Source: Draconibacterium orientale (GTDB lineage: Bacteria; Bacteroidota; Bacteroidia; Bacteroidales; JAADGE01). Taken from it: a stretch of 44,134 nucleotides of DNA. Of this stretch, positions 1 to 44,134 are shown piece by piece; within the stretch, counting starts at the first letter, position 1; the number at the start of each line of letters is the position of its first letter. Below the pieces are notes generated by a model. That model had not been told where the DNA came from. It did not search any database and worked only from the letters and a program-made list of their open reading frames with translations. The DNA is taken from positions 1-44,134 of the forward strand of contig DZBS01000013.1 of NCBI GenBank assembly GCA_022729995.1. Reading direction: 5' to 3'. Both the position numbers and the translations under genes were made by a program.

Positions 1-132
1 AATTTCGGAAGAAACAGTATCACTAACATTTCCCGAAATTTTGAAAGTAGTTTTTGTTTCAGGAATTTGAGAAAACGAATTGGAAAAATTTAAAATAAAT
101 AAGATTAACAATAAAATCTTTAAGTTTTTCAT
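1..132 (-). CDS. Secreted protein, N-terminal fragment (runs off left edge)
   Basis: This is the first 44 codons of a gene whose rest lies outside the window. The ATG is at 132 on the minus strand. The protein begins with two lysines, then a long Leu/Ile-rich stretch ending in NSFSQ, which is a typical Bacteroidota Sec signal peptide, with cleavage probable near SFS-Q (residues 19-21). The visible mature part (IPETKTTFKISGNV) resembles the start of a beta-rich domain such as a carboxypeptidase-regulatory-like domain, but too little is visible to name it. It is divergent from the broken PIN gene to its right. Confidence 0.6.
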   Translation of the reverse strand, partial: MKNLKILLLILFILNFSNSFSQIPETKTTFKISGNVSDTVSSEI

Positions 133-297
133 ATTTTTAATAATATAATTTATAAAAAATTATTTAGAAACTAAATTAAATAATAAAAAATTCATTAAAG
201 AATTTTTTATTAAAAAATATTTTATAATCCGAATAGAATACAAAAAGTTTAAAAAGCAAAGTGAAATTTTTGGAATAGTGAGGTAAATATTTTTTTG

Positions 298-305
298 TAT
301 ATTTG
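298..305 (+). promoter_or_regulatory. Bacteroidota -7 promoter element before the PIN locus
   Basis: TATATTTG matches the Bacteroidota -7 consensus TAnnTTTG and lies 22 bp before the ATG at 328. A TTG at about 270 is a possible upstream element, but the spacing is long. Confidence 0.45.
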
Positions 306-327
306 TATAAATAAATAATTAAAAAAA

Positions 328-762
328 ATGAGAATTTATCTTGATAACTGATGTTTTAACAGACCTTTTGACGACTAAAATCAAATAAGGATAAATCTTG
401 AAGCACAAGCAAAATTATATGTTCAATCACTAATTAAAGATGATAAAATAGAACTTGCTTGGTCATATATTCTTGATTACGAAAATGCTTTTAACCCCTT
501 TGAAGAAAGAAAAGTTACAATTCAAAAATGGAAATCAAAAGCAATTTTGGATATTGAAGAAAATATACAAGTTCTTGAAACTGCAAAAGAGCTGATTTTA
601 TTAGGTTTAAAGAGTAAAGACGCATTGCATATTGCATGTGCTATTGAAGGACATTGTGATTATTTTTTAACAACAGACGATAAAGTTTTAAGTATACTAA
701 AAAATTATAACAAAATTACTGTTGTAAACCCTTTAAATATAATTGTAAATTTAAAAGAGTAA
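328..762 (+). pseudogene. PIN-domain toxin gene, inactivated by two in-frame stop codons
   Basis: A single frame of 145 codons from ATG 328 to TAA 762 encodes a PIN-domain protein (a VapC-like ribonuclease family), interrupted by TGA at 349-351 and TAA at 376-378. The N-terminal motif reads MRIYLDN-stop-CFNRPFDD-stop-NQ. From family knowledge the stops replace a Cys and a Gln, and each could arise by one substitution. Everything else is intact: the first Asp (LDN), the Glu in DYENAF, the Asp in KSKDALHIA and the TTDD motif, so the four acidic metal ligands are still encoded. A fragment could restart at TTG 547, but it would lack the first Asp. The small gene at 767 follows after 4 bp, as in a toxin-antitoxin pair. 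The break looks recent; a sequencing error cannot be excluded. Confidence 0.8.
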
Positions 763-766
763 AACC

Positions 767-967
767 ATGATAACAGATACTGAAATTAAATTAAAAGGAT
801 TTGATGCTTTGATAAAAGCTCTCGGAGAAGTTACAGCCGAAAAATTCATTGCATTAATACAAAAGGATAAATTTGATTACACAAAATGGCAAAGTAAAAT
901 GTTTGATGATTTAGATTTAACAACATTAAGCAAAAAAGCAATGGAGTTTAGAAAAAAAACCGGATAA
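767..967 (+). CDS. Small partner protein of the PIN locus (possible antitoxin)
   Basis: This 66-residue protein starts at ATG 767, 4 bp after the broken PIN gene, so the two were probably co-transcribed. It has a mixed charged, mainly helical composition (LKGFDALIKALGEVTAEKF) and ends FRKKTG. Small proteins of this size and position commonly accompany PIN ribonucleases and act as antitoxins; no named DNA-binding fold is recognised by eye. The role is inferred from position only. If its toxin partner is dead, it may be under relaxed selection, although the frame is open throughout. A bidirectional terminator follows. Confidence 0.6.
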   Translation: MITDTEIKLKGFDALIKALGEVTAEKFIALIQKDKFDYTKWQSKMFDDLDLTTLSKKAMEFRKKTG

Positions 968-1033
968 AAAATCTTCAAATATAATTGTAAAATCAATTTG
1001 AAGAATTATTAAATACAATACATTTAATTCCAA

Positions 1034-1071
1034 AAAAAATCCTGTCTAAAATTAATTAAGCAGGATTTTTT
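1034..1071. terminator. Bidirectional rho-independent terminator
   Basis: Arms AAAAAATCCTG (1034-1044) and CAGGATTTTTT (1061-1071) are perfect complements with a 16-nt loop. The A and T tracts serve transcription from both sides. It sits between the convergent genes ending at 967 and 1091. Confidence 0.85.
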
Positions 1072-1090
1072 AATTTGATATAAATGTCAA

Positions 1091-1570
1091 CTAAACATTG
1101 CCTTTAACTTTAACACAAATTCGATGTGCAAGATTTATGTCCACTTCAAAAAAAATGTCGAGTTCTTCGCCTTCCAAAATAATTTTTTCTTCTGTTAATT
1201 CTATAATTTCCAAGCCTTTATGTTGTCCGTATAGAAAACTTTTTTCAAAAGGGTCGATATGTAAAATGCTTAATCCTTTTCCTTTGTCTTTTATTGCTTT
1301 CAAATCGGCAAATATTGCTCCCGGATTATCATAAACAATTTTCAAATCTTGAATTACTTTCGTCATTCCTTGAGTTTTGGTAATTATCGACGGTTTTTCT
1401 CGCAATTTAATTTTATAAAACTTATATTTCGGGTCGAGTTCCAAATTGGTAATTAAACCGCTTTTATTTTCTTCAACATTCAATATATTTTCAGCTTTAA
1501 TAAAATAAAACTTATCTCTTTTCTCGCTTGTTTTTGTTCGTCCGAATAACGATTCAAAAAATCCTTTCAT
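1091..1570 (-). CDS. Hypothetical cytoplasmic protein, 159 aa
   Basis: The ATG is at 1570. The protein opens with MKGFFESLFGRTKTSEKRDKF, similar to small Bacteroidota proteins of unknown role, and continues as a charged alternating beta/alpha sequence with no signal peptide, membrane segment, cysteine cluster or catalytic motif that I recognise. It lies downstream of hutI-ftcD on the same strand with a gap of about 93 bp, so it might be read from the same transcript, but nothing ties it to histidine breakdown. The gene ends just before the bidirectional terminator at 1034-1071. Function unknown; the coding call rests on length, codon character and the clean start and stop. Confidence 0.7.
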   Translation of the reverse strand: MKGFFESLFGRTKTSEKRDKFYFIKAENILNVEENKSGLITNLELDPKYKFYKIKLREKPSIITKTQGMTKVIQDLKIVYDNPGAIFADLKAIKDKGKGLSILHIDPFEKSFLYGQHKGLEIIELTEEKIILEGEELDIFFEVDINLAHRICVKVKGNV

Positions 1571-1663
1571 ATTATGTATGTATTTAATTATCTGTTTAAT
1601 AAAATAATATTGTTTTCAAAAAAAATATCTTTTTCAAATATTTATCTAAATTACAAAAAAATA

Positions 1664-3355
1664 TTAGAAAATATCTATTTCCTTATTTACTTTTTCAAGA
1701 ACCGCTTTTTCTTTTTCAATTGCGTTTCTTTCAATTTCACTGCCTTTGTCGAACATTTCTTTTGCAAAAACTTTATCGTCCAAACTGCTCATATTAATTT
1801 TCACATTCAAAAAAGCTCCCTGAACTGCAGCTCTTGCTGCAAGTGCTCCAACTCCTGCATCGCTTATAGATGCTTTCAATCCTGTTGTTGCCATTTCGAG
1901 CATTACGTCCATGCTTTCGTAAGCAAGTTCCATAACTCTGAAAGGAACGTCAATTGCGTATCGTGTAGCATCTTGTATTGCCGCGTTTCTTATTTTTTGT
2001 TGTTCTTCGGTAGCTTTCGGCATTCGCATTGCATCCATAATTGCGTTAAATGCTTTTGTGTCTTCATCTACAAAATGAAGCAATTCCTGATATTTTTTCT
2101 TTCCTTTTTCAGCCCATTTTGAATAGTCTTCCCATTTATCGTCCCAGCCTCTTTTGTGAGCCGAAAGATTTGCAACCATTGTTCCCAAAGCTGCTCCCAA
2201 AGCGCCCATGTACGCAGATATTGAACCGCCGCCCGGAGCTGCAGATTCTCCTGCTGTTTCATAAGCAAATTTCAATAAATCCATTGATATCAAAGGCTTT
2301 GGAATTTCTTTATCCAACAAATATTCTATAATTCTTTCATGCGGATTAAATGGTTTTAATTCATCTAAACCCATTGATTTTACGGCAATTTTTATTACTT
2401 CTTCTTCGGAAACGCCAAGCGAACGATGTTGTTTTGCAAGAAAATATTTTCCGGCATCGAGCATTGCATTTAGCGGAATTAATCCTACTAATTCGGATCC
2501 TGAAACTCTTATTCCTCTTTCTCTTGCTTTTGTATCGCACTCTTCAAAAGCAATATGAACGGGAGTTACGGTAATATCGGTTAAATTCATTGAAATTTGT
2601 GCAATTCCGTATTCTTCAATAAACCAACCAATTGCTTTAACTTTTTTGAGTGTTCCGGGAATTCTGATTGATTTTCCGTTTTCGTCTTTCATAATTTTTC
2701 CGGTAAGCTTTCCGCTTTCACGCATAATTCTTCCGTTTTCTCTAATATCAAAAGCTATAGAATTTGCTTTTCGGGTTGATGTTGTGTTCAAATTTGTGTT
2801 GAAAGCAACAAGAAAATTCCTCGCTCCTATTGCAACAGCTCCGGATTTTGCATTAAATTTTGCAGGACCAAAATCGGGTTTCCATTCCGGTTTTGCAAGT
2901 TTTGCGGGAAGTCCTTCATATTCGCCGGCTCTGCAATTTGCAAGATTTTTTCTTTTATCTTCAAAAGCAGCAAACTCGTAGCAATAAACAGGAATTTCCA
3001 ATTCTTTTCCTACTTTTTCTGCAAGTTTCCTTGCAAATTCAACGGTTTCTTCCATTGTGATATTTGAAACCGGAATAAGCGGACAAACATCTGTTGCTCC
3101 AAACCTTGGATGCTCGCCTTTGTGTTTGCTCATGTCTATGATTTCCGAAGCTTTTTTAATTGCCAGAAAAGCGGCTTCGATAACTTCGTCGGGTGTTCCC
3201 ACAAATGTTACAACTGTTCTGTTTGTTGCGTTTCCGGGATCAACATCAAGTAATTTAACTCCGTTTACGGATTCGATAAGGTCTGTAATTTCTTTTATTT
3301 TTTTCATATCGCGTCCTTCGCTAAAATTCGGGACACATTCGATAAGTTTTCTCAT
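1664..3355 (-). CDS. ftcD: Bifunctional glutamate formimidoyltransferase / formimidoyl-THF cyclodeaminase
   Basis: The enzyme moves the formimino group from N-formimino-L-glutamate to tetrahydrofolate and then deaminates it to 5,10-methenyl-THF, the last steps of histidine degradation to glutamate. The N-terminal transferase part (about 1-330) begins MRKLIECVPNFSEGRD and carries the active-site His region HKGEHPRFGATDVCPLIPV. The C-terminal part (about 365-563) has the cyclodeaminase motif AAPGGGSISAYMGALGAA. At 563 residues it is a full-length fusion. The ATG at 3355 is preferred over an in-frame TTG two codons upstream. It follows hutI by about 15 bp, so the two form an operon. No hutH or hutU is present in the window; they must be elsewhere. 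Confidence 0.95.
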   Translation of the reverse strand: MRKLIECVPNFSEGRDMKKIKEITDLIESVNGVKLLDVDPGNATNRTVVTFVGTPDEVIEAAFLAIKKASEIIDMSKHKGEHPRFGATDVCPLIPVSNITMEETVEFARKLAEKVGKELEIPVYCYEFAAFEDKRKNLANCRAGEYEGLPAKLAKPEWKPDFGPAKFNAKSGAVAIGARNFLVAFNTNLNTTSTRKANSIAFDIRENGRIMRESGKLTGKIMKDENGKSIRIPGTLKKVKAIGWFIEEYGIAQISMNLTDITVTPVHIAFEECDTKARERGIRVSGSELVGLIPLNAMLDAGKYFLAKQHRSLGVSEEEVIKIAVKSMGLDELKPFNPHERIIEYLLDKEIPKPLISMDLLKFAYETAGESAAPGGGSISAYMGALGAALGTMVANLSAHKRGWDDKWEDYSKWAEKGKKKYQELLHFVDEDTKAFNAIMDAMRMPKATEEQQKIRNAAIQDATRYAIDVPFRVMELAYESMDVMLEMATTGLKASISDAGVGALAARAAVQGAFLNVKINMSSLDDKVFAKEMFDKGSEIERNAIEKEKAVLEKVNKEIDIF

Positions 3356-3370
3356 AATCAATATCTTAAT

Positions 3371-4633
3371 TTAATTTTCTATTATTTTACCGTTCAAAAT
3401 TACTTTTTCTATTAATTCGTTACCATAAGAATACGGAAAATATTCAAGTGTAGGAATTTTTTTTGTAATGAAAAAATTTGCTTTTTTACCTTTTGCAATA
3501 CTTCCGGCTATGTTGCTAATTCCCATTGCGTAAGCTCCGTTTATTGTTGTTGCGTTTAATGCTTCTTGAGCTGTTATTCTGTGATTTACCATTGCAAACG
3601 ACATCATCAGTTTCATGTTTCCGGAAGGCGACGAGCCGGGATTAAAATCCGAAGCAATTGCGACAGGTAATCCTGCTGAAATCATTTTTCGTGCCGGAGC
3701 ATAAGGCAAATTTAAGAAAAATGCAGCTCCGGGTAAAATTGTAGGCATTGTTTCTGAATTTAATAAATGTGATATTTCTTCGTCGCCAACAAATTCTAAA
3801 TGGTCAACAGAAAGTGCATTGTATTTTACTCCAATTTGAACTCCTCCGGAAAAATCAAGTTCATTTGCATGAATTTTAGGACGTATCCCAAACTTAGCAG
3901 CAGCAATTAAAATTCTTTCGGTGTTTTCAACGGTAAAAAAACCTTTATCGCAAAATACATCTACAAAATCGGCTAAGTTTTGAGAAGCAATTTCGGGAAT
4001 CATTTCATTAATAATCAAATCTACATAAGCATTTTGATTTCCTTTAAATTCGAGCGGTACAGCGTGTGCTCCCAAAAATGTTGACTTGACAATTAACGGC
4101 GTTTCTTCTTTTAATTTTTTTATTACACGAAGCATTTTTATTTCGCTTTCGGTTGAAAGTCCGTAACCGCTTTTTATTTCAACGGCTCCTGTTCCTTGCA
4201 AAATTATTTCGTCGATTCTGGATTTTGCCTGAGAAAAAAGTTCTTCTTCGGAAGTATTTCTCAGCAATTTTGCCGAATTTAAAATTCCGCCTCCGCGTTT
4301 GGCTATTTCTTCATAAGAAAGTCCTTTTATTTTGTCAACATATTCAATTTCTCGGCTTCCCGCATAAACCAAATGTGTGTGTGAATCGCAAAACGAAGGC
4401 ATTACAAATTTCCCTTGTGCGTTAATTACAGTTTGAAATTCCGATTCGGATTTATTTAATTCCGACATCAAACCAAAATCAATAATTATATCGTTTTCAC
4501 TAATTAAAAAAGCTTCTTTAAGCGAAGGAACTTCAGCCATTTCGAGTCCGCAAACTTTAAGTTTTGAGGCCTTTTCAATCTGAAAAAGTTCTTTTATATT
4601 TTTAATCAGCAATGTATTTTTTTTGTCTGTCAT
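3371..4633 (-). CDS. hutI: Imidazolonepropionase
   Basis: The enzyme hydrolyses 4-imidazolone-5-propanoate to N-formimino-L-glutamate, the substrate of the FtcD encoded just downstream. The 420-residue length is normal. The amidohydrolase metal motif is seen in FCDSHTHLVYAGSREIEY (around 110-127); further ligands lie in FLGAHAVP, KIHANELDF and the Asp of ASDFNPGSSPSG. The N- and C-terminal ends form the small beta-sandwich typical of the superfamily. ATG 4633 is divergent from the transporter at 4737, with about 100 bp between them that probably hold both promoters. Confidence 0.95.
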   Translation of the reverse strand: MTDKKNTLLIKNIKELFQIEKASKLKVCGLEMAEVPSLKEAFLISENDIIIDFGLMSELNKSESEFQTVINAQGKFVMPSFCDSHTHLVYAGSREIEYVDKIKGLSYEEIAKRGGGILNSAKLLRNTSEEELFSQAKSRIDEIILQGTGAVEIKSGYGLSTESEIKMLRVIKKLKEETPLIVKSTFLGAHAVPLEFKGNQNAYVDLIINEMIPEIASQNLADFVDVFCDKGFFTVENTERILIAAAKFGIRPKIHANELDFSGGVQIGVKYNALSVDHLEFVGDEEISHLLNSETMPTILPGAAFFLNLPYAPARKMISAGLPVAIASDFNPGSSPSGNMKLMMSFAMVNHRITAQEALNATTINGAYAMGISNIAGSIAKGKKANFFITKKIPTLEYFPYSYGNELIEKVILNGKIIEN

Positions 4634-4736
4634 AAATTTTAAAATTGATGCTAAATTACAAAATACTTATATTCTAAAAAATGATTTTTGATATGAAAAA
4701 AATGTTTCTATTTTCGTTCAAACAAAAATTTATATA

Positions 4737-6338
4737 ATGCTCAAAAGAATTCCGCACACTTATGTAATAATATTTTTCATAATTATTTTAGCTGCTGTTT
4801 TAACTTGGATAATTCCCGGCGGAAAATATGAAACTAAAAAAGTTATGGTTAACGGCTCCGAAAAAAATGTAATAGACAAAGATTCTTTTCATTACACCGA
4901 AAGTAATGCTCAAACATGGCAAATATTTTCGGCACTTTTTTCGGGTTTTGTTAAAAAAGCCGATATAATAGTTTTTATTTTTATGGTTGGCGGAGCTTTT
5001 ATGGTTTTGGCAAAAACAAAAGCAATAGACAACGGAATTTTCAGATTTATAAGATTAACCGGCGATTTAAAGAAGAAGCGCTTTTTCGGGAAAATAAATA
5101 TCGACAATATAATTATTGCTACAATTATGACAATTTTTAGTTTGTTCGGGTCGATTTTCGGAATGGGCGAAGAAACAATTCCATTTATTATGATTCTTGT
5201 TCCGCTTGCAATATCAATGGGTTACGATTCAATAACAGGAGTTTCGATGGTGTATTTTGCTGCTGCAATGGGATTTGCCGGTGCAACATTAAACCCTTTC
5301 ACAATAGGAATTGCACAAGGAATTGCAGGAATTCGTCCGTTATTTTCAGGAATAGAATATAGATTTTTTGCTTGGCTGATTATCAACACTGTAGGAATTA
5401 TTTTTATTTTAAGATATGCAAAAAGAATAAAAGCATCTCCGGAAAAATCAATAGTTTACAAAGAAGACGAGTATTGGCGTAAAAATTCTGAAATAAAAGA
5501 AATTGAAGTAGAAAAAAGTTCAAAACGAAATGCTTGGATTATTTTTGGAGTTATAGTTTTATCAATGTTTAGTTTTTCATATTTTAATATAAATACAAAC
5601 ATAAAAATAGGAAATAATTATACATTTTCCGGTCCGATTTTACCTGTTTTATCTTTACTTTTTTTGGTAACAGGATTTTTCAGTTTAAGAAAATCGGCAC
5701 ATTATTTCATTTTGGTTCTGTTAAGTTTTACGATTATTTTATTGATAATTGGCGTAATGGGTTACGGCTGGTATGTTTCGGAAATTGCAAGTTTATTTTT
5801 TGCAATGGGAATTTTTGCAGGAATTGCAGGCGGATTTTCATCAAATAAAATTGCCGAATCTTTTATTGAAGGAATGAAAGACATTGCATCGGCAGCTGTT
5901 GTTGTTGGTTTTGCAGGCGGAATTTTAGAAATTCTTAACGACGGAAATATTATAGATACAATTTTGCATGCAGCATCAAATTCTATGACAGGAAACGGGA
6001 AAATTGCTTCAATTTCAATAATGTATTTTTTTCAAACCGGATTAAATATATTTGTTCCTTCAGGTTCGGGACAAGCTGCTTTAACAATGCCGATTATGGC
6101 TCCATTGTCGGATTTATTGGGAATTTCCAGACAAGCGGCAGTTACCGCATTTCAGTTTGGCGACGGATTTACTAATATGATTACGCCAACTTCGGGTGTT
6201 TTAATAGGAGTTTTGGGCGTTGCAAAAATTCCTTATGAAAAATGGTTTAAGTTTATTTATAAATTTATGATTTTTATAATATTGCTGGCTCTAATTCTTT
6301 TACTTCCAACAGTTACAATGAAACTTAACGGGTTTTAA
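4737..6338 (+). CDS. YfcC/DcuC-type inner-membrane transporter
   Basis: This 533-residue protein has about 12 hydrophobic segments and belongs to the YfcC / C4-dicarboxylate anaerobic carrier-like superfamily. The opening MLKRIPHTYVIIFFIIILAA followed by WIIPGGKYE is characteristic, as are the repeated hairpin motifs FGMGEETIPF and FVPSGSGQAALTMPIMAPL. A loop at about 235-265 separates the two halves. Members of this family carry amino acids such as arginine/ornithine or dicarboxylates; the substrate cannot be read from the sequence. Its divergent position next to hutI-ftcD suggests uptake of histidine or exchange with a histidine breakdown product, which is inference from context. It ends 9 bp before the convergent MNT gene, with no clear terminator. 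Confidence 0.85.
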   Translation: MLKRIPHTYVIIFFIIILAAVLTWIIPGGKYETKKVMVNGSEKNVIDKDSFHYTESNAQTWQIFSALFSGFVKKADIIVFIFMVGGAFMVLAKTKAIDNGIFRFIRLTGDLKKKRFFGKINIDNIIIATIMTIFSLFGSIFGMGEETIPFIMILVPLAISMGYDSITGVSMVYFAAAMGFAGATLNPFTIGIAQGIAGIRPLFSGIEYRFFAWLIINTVGIIFILRYAKRIKASPEKSIVYKEDEYWRKNSEIKEIEVEKSSKRNAWIIFGVIVLSMFSFSYFNINTNIKIGNNYTFSGPILPVLSLLFLVTGFFSLRKSAHYFILVLLSFTIILLIIGVMGYGWYVSEIASLFFAMGIFAGIAGGFSSNKIAESFIEGMKDIASAAVVVGFAGGILEILNDGNIIDTILHAASNSMTGNGKIASISIMYFFQTGLNIFVPSGSGQAALTMPIMAPLSDLLGISRQAAVTAFQFGDGFTNMITPTSGVLIGVLGVAKIPYEKWFKFIYKFMIFIILLALILLLPTVTMKLNGF

Positions 6339-6347
6339 AGGTGAAAT

Positions 6348-6650
6348 TTATTGAGAGTGAAATTGTAAACCAAATTGATTAATATGGTCTAAAAGTGCTT
6401 TGTTTTCAATTGTATTATAATTTATCACATCAAAATGGTACGGCATTAATGATTCTTCATTAAGTTTTATGCTTAGACTTAAAACAACATTGTGCGTAAT
6501 TTTATTTCCTTTAAGAACAATATCAATATCACTTGTTTTTTTAAAATTCCCTTTTGCTCTGCTTCCAAAAATCATGGCTTGTTCGATTTCAACAAACTGA
6601 GATAAAATATTTCTAATTTCGGCGATATTTTCTTCACTTAAACCAAACAT
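6348..6650 (-). CDS. mntA: MNT-type nucleotidyltransferase antitoxin
   Basis: This 100-residue minimal nucleotidyltransferase shows the full active-site pattern: G29-S30, ten residues, then D41-x-D43, with the third acid at D74 (YHFDVINYN). Proteins of this family paired with a HEPN protein form type VII toxin-antitoxin systems, in which the MNT protein AMPylates and silences the HEPN ribonuclease. The partner gene lies immediately upstream with a 3-bp gap, in the usual HEPN-then-MNT order. The symbol follows family usage for HEPN-MNT pairs. A housekeeping nucleotidyltransferase is a less likely alternative. Confidence 0.85.
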   Translation of the reverse strand: MFGLSEENIAEIRNILSQFVEIEQAMIFGSRAKGNFKKTSDIDIVLKGNKITHNVVLSLSIKLNEESLMPYHFDVINYNTIENKALLDHINQFGLQFHSQ

Positions 6651-6653
6651 ATT

Positions 6654-7058
6654 TTAAAGTTTAGCTTGCATTACAATTTTGAAAGAGTTTAAAATTTTAA
6701 AATAATCTGTCCGGATTAGGTTGTCTATTTCATTTGCAGTTATTTCTTCATAAGTGTGAGAAGATAAATTTCTATCCGCCAAAGCTTTAATCCATGTTTC
6801 ACCGTCATCAATAATTCCGGTTTCAAAGGATTTTTTAATAGCATCTCTTGGAGATTTAACATCTGTAAAACCTATTTCTTCCGAATAATCTTTCATTACT
6901 TTCCAAGCTAATTCAAAGCTGATTTCGAAAAATTGAATGATACCTGCTTTTTGAGTAATGTCAGGATTAGTAATTTTCAACGATAATTCTAATAATTCAA
7001 ATGATTTTGAAAAATTTTGAAACCTTTGTTTCCAACGAATATCTTGATTTAGAAACAT
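6654..7058 (-). CDS. hepT: HEPN toxin of a HEPN/MNT pair (HI0074 type)
   Basis: This is a 134-residue all-helical protein of the nucleotidyltransferase-substrate-binding (HI0074-like) HEPN group. The ribonuclease motif RNLSSHTY (residues 96-103) fits R-x4-H-x-Y exactly: R96 and H101 are the catalytic residues and Y103 is the expected AMPylation target. The N-terminal helices (WKQRFQNFSKSFELLELSL) and FELAWKVMKDY are typical of the family. It precedes the MNT antitoxin by 3 bp and follows the receiver gene by 7 bp, so it may share the transcript of the upstream genes. Known members cleave RNA or tRNA; the target here is unknown. Confidence 0.85.
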   Translation of the reverse strand: MFLNQDIRWKQRFQNFSKSFELLELSLKITNPDITQKAGIIQFFEISFELAWKVMKDYSEEIGFTDVKSPRDAIKKSFETGIIDDGETWIKALADRNLSSHTYEEITANEIDNLIRTDYFKILNSFKIVMQAKL

Positions 7059-7065
7059 AAAAAAC

Positions 7066-7509
7066 CTAACTTATTTGAATATCAAATTTTTCGGCAATAA
7101 TTTTATTTACAACAGATTTTAAAACCGGAACAATTCTCATTAACGATTTAGGACTTTTTGAGATATAAAATGCAGCGCCTTTAAGTTTTAAATCGTCAAC
7201 AATTTCGGGGTCGTCTTCGCCCGAAACTATAATAACTTTTATTTTATCGTCGTGTTCAACAATTGCTTTTAAAAGTCCGTCGGCAGTTTGAGGACGAAGT
7301 TCATCGTCGGTTAAGTAATAATCAAGCAACACAATATCGGGGTTTTGAGAAAGTTCAAATTCGGCTTCCTTAACGCTGTAAAATGTTCGTTTACTCAATA
7401 CAATTCCTTCTTTTTCATATTCTTTTGAAATAGAAGAAATTATATCACTAAGTAAATTTATAAATACCGAATCATCTTCCACGATGAAAAACTTTATCTC
7501 TTTTGTCAT
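7066..7509 (-). CDS. Stand-alone response-regulator receiver protein
   Basis: This 147-residue protein is one CheY-like receiver domain with no output domain. The acidic pair is E11-D12-D13, the phosphoacceptor is D63 in VLLDYYLTDD, the switch residue is S96 in IIVSGEDD and the conserved lysine is K118 in ISKSP. The loop after D63 is longer than usual (DDELRPQTADG). No histidine kinase is encoded nearby, so its partner must be elsewhere. It lies 20 bp after the MscS-like gene and 7 bp before the HEPN toxin, in a continuous minus-strand run, suggesting co-transcription with at least one of them. Confidence 0.9.
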   Translation of the reverse strand: MTKEIKFFIVEDDSVFINLLSDIISSISKEYEKEGIVLSKRTFYSVKEAEFELSQNPDIVLLDYYLTDDELRPQTADGLLKAIVEHDDKIKVIIVSGEDDPEIVDDLKLKGAAFYISKSPKSLMRIVPVLKSVVNKIIAEKFDIQIS

Positions 7510-7529
7510 TTATTCTTAAAAATTACTTT

Positions 7530-8246
7530 TTAGATTTTTTCTTTAACTGTTTTTTCAATTAAAAAACCTTGATATTGTTCTGTTACAGAAATTTTTACTT
7601 CAAAAATATATTGTTTATCGTTTTGTGAAACTATATTTATATTTGGTTTTTCGTTAATCGAAATTCCCGGAGAACTTAGAACTATTTCGTTAATTTTTGA
7701 AAAAACAGTTTTTATTTCTTCCGATTTTGAAACATTTATTTGAAAAATATGTTCAACAAAATTTTTCGACACACTTTTCTTTTTAATTGTTGAGCTAATA
7801 ATTTGTGAATAAGGAATATAAATAATATCTGAGTTTGAAGTTTCAAATTCTATATATCTCAATTTGAAATTCAATATTTTTCCGGTTTCATTGTTAACTG
7901 AAATTATATCACCTTTTTTAAGAGATTTGTCCAATTTAAAAATAATTCCGGAGAAATAATCTTTTAAAAATAATTTTGAAGACCAAATTGCAGTGAATAT
8001 TCCCAGAATAAATATGAAAATTGCAAAATATTGGTTTTCAGAAAGAAAATCTTTAAAAGAAAAGAAGAAAAATAATATCCATATAAAGAACTCAAAAACA
8101 GGAATGTATTTGGTTAGATTATTTTTTAGTTCATTATTCTTTATTAAAAAGAGCATTATTTTTTTAAACACAAAGAATATCAAATATATAGCAAAAGCAA
8201 TTGCTAAATATTTGTAAATTATTATTTCGGAAAAATTTAGTTTCAT
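7530..8246 (-). CDS. MscS-family mechanosensitive channel-like protein
   Basis: This 238-residue membrane protein has three or four N-terminal hydrophobic segments (to about residue 100). The MscS beta domain follows at about 105-155, with FKLDKSLKKGDIISVNNETGK and the conserved IYIPYSQI matching the family pattern 'P-N/Y-S'. A C-terminal alpha/beta domain follows (to 238). MscS-type channels release solutes on hypo-osmotic shock. The pore helix before the beta domain is poorly conserved by eye, so a signalling or adaptor role is possible. It stands between aroE and the receiver protein in the same direction. Confidence 0.8.
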   Translation of the reverse strand: MKLNFSEIIIYKYLAIAFAIYLIFFVFKKIMLFLIKNNELKNNLTKYIPVFEFFIWILFFFFSFKDFLSENQYFAIFIFILGIFTAIWSSKLFLKDYFSGIIFKLDKSLKKGDIISVNNETGKILNFKLRYIEFETSNSDIIYIPYSQIISSTIKKKSVSKNFVEHIFQINVSKSEEIKTVFSKINEIVLSSPGISINEKPNINIVSQNDKQYIFEVKISVTEQYQGFLIEKTVKEKI

Positions 8247-8282
8247 ACTATTTTAGAATCTTTTTCAAATTTACTAATTTTA

Positions 8283-9029
8283 TTAGATATTTAAAATTTC
8301 TCTTGCCTTTTCTGCCTGAAAAATTAACATTTCTTCTCCGTTTATTATTTTTGCTCCATTTTGTTCGGCTTTTCTCAAAAAAGCTGTTTTTGCCGGATTA
8401 TATGTCAAATCAAAAGCAATGTGTTTATTTGTGAATAAATTGTAATTTATGTTAGGAAACGAATTAATATCGTGCAACATTCCCAAAGGTGTTGCATTGA
8501 TTATCAGCAAGTTTTCCAAGAATATATTTGGTGTAATTTCTTGGTAATTTAAAATATTGTTTTCCAAATTCGTTTTATTTCTTGAAACAAATTTGGATTT
8601 AATATTCAAATTCTCCAAACCGGCATTCACGGCTCTTGCCGCACCGCCGGTTCCCAAAATTAAAGCGGAAATATTAATATCGGAAATGTTTTTTAAAACC
8701 GATTTCTGAAACCCGTAAATGTCTGTATTGTAACCTTTAAGAATTAATTTTTGTTCTCTTTCAATTTTTATCAAATTTACGGCATTTACTCTTTCGGCTT
8801 CATGCGAAATTTCATCTAAAAACTTAATTACTTGTTGTTTATACGGAATTGTAACACTTAATCCGAATAAATTATTTTCGGATTTTATTAGTTCGGGAAA
8901 CTGATTTATATCCGAAATCGGGAAATTTTCATAAACTGCATTAATATTTTCATCGGAAAATTTTTTATTAAAATATTTTTCCGAAAATGAGTGTTCTAAA
9001 GGATAACCGATAATTCCGAATTTTTTCAT
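8283..9029 (-). CDS. aroE: Shikimate dehydrogenase
   Basis: The enzyme reduces 3-dehydroshikimate to shikimate with NADPH in aromatic amino-acid synthesis. At 248 residues it has the compact form common in Bacteroidota. The substrate-binding motif is GYPLEHSFSEKYF (8-20), the catalytic Lys lies in VTIPYKQQV, the second substrate motif is NTDIYGF and the nucleotide-binding loop is ILGTGGAARAV (about 125-135). The C-terminal NGEEMLIFQAEKAREI helix is typical. It is first in a minus-strand run. The 315 bp upstream hold a palindromic repeat and the divergent DedA promoter. Confidence 0.95.
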   Translation of the reverse strand: MKKFGIIGYPLEHSFSEKYFNKKFSDENINAVYENFPISDINQFPELIKSENNLFGLSVTIPYKQQVIKFLDEISHEAERVNAVNLIKIEREQKLILKGYNTDIYGFQKSVLKNISDINISALILGTGGAARAVNAGLENLNIKSKFVSRNKTNLENNILNYQEITPNIFLENLLIINATPLGMLHDINSFPNINYNLFTNKHIAFDLTYNPAKTAFLRKAEQNGAKIINGEEMLIFQAEKAREILNI

Positions 9030-9104
9030 TAAACAGTTTTGTAATTTTATATCAATGTTGTTAAGTCAAGGGTTTTCAATTTTCTTAGAGTTACATTGTG
9101 CTGT

Positions 9105-9151
9105 CTTTGTGTCTTTTGTGATACAGCTATTTCACAAAGAAGACACAAAAG
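9105..9151. repeat. Imperfect palindromic intergenic repeat (cttTGTGTCTT type)
   Basis: The left arm CTTTGTGTCTTTTGTGA (9105-9121) pairs with TCACAAAGAAGACACAAAAG (9132-9151), allowing small gaps. A second weaker nested dyad lies at 9227-9288 (TTCAATT/AATTGAA outside ACATCAA/TTGATGT). These fill most of the 315-bp gap between aroE (9029) and the DedA gene (9345); no ORF is seen there. Confidence 0.55.
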
Positions 9152-9311
9152 TCGCAAAAATAACTATGCAAAGAAAACTTAACTTTACTGCATTGAGTTT
9201 TATATAATAATTATTTTAGTTTTTTATTCAATTCACATCAACAAATATAAATTTTAATTTTTTTGATGTTCTATATTTTTAAATTGAATTTTTAAATTGA
9301 AAAAATAAAAA

Positions 9312-9319
9312 TAGATTTG
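9312..9319 (+). promoter_or_regulatory. -7 promoter element of the DedA gene
   Basis: TAGATTTG matches TAnnTTTG and lies 25 bp before ATG 9345. Confidence 0.5.
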
Positions 9320-9344
9320 CAAAATAAAAATTAAAAAAATAATA

Positions 9345-9980
9345 ATGCACGAAATATTTGTAGCAATTGAGAATTGGTATATGATTCATTTGAATTACGG
9401 AACCATAACACTTTTAATGGCAATTGAAAGTTCTTTTATTCCTTTTCCTTCCGAAGTTGTAATTCCTCCCGCTGCTTGGCTTGCAGCTCAAGGAAAGTTG
9501 AATTTATTTTTGGTAATTGTTTTCTCAACAATTGGTGCATTAATCGGAGCTACTTTTAATTATTATTTTGCATATTTTTTGGGTCGACCAATAATTTACA
9601 AACTTGCCGGCAACAAATTTGCAAAATTCCTTTTAATTACACCCGAAAGTGTTGAAAAATCTGAATTATATTTTAAAAAACACGGAGCAGTTTCAACATT
9701 TGTAGGCAGATTAGTTCCGGCCGTCAGACAATTAATTTCGATTCCCGCAGGACTTGCACGCATGAAACTTAGCACATTTCTTTTATACACAACTTTAGGC
9801 GCTGCTTTATGGAATACAATTCTTGCAATTCTCGGCTTTTACTTGTATTCGCAAAAGGAATTATTAGAAAAATATTATAACGAAATTTGGTGGACATTTA
9901 TAATATTGGGAATTTTATTTGTTGCATATCTTGTTTTTAAAACTTATAAAAAAAGTAAAGCAAAAACTACTTCAATATAA
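9345..9980 (+). CDS. DedA/VTT-domain inner-membrane protein
   Basis: This 211-residue protein of the DedA (SNARE-associated, VTT) family has about five hydrophobic segments, including two re-entrant-type regions. Family landmarks are ESSFIPFPSEVVIPPAAWLA (around 28-47), where an acidic residue precedes the P-x-E pattern, and FVGRLVPAVRQLISIPAGLARM (around 122-143) with the conserved F-x-R-x-x-P-x-x-R. DedA proteins act as undecaprenyl-phosphate or phospholipid translocases and support envelope homeostasis; which lipid this one moves cannot be told. It is a single gene with its own promoter and a terminator at 10005. Confidence 0.92.
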   Translation: MHEIFVAIENWYMIHLNYGTITLLMAIESSFIPFPSEVVIPPAAWLAAQGKLNLFLVIVFSTIGALIGATFNYYFAYFLGRPIIYKLAGNKFAKFLLITPESVEKSELYFKKHGAVSTFVGRLVPAVRQLISIPAGLARMKLSTFLLYTTLGAALWNTILAILGFYLYSQKELLEKYYNEIWWTFIILGILFVAYLVFKTYKKSKAKTTSI

Positions 9981-10004
9981 ATTTATCCTAAGCTTTTGAA
10001 TGAC

Positions 10005-10043
10005 AAAAAAACCGAAATAATTAAATTTATTCCGGTTTTTTTT
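10005..10043. terminator. Bidirectional terminator after the DedA gene
   Basis: An AAAAAAACCGAAATAA arm (10005-10020) pairs with TTATTCCGG followed by eight T (10027-10043). It is flanked by A and T tracts between two convergent genes. Confidence 0.8.
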
Positions 10044-10063
10044 GGTTTTAATTCAATATTTTT

Positions 10064-11443
10064 TTAAACTAAATTGCTTACTTTTAATGCTTCCGGACAA
10101 TTTTCAAAAAATTCGTTCAAATAATCGGGATCAAGATTTTTTGCTTTTGCCAAAAACTTGTTTGCATGTTCCTGTTTATTAAAATTGAAAAGATATTCGG
10201 CCAAAAGATAATATAAATCGGCATTTTCGGGTATTACCTTTAATGCTTCTTTAATTATTGATATTGATTTTTCAGGCTCTGTTTCAACGAATAATTCGCT
10301 AAAAGACTTCCAATATTTTACTTTAAAAGGGTCAATTTCCAAGGCTTTTATAAAATGCTCTTCGGATTTTTGATTGTATCCTAAACGTAAAAATATTTTT
10401 GCTGCCAAATAGAAAAATTCAGGGTTTCTTTTTTCAATTCGTAAAGCACGAATTACATAATTGAGACCTTCCAAATTTTGATCCGAAAGTGCACAAACTG
10501 CTGAAATACCGTATAATGCATCGATATTATTTTTATCAATTTCTAAAACTTTTAAATAAGCTTTTTCGGCATTTTCATATTCTTCAATTTTCCTGTAGCA
10601 ATCACCCAAACCGTTATTTCCGTCGATACTGTTTTTTTCTGTTTCCAAAAATTCAATAAAAGTAGAAATTGCTTCGTCAAAACGACTTAAATTACTGTAT
10701 ATTACAGCTTTGTTGTATAATGCCGAATTCAGTTTAGGATCTATTGCAATTGCAAAATCATAAGCATCAATTGCTGTTTCATATTCTTGAAGCATTGAGT
10801 TTATTACTCCAAAATTATACCAAACACTTGCTTCATAAGGGTTTTCTTCAAGATATTTTCTGTAATAAAGTGAAGCGTTATGATAATCTTTAATTTGTTC
10901 ATAGCAATAAGCTAAATCATACAAAGCATATTTGTTTTTCGGACTAATATTAAAAGCACGTTTTAAATAATGAATTGCTCTTTTATATTCGCCGTGCTGA
11001 ATAAACGAAAATGCTGCAAGCAAAAGAATGTCCTCGTCTTCATCCTTCATAACTTCCAGTAATTTCATAAAATTTTCATCGGCGTTGTTAATATTGTTTT
11101 TAGACATTTCAACAATTCCTATCCAAAAATAAACTTCGGGAGCTTCGGGCTGAATAGCTTTTAGTTTCATTAAAAGTTTCATAGCCTCATCGGGTCTTTC
11201 GGTTTCTACATAAATTTGGGCTTGTTTCATAAGTAAATTAAATGCGCCGGGGTGTAAATTTAAAGCGTATTTAATTGCATTTTCGGCTTCCAGGGGCTTT
11301 TCCTTTGATATGAAGTATTCGATAATATCCTCGAATTCTTCGACGTCGAAATAATATCGGTGCTTGCTTTTGAGCATGCTCTTATATTTCCCGATATGTT
11401 TCTTTACCGACGATTTTTTGTCACCATCATTGTTTTTTTCCAT
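10064..11443 (-). CDS. Tetratricopeptide-repeat protein
   Basis: This 459-residue soluble protein is made almost wholly of TPR units from about residue 55 on (for example VWYNFGVINSMLQEYETAID, and NALYGISAVCALSDQN nearby). At least ten helix-turn-helix units with the W/A/Y/P spacing can be seen. The first 50 residues are Lys-rich (MEKNNDGDKKSSVKKHIGKY). I start it at ATG 11443, preceded by AAGGA, rather than at the TTG 25 codons upstream. TPR arrays are protein-binding scaffolds; no enzymatic domain or signal peptide is present, so its partner is unknown. It does not appear to be in an operon with truA, which lies 200 bp upstream. Confidence 0.85.
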   Translation of the reverse strand: MEKNNDGDKKSSVKKHIGKYKSMLKSKHRYYFDVEEFEDIIEYFISKEKPLEAENAIKYALNLHPGAFNLLMKQAQIYVETERPDEAMKLLMKLKAIQPEAPEVYFWIGIVEMSKNNINNADENFMKLLEVMKDEDEDILLLAAFSFIQHGEYKRAIHYLKRAFNISPKNKYALYDLAYCYEQIKDYHNASLYYRKYLEENPYEASVWYNFGVINSMLQEYETAIDAYDFAIAIDPKLNSALYNKAVIYSNLSRFDEAISTFIEFLETEKNSIDGNNGLGDCYRKIEEYENAEKAYLKVLEIDKNNIDALYGISAVCALSDQNLEGLNYVIRALRIEKRNPEFFYLAAKIFLRLGYNQKSEEHFIKALEIDPFKVKYWKSFSELFVETEPEKSISIIKEALKVIPENADLYYLLAEYLFNFNKQEHANKFLAKAKNLDPDYLNEFFENCPEALKVSNLV

Positions 11444-11649
11444 AATTTCCTTGTTTCCTACGCGATTTTTGAGTAATGTAATTTGATTTTTTTCTTGTTT
11501 GTGTACGTTGAATTGCAAACTTATAAAATTGTTTTATAAATAAAGCATATTTAACATATTATTTTTCACATAGTTTGAAAAAAATAAAATTTTGTTAAAA
11601 TCTTAATAGACTGATTACAAGAACAATGAAATCAATATATTATAATGAA

Positions 11650-12414
11650 TTATGAATCAATATGTTTATATAAATTTATATCATTAGGATATTTTATATC
11701 TGTGAGAAATAATGCGTGAGCAGGAACTGAAAATCCTGCATCCGAGCGGCTTTTACTTTCAATAATTTCACAAAATTCTTTTATACTGATTTTATTTTTC
11801 CCGACTTCTAAAAGTGTTCCAACAATTGCTCTCACCATATTTCGCAAAAATCTGTCGGCTTTAATTTCAAAAACTGCTTTTAAATTATCGTAATGCCATT
11901 TTGCAAATAATATTTCGCAATTATTTGTTTTTGTGTCGGTATGAAGTTTACTGAACGATGTAAAATCAATATAATCAAAAAGTTTCTCGGCTGCTTGGTT
12001 CATTTTATCAAAATCCAAATTGTAATTTATGTAGTATGAAGTTTCGTTTTCGAAGGGATTTTTCTTGAAATTGATAAAATATTTATATGTGCGAGATATT
12101 GCCGAAAATCTTGCATGTAAATCGTCTTTGACTCTAAAAATATTTGAAACTGCAATATCCGAAGGCAAAAATCTGTTTAATTTAAAAATTAATTTTTCGG
12201 TTTCTGGTATTTCCGATTCAATGTCAAAATGAGCCGTAAAAAACTTTGCATGAACTCCTGTGTCGGTTCTTCCGGCTCCAATTACAGATATTTTTTCTTT
12301 TAATAAAACTGTTAATGCTTTTTCAAATTTTTCTTGAACGGTTATTGCATTATTTTGGATTTGCCATCCGTGATAATTTTTTCCGTTATATGAACATTCT
12401 ATAAAATATCTCAT
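11650..12414 (-). CDS. truA: tRNA pseudouridine(38-40) synthase
   Basis: The enzyme converts U38-U40 of the tRNA anticodon stem-loop to pseudouridine. The 254-residue length is typical. The N-terminal motif YNGKNYHGWQIQ, the catalytic-Asp motif GAGRTDTGVHA (around 47-57), the RNA-binding ARFSAISRTYKYFI and the C-terminal FLRNMVRAIVGTLLEVGK are all present. ATG 12414. It is monocistronic as far as can be seen, separated from ackA by 230 bp that contain a large hairpin. Confidence 0.96.
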   Translation of the reverse strand: MRYFIECSYNGKNYHGWQIQNNAITVQEKFEKALTVLLKEKISVIGAGRTDTGVHAKFFTAHFDIESEIPETEKLIFKLNRFLPSDIAVSNIFRVKDDLHARFSAISRTYKYFINFKKNPFENETSYYINYNLDFDKMNQAAEKLFDYIDFTSFSKLHTDTKTNNCEILFAKWHYDNLKAVFEIKADRFLRNMVRAIVGTLLEVGKNKISIKEFCEIIESKSRSDAGFSVPAHALFLTDIKYPNDINLYKHIDS

Positions 12415-12505
12415 TTTTTTTTATAATTGTTAACAAATAAAATCAAAAAAATTAATCTGAAAGTTATTTGAAGAATAAAATATTGAATTTATTAAAACAA
12501 AACGA

Positions 12506-12581
12506 AAAGTCAACAGTCTTCGACGAGCAGTTGTTGTAGTTAAACCAACTATTTTACTGCTTACTGAAGACTGCAGACTTT
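12506..12581. repeat. Intergenic hairpin built on 7-bp units (copy 1)
   Basis: Arms 12506-12531 and 12556-12581 pair at 20 of 26 positions, with a 24-nt loop that holds a small inner dyad (TAGTT/AACTA). Within the arms the sequence runs in heptamers, such as AGTCAAC AGTCTTC on the left and CTGAAGA CTGCAGA on the right. It lies between truA and ackA, both on the minus strand, and could end transcription from ackA. A related hairpin is at 32163-32226. Confidence 0.7.
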
Positions 12582-12644
12582 ATTCTTAATTTACTATTTT
12601 AAAAAATCTTTGAAAAATTTCTATATTTTTTTAAGGCAATTTTT

Positions 12645-13844
12645 CTATAAATTATCTACTATAACTTTAGTGTCTTGAGCAATAACAAGCTCTTCATTTG
12701 TGGGAACTACAATAACTTTTACTTTTGCATTGTCTTTAGAAATTATAGTTTCTTTTCCTCTAACTTTATTTTTGTCGGAGTCTAATTCTACACCCATAAA
12801 TTCGAGTTCAGAACAAATATCAAATCTTGTTTCCGGACCGTTTTCGCCAATTCCTCCGGTGAAAACAATTACGTCAACACCGCCCATTGCTGCTGCATAA
12901 GAACCGATATATTTTTTTACTCTGTAGGCATACATTTCAAGTCCGAGAATTGCTCTTTCATTTCCTTTAGCAGCTGCATCTTCAATTTCTCTCATATCGG
13001 ACGAAACACCGGTAATTCCGAGCATTCCGCTAAATTTATTTACAAGAATATTTGCAACTTCACGCCCGATTTCTTCTTTTTCCATTATAAAAGTTAAAGC
13101 TCCGGCGTCTATATCGCCAACTCTGGTTCCCATGATTAAACCTTCAACCGGAGTAAATCCCATTGATGTATCAAATGATTTACCGTATTTTATGGCAGCA
13201 ATTGAAGCTCCGTTTCCTAAATGACAAGAGATTATTTTTAAATCTTCGGCTTTTTTTCCTAAAATTTCGCAAGCTCTTTGGTGAACATATCTGTGGCTTG
13301 TTCCGTGAAATCCGTATCTTCTTATTTTATATTTTTTATACAAAGCATAAGGAATTCCATACATATATGCTTTTGCAGGCATTGTTTGATGAAAAGCCGT
13401 GTCGAAAACTCCAACTTGCGGAATTTTTGGTAAAAGTTCTTTTAAAGCATAAATTCCTTTTAGATTCGCAGGATTATGAAGAGGTGCAATTTCAATATTG
13501 TCTTCTAAAACTTTTATAACATCGTTTGCCAAGTATACGCTTCCGCTAAAAAATTCACCGCCGTGAACAACTCTGTGTCCCACGGCATTTATTTCGTCAA
13601 GAGTTTTTATACATCCGTGTTTGGCACTGCTCAAAACACCCAAAATATATTCAACGCCAATTTTATGATCAAGAACGTCTCCTTCAAACATTATTTTTTC
13701 ACCGTTTGTATTTTTATATTTTAGAAACGAGCCTTTCATTCCAACTTTTTCTACAACACCTCCTGAAATTACATTTTCGGTATTCATATCGAAAAGTTCG
13801 AATTTTATGGAAGAACTTCCACAATTCAATACTAATATTTTCAT
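12645..13844 (-). CDS. ackA: Acetate kinase
   Basis: The enzyme converts acetyl-phosphate and ADP to acetate and ATP, the energy-yielding last step of acetate fermentation. All ASKHA-fold signatures are present in 399 residues: VLNCGSSSIKFELFD at the N-terminus, GHRVVHGGEFF, FDTAFHQTMP with the catalytic Asp and His region, GFHGTSHRYV and the nucleotide-binding CHLGNGASIAA, then FTGGIGENGPETR. It is third in the minus-strand cluster pta / dehydrogenase-like / ackA, 27 bp after the dehydrogenase stop, implying one transcript. Confidence 0.97.
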   Translation of the reverse strand: MKILVLNCGSSSIKFELFDMNTENVISGGVVEKVGMKGSFLKYKNTNGEKIMFEGDVLDHKIGVEYILGVLSSAKHGCIKTLDEINAVGHRVVHGGEFFSGSVYLANDVIKVLEDNIEIAPLHNPANLKGIYALKELLPKIPQVGVFDTAFHQTMPAKAYMYGIPYALYKKYKIRRYGFHGTSHRYVHQRACEILGKKAEDLKIISCHLGNGASIAAIKYGKSFDTSMGFTPVEGLIMGTRVGDIDAGALTFIMEKEEIGREVANILVNKFSGMLGITGVSSDMREIEDAAAKGNERAILGLEMYAYRVKKYIGSYAAAMGGVDVIVFTGGIGENGPETRFDICSELEFMGVELDSDKNKVRGKETIISKDNAKVKVIVVPTNEELVIAQDTKVIVDNL

Positions 13845-13871
13845 TTTTCTTTGTTTTTTGAGATGTTTTTT

Positions 13872-14855
13872 TTATTTTTTCGGACAATCAACAATTGCTT
13901 CTTGGTTTTTAAGTTTCTTTCCAAAGGAATCGTAATTATAAAATCCTTCGCAAGTTTTTCGTCCAAAATGCTTAGCTCTAACCAATTTTTTAATTATTGG
14001 CGGAGCTTTATATTTAACATCTCCAAATTCTCTATACAAATTTTCCATCCAACGTTCAACTCTGTCTATTCCAATTTTATCGGCCATTTCAAACGGGCCG
14101 AGAGCCAGTCCTAATCCGTGTCGAGCAACAAAATCAATATCTTCTTTGTTGCTTACTCCTTCCATTAGAAGTTCGCATGCTTCGGCAATTAAAGCAACTC
14201 CAAGCCTAACGCTCACAACTCCCGGCGATTCTTCAACGGCAATTGGAATTTTATTTATAAGTTTACAAAATTTTCTGATGTTTTCGCAAACTAAAGGAGA
14301 TGAATATAAACCTCTTACAACTTCTACAATACTTGCATTTGGTGCAGTTGTAGAAAAATGCAAACTTATACATCTATCTTTGTGTTTTAAATCCGCTGAA
14401 AGTTCTGTAATTACCGATGTTGAAGAATTTGTTGCAATAATTGCTTCGGAACTTACATTTTCCTCAATATTATGGAAAATTCCTTTTCTTATGTCGCGAC
14501 TGTATTCTCTTGTTTTAGACAAAATTGATTCTATAACAATATCGCAATCTTTAAAATCTTTATAAGTTAAAGTTCCTTTAATTCTCGACATAATCAGTTT
14601 TTTTTCAGATTCTGTCATTCCCCAATGATTTATTTTTTCATCGAGTTGTTCTCCAATTTCTACAATTGCTTCTTGAATTTTTGCTTCTTCAATATCTAAA
14701 AATACAACTTCTATTCCTCTTGAAGCGATCATTATTGTAATGCTTTGTCCGGTTGTTCCGCAACCAACAATTCCCACTTTTGAGAATAGCATTTTTGGTC
14801 TGTTTTGCACACTTAATGCAAAATCGTTTAATTGTTCTGTTATTATTTCTGACAT
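13872..14855 (-). CDS. 3-hydroxyacyl-CoA dehydrogenase-like protein with altered active site
   Basis: This 327-residue protein has the two-domain 3-hydroxyacyl-CoA dehydrogenase architecture. An NAD-binding Rossmann domain comes first (VGIVGCGTTGQSI, 27-39; acidic FLDIEEAK), then the helical domain (MADKIGIDRVERWM) ending HFGRKTCEGFYNYD. The catalytic His and the Glu 12 residues later are present in LHFSTTAPNASIVEVVRG. The usual HFFNP is HFSTT, and the usual PGFxxNR is PGVVSVR, so two Asn residues of the normal active site are missing. It sits between pta and ackA with 23- and 27-bp gaps, so all three are very likely co-transcribed. The substrate is uncertain: a short-chain 3-hydroxyacyl-CoA is the default, but a different ligand is plausible. 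Confidence 0.85.
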   Translation of the reverse strand: MSEIITEQLNDFALSVQNRPKMLFSKVGIVGCGTTGQSITIMIASRGIEVVFLDIEEAKIQEAIVEIGEQLDEKINHWGMTESEKKLIMSRIKGTLTYKDFKDCDIVIESILSKTREYSRDIRKGIFHNIEENVSSEAIIATNSSTSVITELSADLKHKDRCISLHFSTTAPNASIVEVVRGLYSSPLVCENIRKFCKLINKIPIAVEESPGVVSVRLGVALIAEACELLMEGVSNKEDIDFVARHGLGLALGPFEMADKIGIDRVERWMENLYREFGDVKYKAPPIIKKLVRAKHFGRKTCEGFYNYDSFGKKLKNQEAIVDCPKK

Positions 14856-14878
14856 TTTTTATATATATTTTTTCAATA

Positions 14879-15880
14879 TTATAATGCTGCTGCTTGATTT
14901 GCTGTAATTGCCACTAAATTTACAATATCGCTCACCGAACAACCTCTTGATAAATCATTTATCGGAGCTGCCATTCCTTGCAAAATTGGTCCGACAGCCT
15001 GTGCTCCGGCTAATCTTTCTACTAATTTATAAGAAATATTTCCTGATTGTAAATCGGGGAAAACAAGAACGTTTGCTTTTCCGGCAATTTTACTTCCGGG
15101 AGCTTTGCTTTTTCCTATTGCTTCAATTATTGCTGCATCGGCCTGCATTTCTCCGTCAATTTGCATATCGGGAGCCATTTCTTGAGCAATTTTTGTTGCT
15201 TCCACAACTTTGTCAACAAATTCATGGCTTGCACTTCCTTTTGTAGAAAAACTGAGCATTGCAATTCTTGGTTCAATTCCGGCAATTGCTCTGGTTGTTT
15301 TTCCTGTGGAAACTGCAATTTGTGCAAGTTCTTGTGCATTTGGGTTTGGGTGAACTGCACAATCGGCAAAAACCATAAGCCCTTCGTTACCAAAAGATTT
15401 GTTATCTAAAAACATTAAGAATGCTCCTGAAACAACGCTTATTCCGGGCAAAGTTTTAACATATTGAAATGCAGGAAGTAAAACATTTCCGGTTGCATTT
15501 GCTGCACCTGCAACTTCACCGTCTGCATCGCCTGCTTTTATCATTACAGTTGCTAAATATAAAGGGTTTTCTAACAAAGAAAGGGCTGCTTCTTTTGTTA
15601 GTCCTTTGCCTTTTCTGATGGTTAACATCAATTCGGCGTATTCGTCTTTTTTGGGATTAGAAATTGGGTCGACAATTTGAGCTTTATCAATATTTGTAAG
15701 ATTGTATTTTTTGGCATCGGAAAATATAGTTTTTTTATTTCCTATTAATACAATTTTAGCAATTTTTTCGGATAAAATAATATCGGCAGCTCTAAGAGTT
15801 CTTTCATCAAAGCCTTCGGGCAATACAATTGTCTTATTAAATTTCTTTGCTTTTTCTTTTATTTCTTCAAGTAGGTTCAT
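14879..15880 (-). CDS. pta: Phosphate acetyltransferase
   Basis: The enzyme exchanges CoA of acetyl-CoA for phosphate to give acetyl-phosphate for AckA. The 333-residue length fits the short class without the extra N-terminal domain. Recognisable segments are TIVLPEGFDERTLRAA near the start, GDADGEVAGAANATGNVLLP (around 115-134), FSTKGSASHEFVDKV, and PGSKIAGKANVLVFPDL followed by GNISYKLVERL. It is first in the cluster and preceded by a -7 element on the minus strand (15918-15925). Confidence 0.96.
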   Translation of the reverse strand: MNLLEEIKEKAKKFNKTIVLPEGFDERTLRAADIILSEKIAKIVLIGNKKTIFSDAKKYNLTNIDKAQIVDPISNPKKDEYAELMLTIRKGKGLTKEAALSLLENPLYLATVMIKAGDADGEVAGAANATGNVLLPAFQYVKTLPGISVVSGAFLMFLDNKSFGNEGLMVFADCAVHPNPNAQELAQIAVSTGKTTRAIAGIEPRIAMLSFSTKGSASHEFVDKVVEATKIAQEMAPDMQIDGEMQADAAIIEAIGKSKAPGSKIAGKANVLVFPDLQSGNISYKLVERLAGAQAVGPILQGMAAPINDLSRGCSVSDIVNLVAITANQAAAL

Positions 15881-15917
15881 TGATAATCAGTTTTTTATGT
15901 ATTGATATTTATATTAA

Positions 15918-15925
15918 CAAAATTA
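15918..15925 (-). promoter_or_regulatory. -7 promoter element of the pta cluster
   Basis: Read on the minus strand this is TAATTTTG, matching TAnnTTTG, 37 bp before the pta ATG. No upstream TTG at the best spacing was found. Confidence 0.45.
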
Positions 15926-16043
15926 TGATTTTTTTTTGATTCCGTTAAGCTGCACAAATGATATAATTCATATTTTTAAATGTTTAAAAGCATTATGTAT
16001 TCAATTATCCTTTTTTGTGTTTTATAAAATATTTTTAGTTGTA

Positions 16044-16073
16044 TTGATTTTGTTCAAATATTTATTACTTTTG
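16044..16073 (+). promoter_or_regulatory. Promoter of the DUF4293 gene
   Basis: TTG (16044-16046), 19 bp, then TACTTTTG (16066-16073): both parts of the Bacteroidota consensus at a good spacing, 21 bp before ATG 16095. Confidence 0.6.
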
Positions 16074-16094
16074 TTTTAATAAAAAATAAGAATT

Positions 16095-16544
16095 ATGATT
16101 CAAAGGATTCAAAGTATTTGGTTATTTCTGGCGTTTATTGCTTCCGGATTAATGTTTTTTTTTCCAGTTTTAATTTTAGATGCTCAAAATTCGTTATTTG
16201 TTCAAAATTTTGATTCTATAAGTATTTCAAAAATTGATAATTTCGTAAAAGGCGGATATATTCTTGCGGGTTTAACAGCTTTGGTTTCGGGATTAAGTTT
16301 GGCAAATATCTTTTTTTATAGGAACAGACATCTGCAAATGCGAATTTGTTTGTTTAACAGTATTTTAGTGTTTTTTCTTCTTGGTTTTATTGCATATTTT
16401 TCTTTTTCATCTGTTCAAACACCGGTTCAAACTTTTGCTCTTTCATCTCTTCTTCCGATAATTGTGTTAATTTTTACTTTTATAGCAAGGTATTCAATTA
16501 AAAAAGATGAAGAATTAATAAAATCGGTTGAAAGAATCAGATAA
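16095..16544 (+). CDS. DUF4293 membrane protein
   Basis: This 149-residue protein has four hydrophobic segments (about 8-28, 55-75, 85-107, 115-137). The opening MIQRIQSIWLFLAFIASGLM is the signature of the DUF4293 family, which is widespread in Bacteroidota and of unknown function. It ends with a charged cytoplasmic tail (SIKKDEELIKSVERIR). It has its own promoter and converges on the SpoIIE-phosphatase gene with only 3 bp between the two stops. Confidence 0.9.
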   Translation: MIQRIQSIWLFLAFIASGLMFFFPVLILDAQNSLFVQNFDSISISKIDNFVKGGYILAGLTALVSGLSLANIFFYRNRHLQMRICLFNSILVFFLLGFIAYFSFSSVQTPVQTFALSSLLPIIVLIFTFIARYSIKKDEELIKSVERIR

Positions 16545-16547
16545 TTT

Positions 16548-18107
16548 TTAGATTTTAATACCAACAACAATTACATCATCAACTTGGTCGTTATTCGATT
16601 TCCAAACATCGAACTCTTTTTCGATATTTTCTTTTTGAATTTCTAATGGATAAATTGAATTTTCGTGAAGCAAAGTTTTAAATCGCTTATTTAGATATTT
16701 TCTGTTCTTTTCTCCACCAAATTGATCGGGATATCCGTCGGAAAACATGTATAAAGTATCGCCTTGAACAAGGTCTATTCTGTTGTTTGAAAATCCTTCA
16801 TCTTTTTCAAGATAAACACCTGCAGGCATTCTGTCTGCCTCAACTTCAACCATTTTATTGTTTCTCACAATTATTAAAGGATGATAGGCTCCGGCGTATT
16901 GAAGTTTATTGGTTTCTGTATCGAGAATAATTAATGCTAAATCCATTCCGTCTTTTGTTCCGGTTTTTTCTTCGTCTTGGCGAAGTGAAGTTTTAATTTT
17001 TAGTCTGAGATCATTTAATATTTGACCTGCCGACATTTTTTCGAAATTATAAAAATCTTCTGTAACAATTTCGTTTAAATACGATATGCCCAACATGCTC
17101 ATAAATGCTCCGGGAACGCCGTGTCCGGTGCAATCTGCCGCAACAAAAATTATTGAGTTTTTAATTTTTCTTAACCAATAAAAATCTCCGCTAACAATAT
17201 CTCTGGGTCTGAAAAATATAAAATATTCGTTAAAATATTCTTTTAAAATTTTTTCGGGTGGTAAAAGCGCATGTTGTATTCGGCTTGCATATTTAATGCT
17301 TGATGTTATTTGTTCGTTTTGATGTTTTATTTTGTCGTGGCTTTCGGTAAGTATAAATTTTTGATTTTCAATTTCATCTTTTTGTGCCGAAATTTCTTCT
17401 TTTTGTTGTTGTAAATCCGTATTTAATGTTTTTAATTCTTCATTTCTGTTATTAAGAATTTCATTTTTTTCTTCGATTGTTTTTTCATAACTTCTTCCAA
17501 CTATTCTTGCCATTATAGTTGCCAATATTGCAATTATAAAACTGAGAAACAAAAAACCGTAAAAAAATATTTCTTTTTGGTTTTTTACTTCATCTCTTAT
17601 CTCATTTATATTTTCATGAACAGCAAGCATCCAAGTTGTTCCTTTAACAGGCGACATATATACAATTTCTGTTGAATGTTCTGTATGAAAAAGACCTTGT
17701 TGAGGAATTCCGGATTTTATTATATCCTGAGTTTTACGTGTTTTGTTTTCTTTTAAATCATCAAACTCCATCGTTTGTGGAATTAACATTCCAACCATTT
17801 TAATATTTGGATGACAAATAAGTTCTGCATTTTTTTTTTCAAACATACAAATGTAACCTTTGTCTGTTTCTGTTCCGAGAATTGAATTTTGAAGTCTGTC
17901 TACTACTTTTTGCTCTGAACTGCCTGTTTTTAATTCTTCTGATAAAAACAAAGCCATTCTTTGAGCTTGTCTCTTATTGACTTCAATTTGAAGTTGCACA
18001 TATTTTTTTTCCATATATTTTTGAGACAGATCCAAGCCAAAGTAACCAACAACAAGTATTACCAAAGCAACAGCCAAAAATGTCAGTATGTATAATCTTT
18101 TTTTCAT
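16548..18107 (-). CDS. Membrane sensor with Cache domain and SpoIIE/PP2C phosphatase
   Basis: This 519-residue signalling protein is ordered as: membrane helix (5-25), periplasmic Cache-like sensor (about 30-170, with GYICMFEKKNAELICHP and ending MSPVKGTTWMLAVHENI), second helix (181-203), coiled coil rich in Glu/Lys/Gln (208-268), and a SpoIIE-type PP2C serine phosphatase (about 290-519). Metal-binding acids are visible at D308 (IVSGDFYW), D325 (AADCTGHGVPGAFMSMLG), FSDGYPDQFGG and NDQVDDVIVV. Such proteins usually dephosphorylate an STAS-domain anti-sigma antagonist or similar partner in response to an outside ligand. No STAS or kinase gene is nearby, so output and ligand are unknown. Confidence 0.9.
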   Translation of the reverse strand: MKKRLYILTFLAVALVILVVGYFGLDLSQKYMEKKYVQLQIEVNKRQAQRMALFLSEELKTGSSEQKVVDRLQNSILGTETDKGYICMFEKKNAELICHPNIKMVGMLIPQTMEFDDLKENKTRKTQDIIKSGIPQQGLFHTEHSTEIVYMSPVKGTTWMLAVHENINEIRDEVKNQKEIFFYGFLFLSFIIAILATIMARIVGRSYEKTIEEKNEILNNRNEELKTLNTDLQQQKEEISAQKDEIENQKFILTESHDKIKHQNEQITSSIKYASRIQHALLPPEKILKEYFNEYFIFFRPRDIVSGDFYWLRKIKNSIIFVAADCTGHGVPGAFMSMLGISYLNEIVTEDFYNFEKMSAGQILNDLRLKIKTSLRQDEEKTGTKDGMDLALIILDTETNKLQYAGAYHPLIIVRNNKMVEVEADRMPAGVYLEKDEGFSNNRIDLVQGDTLYMFSDGYPDQFGGEKNRKYLNKRFKTLLHENSIYPLEIQKENIEKEFDVWKSNNDQVDDVIVVGIKI

Positions 18108-18192
18108 TAAAAAAACACTCTAAAGTATATATAATGTAAAACGTAAATGTAATAAATAAAATTATATTTTTACAAATATCGACCCAAAATTT

Positions 18193-18234
18193 AAAATTGG
18201 AAAAATTTTTAATTCAAAAAACGTTTCCAATTTT
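18193..18234 (-). terminator. Possible terminator after the lipoprotein gene
   Basis: An 11-bp perfect dyad AAAATTGGAAA (18193-18203) / TTTCCAATTTT (18224-18234) lies 20 bp after the lipoprotein stop. The downstream T tract on the minus strand is short, so the call is weak. Confidence 0.4.
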
Positions 18235-18253
18235 AGATAAATTATTTTTAAAA

Positions 18254-18538
18254 TTAATTTTTAAAATCCGGATTTTCAATTAAATCCATTCCGCAAACCG
18301 GGCATGTTCCGGCTTTGTCGGAATCACTTCCTTTGCAATGCATCGGGCAAATATATTTTGCAACTTTCTCTGTTTTATTTGCATCATTTTTTGTTACTTT
18401 AGACGAATCTGTCGTTTCGGATTTATTAACTTTTGCCGAGTCTGCATTAGTTTCCGAGCTTTCGGTTCCTCCGCAAGAGAATAAAAACAAAATTGCAACA
18501 ATTGCAAAAGAACTCAATATTAAATTAAATTTCTTCAT
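18254..18538 (-). CDS. Lipoprotein with heavy-metal-binding domain
   Basis: This 94-residue lipoprotein has lipobox Cys at residue 22 (LFLFSC), followed by a Ser/Thr/Lys-rich linker (about 25-60). A short C-terminal metal-binding domain begins YICPMHC and ends CPVCGMDL. The CPMH...CPVCGM pattern is that of the domain found at the ends of copper/heavy-metal efflux pumps and CusB-like proteins. It probably sits in the outer or inner membrane facing the periplasm and binds Cu or a similar soft metal. No efflux genes are adjacent. Confidence 0.88.
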   Translation of the reverse strand: MKKFNLILSSFAIVAILFLFSCGGTESSETNADSAKVNKSETTDSSKVTKNDANKTEKVAKYICPMHCKGSDSDKAGTCPVCGMDLIENPDFKN

Positions 18539-18562
18539 AATTATTTATATTTAAATTTAAAA

Positions 18563-18621
18563 AAATGAACTTACATTAAAAATAATCATTTTTTCTGATA
18601 TTAAAAAATGTAAGTTCATTT
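18563..18621 (-). terminator. Terminator of the FKBP / cyclophilin / DUF3127 operon
   Basis: A perfect 15-bp dyad AAATGAACTTACATT (18563-18577) / AATGTAAGTTCATTT (18607-18621) has a 29-nt AT-rich loop. On the minus strand it is followed by a T-rich run and lies 9 bp after the DUF3127 stop. Confidence 0.8.
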
Positions 18622-18629
18622 ATATTTAA

Positions 18630-18992
18630 TTAAAACGGTAAATCTTCTTCGTCTTCCGGCGGAATATCATTTTCGTTGAAAGGCGGCGGAGCATTAAAAC
18701 TGCTTTTTGCCGAACCGGCTTCTCCTTTTGTAATTTTCCAAATCCTAAGGTCGGTAAACCATTTTCCGTTGTATTCTCTGGATTCCGGATTAAAAGAAAT
18801 TGTAATTTTGTCGCCTTCAATTAAATTTTTCAAATCATCGGATTTATCGCCCCAAGCCGAAAAACATACTTTTTTTGGATATTCTCCAAAAGTTTCAATT
18901 ATAAATTCTTGTTTTACCCATTTTCCGAATTTTCCGTCGCCGGTTTGTACGGGTAATATTTTAAATAGTTTTCCTTCAATTTCTGTATTCAT
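18630..18992 (-). CDS. DUF3127 protein with SSB-like acidic C-terminus
   Basis: This 120-residue protein is of the DUF3127 family. Residues 1-90 form a predicted beta-barrel-like domain (GKLFKILPVQTGDGKFGKW, then FSAWGDKSDDLKNL and ISFNPESREYNGKWFTDLRI), consistent with an OB fold. A flexible Ala/Ser/Pro linker follows, and the end is DIPPEDEEDLPF, very like the DDDIPF tip by which single-stranded-DNA-binding proteins recruit partners. Function is not established; nucleic-acid binding is inference. It is last in an operon after the FKBP and cyclophilin genes (11-bp gap) and is followed by a strong terminator. Confidence 0.85.
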   Translation of the reverse strand: MNTEIEGKLFKILPVQTGDGKFGKWVKQEFIIETFGEYPKKVCFSAWGDKSDDLKNLIEGDKITISFNPESREYNGKWFTDLRIWKITKGEAGSAKSSFNAPPPFNENDIPPEDEEDLPF

Positions 18993-19003
18993 ATTTTTTT
19001 GAA

Positions 19004-19438
19004 TTAATCTTCTATTACTATTTTAATAATTTTGTCGCCTTTTCTAATTGCATCAATAACTTCAAGCCCTTCAACAACTTTTCCGAAGCATGTGTGAACT
19101 CCGTCTAAATGTGAAGTATTATTTCTTGAGTGGCAAATAAAGAATTGCGAACCGCCTGTGTTTTTTCCTGCATGTGCCATTGATAAAACGCCTTTGTCGT
19201 GATATTGATTTCCTCCTGAAGTTTCGCATTTTATTGAATATCCCGGACCGCCGGAACCTGTTCCTTGCGGACAACCGCCTTGAATTACAAAATCGGGAAT
19301 TACTCTGTGAAAAGTAAGTCCGTCATAAAATCCTTTTTTTGAAAGTTTTACAAAATTTTCAACTGTTATAGGAGTATCGTTATCATAAAATTCTATTTTC
19401 ATGTCTCCTTTCTCGGTGAATATTGTTCCTTTTGTCAT
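19004..19438 (-). CDS. Cyclophilin-type peptidyl-prolyl isomerase
   Basis: This 144-residue single-domain cyclophilin speeds cis-trans isomerisation of X-Pro bonds. It has no signal peptide, so it is likely cytoplasmic. The active site is seen in [21 protein letters not shown] (catalytic Arg in FHR), [16 protein letters not shown] and [15 protein letters not shown]; the usual active-site Trp is His here, as in many bacterial forms. It lies between the FKBP and DUF3127 genes with 11-bp gaps. Confidence 0.95.
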
Positions 19439-19449
19439 ATTGAAATTTA

Positions 19450-20153
19450 TTATTTTATTGATATTAATTCTACTTTAAAAATAAGTGTTGCAAACGGTTT
19501 GATATCATCTCCGGCTCCTCTTGAACCGTAAGCTAAATTTGAAGGAAGATACAATTCCCAAACGTCTCCTTCTTTCATTAGTTGAAGAGCTTCGGTCCAG
19601 CCTGCAATAACTTGTGTTACACCAAATACGGCAGGTGTTCCTCTTTTGCAGGATTTAAGAAGGCTCTTGCGGATATTTTGTATGAACTGTCAAAAACGGT
19701 ACCGTTGATTAATCGTCCTTCATAATGAACTTCAACATTATCTGATGCTAAAGGTGTTTTTCCGCTGCCGGATTTAATTACCATATATTGCAATCCGCTT
19801 TTTGTGGTTATTACACCTTTTTTCTTTGCATTTTCTTTCAAAAAAGTTTCGCCTTCTTTAACAATTTCTTCATGTTTTGAAGCTTCTTTTTTATCAAAAA
19901 AACCTTGAATAAAAGTTGCCGATTCGTCGTTTGTCATTAATGCTTTTTCGGCATAAAAATCTTCAAAAGCTTTTGCTATTGCAAGCGGATTCAAATTACT
20001 AATGTCTTGTGATTTTAAGTTGTATGCAATATTTATTCCGAGAGCATAACTTAATGAGTCGTTTTCGTTTTCAATTTTCACTTTACTAATTTTTTGAGCC
20101 TCGGATATTGAAAATATCCCGACAATTGTTAATAATAATAGTATTTTTTTCAT
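19450..20153 (-). pseudogene. FKBP-type peptidyl-prolyl isomerase, frameshifted by a 32-bp insertion
   Basis: The gene starts at ATG 20153 with a signal peptide (MKKILLLLTIVGIFSISEAQ), then the N-terminal dimerisation-type region and the start of the FKBP domain ([20 protein letters not shown]). The frame is then shifted by 32 extra bases (19649-19680) and stops at 19617, giving a 178-residue product. The rest of the domain is intact in another frame: [20 protein letters not shown], then [21 protein letters not shown] and [20 protein letters not shown], ending at 19450. Without the insertion the frame is exactly 224 codons. The truncated form lacks most of the isomerase active site. It is first in the operon with the cyclophilin and DUF3127 genes. 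A sequencing or assembly fault is possible. Confidence 0.85.
19649..19680. other. 32-bp insertion inside the FKBP gene
   Basis: The extra segment ends in TTTTG, and the same five bases lie just before it (19644-19648), so it is bounded by a 5-bp direct repeat. It also holds CTCTTGCGGAT (19664-19674), a near copy of CTCTTTTGCAGGAT (19641-19654), which suggests slippage or an imperfect local duplication rather than a known mobile element. Confidence 0.65.
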
Positions 20154-20303
20154 TTTTATTCATTTTTATATTTAACAAAAATAAGAACTTCCTATTCCAA
20201 ATAAAAATATTATTTTTAAAATTGATTAACCTTTTTATAATATTGCATCTATCAACTATAGAACTTTAAATATGTACGAAAATAACACTAAAACCCAAAA
20301 TTT

Positions 20304-22685
20304 ATGAAAATTAGATTATTAATTTTAATGTTTATTGTTTCTCATTCGGCATTTTCGCAAAAATATACTATTAGCGGATATGTTGAAAATTCCGAAAATT
20401 CCGAAAAAGTTATCGGAGCAGCTTTATTCGATGCGAATATAACAAACCTTGGAACATTATCAAATTCATACGGATATTACAGCATTACAATTCCTTCAAA
20501 AAAAGTAAAATTTACTGCTTCTCAAGTTGGATATATTGCTATGCAAATTGAGTTTGAGCTTATAAAAGATACTGTTATCAATTTCAAATTATTACCTGCA
20601 ACAGAATTAGAACAAGTTGAAGTTTATTCACAAAAAAATGTTGCAAACCAATCGCAAATGAGTGCGGTTGATATTCCAATAACAACAATTCAAAAAATGC
20701 CGATGTTGCTCGGCGAAGTTGATGTTTTAAAAGCAATTCAACTTTTGCCCGGAGTTCAAAGCGGAACAGAAGGAACAAGCGGAATATATGTTAGAGGCGG
20801 AGGTTCCGACCAAAATTTAATTTTAATTGACGGAGTTCCGGTTTATAATGTTAATCACTTATTCGGATTTTTCTCAATTTTTAATGCCGATGCAATAAAC
20901 GATGTAACTCTCATAAAAGGCGGATTTCCCGCACGTTACGGAGGAAGACTTTCTGCTGTTTTGGATATCAAAATGAAAGAAGGAAATTTAAAAAAATTCA
21001 GCGGTTCTGCTTCAATCGGACTAATTTCATCAAAATTGACTTTTGAAGGACCTATTATAAAAGATAAAAGTTCGTTTATTGTTTCATTAAGAAGAACTTA
21101 TATCGACGTTCTTTCATGGCCTATTCAGAAAATTGCCGTTGCAAAAAATTCCGATAACATGAATTTTAAAGCCGGGTATTTCTTTTGGGATTTGAATGCA
21201 AAAGTAAATTATAAACTTTCCGAAAAAGACAGAATTTTTCTGAGTGTGTACACAGGAAAAGACAAAGCATATTCAAATTCGGAATATACGATGACGGATA
21301 TGGAAGATAAACTGACAAGCGGTTTGGATTGGGGAAATATTACTTCTGCATTTAGATGGAATCATAGTTTTGCAAAAAAAATGTTTTCAAACACAACTTT
21401 AACTTTTAGCAGATATTTATTTAATGTCAGTTTTTCTGAATATTACAAAGATATTACCAACAATTACAGCACCGATATGTCTTTTGAGTATTTATCGGGA
21501 ATTCAAGATGTTTCTATTAAAAATGATTTTGATTACCGACCTTCGCCTGCACATACAATTAAATTCGGTATGAATTATACTTATCACACTTTCACTCCGG
21601 GAATAAACGCTTTTAAAGTTAGTTCCGATATGGTTGACGAAAAAATTGATACAACTTATGGTGATATGCCTATTTATGCAAACGAATATTATGTTTACGT
21701 AGAAGACGATATAAATGTTTTCAAAAATTTAAAAGCAAATGTCGGAGTTCATTATTCCGGATTTTATGTAAACAATACTTATTATCAATCTGTTCAACCA
21801 AGAGTTTCGGCACGATTCCTTATCAGTGAAAATGTTTCTATAAAAGCAGCATATTCCGAAATGACTCAATATCTTCATTTACTAACAAACTCTACAATCG
21901 GATTGCCCACAGATTTGTGGTTGCCTGTTACAGAAAATGTAAAACCGCAAAATTCTACTCAATATGCTGCCGGAATTTTTTGGTCTATCGGAAATAAATA
22001 CGATTTGAGTATTGAAGGATATTATAAAACAATGGATAATTTAATTGAATACAAAGAAGGAGCAAGTTTTTTTAGCGGTTTCGACGAAACAAACAATTCT
22101 GCAAGAGCTTGGGAAAATAAAATTGAAACCGGCGGAAAAGGCGAATCTTACGGAATGGAAGTTTTATTAAGAAAAAATATCGGTAAAACTACAGGTTGGA
22201 TTGGCTACACACTTTCTTGGTCTACAAGGCAATTTGAAAATATTAATTTTGGACAAGAATTTCCATATTCTTATGACAGACGACACGATATCGGAATTGT
22301 TGTAACTCACGCTTTTAACGAAAGAATTGATATTGGAGCAACTTGGGTTTACGGAACCGGAAATTCATACACGCTTGCTCTTGAAAGATATTTGTCTATT
22401 CCTGCTTACGATTATTACGGAATTCCATATCCAAACCTTGTTAATCATATAGGAAACAGAAACAATTTTAGAATGCCCGCTTATCACAGATTAGATTTAA
22501 ATGTAAATTTTCATAAAGAAAAAAAACACGGAAACAGAACTTGGAGCGTTGGTGCGTATAATGCCTACAACAGAAAAAACCCTTTTTATCTTGATTTCGG
22601 ATACGACGATAACGGAAAAAGAGCATTAATTCAATACAGCATTTTCCCTATTATTCCTTCTGTTAGTTATAAATTTGATTTCTAA
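20304..22685 (+). CDS. TonB-dependent outer-membrane receptor
   Basis: This 793-residue protein has a signal peptide (1-18, cleaved near AFS-Q). A carboxypeptidase-regulatory-like beta domain follows (about 20-105, ISGYVENSENSEKVIGAALF), then the plug (about 115-225: LLPGVQSGTEGTSGIYVRGGG, with LILIDGVPVYNVNHLFGFFS after it) and a 22-strand type barrel to the C-terminal YKFDF, which ends in Phe as outer-membrane proteins do. It moves a substrate across the outer membrane using TonB energy; the substrate is not evident. There is no SusD gene: it is paired with a DUF4249 lipoprotein about 100 bp downstream, a common non-Sus arrangement. Confidence 0.93.
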   Translation: MKIRLLILMFIVSHSAFSQKYTISGYVENSENSEKVIGAALFDANITNLGTLSNSYGYYSITIPSKKVKFTASQVGYIAMQIEFELIKDTVINFKLLPATELEQVEVYSQKNVANQSQMSAVDIPITTIQKMPMLLGEVDVLKAIQLLPGVQSGTEGTSGIYVRGGGSDQNLILIDGVPVYNVNHLFGFFSIFNADAINDVTLIKGGFPARYGGRLSAVLDIKMKEGNLKKFSGSASIGLISSKLTFEGPIIKDKSSFIVSLRRTYIDVLSWPIQKIAVAKNSDNMNFKAGYFFWDLNAKVNYKLSEKDRIFLSVYTGKDKAYSNSEYTMTDMEDKLTSGLDWGNITSAFRWNHSFAKKMFSNTTLTFSRYLFNVSFSEYYKDITNNYSTDMSFEYLSGIQDVSIKNDFDYRPSPAHTIKFGMNYTYHTFTPGINAFKVSSDMVDEKIDTTYGDMPIYANEYYVYVEDDINVFKNLKANVGVHYSGFYVNNTYYQSVQPRVSARFLISENVSIKAAYSEMTQYLHLLTNSTIGLPTDLWLPVTENVKPQNSTQYAAGIFWSIGNKYDLSIEGYYKTMDNLIEYKEGASFFSGFDETNNSARAWENKIETGGKGESYGMEVLLRKNIGKTTGWIGYTLSWSTRQFENINFGQEFPYSYDRRHDIGIVVTHAFNERIDIGATWVYGTGNSYTLALERYLSIPAYDYYGIPYPNLVNHIGNRNNFRMPAYHRLDLNVNFHKEKKHGNRTWSVGAYNAYNRKNPFYLDFGYDDNGKRALIQYSIFPIIPSVSYKFDF

Positions 22686-22700
22686 AAAATAAACAGATGA

Positions 22701-22751
22701 AACATCCATGTAAGTCTCTCGACACACAAGAGAATGATTATTTAGGATGTT
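22701..22751 (+). other. Possible structured RNA between receptor and lipoprotein genes
   Basis: An outer dyad AACATCC (22701-22707) / GGATGTT (22745-22751) encloses TCTCT (22715-22719) / AGAGA (22729-22733). It lies in the 100-bp gap of a same-strand gene pair and is less AT-rich than the surrounding spacers. It might attenuate or stabilise the transcript. No known family is recognised. Confidence 0.35.
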
Positions 22752-22785
22752 CCTATGTAACCTATTAAATTAAAAATATAAACAC

Positions 22786-23718
22786 ATGAAAAAAATATTT
22801 ATTATAATTTTCGGTCTTTTAACAATTTTATCTTGCGAAAAAATTATTGACCTTGAAATACCCGATTCCGAAAGAAAAATTGTTTTCAACGGAATTATGA
22901 ATCCCGACAGCACAATAAAAATTCAAGTATCTCAAAGTTTAGGAATTTTGGAAGACGAATTAAATCTAAAATATCTTGAAGATGCAGATGTAACAATTTT
23001 TGAAGACGGAATTGAAATTGAAAAAATGACACACACTGTTTCCGGAATTTTCACATCAACTGTTGTTCCCGCTTTAAATAAAACGTATAAAGTTCAGGTT
23101 GAAAACACAAATTTGCCAACGGCTGAAGCTTCTTCAAAAATTCCGGAATTAGTTGAAATTACAAAATTAGATACTATTACAGTTGTTACAACAACTCACG
23201 ATGAATTCTCAAATACCGATTATTATTCGACTAACATAAGATTTGAAATAAATTTTGACGATCCTGAAAGTGTTGATAATTATTACTTTGTTGGAATTTC
23301 TATGTACGAACCAATTTATGACGAAACCTACACAACCATTATTGACTCAATGGAATATTTCACATATTTTATGTCGGAAGATATTGTTTTACAAAATACT
23401 GAAAGTCAATTTACTTTGAACAGCATTTCGGGACAAGCTTTTTCCGACGAAAAAATAAATGGATTCAGTTATAAATTAAAAATAGAAACCGGAATTCCAA
23501 CTTACGGCGAAGCATATTTTACTGGTTCAACATACAATGTTTATATGATGTCAATCACAAAAGATTTGTATTTGCATATTTTATCATACAACAAAGCTCA
23601 GTATTCCTCAAACGACCCGTTTACCCAGCCTGTTCAAATATTTTCTAATATAACTGACGGTTTAGGTATTTTTTCTGCAATTAATATTACCAAAAAATCT
23701 GTCTACGTAAAATTCTAA
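22786..23718 (+). CDS. DUF4249 outer-membrane lipoprotein
   Basis: This 310-residue lipoprotein has lipobox Cys at residue 17 (LLTILSC) and the family opening EKIIDLEIPDSERKIVFNG, followed by a beta-rich body. DUF4249 proteins are found almost only in Bacteroidota, next to TonB-dependent receptors, and are thought to form a lid or substrate-binding partner on the cell surface in the way SusD does; that role is inferred from gene pairing. The gene ends in a palindrome that includes the stop codon (23711-23729) and is followed by a strong terminator. Confidence 0.88.
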   Translation: MKKIFIIIFGLLTILSCEKIIDLEIPDSERKIVFNGIMNPDSTIKIQVSQSLGILEDELNLKYLEDADVTIFEDGIEIEKMTHTVSGIFTSTVVPALNKTYKVQVENTNLPTAEASSKIPELVEITKLDTITVVTTTHDEFSNTDYYSTNIRFEINFDDPESVDNYYFVGISMYEPIYDETYTTIIDSMEYFTYFMSEDIVLQNTESQFTLNSISGQAFSDEKINGFSYKLKIETGIPTYGEAYFTGSTYNVYMMSITKDLYLHILSYNKAQYSSNDPFTQPVQIFSNITDGLGIFSAINITKKSVYVKF

Positions 23719-23737
23719 ACTTTAGAATTCATCAATG

Positions 23738-23784
23738 AAAAAGTCATTCCTAATTTAAAAAAATATATTTAGGAATGACTTTTT
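23738..23784. terminator. Bidirectional terminator
   Basis: A perfect 16-bp stem AAAAAGTCATTCCTAA (23738-23753) / TTAGGAATGACTTTTT (23769-23784) has a 15-nt AT loop. It lies between the convergent DUF4249 and kdsC genes. Confidence 0.92.
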
Positions 23785-23802
23785 TATTTTTAAATTGATT
23801 TT

Positions 23803-24327
23803 TTAAACAATTACAGAAACATCGCCCGGTATAAACCATTTTCCTTGTGCTCTCATAACTTGTTCAATCACATCGCGAACGCAACCTTCGCCGCCTTCTC
23901 TGTCGGAAATATAATGTGAAATGCCTTGAATTTCTTCAACAGCATCAGCCGGACATGTTGCTAAACCCGACATTTTCATTGGTTCGTAATCCGGAATATC
24001 GTCTCCCATATATAAAATTTCTTCGGGTTTGAGATTATATTTCATATAGAAATCTTTGTAATCATCAACCTTGTCGGAAGATGACAAATAAATATCGGTA
24101 ACACCAAGTAAATTAAATCTTTGTTTAACCGAAACAGAATTTCCGCCGGTAATAATTGCCACAATAAATCCTTTTTGAATTGCAGTTTTCACTGCAAAAC
24201 CGTCTTTCACATTCATAAATCGCATTAAATCGCCGTCGGTGCTTAGAATTACGTTATTAGAAAATACTCCGTCAACATCAAACACAAAAGCTTTTATGTC
24301 TTTTAATCTTTCTTTAAAATTATCCAT
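23803..24327 (-). CDS. kdsC: KDO-8-phosphate phosphatase (HAD superfamily)
   Basis: The enzyme removes phosphate from 3-deoxy-D-manno-octulosonate 8-phosphate on the way to the lipopolysaccharide inner core. The 174-residue length is typical of the tetrameric KdsC type without a cap domain. HAD motif I is FVFDVDGVFSNN (about 15-26), motif II is AIITGG, the motif III Lys lies in SSSDKVDDY and motif IV is YMGDDIPDYE. The specific tail DREGGEGCVRDVIEQVM supports KdsC over other HAD enzymes. The start codon overlaps the stop of the upstream DUF2520 gene (TAATG), implying translational coupling. Confidence 0.9.
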   Translation of the reverse strand: MDNFKERLKDIKAFVFDVDGVFSNNVILSTDGDLMRFMNVKDGFAVKTAIQKGFIVAIITGGNSVSVKQRFNLLGVTDIYLSSSDKVDDYKDFYMKYNLKPEEILYMGDDIPDYEPMKMSGLATCPADAVEEIQGISHYISDREGGEGCVRDVIEQVMRAQGKWFIPGDVSVIV

Positions 24328-25109
24328 TATTTTTGTTTTGTAAATTTTTCAATACTTTCGCTCACAAAACTATATATTTTAATTAAATCGGGATAATTTT
24401 TCAGCATTTCCTTATGTTTTTCCAAAATAAATTTATCGTCTCTCACAGCCGGACCTGTTTGAGCATCAACCGGTTTTAATATCGAAATCTTATTTGTAGT
24501 TTCTTCAATTAGCGGAATAAGTAAATCGAAATTAAGGTTATTTTCAGTCATAATTTTTTCGGCAACAGAATACATGTGATTAGAAAAATTGCAAGCAAAA
24601 ACGGCTGCCAAATGTAAAATACTACGTTGTTCGCTCGTCATTTCTTTTATTTTGAAAGATATTGAATTTACTAATTCGTTTACTTTTTTCAAATTATCTG
24701 TTGAATTCGCTTCAATACAAAAAAATATTTCCGAAAAATTCACATTTTTACTTTTGGTAAAAGTTGAAACAGGATAAAGTACTCCAATATTTTCCGACAA
24801 ATTTAAAAGCACTTTCATATCAACACTTCCAGATGTATGAATCACAAGTTTATTGTTTACAATATTTTTTAATATTTCATTTTCTGCCAATTCGGAAATT
24901 GCCGAATCTGAAATCGAAATAATATATAAATCGGCTTCATTGCTTAATTCTTCAATATTTGAAGTATAATTTGAATTTATTTTTTCGGCAAGTTCTTTTG
25001 CTGCGGAAATTTCTTTATCAAAAATTTGAATTACATTATTTCCGCAATCTGAAAAAGCTTCAGCTAAATGCCAAGCTAAATTTCCTGCTCCGATATAAAC
25101 AATTTTCAT
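24327..25109 (-). CDS. DUF2520 Rossmann-fold protein
   Basis: This 260-residue protein has an N-terminal NAD(P)-binding fold (MKIVYIGAGNLAWHLAEAF, with the dinucleotide loop GAGNLA) and a C-terminal helical DUF2520 domain, resembling pyrroline-5-carboxylate reductase and F420-type reductases in outline. ATG 25109 is chosen because homologous proteins begin at this beta strand; an upstream TTG start would add 18 unlikely residues. The conserved HTSGSVD and ALHLAAVFA-like (here ILHLAAVFACNFSNHMY) segments are visible. The reaction is unknown. It is coupled to kdsC by a 1-base overlap, a common pairing in Bacteroidota. Confidence 0.88.
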   Translation of the reverse strand: MKIVYIGAGNLAWHLAEAFSDCGNNVIQIFDKEISAAKELAEKINSNYTSNIEELSNEADLYIISISDSAISELAENEILKNIVNNKLVIHTSGSVDMKVLLNLSENIGVLYPVSTFTKSKNVNFSEIFFCIEANSTDNLKKVNELVNSISFKIKEMTSEQRSILHLAAVFACNFSNHMYSVAEKIMTENNLNFDLLIPLIEETTNKISILKPVDAQTGPAVRDDKFILEKHKEMLKNYPDLIKIYSFVSESIEKFTKQK

Positions 25110-25137
25110 AAGATCGATTTTTTTAGTAAAATAAAAA

Positions 25138-25168
25138 AAACTTTGGCAAATTAGCTTCACCAAAGTTT
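25138..25168 (-). terminator. Terminator of the etfBA operon
   Basis: A 9-bp perfect stem AAACTTTGG (25138-25146) / CCAAAGTTT (25160-25168) is followed on the minus strand by a long T run. It lies 34 bp after the etfA stop. Confidence 0.88.
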
Positions 25169-25201
25169 AAATTTTATAAAAATAATTTATCTAAAGAAAA
25201 A

Positions 25202-26176
25202 TTAATTTCCTGCTTTGAATTTTTTGAAAGCTGCATTTAGTTTTGGAACAACGTCAAAAGCATCGCCGACAATACCGTAGTTTGCCGATTCGAAGAACGG
25301 AGCATCTTTATCTGTATTAATAACAACCATTACTTTTGAACCGTTAACTCCGGCTAAATGTTGAACTGCACCTGAAATTCCAATTGCAATATATAAATTT
25401 GGAGCCACAACTTTACCTGTTTGTCCAACATGTTCATGATGCGGTCTCCAATCCAAGTCGGTTACCGGTCTTGAACAACATGTTGCAGCACCAAGAATTT
25501 CGGCCATTTCTTCAACCATTCCCCAATTTTCGGGACCTTTTAAACCTCTTCCGCCCGAAACTAAAATTTCGGCATCGGTAACAGAAAGTTTTCCGGTTGT
25601 TTTCACAACTTCAACAGGTTTTGCACCAAACATATCGGCAGAAATTTCTGCGTTAAAATCTTCTAAAACAGCAGTTACCGGAGCTTCAATAACTTTAAAA
25701 GAATTTTGAGTTAGCGTTAAAACTTTTACATCAGATGTAATTACCATATCGGCAAAAGCTTTTCCGGAAAATGCTTTTTTGCGAACTGTAAAAGGAGCTA
25801 AACTCGAAGGAATTCCAACTGCTGCGGGAACAAGTCCTGCATCCATTTTCACTGCAACTCTTGATGAAATTGCTTTTCCGTTTGGATTATTTGCAAAAAT
25901 AACAACATCGGCATTTACTTTTTTTGCTGCTTGAACAATTGCCGAAGCATGAGCTTGAGAAGAAAAATCATTAAGCTCTGCATTTTTTACCGAAATAATT
26001 TTTGAAGCACCATATTTTGAAAGTTCATTCAAAACTCCTGCATCAACAGTTCCAATTGTAACTGCTACAACTTCGGAATTTTCAACTTTCGCAATTTCTT
26101 TTCCGTAGCTGATTAATTCGTAAGTTGATTTTTTAAATTTACCGTCAAAATTTTCGGTATATACTAAAATTGCCAT
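25202..26176 (-). CDS. etfA: Electron transfer flavoprotein, alpha subunit
   Basis: This 324-residue FAD-binding subunit carries electrons, with EtfB, from acyl-CoA or similar flavin dehydrogenases to a redox partner. The C-terminal FAD domain is clear: LVSGGRGLKGPENW, CCSRPVTDLDWRPHHEHVGQTG, then AIGISGAVQHLAGVNGSK and INTDKDAPFFESANYGIVGD. The N-terminal domain runs to about 190. It is second in an operon after etfB (about 42-bp gap) and is followed by a terminator. No acyl-CoA dehydrogenase is in the window, so its electron donor is not known; the sequence alone does not settle whether it takes part in bifurcation. Confidence 0.96.
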   Translation of the reverse strand: MAILVYTENFDGKFKKSTYELISYGKEIAKVENSEVVAVTIGTVDAGVLNELSKYGASKIISVKNAELNDFSSQAHASAIVQAAKKVNADVVIFANNPNGKAISSRVAVKMDAGLVPAAVGIPSSLAPFTVRKKAFSGKAFADMVITSDVKVLTLTQNSFKVIEAPVTAVLEDFNAEISADMFGAKPVEVVKTTGKLSVTDAEILVSGGRGLKGPENWGMVEEMAEILGAATCCSRPVTDLDWRPHHEHVGQTGKVVAPNLYIAIGISGAVQHLAGVNGSKVMVVINTDKDAPFFESANYGIVGDAFDVVPKLNAAFKKFKAGN

Positions 26177-26218
26177 AATTTCTAATTTTTAAATTTGTTA
26201 ATTAAACCAATAAAGACC

Positions 26219-26962
26219 TTAAATTATTTTTGCTTCTTCGTGCAATAATCTAACAAGTTCTTCAACATTATCGGGCGAAACTAATTTGCAAGCAGGTTTA
26301 CTTTCGGGTAAAAAATGTTTGCTAACATTTGTTTTTAAAACTTGTGCAACAGGTTCTTTAACATCAAGAGTTTTTCTTCTTGCAGCCATAATTCCTCTCA
26401 TTCCCGGTATTCTTGGTTCTTTTGCAAAATCTTTTCCGGCACTTGTAACAAAAGGAAAACTTGCAACAACAACTTCTTTTCCACCGTCAATTTCTCTTTC
26501 CATTTTAGCTCCGTTGCCTTCAATTTCAAATTTTGTTGCTCCGGTAACAGAAGGTAAACCTAATATTTCGGCAATCATTCCGTCAACTTGTCCGCCGTTA
26601 TAATCAATAGATTCTTTTCCGGTAACAATAAAATCATAACCGCCTGTTTTAAAAACTTCGGCAATTTGTTTTGCTACAAAAAACGCATCTGTTGCGTCGG
26701 CGTTTACTCTGACGGCTTCATCAGCTCCCATTGCAAGAGCTTTTCTGAGAGTTGCTTCTGTTTCTTCTTTGCCGACATTTATTGCAGTTATATGCAAGTC
26801 GGTTCCGGCATCTTTAATATCGAGCAATCTCGTTAATCCTAATTCTTCGTACGGACCAATAATGTATTGAATATCGGTTGTGTCAAATTTGGTGTCGTTA
26901 TCTGTAAATCTGATTTTTGAAGTAGTGTCGGGCACGTGTCCGATACAAATTAGAGCTTTCAT
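26219..26962 (-). CDS. etfB: Electron transfer flavoprotein, beta subunit
   Basis: This 247-residue partner of EtfA opens MKALICIGHVPDTTSKIRFT and carries the usual nucleotide-binding segment and the signature KEPRIPGMRGIMAARRK near residues 183-199. ATG 26962 is preferred; the in-frame codon two positions earlier is TTG. Together with EtfA it forms the heterodimer holding one or two flavins, or flavin and AMP. The operon order etfB-etfA is standard. Confidence 0.96.
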   Translation of the reverse strand: MKALICIGHVPDTTSKIRFTDNDTKFDTTDIQYIIGPYEELGLTRLLDIKDAGTDLHITAINVGKEETEATLRKALAMGADEAVRVNADATDAFFVAKQIAEVFKTGGYDFIVTGKESIDYNGGQVDGMIAEILGLPSVTGATKFEIEGNGAKMEREIDGGKEVVVASFPFVTSAGKDFAKEPRIPGMRGIMAARRKTLDVKEPVAQVLKTNVSKHFLPESKPACKLVSPDNVEELVRLLHEEAKII

Positions 26963-27119
26963 ATTCAAATATTTTAATTAATGAATTTATTATGCAAACA
27001 TAATAAATTTTACTTAAAATAAAATATTTTTGGAATGAAATTTAAAGAAATATTTCACAAATAAAAACAATAATAAAATTAAATAATTTCACTAAACAAA
27101 ATAATATAAAAAAAAATGT

Positions 27120-27127
27120 TATATTTG
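27120..27127 (+). promoter_or_regulatory. -7 promoter element of the helicase gene
   Basis: TATATTTG, followed by C, matches TAnnTTTG 84 bp before ATG 27212, leaving a leader of roughly 75 nt, as is common for cold-induced helicases. Confidence 0.55.
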
Positions 27128-27211
27128 CGAACTTTTAAAATCCGAAGAATAAGATATTTCTGCCTCAAAAACAGCAATTTATAATACAAAAAAACAATTT
27201 TAAATACATTT

Positions 27212-28984
27212 ATGGATAATTTTAATTTCTCCGGATTGTCGCCGGAATTACTTAAAGCAGTAATTGAAAAAGGCTTTGAAAAACCCACACCCATACAAGA
27301 ACAAACAATTCCATACATTTTGGAATCTGACAACGATTTGATAGCCTTAGCACAAACAGGAACAGGAAAAACAGCAGCTTTCGGCTTACCGATAATTCAA
27401 AAAATCAATAAAAATTCTAAAGATACCCAAGCACTTATACTTTGCCCTACCAGAGAATTATGTGTACAAGTGGCAAATGATTTAACGGATTATTCTATTT
27501 ATTCAGATAAATTATTTGTTGTTCCCGTATATGGCGGAGCAAGTATTGATACACAAATACGAGCACTTGGAAAAGGAGCTCAAGTTGTTGTAGGAACTCC
27601 CGGAAGAACAGTAGATTTAATAAAAAGAAAAAAATTAATTCTCAACAACGTTAAAATTTTAGTTCTCGACGAAGCAGATGAAATGCTTTCAATGGGATTT
27701 AAAGATGAACTTGACGAAATTTTAGAACAAACAGGAAAAGAAAAACAAACACTTCTTTTTTCTGCAACAATGCCTTTAGAAATAGCAAAAATTGCTAAAA
27801 AATACATGAATTCTCCAAAGGAAATTACTGTAGGTTCAAAAAATGCCGGAGCAGAAAATGTTGACCATATATATTACATGGTTAATGCAAAAGACAGATA
27901 TTTGGCTCTAAAAAGAATTGCAGATGTTAACCCTAATATTTATGGAATTATTTTTTGCAGAACAAGACACGAAACCAAAGAAGTTGCAGACAAATTAATG
28001 CAAGACGGATACAATGCAGACGCACTTCACGGTGATTTATCGCAAGCTCAAAGAGATTTTGTAATGAATCGTTTTAGAGAAAAACATTTACAACTTCTTG
28101 TTGCAACAGACATTGCAGCCAGAGGACTTGATGTAAACGATTTATCTCACATAATAAATTACAATTTACCCGACGAACTCGAAATTTATATTCACAGAAG
28201 CGGAAGAACAGGAAGAGCCGGAAAAAGCGGAACTTCTATTACAATTATTCACAGCAGAGAACAAAGAAAAATAAAACAACTTGAAGAAAAAACCAAGAAA
28301 AGATTTATTAAAACATTAGTTCCCGCAGGTAAAGAAATCTGTGAAAAACAACTTTTTAATTTGATTGACAAAATTGAAAATACAGAAGTTGACGAAGCTC
28401 AAATTGAGCCGTTTATGTCTGTAATTTACAAAAAATTATCTTGGTTAAGCAGAGAAGATTTGATAAAACATTTTGTTTCAGCCGAATTCAACAGATTTTT
28501 AGCATATTACAAAGATGCAAGAGATATGAATGTTCTTGAAAAAGAAAGAGGAGATGACAGAGGCGACAGAAGAGACAGACGTGACAGAGACAGAGACAGA
28601 GGCGATAGAAGAGACAGAGGTGACAGAGGAGACAGAAGAGATTCAAAAGACAGAAGCTCAAAAAGCGGTTCAGATAAATTTGAAAGAAGAAGTTTTGGAG
28701 GCGACTTTTCAAGATTTTTCATAAATATAGGGAAAAAAGATAATCTTAACCCTGCAAAATTAATTGGAATTATCAATGATAATATAAAAAATTCTTCGGC
28801 CGAAATTGGTAAAATTGATATTCTCGGAAGTTTTTCATTTTTTGAAATTGAAAAAAAATTCGAAAAAGATGTTTTGAAAAATTTCAAAGATGCAACATTT
28901 AACGGAATTGATATTTCTGTTGAAATGTCTAACGCACAAAAAGAAAAATCTCCAAAAAATAAGTATAAAGACAAAAGTAAATAA
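27212..28984 (+). CDS. DEAD-box RNA helicase with DbpA-like C-terminal domain
   Basis: This 590-residue ATP-dependent RNA helicase is likely involved in ribosome assembly or cold-time RNA unwinding. The Q motif (GFEKPTPIQEQTIP), motif I (AQTGTGKTAAFG), motif II (VLDEADEM), motif III (SATMP) and motif VI (YIHRSGRTGRAGKSG) are all present in the first 370 residues. A linker of Arg/Asp/Gly repeats lies at about 445-480, and the DbpA-type RNA-binding domain fills about 505-575 (FINIGKKDNLNPAKLIGIIN), which in DbpA recognises a 23S rRNA hairpin. The DbpA/CsdA boundary is not sharp, so no symbol is given. A hairpin terminator follows. Confidence 0.93.
   Translation: MDNFNFSGLSPELLKAVIEKGFEKPTPIQEQTIPYILESDNDLIALAQTGTGKTAAFGLPIIQKINKNSKDTQALILCPTRELCVQVANDLTDYSIYSDKLFVVPVYGGASIDTQIRALGKGAQVVVGTPGRTVDLIKRKKLILNNVKILVLDEADEMLSMGFKDELDEILEQTGKEKQTLLFSATMPLEIAKIAKKYMNSPKEITVGSKNAGAENVDHIYYMVNAKDRYLALKRIADVNPNIYGIIFCRTRHETKEVADKLMQDGYNADALHGDLSQAQRDFVMNRFREKHLQLLVATDIAARGLDVNDLSHIINYNLPDELEIYIHRSGRTGRAGKSGTSITIIHSREQRKIKQLEEKTKKRFIKTLVPAGKEICEKQLFNLIDKIENTEVDEAQIEPFMSVIYKKLSWLSREDLIKHFVSAEFNRFLAYYKDARDMNVLEKERGDDRGDRRDRRDRDRDRGDRRDRGDRGDRRDSKDRSSKSGSDKFERRSFGGDFSRFFINIGKKDNLNPAKLIGIINDNIKNSSAEIGKIDILGSFSFFEIEKKFEKDVLKNFKDATFNGIDISVEMSNAQKEKSPKNKYKDKSK
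28550..28655 (+). repeat. GACAGA-type codon repeat within the helicase gene
   Basis: About 100 bp of degenerate GACAGA/GGCGAC units encode the Arg-Asp-Gly linker of the helicase. It is a coding low-complexity tract that may vary in length between strains. Confidence 0.75.
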
Positions 28985-28997
28985 TAATTAATAATAT

Positions 28998-29025
28998 AGG
29001 CTGCCATAAAACGACAGCCTTTTTT
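28998..29025 (+). terminator. Terminator of the helicase gene
   Basis: AGGCTG (28998-29003) pairs with CAGCCT (29015-29020), followed by TTTTT; it lies 14 bp after the stop. Confidence 0.8.
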
Positions 29026-29044
29026 ATTTATATTTTTTTTTATT

Positions 29045-29074
29045 TTTGTGAATGAAATACAATTTGTAATTTTG
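29045..29074 (+). promoter_or_regulatory. Promoter of the DHOD-like / FNR operon
   Basis: TTTG (29045-29048), 18 bp, TAATTTTG (29067-29074): a near-ideal Bacteroidota promoter 35 bp before ATG 29110. Confidence 0.65.
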
Positions 29075-29109
29075 GGTAGTTATATTTTTTTCAAAATCAA
29101 AATAAATTA

Positions 29110-30090
29110 ATGGATTTATCTGTAAATTATTTAGGATTCAAGCTCAAAAACCCCATAATTATAGGGAGTTCAGGCTTAACAAACTCTTTAGACAAAATAA
29201 TAAAACTTGAACAAAACAACGCAAGCGCCATTGTTCTAAAATCTTTATTTGAAGAACAAATTTGTGCCGAGTTCGATAGAAAATCTCAAACAAATGAATA
29301 CCAATATACTGAGGCTTTCGATTACTTAAACAGCTACAATCAAAACCACAGTGTTGACGAATATCTTCAACTTATCGAAGATGCAAAAAAAGCCGTAGAT
29401 ATTCCGATTATAGCAAGCATAAATTGCGTTTCCGACAGTAATTGGATATCATTTGCAAAAAAAATTGAAGCAGCAGGAGCCGATGCTCTTGAACTAAACA
29501 TTGCGATACTTCCTTCCGACAGTAAATTCAGCAGTGAACAAAACGAAGAAATTTATTTTAAAATATTAGAAAAAGTTCACAGAGCAATTGCTATTCCAAT
29601 TGCAATAAAAATAAGTTCATATTCATCAGGTTTAGCAAAATTTGTCCAAAAACTTGACTGGAGTCAATATGTGAAAGGAATTGTGATGTTCAACCGGTTT
29701 TATTGTCCGGATATTGATATAAATAATATGAAAATAGTTCCTTCCGCAGTTTTCAGCACAGAAGAAGAAATAACTACATCATTACGTTGGGTTGCCTTAT
29801 TAGCAGATAAAACGATTTGCGACATAGTTGCCTCTACAGGAATACATACAGGCGAAGGAGTTATAAAACAACTACTTGCAGGGGCTGATGCAGTTCAAAT
29901 AGTTTCTGCAATTTATAAACACGGTCCCGAATATATAAAAGCAATTCTTGAAGAAATTACGACTTGGATGAAAGAAAATAATTTTAATTCTATTGACGAT
30001 TTCAAAGGAAGACTTAACAGCAAAAACATTAAAAATCCTTCGTCGTTTGAAAGGATTCAGTTTATGAAATATTATGGAAGTATAGAATAA
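29110..30090 (+). CDS. Dihydroorotate dehydrogenase-like flavoprotein
   Basis: This 326-residue TIM-barrel protein of the DHODH family opens MDLSVNYLGFKLKNPIIIGS and carries the FMN/substrate segments IIASINCVSDSNW, IAIKISSYSS and STGIHTGEGVIKQLLAGADAVQIVSAIY. The active-site loop that normally reads N-x-S-C-P-N is LNIAILPSDSKF here, so the catalytic Cys or Ser is missing. This points to a relative with a different or uncertain substrate rather than the pyrimidine pathway enzyme. It is followed after 18 bp by a ferredoxin-NADP reductase gene, suggesting that the reductase or the same low-potential donor serves it. Confidence 0.85.
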   Translation: MDLSVNYLGFKLKNPIIIGSSGLTNSLDKIIKLEQNNASAIVLKSLFEEQICAEFDRKSQTNEYQYTEAFDYLNSYNQNHSVDEYLQLIEDAKKAVDIPIIASINCVSDSNWISFAKKIEAAGADALELNIAILPSDSKFSSEQNEEIYFKILEKVHRAIAIPIAIKISSYSSGLAKFVQKLDWSQYVKGIVMFNRFYCPDIDINNMKIVPSAVFSTEEEITTSLRWVALLADKTICDIVASTGIHTGEGVIKQLLAGADAVQIVSAIYKHGPEYIKAILEEITTWMKENNFNSIDDFKGRLNSKNIKNPSSFERIQFMKYYGSIE

Positions 30091-30108
30091 TAATAATAAC
30101 AAAAAAAA

Positions 30109-30921
30109 ATGGACGAAATTATCTTAAACAGCGTAGTAACCAGCATCATACAGGTTTCGCCTACGATGAAAATCTTTAGAATTACTCCCGATGGTTGGGA
30201 TTTACCCGAATTTGAAGCAGGACAATTTGCTGCACTTGCACTTCCCGGCTCGGTAGAACGACATCCGGAAGCAGATCCCGACAGAGAAGATGTTGAACCG
30301 GATAAATTAATAAAAAGAGTTTATTCAATTGCTTCATCATCAAAAGCCAAAGAATATATTGAATTTTACATAACAATGGTTCGCTCAGGTTCGTTAACTC
30401 CTCGCCTTTTTAACTTGAAAATGGGAGATAGAATTGATTTAGGAAAAAAAGCTGTAGGAATGTTCACATTAGATCAAGTTCCGACAGGAAATAACGTGGT
30501 TCTTATTGCAACAGGAACAGGAATTGCACCTTATATCAGCATGATTCGTTCTAATGCAATGTTGGCCGGAAAAAATCACATTGCAGTAATTCACGGAGCA
30601 GCAAACTCTTGGGATTTGGGTTACTCATCGGAATTAAATCTTATAGAAAGTATTTCAGATAAATTTAACTATTTACCCACAATTCTTGAACCGCAAAAAG
30701 AACACGCTAAATGGAACGGAGATACAAGATTTATTCAAGATATGTGGACAGGAAACGTAATTGAAAAAGCTTGGGGATTTAAACCAACTCCCGACAATAC
30801 TCACGTATTTTTGTGCGGAAATCCAAAAATGACATCAAGCATGCAAGAAGCACTTGAAAAAGAAGGATTTATTGAACATTCAAAAAGAACTCCGGGACAA
30901 ATTCATGTTGAAAAATGGTAA
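30109..30921 (+). CDS. Ferredoxin--NADP reductase
   Basis: This 270-residue FAD enzyme transfers electrons between ferredoxin or flavodoxin and NADP(H). The FAD motif is RVYSIASSS (around 65-73), the next FAD segment is FYITMVRSGSLTPRLFNL and the NADP-binding segment is VVLIATGTGIAPYISMIRS. The C-terminus ends IHVEKW, as in the bacterial Fpr subclass. A Glu/Asp-rich insertion (ERHPEADPDREDVEPDK) lies just before the FAD motif. It is second in an operon with the DHOD-like gene. Confidence 0.92.
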   Translation: MDEIILNSVVTSIIQVSPTMKIFRITPDGWDLPEFEAGQFAALALPGSVERHPEADPDREDVEPDKLIKRVYSIASSSKAKEYIEFYITMVRSGSLTPRLFNLKMGDRIDLGKKAVGMFTLDQVPTGNNVVLIATGTGIAPYISMIRSNAMLAGKNHIAVIHGAANSWDLGYSSELNLIESISDKFNYLPTILEPQKEHAKWNGDTRFIQDMWTGNVIEKAWGFKPTPDNTHVFLCGNPKMTSSMQEALEKEGFIEHSKRTPGQIHVEKW

Positions 30922-30981
30922 TTTAAAAATTTTCTTAATCAAATACCGTTAATGAAAATTAAAAGATTAAAAAAAATACCA

Positions 30982-30989
30982 TATATTTG
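30982..30989 (+). promoter_or_regulatory. -7 promoter element of the cold-shock gene
   Basis: TATATTTG matches TAnnTTTG 22 bp before ATG 31011. The leader would be only about 15 nt, much shorter than the long leaders of E. coli cspA. Confidence 0.55.
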
Positions 30990-31010
30990 TTAAAATTTTA
31001 ATTAAATATT

Positions 31011-31202
31011 ATGAAAGAAGGAATAGTAAAATTCTTTAATGAAACCAAAGGATTCGGATTTATTAAAGATGCCGAAACAGGACAAGAATATTTTGTTCAT
31101 GTATCAGGTGTTATTGACAAAATCAAAGAAGATGACAAAGTAACCTTTGAACTTATCGAAGGAAGAAAAGGATTAAATGCAATAGATGTTAAACTGGCTT
31201 AA
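31011..31202 (+). CDS. Cold-shock domain protein
   Basis: This 63-residue single OB-fold CspA-family protein binds single-stranded RNA and DNA. RNP1 is KGFGFIKD (KGFGFI at 14-19) and RNP2 is FVHVSGV (28-34). The sequence keeps the aromatic face except that RNP2 has FVHVSG in place of FVHFSA. It is monocistronic with its own promoter and terminator. Confidence 0.96.
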   Translation: MKEGIVKFFNETKGFGFIKDAETGQEYFVHVSGVIDKIKEDDKVTFELIEGRKGLNAIDVKLA

Positions 31203-31234
31203 GTTATAATATATATTGATTACAGTAATTCTTG

Positions 31235-31262
31235 AGCCTCGCAAATTGCGAGGCTTTGTTTT
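31235..31262 (+). terminator. Terminator of the cold-shock gene
   Basis: AGCCTCGCAA (31235-31244) pairs with TTGCGAGGCT (31246-31255), with the central bases forming the loop, followed by a T-rich run. Confidence 0.85.
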
Positions 31263-31314
31263 TTAATCTTATTAAATAAATTATTACATTTATCAAAAAT
31301 TATTTTCTTTAAAA

Positions 31315-32115
31315 ATGGGATACACTTTAAAACAAATTGTCAAACAAAATTCACACTCACGAATTTTCAAAAACCTTGCAGCATTCGGCAGAGCAATTAA
31401 CAGATTTTATGAAAACAGAAATCACGATTTATACAGCAACGGAGAAGAAACAATTATAAAAAAAATTGCAAAACTAAACCCGAAAACAATTTTTGATGTT
31501 GGCGCAAATGTTGGAAAATATGCAAAAGTTCTAAGAAAAGAATGTACAGATTCAAAAATTTATTGTTTCGAACCTGTCGAATCAACCTTCAATATCCTTA
31601 AAAAGAATATTGAAGCATTAAAAAATATTGAAGCCGTAAACAAAGGATTCTACAAAGAAAATTGTTCAATGCAAATCAATCTTTTTGAAAGCGACACACA
31701 TTCAACAATATACGAACTTGAGAACATTACTAAAAAAGCTGTAAAAACTGCAGAAATAAGTTTGATAAAAGGCGATGATTTTATGGCTGAAAATAATATT
31801 GATAAAATTGATTTTTTAAAACTTGATGTTGAAGGAGCCGAGTTTGATGCTATTGAAGGTTTTCAGATTGCACTCAAAAACAAAAGAATTAGAGCAATTC
31901 AGTTTGAATACGGATATATAAACATAAGAACAAAAAAATTACTTATTGATTTTTATGAATATTTGGAAACTTTTGGATATAAAACAGGTAAAATTTTTCC
32001 TAAAAAAGTGGAATTCAGAAAATATAATTTTTTGGAAGAAGATTTTTTAGGACCAAATTTTATTGCTGTCAGCAAAGATGACACCGAAATTATTAAATTG
32101 TTGGAAAAGAAATAA
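31315..32115 (+). CDS. FkbM-family methyltransferase
   Basis: This 266-residue SAM-dependent methyltransferase carries motif I FDVGANVGKYAKV (60-72), the acidic motif CFEPVEST (84-91), and KIDFLKLDVEGAEFDAIEGF, the family's characteristic later motif. Family members O-methylate sugars or small molecules, often of surface polysaccharides. No glycan genes flank it, so its substrate is unknown. It is a single gene without signal peptide and is followed by the second heptad hairpin. Confidence 0.9.
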   Translation: MGYTLKQIVKQNSHSRIFKNLAAFGRAINRFYENRNHDLYSNGEETIIKKIAKLNPKTIFDVGANVGKYAKVLRKECTDSKIYCFEPVESTFNILKKNIEALKNIEAVNKGFYKENCSMQINLFESDTHSTIYELENITKKAVKTAEISLIKGDDFMAENNIDKIDFLKLDVEGAEFDAIEGFQIALKNKRIRAIQFEYGYINIRTKKLLIDFYEYLETFGYKTGKIFPKKVEFRKYNFLEEDFLGPNFIAVSKDDTEIIKLLEKK

Positions 32116-32162
32116 ATAATGGTTTAGAGAAAAAACCTTGATTTATAATTTTTGAATTTCAG

Positions 32163-32226
32163 TTTTCAGTTTTCAGTCAACAGTCTACAGAAAAAAAGCT
32201 GCAGACTGAAGACTGTAAACTGTAAG
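32163..32226. repeat. Intergenic hairpin built on 7-bp units (copy 2)
   Basis: Arms 32163-32190 and 32199-32226 pair at 22 of 28 positions around an A-rich 8-nt loop. The left arm reads AGTTTTC AGTTTTC AGTCAAC in 7-bp steps, the right arm GCAGACT GAAGACT GTAAACT. It shares the AGTCAACAGTCT core with the hairpin at 12506. It lies between convergent genes and may end transcription from both. Confidence 0.75.
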
Positions 32227-32271
32227 GTATTTACTAAAACATATTTATTAGAAGACCTTTATTTAAATGAT

Positions 32272-33576
32272 TTATTTTATTCCCGCAATTTTTTCCAACA
32301 TATCTGTTGTCAAAGATTTTGGTCTTTCGAGCGGATAACCCAAAGCTCTGTCCCAAGTAATATTTGCTAAAACTCCAATTGCTCTTCCAACACCAAACAT
32401 AACTGTGTAGAAATCATATTCGGTAATTCCGTAGAACCATTGAATAACACCCGATTGAGCATCAACATTTGGCCATGGATTTTTTGCTTTTCCTTTTTCC
32501 AACAAAATTGGAGGAACAACTTTAAACAACATATCAACATATTTGAAAATTTTGTCGTTTGGAAGATGTTTTACGCAAAAGTCGCGTTGCGATTGGTATC
32601 GAGGATCTGTTTTGCGAAGTACAGCGTGTCCGAATCCCGGAATAACTTGTCCGCCGTCTAAGGTTTCGCGAACAAATTTACCCATTAATTCTTCTGTTGG
32701 TTCTTGTCCTTGTAATTTATCCATAACATCTTGTAACCAACGTAAAACTTCTTGGTTTGCCAATCCGTGTAACGGACCTGCTAAGCCGTTTAAACCTGCC
32801 GATAATGAATAATAAGCATCAGAAAGAGCAGAAGCCACAAGGTGAGTTGTGTGTGCCGAAACGTTTCCCGATTCATGGTCGGAATGCAAAATGAAATACA
32901 TTCTTGCAACGTCGTCATAAGGTGCGGCAATTCCCATCATGTGAGCAAAGTTTGAACCAAAATCCATTTTTGAATCAGCAGCAATAATTGCATTTCCTTT
33001 ATATTTGTATCTATAAATAAATGCGGAAATTTCGGGAAGTTTTGCCAAAATGTCGGTTGAATCTTCATACATTGTATCCCATGCATCAAGTTTTTTGAAA
33101 CCTTCTTCATACCATTTTGCAAATTTTGATTCTCGTTGCATTGCTAAAATTGCTGTTGACAACATTACCATCGGATGTGAATCTGCAGGCATTGCTTTTA
33201 ATATATCAAAAACATATTGAGGAACTTTGCTTCTTGCTTGGAAATCGGCAATAACTTCATTGGTTTGTTCCATTGTAGGAATTTCGCCTGTTAACAAGAA
33301 AAACCAAAATGCTTCAACATAAGGATAATCTTTTCCTGCCGGTTTTGGCAATGCATCCATAGTTTCGGGAATTGTTTTTCCTCTAAATCTGATTCCTTCT
33401 TGTGGGTCGAGATAAGAAATGTCGGTTACGAGCGATTTAATATCTCTCATTCCGCCAATAAGTTGTTCCATTGTAACTTCACCTACTTTTACATCTGTAA
33501 ATTCTTTTAGAAGACGAGTTGTTCTTGGACGATGTTCTTCAATTTTTTGCAGTAATAGTTTTTTTAGTGTTGACAT
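32272..33576 (-). CDS. gltA: Citrate synthase, eukaryote-like (mitochondrial) type
   Basis: The enzyme condenses oxaloacetate and acetyl-CoA to citrate. This 434-residue protein closely follows the mitochondrial form rather than the usual bacterial one: IGGMRDIKSLV, LDPQEGIRFRGKTIPE, HSDHESGNVSAHTTHL, GLAGPLHGLANQEVLRWL, GFGHAVLRKTDPRY, GKAKNPWPNVDAQSGV and ALGYPLERPKS all match it nearly word for word. The three catalytic residues (His in PLHGLA, His in GFGHAV, Asp in NVDAQSG) are present. There is no organelle presequence. It has its own transcript; the neighbouring genes are not TCA-cycle genes. Confidence 0.95.
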   Translation of the reverse strand: MSTLKKLLLQKIEEHRPRTTRLLKEFTDVKVGEVTMEQLIGGMRDIKSLVTDISYLDPQEGIRFRGKTIPETMDALPKPAGKDYPYVEAFWFFLLTGEIPTMEQTNEVIADFQARSKVPQYVFDILKAMPADSHPMVMLSTAILAMQRESKFAKWYEEGFKKLDAWDTMYEDSTDILAKLPEISAFIYRYKYKGNAIIAADSKMDFGSNFAHMMGIAAPYDDVARMYFILHSDHESGNVSAHTTHLVASALSDAYYSLSAGLNGLAGPLHGLANQEVLRWLQDVMDKLQGQEPTEELMGKFVRETLDGGQVIPGFGHAVLRKTDPRYQSQRDFCVKHLPNDKIFKYVDMLFKVVPPILLEKGKAKNPWPNVDAQSGVIQWFYGITEYDFYTVMFGVGRAIGVLANITWDRALGYPLERPKSLTTDMLEKIAGIK

Positions 33577-33692
33577 AATATTTTTGTTTTGGGATTAAAT
33601 ATTGAATGATAAAGATAAATAAATATAAAACAAATTGTAATGCCGAAAAACATGTTATATATCAATCCGGATATGTTTTTAAATATAGTTAT

Positions 33693-36600
33693 CTATTTTG
33701 CTTGCTTTTTAGGGCTTAATGAATCTATTGTTAAAAATTCACCAAATATTTTCACTTCATTTGTAAGTTCCAATATCTTTTCTGGACTAATAACAATAAG
33801 CCTTCCGCTCTTTTTTCCTGCCTCAACCGACGATAAAATTATATAATTTCCGTCGGGCGAAAAATCGGCTTTCTTTACTTTTCCTTTATCTTTATATCTA
33901 AATATTTCGTTCCCCGAAATGTCATATAATTTAATTGTATTATCATCGCCGGCTGTTAAAATATTTTTTGAATCGTCGGAAAATTCTACAGAATTTACTT
34001 GATTTTCATATCCTTCAAAATATTTTACAAGTTTTCCTGAATTTGTCCACAAAGCAGCTTTATCGTCTTTTCCGGTTGTAGCAAAATATTTTCCGTCGGG
34101 CGAATAAACAACGCTCATTGCTTGTCCGTCGTGAGCATTTATTTTAAATATTTCTTTTCCTTCAAAATTATACGAAATTATATTGCCTGTTTCATTTGCT
34201 GCCAAAAAATTTTTCCCGTCGGGAGAAGTTGTAATGCAGTTAATTACAAAATTTGTTTTGATAACTTTATCGGGTTTTGATTTTCCGGCTTGCCAAATTA
34301 TAATTGTGCTGTCAACAGAAACACTGATAACAAATTTACTGTCGGCAGTAAAAACGGCACAGCTAACTTTTTGTTTATGAAACTCATGAAACATTTTAAT
34401 GTTCGATTCTAATTCCCAAACACGCACCGTTTTGTCGTTTCCGGCAGAAACAATATATTTTTGGTCGGAAGAAAAATTCAATGAATTTATTCTTTTTTTA
34501 TTTCCTCTAAATTCCTTAATCACATCGCCTGTTAAATCTCTAAGTTGAATTAACGAATCGCCTGCGGTAAAAATATTTAATCCGGTTTTTGAAAAGTATG
34601 CAAAATCAATATTTTTTATTTCGGCAAGCGGATTTAATAAACGCCCGAAACTCCAACTTCGTATTGTTTTATCGGAACTCACGGTAATAATTCTGTTTGA
34701 ATTTTCGGCAAAAACTGCATCGGTTACATTTGCTTTGTGACCTTGCAAAACACCGACAAATTCGCCGGAAGAAAGCCAAACAGCAGAAGTTTTATCTTGG
34801 CATGATGTTATTATTTTATCGCATTCCGAAGAAAAATAGGCCGAATTTATCCAATCGGAATGTGCTCTGAAAATAATTGTTTCTTCGGTTTGTAAATCAA
34901 TAGTTTCGACCAAATAATTTTTTCCTTTCAAATCGTTTATTGCTGTTAAAACTTTTTTGGAATCGCCCGAAAAAACAAGGCTTTGAATCATTGGTTGGTA
35001 ATATGAATTTGCCGTTGCCGCTTTTATACTTTTAATAAACTTACATTCAGCGTCATAAATACGAATTTCGGAATCGTTGGCAACAGCAATTGTTTTTCCG
35101 TCGGGCGAAATATCGGCGGCATAAATATCAAAATCGCTTTCAAAAACCAATTTATTTTCGCCGGTTTCGATATTATATTTCACAACTTGATAATTTTGTG
35201 AAACGAGAATATTTTTTTTATCCTTAAAAAATTTAATTAACCAAACAGGAGAATCAAATGCTTCTATTTCTTTCTCTTTTACACCTTGAAAATTGAAAAA
35301 ATGAATTTTCCCCGAATAATCGGCATAATAAAATTGATTTCCTTTATCGAAAAATCCAAAAACGGTAACTGTTTTATCTTCTTTTATATTGAATAAATCT
35401 TTTCCTTTATCGTCGATAATATCAAAATAAAAAGAATTTTTCTTCTTTGTTAAAACCGCAATGTGCTTTGCGTCGGCCGATATTTTGGCATTAATAATTT
35501 TATTGTCGATATTTTTTATAATCGCATAAAAAACCTCGGCTTTGTAATATGAATTTAACAAAGCGCTGTATGCCGACAAATTATCTTTATTCAAATTATA
35601 GGCATATTCGGCGTAACGAAAACTCAATGTCGGGTCTTCGTTTAAATATCTGAAAGAATAAGCCGAATACATATTTGATTTTGCAAATATCTCATTTTCT
35701 TTGGCTTGCTTTCGCAAATAATTAAAAATAAGAACAAAAACAATTGCGAAAAACAATATTGCCAATGTGCTGAAATTAAAATATTTGCTTTTATTTTTAA
35801 CAGTTTCTATTTTTTCTTTTAAATTGATATTTTCTTCAATTAAATTCTTTGATTTCAGTTGTTCAAACATAAAATCCGATTTCAAAGCATAAGATTTTTC
35901 CGAATTTATATCTGTTGAAATTTCAAGAATTTCTTCCAACTCAATAAAATGTGCTAATAAAAGAGGGTAATTTTCCCTGATTTCAAATTCTTTGTTCCAC
36001 AAATTATTTTCCGATGACTTTGATTTACAGAAATTTACAAGTTCATTTATAAGTTCCGAAGAAATATTTTGAAGAAATAAATTGAGCTGAAAATCATAAA
36101 TTTCACGAGCAGAAATTTTCTCGTTAAGTGATTCTGAATTTATTTCAAAATAATTTCCTAAAATCTGAATATCAATTGGTTTTAAAACATTTTGAACTGA
36201 AATTTCAGATATTATTTCAGATATTTTTTCTTTTTCGATATTAAAAGAATCTAATGCAAAATTATTTTTTTCGGAATATTTTGAAGAAAAACCAAGTGTT
36301 TTTGAAATAATCTTAATGGCAGAATTATTGTCGAAATATTTTAGTTCTAAAGAATTTTTAGATAACTCGTCGGAGAAATTAATTCGACCAAAAATATTAT
36401 TGACATTATCCGAACAAACAGAAAAAACAATTTTTGTTTCAATTGGTTTTTCGAGCAAACTTTTTCCGGAATCGGAAAGTAAATTGTTGTTTTGTGAAAT
36501 TTTATTTTCAACATGAATTTTAAATCTTTCCGGAATTTCTTTGGTATTTATTTCGTTGATAATATCAAAAAAGTCGTTTTCAAAATCTTTTCTTCCCAAA

Positions 36601-37028
36601 AAAATATCTTCAAAATTATCAAAAATCAGAATCAAAGATTTTTCTTCGTCGGGGTTAGATTGAATTTTCTTAAGCTTAACCCAAAAATCTGAAAACCCTT
36701 CAAATAAAACATCGGTATAACTAATTGACGGAATAATATTTGCAATTCCTCTTGAAAGAAATTCATTTGCAGAAATGTTTTGTAAATTAATGTTTTTAAA
36801 ATCGAAATAAACAACATTAAACATTCCGCTGTTTTTCAAAAGCGGTATTAATCCTGCATTTAAAAGCGATGTTTTTCCGGCACCTTTTGGCGAATGCAAC
36901 AAAACTTTTTGCTCAAAACCTGCAAGTTGATATAATCTTTTTAATTCCTCTTCTCTTGCAAAAAAAATATCGGAATCCTCTTCTTTGAAGCATTTATAAG
37001 CCTTAAACCTTTTTCTTAAATCTTCCAT
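33693..37028 (-). CDS. Membrane-anchored nSTAND-type NTPase with WD40 repeats
   Basis: This 1111-residue protein begins directly with a P-loop NTPase: Walker A HSPKGAGKTSLL (45-56) and Walker B LILIFDNFEDIFLG (132-145), whose FDNFEDIF form fits the nSTAND1 group. A helical region runs to about 400, then one strong transmembrane helix (about 415-437, LAILFFAIVFVLIFNYLRK) followed by a TPR-like stretch (YSFRYLNEDPTLSFRYAEYA) and a long WD40 propeller region (about 500-1095), for example YIVSAGNDKTVRVW, ITSCQDKTSAVW and YFATTGKDDKAALW. No obvious effector domain precedes the NTPase. STAND-WD40 proteins act as ligand-sensing switches in signalling or conflict systems. The gene is solitary, with gltA and ridA as neighbours. 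Confidence 0.88.
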   Translation of the reverse strand: MEDLRKRFKAYKCFKEEDSDIFFAREEELKRLYQLAGFEQKVLLHSPKGAGKTSLLNAGLIPLLKNSGMFNVVYFDFKNINLQNISANEFLSRGIANIIPSISYTDVLFEGFSDFWVKLKKIQSNPDEEKSLILIFDNFEDIFLGRKDFENDFFDIINEINTKEIPERFKIHVENKISQNNNLLSDSGKSLLEKPIETKIVFSVCSDNVNNIFGRINFSDELSKNSLELKYFDNNSAIKIISKTLGFSSKYSEKNNFALDSFNIEKEKISEIISEISVQNVLKPIDIQILGNYFEINSESLNEKISAREIYDFQLNLFLQNISSELINELVNFCKSKSSENNLWNKEFEIRENYPLLLAHFIELEEILEISTDINSEKSYALKSDFMFEQLKSKNLIEENINLKEKIETVKNKSKYFNFSTLAILFFAIVFVLIFNYLRKQAKENEIFAKSNMYSAYSFRYLNEDPTLSFRYAEYAYNLNKDNLSAYSALLNSYYKAEVFYAIIKNIDNKIINAKISADAKHIAVLTKKKNSFYFDIIDDKGKDLFNIKEDKTVTVFGFFDKGNQFYYADYSGKIHFFNFQGVKEKEIEAFDSPVWLIKFFKDKKNILVSQNYQVVKYNIETGENKLVFESDFDIYAADISPDGKTIAVANDSEIRIYDAECKFIKSIKAATANSYYQPMIQSLVFSGDSKKVLTAINDLKGKNYLVETIDLQTEETIIFRAHSDWINSAYFSSECDKIITSCQDKTSAVWLSSGEFVGVLQGHKANVTDAVFAENSNRIITVSSDKTIRSWSFGRLLNPLAEIKNIDFAYFSKTGLNIFTAGDSLIQLRDLTGDVIKEFRGNKKRINSLNFSSDQKYIVSAGNDKTVRVWELESNIKMFHEFHKQKVSCAVFTADSKFVISVSVDSTIIIWQAGKSKPDKVIKTNFVINCITTSPDGKNFLAANETGNIISYNFEGKEIFKINAHDGQAMSVVYSPDGKYFATTGKDDKAALWTNSGKLVKYFEGYENQVNSVEFSDDSKNILTAGDDNTIKLYDISGNEIFRYKDKGKVKKADFSPDGNYIILSSVEAGKKSGRLIVISPEKILELTNEVKIFGEFLTIDSLSPKKQAK

Positions 37029-37118
37029 ATTAATAAAATTCTAAATCGGGGTTAAATATACATAACTTTTTGTAAATGCTTAATTATTATTTTAATGAAA
37101 TTTAATTTTTATATTATT

Positions 37119-37126
37119 TAATTTTG
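37119..37126 (+). promoter_or_regulatory. -7 promoter element of ridA
   Basis: TAATTTTG matches TAnnTTTG, 35 bp before ATG 37162. Confidence 0.5.
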
Positions 37127-37161
37127 AATTAAAATTACATTTCAATTTAAAATTTAAAAAA

Positions 37162-37542
37162 ATGATAAAACAAATAATTCACACCGACAAAGCTCCAAAA
37201 GCAGTAGGACCATACAGTCAAGCCGTTAAAGCAGATTCAACACTTTATGTTTCGGGTCAAATTCCGATAAATCCGGAAACGGGAAAATTTGTTGAAGGCG
37301 GAATAAAAGAACAAACCGAACAAGTAATGAAAAATATTTCGGCAATTTTAAACGAAGCCGGGTACAGTTTTTCCGATGTTGTAAAATCAACATGTTTACT
37401 TAGCGACATGGCAAATTTTGCCGAAATGAACGAAGTTTACGGAAAATATTATCCGGAAAATCAACCTGCAAGAGCCGCTTTTGCCGTAAAAGGACTTCCG
37501 CTTGGTGCATTGGTTGAAATTGAAACAATTGCCGTAAAATAA
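37162..37542 (+). CDS. ridA: RidA-family enamine/imine deaminase
   Basis: This 126-residue protein hydrolyses reactive 2-aminoacrylate and related imines formed by PLP enzymes. Family signatures are KAVGPYSQAVKADSTLYVSGQ (13-33, with the conserved G-x-Y-S-x-A), VKSTCLLSDMANFAEMNEVY, and the C-terminal PARAAFAVKGLPLGALVEIE, with the catalytic Arg of PARAAF and Glu of VEIE. The length is exactly that of the family. Confidence 0.96.
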   Translation: MIKQIIHTDKAPKAVGPYSQAVKADSTLYVSGQIPINPETGKFVEGGIKEQTEQVMKNISAILNEAGYSFSDVVKSTCLLSDMANFAEMNEVYGKYYPENQPARAAFAVKGLPLGALVEIETIAVK

Positions 37543-37620
37543 ATTTTACATATTTTAACAGCAAATATAAGAACTTGTTTTGATGAACATACGTATTAGC
37601 ATATTCATTAATAATTTTCT

Positions 37621-39504
37621 ATGCGAAAAATCAACAACATTTTCAGAAAAATAATAATTTTTCTGATAGTAATTTCATTAAAACAAGTTTCATTTTCTCA
37701 AATATCTTCTTTTGATGATTTATGCCAAAACCCTGCTTTTCACGATACAATTGCTTTAATTTGGGATAATTACAAACCTTTTATTGAAGGTAAAATTAAA
37801 AACTCTCAAGAAGACACATATAATCTTTATGATGTTCAAATTTCAACAAATATTCTTCTGAAATATGCATTTAACAAAAAAAAATATTTTCTTGTTGACG
37901 ATTTGCTGAATACTTTTTTGAAAGCAGCACTTACATTAGATACATTACAAACATACAGATTTATATACTTTTATCCTGAAAATATACCCAAAGAATCGGT
38001 AATGAATATGGGTAAACCTTATTCGATGTGGATAGACGGAACAAGCAAAATAAATCCTACAGAAGAAGATATATTATCGAGCAGTCAGTTTTTATCTATG
38101 GTTTCCGAAGCAATATTTGAAATTGCTATGATTAAAAAAACCGAAAGAACACAAACAATGACTGATTTTGTAAAGAAATATTCTCCGATATTGGATTCGC
38201 ACTATGAAAGATGGATAAAAGGAATTAATGTGAAAAATCCAAAAACCGGAGAGATTTTTACAAATGTAGGGCCATTTCAGAAAAGAGCTTGGGGATGTAA
38301 AATGAATACAGTTTATATTCCAAGTCATATGACACATTTAACGCTTCTTCAATATTTACTTAGCAATAATTGCGGAAATAATGACTCAAAAAGTTATTGT
38401 AATGCCATTCTTGATTCCGATTTATTCATTATTGAAGGTGTAAGCAATTTAGTTGCAGCGTATTTAACAGACAGTTCACTTGTATCAGCTCCGAAAAATA
38501 TTACATTTTATAGAAATAGGTATTTACCTTTAGCAAATAAATTAATTATTTCAAGATTAAGTGTTACAAATTTAAAAAATTTTGAAGGAAACGATGTAAA
38601 AGCCTATGTTTTTGACAAAGGAAAATTTGATGATCATCCGGATTATTCATATTCGGGATATACAAATGCCAATAAATATCCCACAATAAAAAACATTACA
38701 AAAGTAAAGGGAAACGGTTGGGATATTAGTCATGCAAGAAGATATGTAAGTGTTTTTGAATCATTATATGAAACAAGAGACATTTTAAATTTGAAATTTC
38801 CTGATTCTACCGACATGTCAAAATTTGCTAACCAATTTATTTATAAAATATTTAATAATAATTTTGATTACCCTCTTTTTTCAAATTTTTATGATGGTTC
38901 AAACGGCTGGTTTAGAGTTGGTTATTCAAACAGAAGAAATTTCGGATACGGTCCTTACGACATGTCGATGTCTGCAATAACAGGTGGTTACGGAATTTGG
39001 TCTAAATACAATTCCGATATGCAATTAATTATGATTTCATTATACAACATGATTCATTCAACTGATTCTACTGTTAAAATACATTTGAATAATCACTACG
39101 AGAAATATGTATGGACAAACAACAAAATTACAAACAAACCTCAACGAGAACAAGCTTATTATTTTGAATTTGATTCAATTTCAAGCTTAAATTTGGCAAC
39201 TCAAAATGCACTAATTTCTTTCTATCCGAGTATTTGTTTTAATGAAAATTTTGAAAATTATCTGTTGCAAAGAACCGAAAATGTGATTGTTTATCCTTAT
39301 CCTACAAGCGACATTTTATATATTTCATCAAGAAATAAGATAACTGAAATTTATATTTCTGATATTTTGGGAAATAAAATTTTAAGCAAAAAATATAATG
39401 AAGTCTTTATTAAACTTGACGTTTCAAAATATTCAAAAGGCTTTTACTTTTTGGCTGTAAAAACAAGCGAGGGAATAATTCTAAAAAAAGTTATTTTAAT
39501 ATAG
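37621..39504 (+). CDS. Secreted protein with T9SS type A sorting domain
   Basis: This 627-residue protein has a signal peptide (about 1-27, cleaved near VSFS-Q) and a C-terminal type IX secretion sorting domain (about 555-627: VYPYPTSDILYIS, then EIYISDILGNKILSKKY, and SKGFYFLAVKTSEGIILKKVI). The middle 500 residues are helix-rich with many Trp and Tyr (YSMWIDGTSKIN, GSNGWFRVGYSNRRNFGYG, ISHARRYVSVFESLYETRD), recalling all-alpha barrel polysaccharide enzymes, but I recognise no family or catalytic motif. It is exported to the cell surface or medium by the Por machinery. Function unknown. Confidence 0.85.
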   Translation: MRKINNIFRKIIIFLIVISLKQVSFSQISSFDDLCQNPAFHDTIALIWDNYKPFIEGKIKNSQEDTYNLYDVQISTNILLKYAFNKKKYFLVDDLLNTFLKAALTLDTLQTYRFIYFYPENIPKESVMNMGKPYSMWIDGTSKINPTEEDILSSSQFLSMVSEAIFEIAMIKKTERTQTMTDFVKKYSPILDSHYERWIKGINVKNPKTGEIFTNVGPFQKRAWGCKMNTVYIPSHMTHLTLLQYLLSNNCGNNDSKSYCNAILDSDLFIIEGVSNLVAAYLTDSSLVSAPKNITFYRNRYLPLANKLIISRLSVTNLKNFEGNDVKAYVFDKGKFDDHPDYSYSGYTNANKYPTIKNITKVKGNGWDISHARRYVSVFESLYETRDILNLKFPDSTDMSKFANQFIYKIFNNNFDYPLFSNFYDGSNGWFRVGYSNRRNFGYGPYDMSMSAITGGYGIWSKYNSDMQLIMISLYNMIHSTDSTVKIHLNNHYEKYVWTNNKITNKPQREQAYYFEFDSISSLNLATQNALISFYPSICFNENFENYLLQRTENVIVYPYPTSDILYISSRNKITEIYISDILGNKILSKKYNEVFIKLDVSKYSKGFYFLAVKTSEGIILKKVILI

Positions 39505-39528
39505 ATTTATACTTTTTTCAATATAAAA

Positions 39529-39556
39529 AGAAAGCCCTTTTTTCAAAGAGCTTTCT
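39529..39556. terminator. Bidirectional hairpin terminator
   Basis: AGAAAGC (39529-39535) pairs with GCTTTCT (39550-39556), extended by CTTT/AAAG inside. It lies between the convergent T9SS cargo and hydrogenase genes. Confidence 0.65.
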
Positions 39557-39574
39557 AAGCACAAACTATTACTA

Positions 39575-41359
39575 CTAATATCTTTTACGTTTGCGGTATT
39601 TTGTATGAAGCAAATGGTGTGATTTTTCGCCCAAAGGTTTTTCCAAAAATTCTTTATATATTTGAGCTATATTCGGGTTTTCATGCGACATACGAATTGG
39701 TTTTCCCATATCTTCTTCATAAATTGCATCCATTCTTTTCTTACGAACTTCATCGGTTGTAGGAATTGGTTGTCCGCCGCCGCCAATGCAACCGCCCGGA
39801 CAAGCCATAATTTCAATAAAATGATATGGTGATTTGCCGTCTACAATTTGATCCATTATAACTCTTGCATTAGTCAAACCATGAGCAATTGCTACTTTTA
39901 ATTCAACTCCTTCCAAAAATTTGTATTCCGGCAAACAATTTTCGAGTTTTACTGTTGCTTCTTTAATACTTTCAAGTCCTCTAACCGGAAGTATATTCAG
40001 ATTTTTAAAAGGAACCGGTCGTCCGGTAATAATAAAATATGCAGTTCTGAGTGCAGCTTCCATTACACCGCCTGTTGCTCCGAAAATTACACCGGCTCCG
40101 GTTGATACGCCCATATGACTGTCAAATTCTCCATCTTCGAGATCTTCAAATTTTAAGCCCGATTGTTTTATCATGTGACCAATTTCACGAGTTGTAAGTC
40201 CTGCATCAACATCTTGATATCCGCTGTCTCGCATTTCAGGCCTGTTTGCTTCGTATTTTTTTGCTGCACAAGGCATTCCGGCAACGCAAACAATATTTTT
40301 GGGGTCGATACCTTTTTTCTCGGCATAATAAGTTTTTACAACTGCACCAAACATTTGTTGAGGTGATTTGCAAGAAGATAAATGTTCTAAATGTTCAGGA
40401 TACATGTGTTCGATAAATTTCACCCAGCCCGGAGAGCAAGATGTTATCATTGGTAAAGCCACTTGTTCTTTATCAACCAAAGCACGTTTCAATCTGTCTA
40501 AAAGTTCGCTGCCTTCTTCCATAATTGTTAAATCGGCAGTAAAATCGGTATCGAGAACCGAATCGAAACCAATTTTTTTAAGTGCCGTAACCATTTTTCC
40601 GGTTACAATTTTTCCCGGTTCGTAGCCAAGCATTTCACCTAATGCAACTCTAACCGACGGAGCTGTATTAATTACCACATGTTTTTCAGGATTATCAATA
40701 GCTTCCCAAATATCGTCGTAATATCTTCTTTCTGTAAGTGCGCCGGTTGGGCAGTGAATTATACATTGTCCGCAATTTGTGCAAACGATTTCGTTTAGAG
40801 GAAAATGCATAAATGTTGAAACTCTCATATCGCGTCCTTTTTCTGTAACAGAAAGTGCATTAACATGTTGAATTTCGGCACATGTTCTAACGCATCTTTG
40901 ACAACGAATACATTTACTGTCGTCTTTTTCTATTGACCATGAAGATTTATCTATTGTAGAATCTTTTAGAACACTTAAATAGATATTATTGTCAACATTA
41001 TATTCCGAAGCCAATGTTTGAAGTTCGCAATTTCTGTTTCTGTAACAAGTTGTGCACTGTGTATTGTGCTCCGAAACCAAAAGAGCCATTACATCTTTTC
41101 TTGCTCTTCTCACTTTTGGAGAAGAAGTAAGAATATTCATTCCTTCTGTTGCCGGAGTTGCGCAAGATGCTGTAAGTGTTTTCTTTCCTATTTCTTCTAC
41201 CACGCAAACTCTGCAATTACCTGCCACACATAAATCTTCGTGATGGCAAAGAGTAGGAATTTTAATATCAACTTTTTTTGCGGCATCCAAAACAGAGGTT
41301 CCTTTTTCAACCGTAACTGTTGTTCCGTCTATTGTTAATGTTATATTGTTATTTGTCAT
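39575..41359 (-). CDS. hydA: [FeFe] hydrogenase catalytic subunit (NADH-linked, group A)
   Basis: This 594-residue enzyme reduces protons to hydrogen. Domains in order: plant-type [2Fe-2S] (C38, C49, C52, C66), His-Cys [4Fe-4S] (HNTQCTTCYRNRNC), two [4Fe-4S] ferredoxin repeats (CIRCQRCVRTC and CTNCGQCIIHC), then the H-cluster domain with motifs TSCSPGWVKF (L1), MPCAAKKYEANRPEM (L2) and EIMACPGGCIGGGGQP (L3), all complete. This is the subunit layout of the soluble multimeric NADH-linked or bifurcating enzymes. It is third in the operon hydC-hydB-hydA. The HydEFG maturases are not in the window. Confidence 0.96.
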   Translation of the reverse strand: MTNNNITLTIDGTTVTVEKGTSVLDAAKKVDIKIPTLCHHEDLCVAGNCRVCVVEEIGKKTLTASCATPATEGMNILTSSPKVRRARKDVMALLVSEHNTQCTTCYRNRNCELQTLASEYNVDNNIYLSVLKDSTIDKSSWSIEKDDSKCIRCQRCVRTCAEIQHVNALSVTEKGRDMRVSTFMHFPLNEIVCTNCGQCIIHCPTGALTERRYYDDIWEAIDNPEKHVVINTAPSVRVALGEMLGYEPGKIVTGKMVTALKKIGFDSVLDTDFTADLTIMEEGSELLDRLKRALVDKEQVALPMITSCSPGWVKFIEHMYPEHLEHLSSCKSPQQMFGAVVKTYYAEKKGIDPKNIVCVAGMPCAAKKYEANRPEMRDSGYQDVDAGLTTREIGHMIKQSGLKFEDLEDGEFDSHMGVSTGAGVIFGATGGVMEAALRTAYFIITGRPVPFKNLNILPVRGLESIKEATVKLENCLPEYKFLEGVELKVAIAHGLTNARVIMDQIVDGKSPYHFIEIMACPGGCIGGGGQPIPTTDEVRKKRMDAIYEEDMGKPIRMSHENPNIAQIYKEFLEKPLGEKSHHLLHTKYRKRKRY

Positions 41360-41385
41360 AATTTTATATTTTTAAATTGAAAATT

Positions 41386-42543
41386 TTAGTAAATCATTTC
41401 TTCTCTAAAGTTTTCAACGATACTTGTAAAAGAATTTGTAACTGATTGTCCTAAACCGCATTTTGAAGTAATTTGCATTGTTTTGCTCAGTTTTATAAGT
41501 TGGTCGAGATATTCTTTAGGTTTTTCTCCGGATTTTACTGCTTCTATACCTTTTAATAATTGTTGACAACCAACACGACAAGGTGTGCATTGTCCGCAAG
41601 ATTCTTCGGCAAAAAAATCGAGAAAATTATGAAGAACATTATACATAGATCGCGAACTGTTAAAAATCATTGTTGAACCTCCTGTTGGATTTCCTTCGCC
41701 GATTATTGCGTTTTTAAATCCTTTTCGCGGTATACAAAAACCTGAAACTCCACCAACTTGTACTGCTTTTGTATCTCCGTCGCCAAATTCTCTTACGAAA
41801 TCTTCAACAGACATTCCCAATTCTATTTCGTGAACACCTTCTTTTGGAGAGTCGCCTGAAATAGAGAAAAGTTTTGAACCGTGTTGGTCTTGTGTTCCGA
41901 GTTTTTTATAATTTTCGGCTCCAAGTCTAAAAACAATCATTGTTGAAGCGAATGTTTCAACATTGTTTACAATTGTAGGTTTTCCCAAATATCCTACAGT
42001 GTTTGGATATGGAGGTTTATTTCTGGGTTCGCCTCTTTTTCCTTCCATAGACTCAATAAGAGCTGTTTCTTCTCCGCAAACATAAGCTCCGCTTCCAAGA
42101 AAAATATCGATATTAAAATCAATACCGTATTTTTTTATTTCTTCATGAAATTCGTCGATGTTTTTTTGAAGATGTGAAACAAGATATTTGTATTCGCCTC
42201 TTAAATATATGTAACCTTTTTTTATTCCGGTTCCATAGGCACAAAGAGCCATTCCGTTAAGAACTTTTTTAGGAACTTGCGTAAGAATTTCGCGGTCTTT
42301 AAAAGTTCCGGGCTCTCCTTCGTCGGCGTTACAAATAATATATTTTTCGTCGCCGGGTTGAGTTGCAGTAAATTTCCATTTAAGACCGGCAGGAAAACCT
42401 GCTCCGCCTCTTCCTCTGAGACCGGATTTTATGAGTTCTTCAATTACTTCGTCATTTGAAAATGACAAAGCTTTTGCTAAAACTTGATTGTCATCACAAT
42501 CTTTGCTGAAGATATATTCTAATTTATTGATATTTGTGTTCAT
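41386..42543 (-). CDS. hydB: Hydrogenase diaphorase subunit, NuoF-like, short form
   Basis: This 385-residue subunit binds FMN and NAD(H) and one [4Fe-4S] cluster. The NADH/FMN motif is GLRGRGGAGFPAGLKW (41-56), then ICNADEGEPGTFKDRE and YVCGEETALIESMEGKRG. The cluster ligands lie in ESCGQCTPCRVG with a later Cys in SKCGLGQ. Many HydB proteins of bifurcating hydrogenases are about 600 residues, with an extra N-terminal [2Fe-2S] domain and a C-terminal two-cluster ferredoxin domain; both are absent here. It lies 23 bp after hydC and 26 bp before hydA. Confidence 0.93.
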   Translation of the reverse strand: MNTNINKLEYIFSKDCDDNQVLAKALSFSNDEVIEELIKSGLRGRGGAGFPAGLKWKFTATQPGDEKYIICNADEGEPGTFKDREILTQVPKKVLNGMALCAYGTGIKKGYIYLRGEYKYLVSHLQKNIDEFHEEIKKYGIDFNIDIFLGSGAYVCGEETALIESMEGKRGEPRNKPPYPNTVGYLGKPTIVNNVETFASTMIVFRLGAENYKKLGTQDQHGSKLFSISGDSPKEGVHEIELGMSVEDFVREFGDGDTKAVQVGGVSGFCIPRKGFKNAIIGEGNPTGGSTMIFNSSRSMYNVLHNFLDFFAEESCGQCTPCRVGCQQLLKGIEAVKSGEKPKEYLDQLIKLSKTMQITSKCGLGQSVTNSFTSIVENFREEMIY

Positions 42544-42566
42544 TTTGTTATTTTTTCGGAATTAAA

Positions 42567-43037
42567 TTATTTTCTTTCTCTAATATATTCGCTTAAAACA
42601 TTGCGAATTTTTTCGGGTGTAAGTTCTGTATAAACTTCATCGTTTATAAGCATTGCGGGTCCTTTATGGCACCAGCCCAAACAGTTAGTTTCGAGTAAAG
42701 AAAACTTACCTTCTTTTGAAGTTTCTCCAACTTTAATTTTTAAAATGTTTTCAATTGTTTTAAGAATTTCGCTTTTACCTTTCATATCACAAGTAATGGA
42801 TTTGCAAACTCTGATTTTGTATTTTCCGCGAGCTTGGGTATCCAGAAATGAGAAAAAAGAAGCTGTTCCGTAAACTTCTGCAGCAGAAATATCCAAAATT
42901 TGGGCTACTTCTCGCATTGCATCAACTGATAAATAACTGTTTCTTTCAACAATTTTTTGTAAAATAGGCATAAGGCTTTTCCTCTCTTTGCCGTATTTTT
43001 CCGATAATTCTTTAATAAATTCTTTAGTACTATTCAT
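42567..43037 (-). CDS. hydC: Hydrogenase [2Fe-2S] subunit, NuoE-like
   Basis: This 156-residue thioredoxin-fold subunit carries one [2Fe-2S] cluster on the electron path between FMN and the hydrogenase. The four ligands are C78 and C83 (VCKSITC) and C119 and C123 (TNCLGWC). The N-terminal helical domain includes YLSVDAMREVAQIL and the family segment AAEVYGTASFFSF. It is first in the operon; the 392-bp upstream region carries a dyad at 43129. Confidence 0.95.
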   Translation of the reverse strand: MNSTKEFIKELSEKYGKERKSLMPILQKIVERNSYLSVDAMREVAQILDISAAEVYGTASFFSFLDTQARGKYKIRVCKSITCDMKGKSEILKTIENILKIKVGETSKEGKFSLLETNCLGWCHKGPAMLINDEVYTELTPEKIRNVLSEYIRERK

Positions 43038-43128
43038 ATCTTATATTATTGGTTTGTATCTGTCGTATTTAATATTGTAAAATTAGGGTCATTGCTAAAA
43101 AGATAACATGACAATTATTATTTTGATA

Positions 43129-43144
43129 TATGACAATAGTCATA
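43129..43144. promoter_or_regulatory. Dyad TATGAC-N4-GTCATA upstream of hydC
   Basis: A perfect 6-bp inverted repeat with a 4-bp spacer lies 92 bp before the hydC start, in the 392-bp divergent gap between hydC and the membrane protein gene. The form fits a CRP/FNR-family type operator, but the binding protein is not known. The rest of the gap is AT-rich and holds no ORF that I can support. Confidence 0.4.
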
Positions 43145-43368
43145 AAGTCAGACTAATTTAGACAAATTAAAAAGAGTAGAGGCTTTTAATTAAGGTTAAG
43201 ATTGATATAAATTTACGAAGAAATATTCAAATAATTGAACATTAAGATTGAAAGTTTTTTATAGATTAGAAATATTATAATAATTATTGGTTTTTTCGAC
43301 AAAATGATTGTTCGGTAATATGTTCGTTAAAAAATTAATTTAAAAATTAAAAAATATTATTTATTCCA

Positions 43369-43398
43369 TTGTCAATTTAAAAATAAAATTTAACTTTG
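43369..43398 (+). promoter_or_regulatory. Promoter of the right-edge membrane protein gene
   Basis: TTG (43369-43371), 19 bp, TAACTTTG (43391-43398): both Bacteroidota promoter parts at ideal spacing, 31 bp before ATG 43430. A small dyad CTTTG/CAAAG (43394-43408) overlaps it and could be an operator. Confidence 0.65.
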
Positions 43399-43429
43399 CA
43401 CTACAAAGCACTTTTAACTACATAGAAAA

Positions 43430-44065
43430 ATGAACACAGAAAATCAAAAACATCTTGAAAATTTATCGGAAATACGTTCGATAATGGAGCGCTCATCGAG
43501 TTTCCTGTCACTTAGCGGTTTAGCAGGTGTTTTTGCCGGAATTGCGGCTCTTATCGGAGCAGGATTTGCATATTGGTATGCGTATATTTATAACGCAAGA
43601 AACATTGTAAACAAACATATTCCCTACTACGAATTAACCGACGAAGTATTCAAAGTTCTTATTATTGATGCAATTGTGGTTTTAGTTATTGCTCTGGCTT
43701 CGGGTTATTATTTTACTCACCGAAATGCTAAAAAAAAAGGATTAAAGCTTTGGAATGCAACTTCAAAAAGAATGTTATCAAGTTTGGCAATTCCTTTAAT
43801 TACAGGCGGAATATTTTCTTTAATAATGATTTTTCAGGGAACCGGATATATTGTTTCGGCTGTAACGCTCATCTTTTATGGTTTAGCTTTGGTAAATGCT
43901 TCAAAATATACTCTGAAAGAAGTAAAGTTTTTAGGAATTTTCGAAATTATTTTAGGACTTATTGCAAGCATGTTTATTGGTTACGGACTTTTCTTTTGGG
44001 CTTTCGGATTTGGAATTTTGCATATTATTTACGGAATTTTAATGTTTACCAGATACGAAAAATGA
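43430..44065 (+). CDS. Hypothetical six-helix membrane protein
   Basis: This 211-residue protein has a charged N-terminal helix (MNTENQKHLENLSEIRSIME) followed by about six hydrophobic segments: 28-55, 74-94, 113-130, 136-152, 165-180 and 185-203. The cytoplasmic loop HRNAKKKGLKLWNATSKRM lies after the second. It resembles a membrane-protein type frequent in Bacteroidota, often found beside a small winged-helix regulator, which would lie beyond the right edge if present. No function is recognised. Confidence 0.8.
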   Translation: MNTENQKHLENLSEIRSIMERSSSFLSLSGLAGVFAGIAALIGAGFAYWYAYIYNARNIVNKHIPYYELTDEVFKVLIIDAIVVLVIALASGYYFTHRNAKKKGLKLWNATSKRMLSSLAIPLITGGIFSLIMIFQGTGYIVSAVTLIFYGLALVNASKYTLKEVKFLGIFEIILGLIASMFIGYGLFFWAFGFGILHIIYGILMFTRYEK

Positions 44066-44080
44066 ATTAACAGAATTGAC

Positions 44081-44134
44081 TGAATTATGAATTATGAATT
44101 ATGAATTATGAATTATGAATTATGAATTATGAAT
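44081..44134. repeat. Tandem heptamer repeat (TGAATTA)n, cut by the window edge
   Basis: Seven perfect TGAATTA copies plus five bases of an eighth run to the last base, starting 15 bp after the stop of the membrane protein gene. Two degenerate units also occur at 11645-11657 near the end of truA. Confidence 0.95.

Follow-up and report, generated by a model that had tools for sequence, protein, structure and literature searches.

When Bacteroidota ferment, the formation of acetate through phosphate acetyltransferase (Pta) and acetate kinase (AckA) yields ATP. Porphyromonas gingivalis belongs to the order Bacteroidales. Its tandem pta and ack genes are reported to be cotranscribed, and inactivation of either one succeeded only when a copy was provided in trans (PMC6461089). 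Staphylococcus aureus offers a precedent for a partner encoded next to Pta: the gene for LipL is linked to pta, and LipL binds Pta and affects acetate production (PMC13155669). In the part of the open-access literature covered, which takes in few subscription papers, no mention of a dehydrogenase gene between pta and ackA was found, an absence that carries little weight.

3-Hydroxyacyl-CoA dehydrogenases use a His-Glu mechanism (PMC10988713). In the numbering of the C. butyricum enzyme, His138 is catalytic, Ser117 and Asn188 recognize the substrate, and contacts with the CoA moiety are made by Lys56 and Asn221 (PMC10470551). The same source describes CsTfD of C. scatologenes, a triacetate-forming (S)-3-hydroxy-5-oxohexanoate dehydrogenase of phloroglucinol degradation; according to a figure legend, its gene cluster includes acetate kinase and phosphate acetyltransferase genes (PMC10470551).

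Here, the window, that is, the whole stretch of 44,134 nucleotides analyzed from Draconibacterium orientale, carries a 3-hydroxyacyl-CoA dehydrogenase homologue inside a pta-ackA cluster:

12645 to 13844, minus strand: ackA, acetate kinase, 399 aa (PF00871; TIGR00016 above cut-off)
13872 to 14855, minus strand: 3-hydroxyacyl-CoA dehydrogenase homologue of the pta-ackA cluster, ORF of 327 aa
14879 to 15880, minus strand: pta, phosphate acetyltransferase, 333 aa, single PTA_PTB domain (PF01515; TIGR00651 above cut-off)

As an earlier sequence-only reading had noticed, the homologue lies between pta and ackA with short gaps. These measure 23 bp to pta (upstream) and 27 bp to ackA (downstream), and all three genes are on the same strand. 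The ORF after ackA is on the same strand at a distance of 230 bp, and the ORF before pta is on the opposite strand. Given the short gaps, the 230-bp space downstream, and the opposite-strand ORF upstream, the three genes are likely to form an operon. A scan for promoters and terminators was uninformative: it marked 35 promoter-like sites, where shuffled sequences gave 21.8 on average, and a single terminator-like site, which lies on the plus strand. Unlike this cluster, the P. gingivalis operon consists of pta and ack only, without a third gene (PMC6461089). LipL differs from the homologue in being an unrelated lipoic acid transfer enzyme (PMC13155669).

The window protein belongs to the 3-hydroxyacyl-CoA dehydrogenase superfamily, with PF02737 at residues 26 to 209 (137.6 bits) and PF00725 at residues 213 to 308 (88.6 bits), both above curated cut-offs. 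Its best PDB matches, 4kug, 4kue, and 4kuh, were taken to be the C. butyricum (S)-3-hydroxybutyryl-CoA dehydrogenase, and its best NCBIfam matches are likewise 3-hydroxybutyryl-CoA dehydrogenases. For 4kue, the assignment to the C. butyricum enzyme is given in PMC6333283. These matches would suit a 3-hydroxybutyryl-CoA dehydrogenase of the ordinary kind, working in spite of the substitutions described below. We consider this very unlikely, because the NCBIfam scores are far under the cut-offs (244.7 against 408 for NF004474; none of the 20 models listed is reached), because the window's own genome also has a canonical paralogue (L002, G000:C17) with all the residues, including intact HFMNP and GFVANR motifs, and because the homologue falls in a separate clade with a support of 100. 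A longer homologue in the same genome (L003, G000:C71; open frame of 811 aa, 28% identity) would be of the FadB type, judged from its length. A scan of viral contigs for relatives of the window protein found none. The predicted structure of the window protein, based on an alignment of the window and five loci, was of low confidence (mean pLDDT of 50.7, pTM of 0.46) and was set aside.

The clade of 3-hydroxyacyl-CoA dehydrogenase homologues containing the window protein is called the window family, and a genome with such a gene is called a carrier. The family was searched for within Bacteroidota. In the order sample of 393 genomes, which includes the window's, 163 match the window-family profile at E <= 1e-75; 11 of these matches, between 3e-80 and 1e-75, are canonical enzymes by score (the one in G023 was read and is canonical), which leaves 152. 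Scores are at least 415 bits among the family places listed, with a few others lower, and 260 and 266 bits for the two canonical enzymes among the class-search matches. Eight of the 295 genomes of the class sample match, one being the window's and two canonical, and in one family outside the order all four genomes (4/4) match. In the phylum sample, 47 of 395 genomes match at E <= 1e-82; apart from the window's own genome, these are 46 matches outside the class, at 281 to 318 bits, which are referred to as the sister group.

In a tree of 67 proteins (27 family, 14 sister, and 26 canonical), the family and the sister group were separated from the canonical enzymes with an SH-aLRT support of 100, and each of the three groups made up one side of a branch; trees were built at a quick setting, with SH-aLRT as the sole support measure. 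W78 and the N-terminal extension are common to the window family and the sister proteins. On the simplest reading, the ackA-linked lineage would predate the split of the sampled classes, with transfer between classes as an alternative that could also produce this distribution.

For residue mapping, the window protein was aligned to the C. butyricum enzyme, whose numbering is kept for reference positions. Conservation was counted over 101 distinct window-family members (129 rows longer than 250 aa minus repeats, with fragment L021 left out). Of the sister proteins, 29/46 were in the alignments, and the remaining ones were checked at the His and Asn positions only.

14784 to 14855, minus strand: N-terminal extension, residues 1 to 24, not in canonical paralogues
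14748 to 14765, minus strand: NAD-binding GxGxxG, residues 31 to 36, the three Gly invariant in 101/101 family members
14622 to 14624, minus strand: W78, Trp in 101/101 of the window family, 29/29 sister proteins aligned, and 0/25 canonical paralogues
14505 to 14519, minus strand: five-residue insertion, residues 113 to 117, preceding R123 (the Lys95 equivalent)
14421 to 14423, minus strand: S145, the Ser117 position, with Ser in 24/101, Thr in 51, and Ala, Ile, Asn, or Pro in 26
14358 to 14360, minus strand: H166, the catalytic His138 position, His in 97/101 window-family members
14349 to 14351, minus strand: T169, mapped to the Asn141 position of HFFNP, which is HFSTT in the window
14322 to 14324, minus strand: E178, the Glu150 position, dyad partner of the His, Glu in 101/101 window-family members
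14208 to 14210, minus strand: V216, the Asn188 position of GFxxNR, which is PGVVSVR in the window, Asn in 0/101

The alignment thus bore out the two altered motifs that had been read from the sequence, HFSTT for HFFNP and PGVVSVR for PGFxxNR. Among the other mapped positions, Asn115 corresponds to N143, Asp31 to D54, and Lys95 to R123. Like the C. butyricum enzyme, to which it is homologous over most of its length, the window protein has GxGxxG, an acidic residue after strand 2, the His-Glu dyad, and the Asn115 equivalent. Unlike that enzyme, it has an N-terminal extension, a loop insertion, a fixed Trp78, and linkage to pta and ackA. The extension comprises about 23 to 24 residues in the window protein, with E10 kept in 92/101 and L14 in 99/101 family members, and the residues preceding the first motif Gly number 30 (median) in the window family versus 7 in canonical paralogues. 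The five-residue insertion differs in length among relatives and is missing from canonical and sister proteins. At the Ser117, His138, and Asn188 positions, the window protein has Ser, His, and Val, an incomplete set for a 3-hydroxybutyryl-CoA dehydrogenase. All four CoA-contact positions are changed, with E73 for Lys50, H77 for Lys54, G79 for Lys56, and G249 for Asn221. We presume that Lys50 and Lys54 are CoA contacts, and the roles of Lys95, Asn115, and Asn141 are likewise our assumption.

Across the window family, the cofactor site is preserved. GxGxxG and the acidic residue after strand 2, the marks of Rossmann NAD(H) binding, are both found in 101/101 members, as is Glu at the Glu150 position; Asn occurs at the Asn115 position in 99, Arg at the Lys95 position in 98, and His at the His138 position in 97. 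The motif glycines and the Lys95 and Asn115 positions remain conserved, and the His and Glu positions are among the most conserved columns. The Asn188 position, which is Asn in all 25 canonical paralogues examined, is Asn in none of the 101 family members (V, T, I, L, A, M, F, or S instead) and in none of the 46 sister proteins, and the Asn141 position is Asn in 1/101 family members. With such counts, the Asn losses seen in the window are neither chance nor sequencing error. Lys or Arg occurs at the Lys50 position in 16/101 members and at the Lys54 position in 34/101, with His at the latter in 52. The Lys56 position is Gly in 101/101; this position and that of Asn221 do not discriminate, since both vary in canonical proteins as well. 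By column entropy, the family percentiles are the 59th for Ser117, 62nd for Asn188, 66th for Lys54, 67th for Asn141, and 98th for Lys50. The 25 canonical proteins show no variation at Ser117, Asn188, Lys54, or Asn141, and at Lys50 they have either Arg or Lys. The window family therefore departs from the C. butyricum enzyme in lacking Asn188 and Asn141, in Lys50 and Lys54 positions that are usually not basic, and in a variable Ser117; in these alignments, the substrate-recognition positions of the window's clade vary roughly as much as the average column and are unconstrained.

A functionless passenger kept by operon inertia would account for this variable pocket and for nothing further. Such a passenger is hardly credible in view of the invariant NAD motif, the 21 positions that are conserved in the 101 window-family proteins and not common to canonical paralogues, and the retention of the homologue in two carriers with genomes of 1.0 to 1.2 Mb.

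The pocket of the sister group is more uniform. All 46 proteins have Thr in place of Asn188 and retain His138; among the 29 aligned, 27 retain Asn141 and 26 retain Ser117. Apart from a single substitution, the sister group has the look of an enzyme. This uniform Thr pocket and the dyad kept in most window-family members are the strongest points for the main rival explanation, in which the homologue would be an active NAD-dependent dehydrogenase of a small non-CoA 3-hydroxy acid or carbonyl compound, its product feeding or draining the acetyl-CoA/acetyl phosphate pool, as with CsTfD. We regard this as possible, though rather improbable. In its favor, the NAD site is kept along with the dyad in most members, the His is retained throughout the sister group, and CsTfD, which the homologue resembles in being a superfamily member without the CoA-contact residues and in having acetate kinase and phosphate acetyltransferase genes in its cluster, shows that loss of the CoA contacts can accompany use of a free acid (PMC10470551). 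However, CsTfD keeps the catalytic His and the substrate-recognizing Ser and Asn, whereas the window family is without the Asn and variable at the Ser; the window protein, having lost the Asn, is not of this type, and phloroglucinol genes are absent from its three-gene cluster (for CsTfD, PMC10470551). Among the ORFs of those loci that were looked over by eye, no recurring pathway gene was seen. In addition, three lineages of the window family are without the His.

In these three lineages, the His138 position is Asn in G034, G439, G534, and G672 (4/4 genomes of family f15 examined), Asn in G385, G640, and G575 (3/3 of family f144), and Tyr in G536. The tree requires three changes, so that the window family has parted with the catalytic His on at least three occasions. 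The earlier statement that the protein keeps the His-Glu dyad thus holds for the window protein but not across its family. All eight His-less loci (8/8) have a pta match upstream, and 7/8 have ackA downstream; ackA was not found in the G575 locus (L240). Without the His base, a protein should be unable to catalyze the usual reaction in the normal way, but the gene has kept its place.

Linkage was counted in 103 carriers with fetched loci, which were selected to cover many families and are not a random sample; the counts exclude profile matches without fetched loci. Downstream ackA was counted as direct when on the same strand and less than 400 bp away, and distances were measured between aligned ends. 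At window-family loci, ackA is directly downstream in 96/102 with enough flank, pta is directly upstream in 82/101, and both are present in 79/103, with median gaps of 72 bases to ackA and 47 bases to pta. In six further carriers, ackA was found in 5/6 and pta in 6/6. The expectation that the three-gene order would be conserved was therefore upheld, and linkage in relatives is not loose. Six of the 102 are without ackA downstream. They include G314 and G648, where pta is beside the homologue and ackA is not (in G648 it is elsewhere, and in G314 none was matched at E <= 1e-30), and G359, G388, and G406, where neither gene is beside the homologue and ackA is elsewhere in the genome. In the sixth, G006, the copy of the homologue has an in-frame TAG, and pta and ackA are both absent within 1.1 to 1.5 kb. 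Neither pta nor ackA was found at canonical paralogue loci (0/23, with flanks of about 1.5 kb, one flank being only 0.5 kb). Of 23 genomes of the order without the homologue, 22 have ackA, with pta directly upstream in 13 of these (one of the other ackA loci has only 180 bases of upstream sequence). The homologue thus comes and goes in the middle of a pta-ackA pair that is otherwise ordinary.

In the sister group, ackA directly follows the homologue (gap of up to 330) in 44/46 loci, and no pta match was found upstream (0/46). The tie to Pta is therefore not general, and AckA would be the more general partner. The two sister exceptions, G736 (L165) and G907 (L166), belong to family f195 and have ackA on the same strand 2.5 and 2.0 kb downstream; a third f195 genome, G705 (L167), has ackA directly after the homologue. 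Between the homologue and ackA, L165 and L166 have a gene that is presumably RnfC-like, judged from its sequence, and L165 has one more ORF before ackA. The RnfC-like gene is possibly a further redox link.

The metabolic context was assessed in 43 carriers. Thiolase (PF00108) had strong matches in 20, weak matches only in 4, and no match at E <= 1e-10 in 19. The four weak matches sit in frames of 332 to 343 aa and, from this size, are probably FabH-like. In 17/43 carriers, the window-family protein is the sole PF00725 match. On these counts, a role needing acetoacetyl-CoA or beta-oxidation partners is unlikely as a general function.

It had been suggested from the sequence that the homologue may act on another acyl-CoA; an unusual one from a propionate, butyrate, or branched-chain route would be a candidate. 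Its superfamily membership, the strong thiolase matches, and the fact that Pta and AckA enzymes handle propionyl compounds too would agree with this. The suggestion is weakened by the loss of Asn188 throughout and the unconstrained Ser117, Lys50, Lys54, and Asn141 positions; the low counts of basic residues at the two Lys positions, the carriers without a thiolase match, and the uniform Gly at the Lys56 position, although the latter varies in canonical paralogues too, point the same way. Overall, we judge an unusual acyl-CoA substrate to be unlikely.

We favor the explanation, to which we give about even chances, that the homologue is an NAD(H)-binding pseudoenzyme that arose from a 3-hydroxybutyryl-CoA dehydrogenase-like ancestor and became dedicated to the Pta-AckA acetate node, where it probably assists or regulates acetate formation. 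The cofactor site is kept, the substrate site is relaxed, the His base has been lost repeatedly, and linkage is strict for ackA and usual for pta, all of which point to an accessory or regulatory role; this combination of linkage and site pattern would be expected of an accessory or regulatory protein derived from an enzyme. At the sequence level, support comes from operon-like linkage in more than one class of the phylum, the intact NAD motif, loss of the substrate-recognizing Asn, repeated His loss with pta and mostly ackA still flanking the gene, and presence in genomes without a thiolase match. As a mechanism, the homologue would be made together with Pta and AckA and would bind Pta, AckA, or both, with the conserved N-terminal extension as the candidate contact, and its occupancy by NAD+ or NADH would alter the formation of acetyl phosphate or acetate. 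Of the two sensor roles proposed earlier, that of an NADH sensor fits the conserved NAD site, and that of an acyl-CoA sensor would fit less well.

Several observations speak against a pseudoenzyme. A dyad that is mostly kept (His in 97/101, Glu in 101/101) would be unexpected had it never been used, the sister proteins are enzyme-like, and strong thiolase matches occur in nearly half of the carriers assessed (20/43). Linkage also deviates in G314, G648, G359, G388, and G406, and the sister group is without pta. An ancestral enzyme that turned regulator in the window's clade would reconcile the kept dyad and the Thr pocket with the pseudoenzyme explanation.

In Escherichia coli, NADH is reported to inhibit the long Pta by way of its N-terminal region. 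Because the window Pta is short and has a single domain, NADH could conceivably be read by a separate partner. Tentatively, and with more doubt than confidence, we propose that an NAD(H)-reading pseudoenzyme that predates the class split in Bacteroidota binds AckA and/or Pta and links cellular redox to the production of acetyl phosphate and ATP, as a separate-protein counterpart of the redox control in long Ptas. If the homologue reads NAD(H), redox control of acetate output would be directly testable. Automatic annotation is likely to name the homologue a 3-hydroxybutyryl-CoA dehydrogenase, which would place false beta-oxidation or butyrate steps in metabolic models.

Compensation for a missing Pta domain was also considered and is unsupported. 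Ptas are short at 107 loci with the homologue (some genomes being included more than once) and at 13 loci without it; since genomes without the homologue also have short Ptas, it is not needed to replace the missing domain.

Some loci have additional features. In the two genomes of 1.0 to 1.2 Mb, L228 (G648) and L230 (G314) consist of pta, the homologue, a coaD-like gene, and a peptidase-like gene, the names being given by eye. At L207/L227 (G345) and L233 (G406), ackA occurs twice in tandem, with the G406 homologue on another contig. In the window itself, a small ORF at positions 18254 to 18538 (minus strand) is lipoprotein-like and, with its motifs CPMH and CPVC, resembles by eye a heavy-metal-binding domain. 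Locus L160 (G037:C74:12000-20400) carries, in tandem, pta (matched in three pieces), homologue, ackA, homologue, and ackA. Its two homologues fall in different tree subclades, as if the homologue-ackA unit had been acquired or anciently duplicated.
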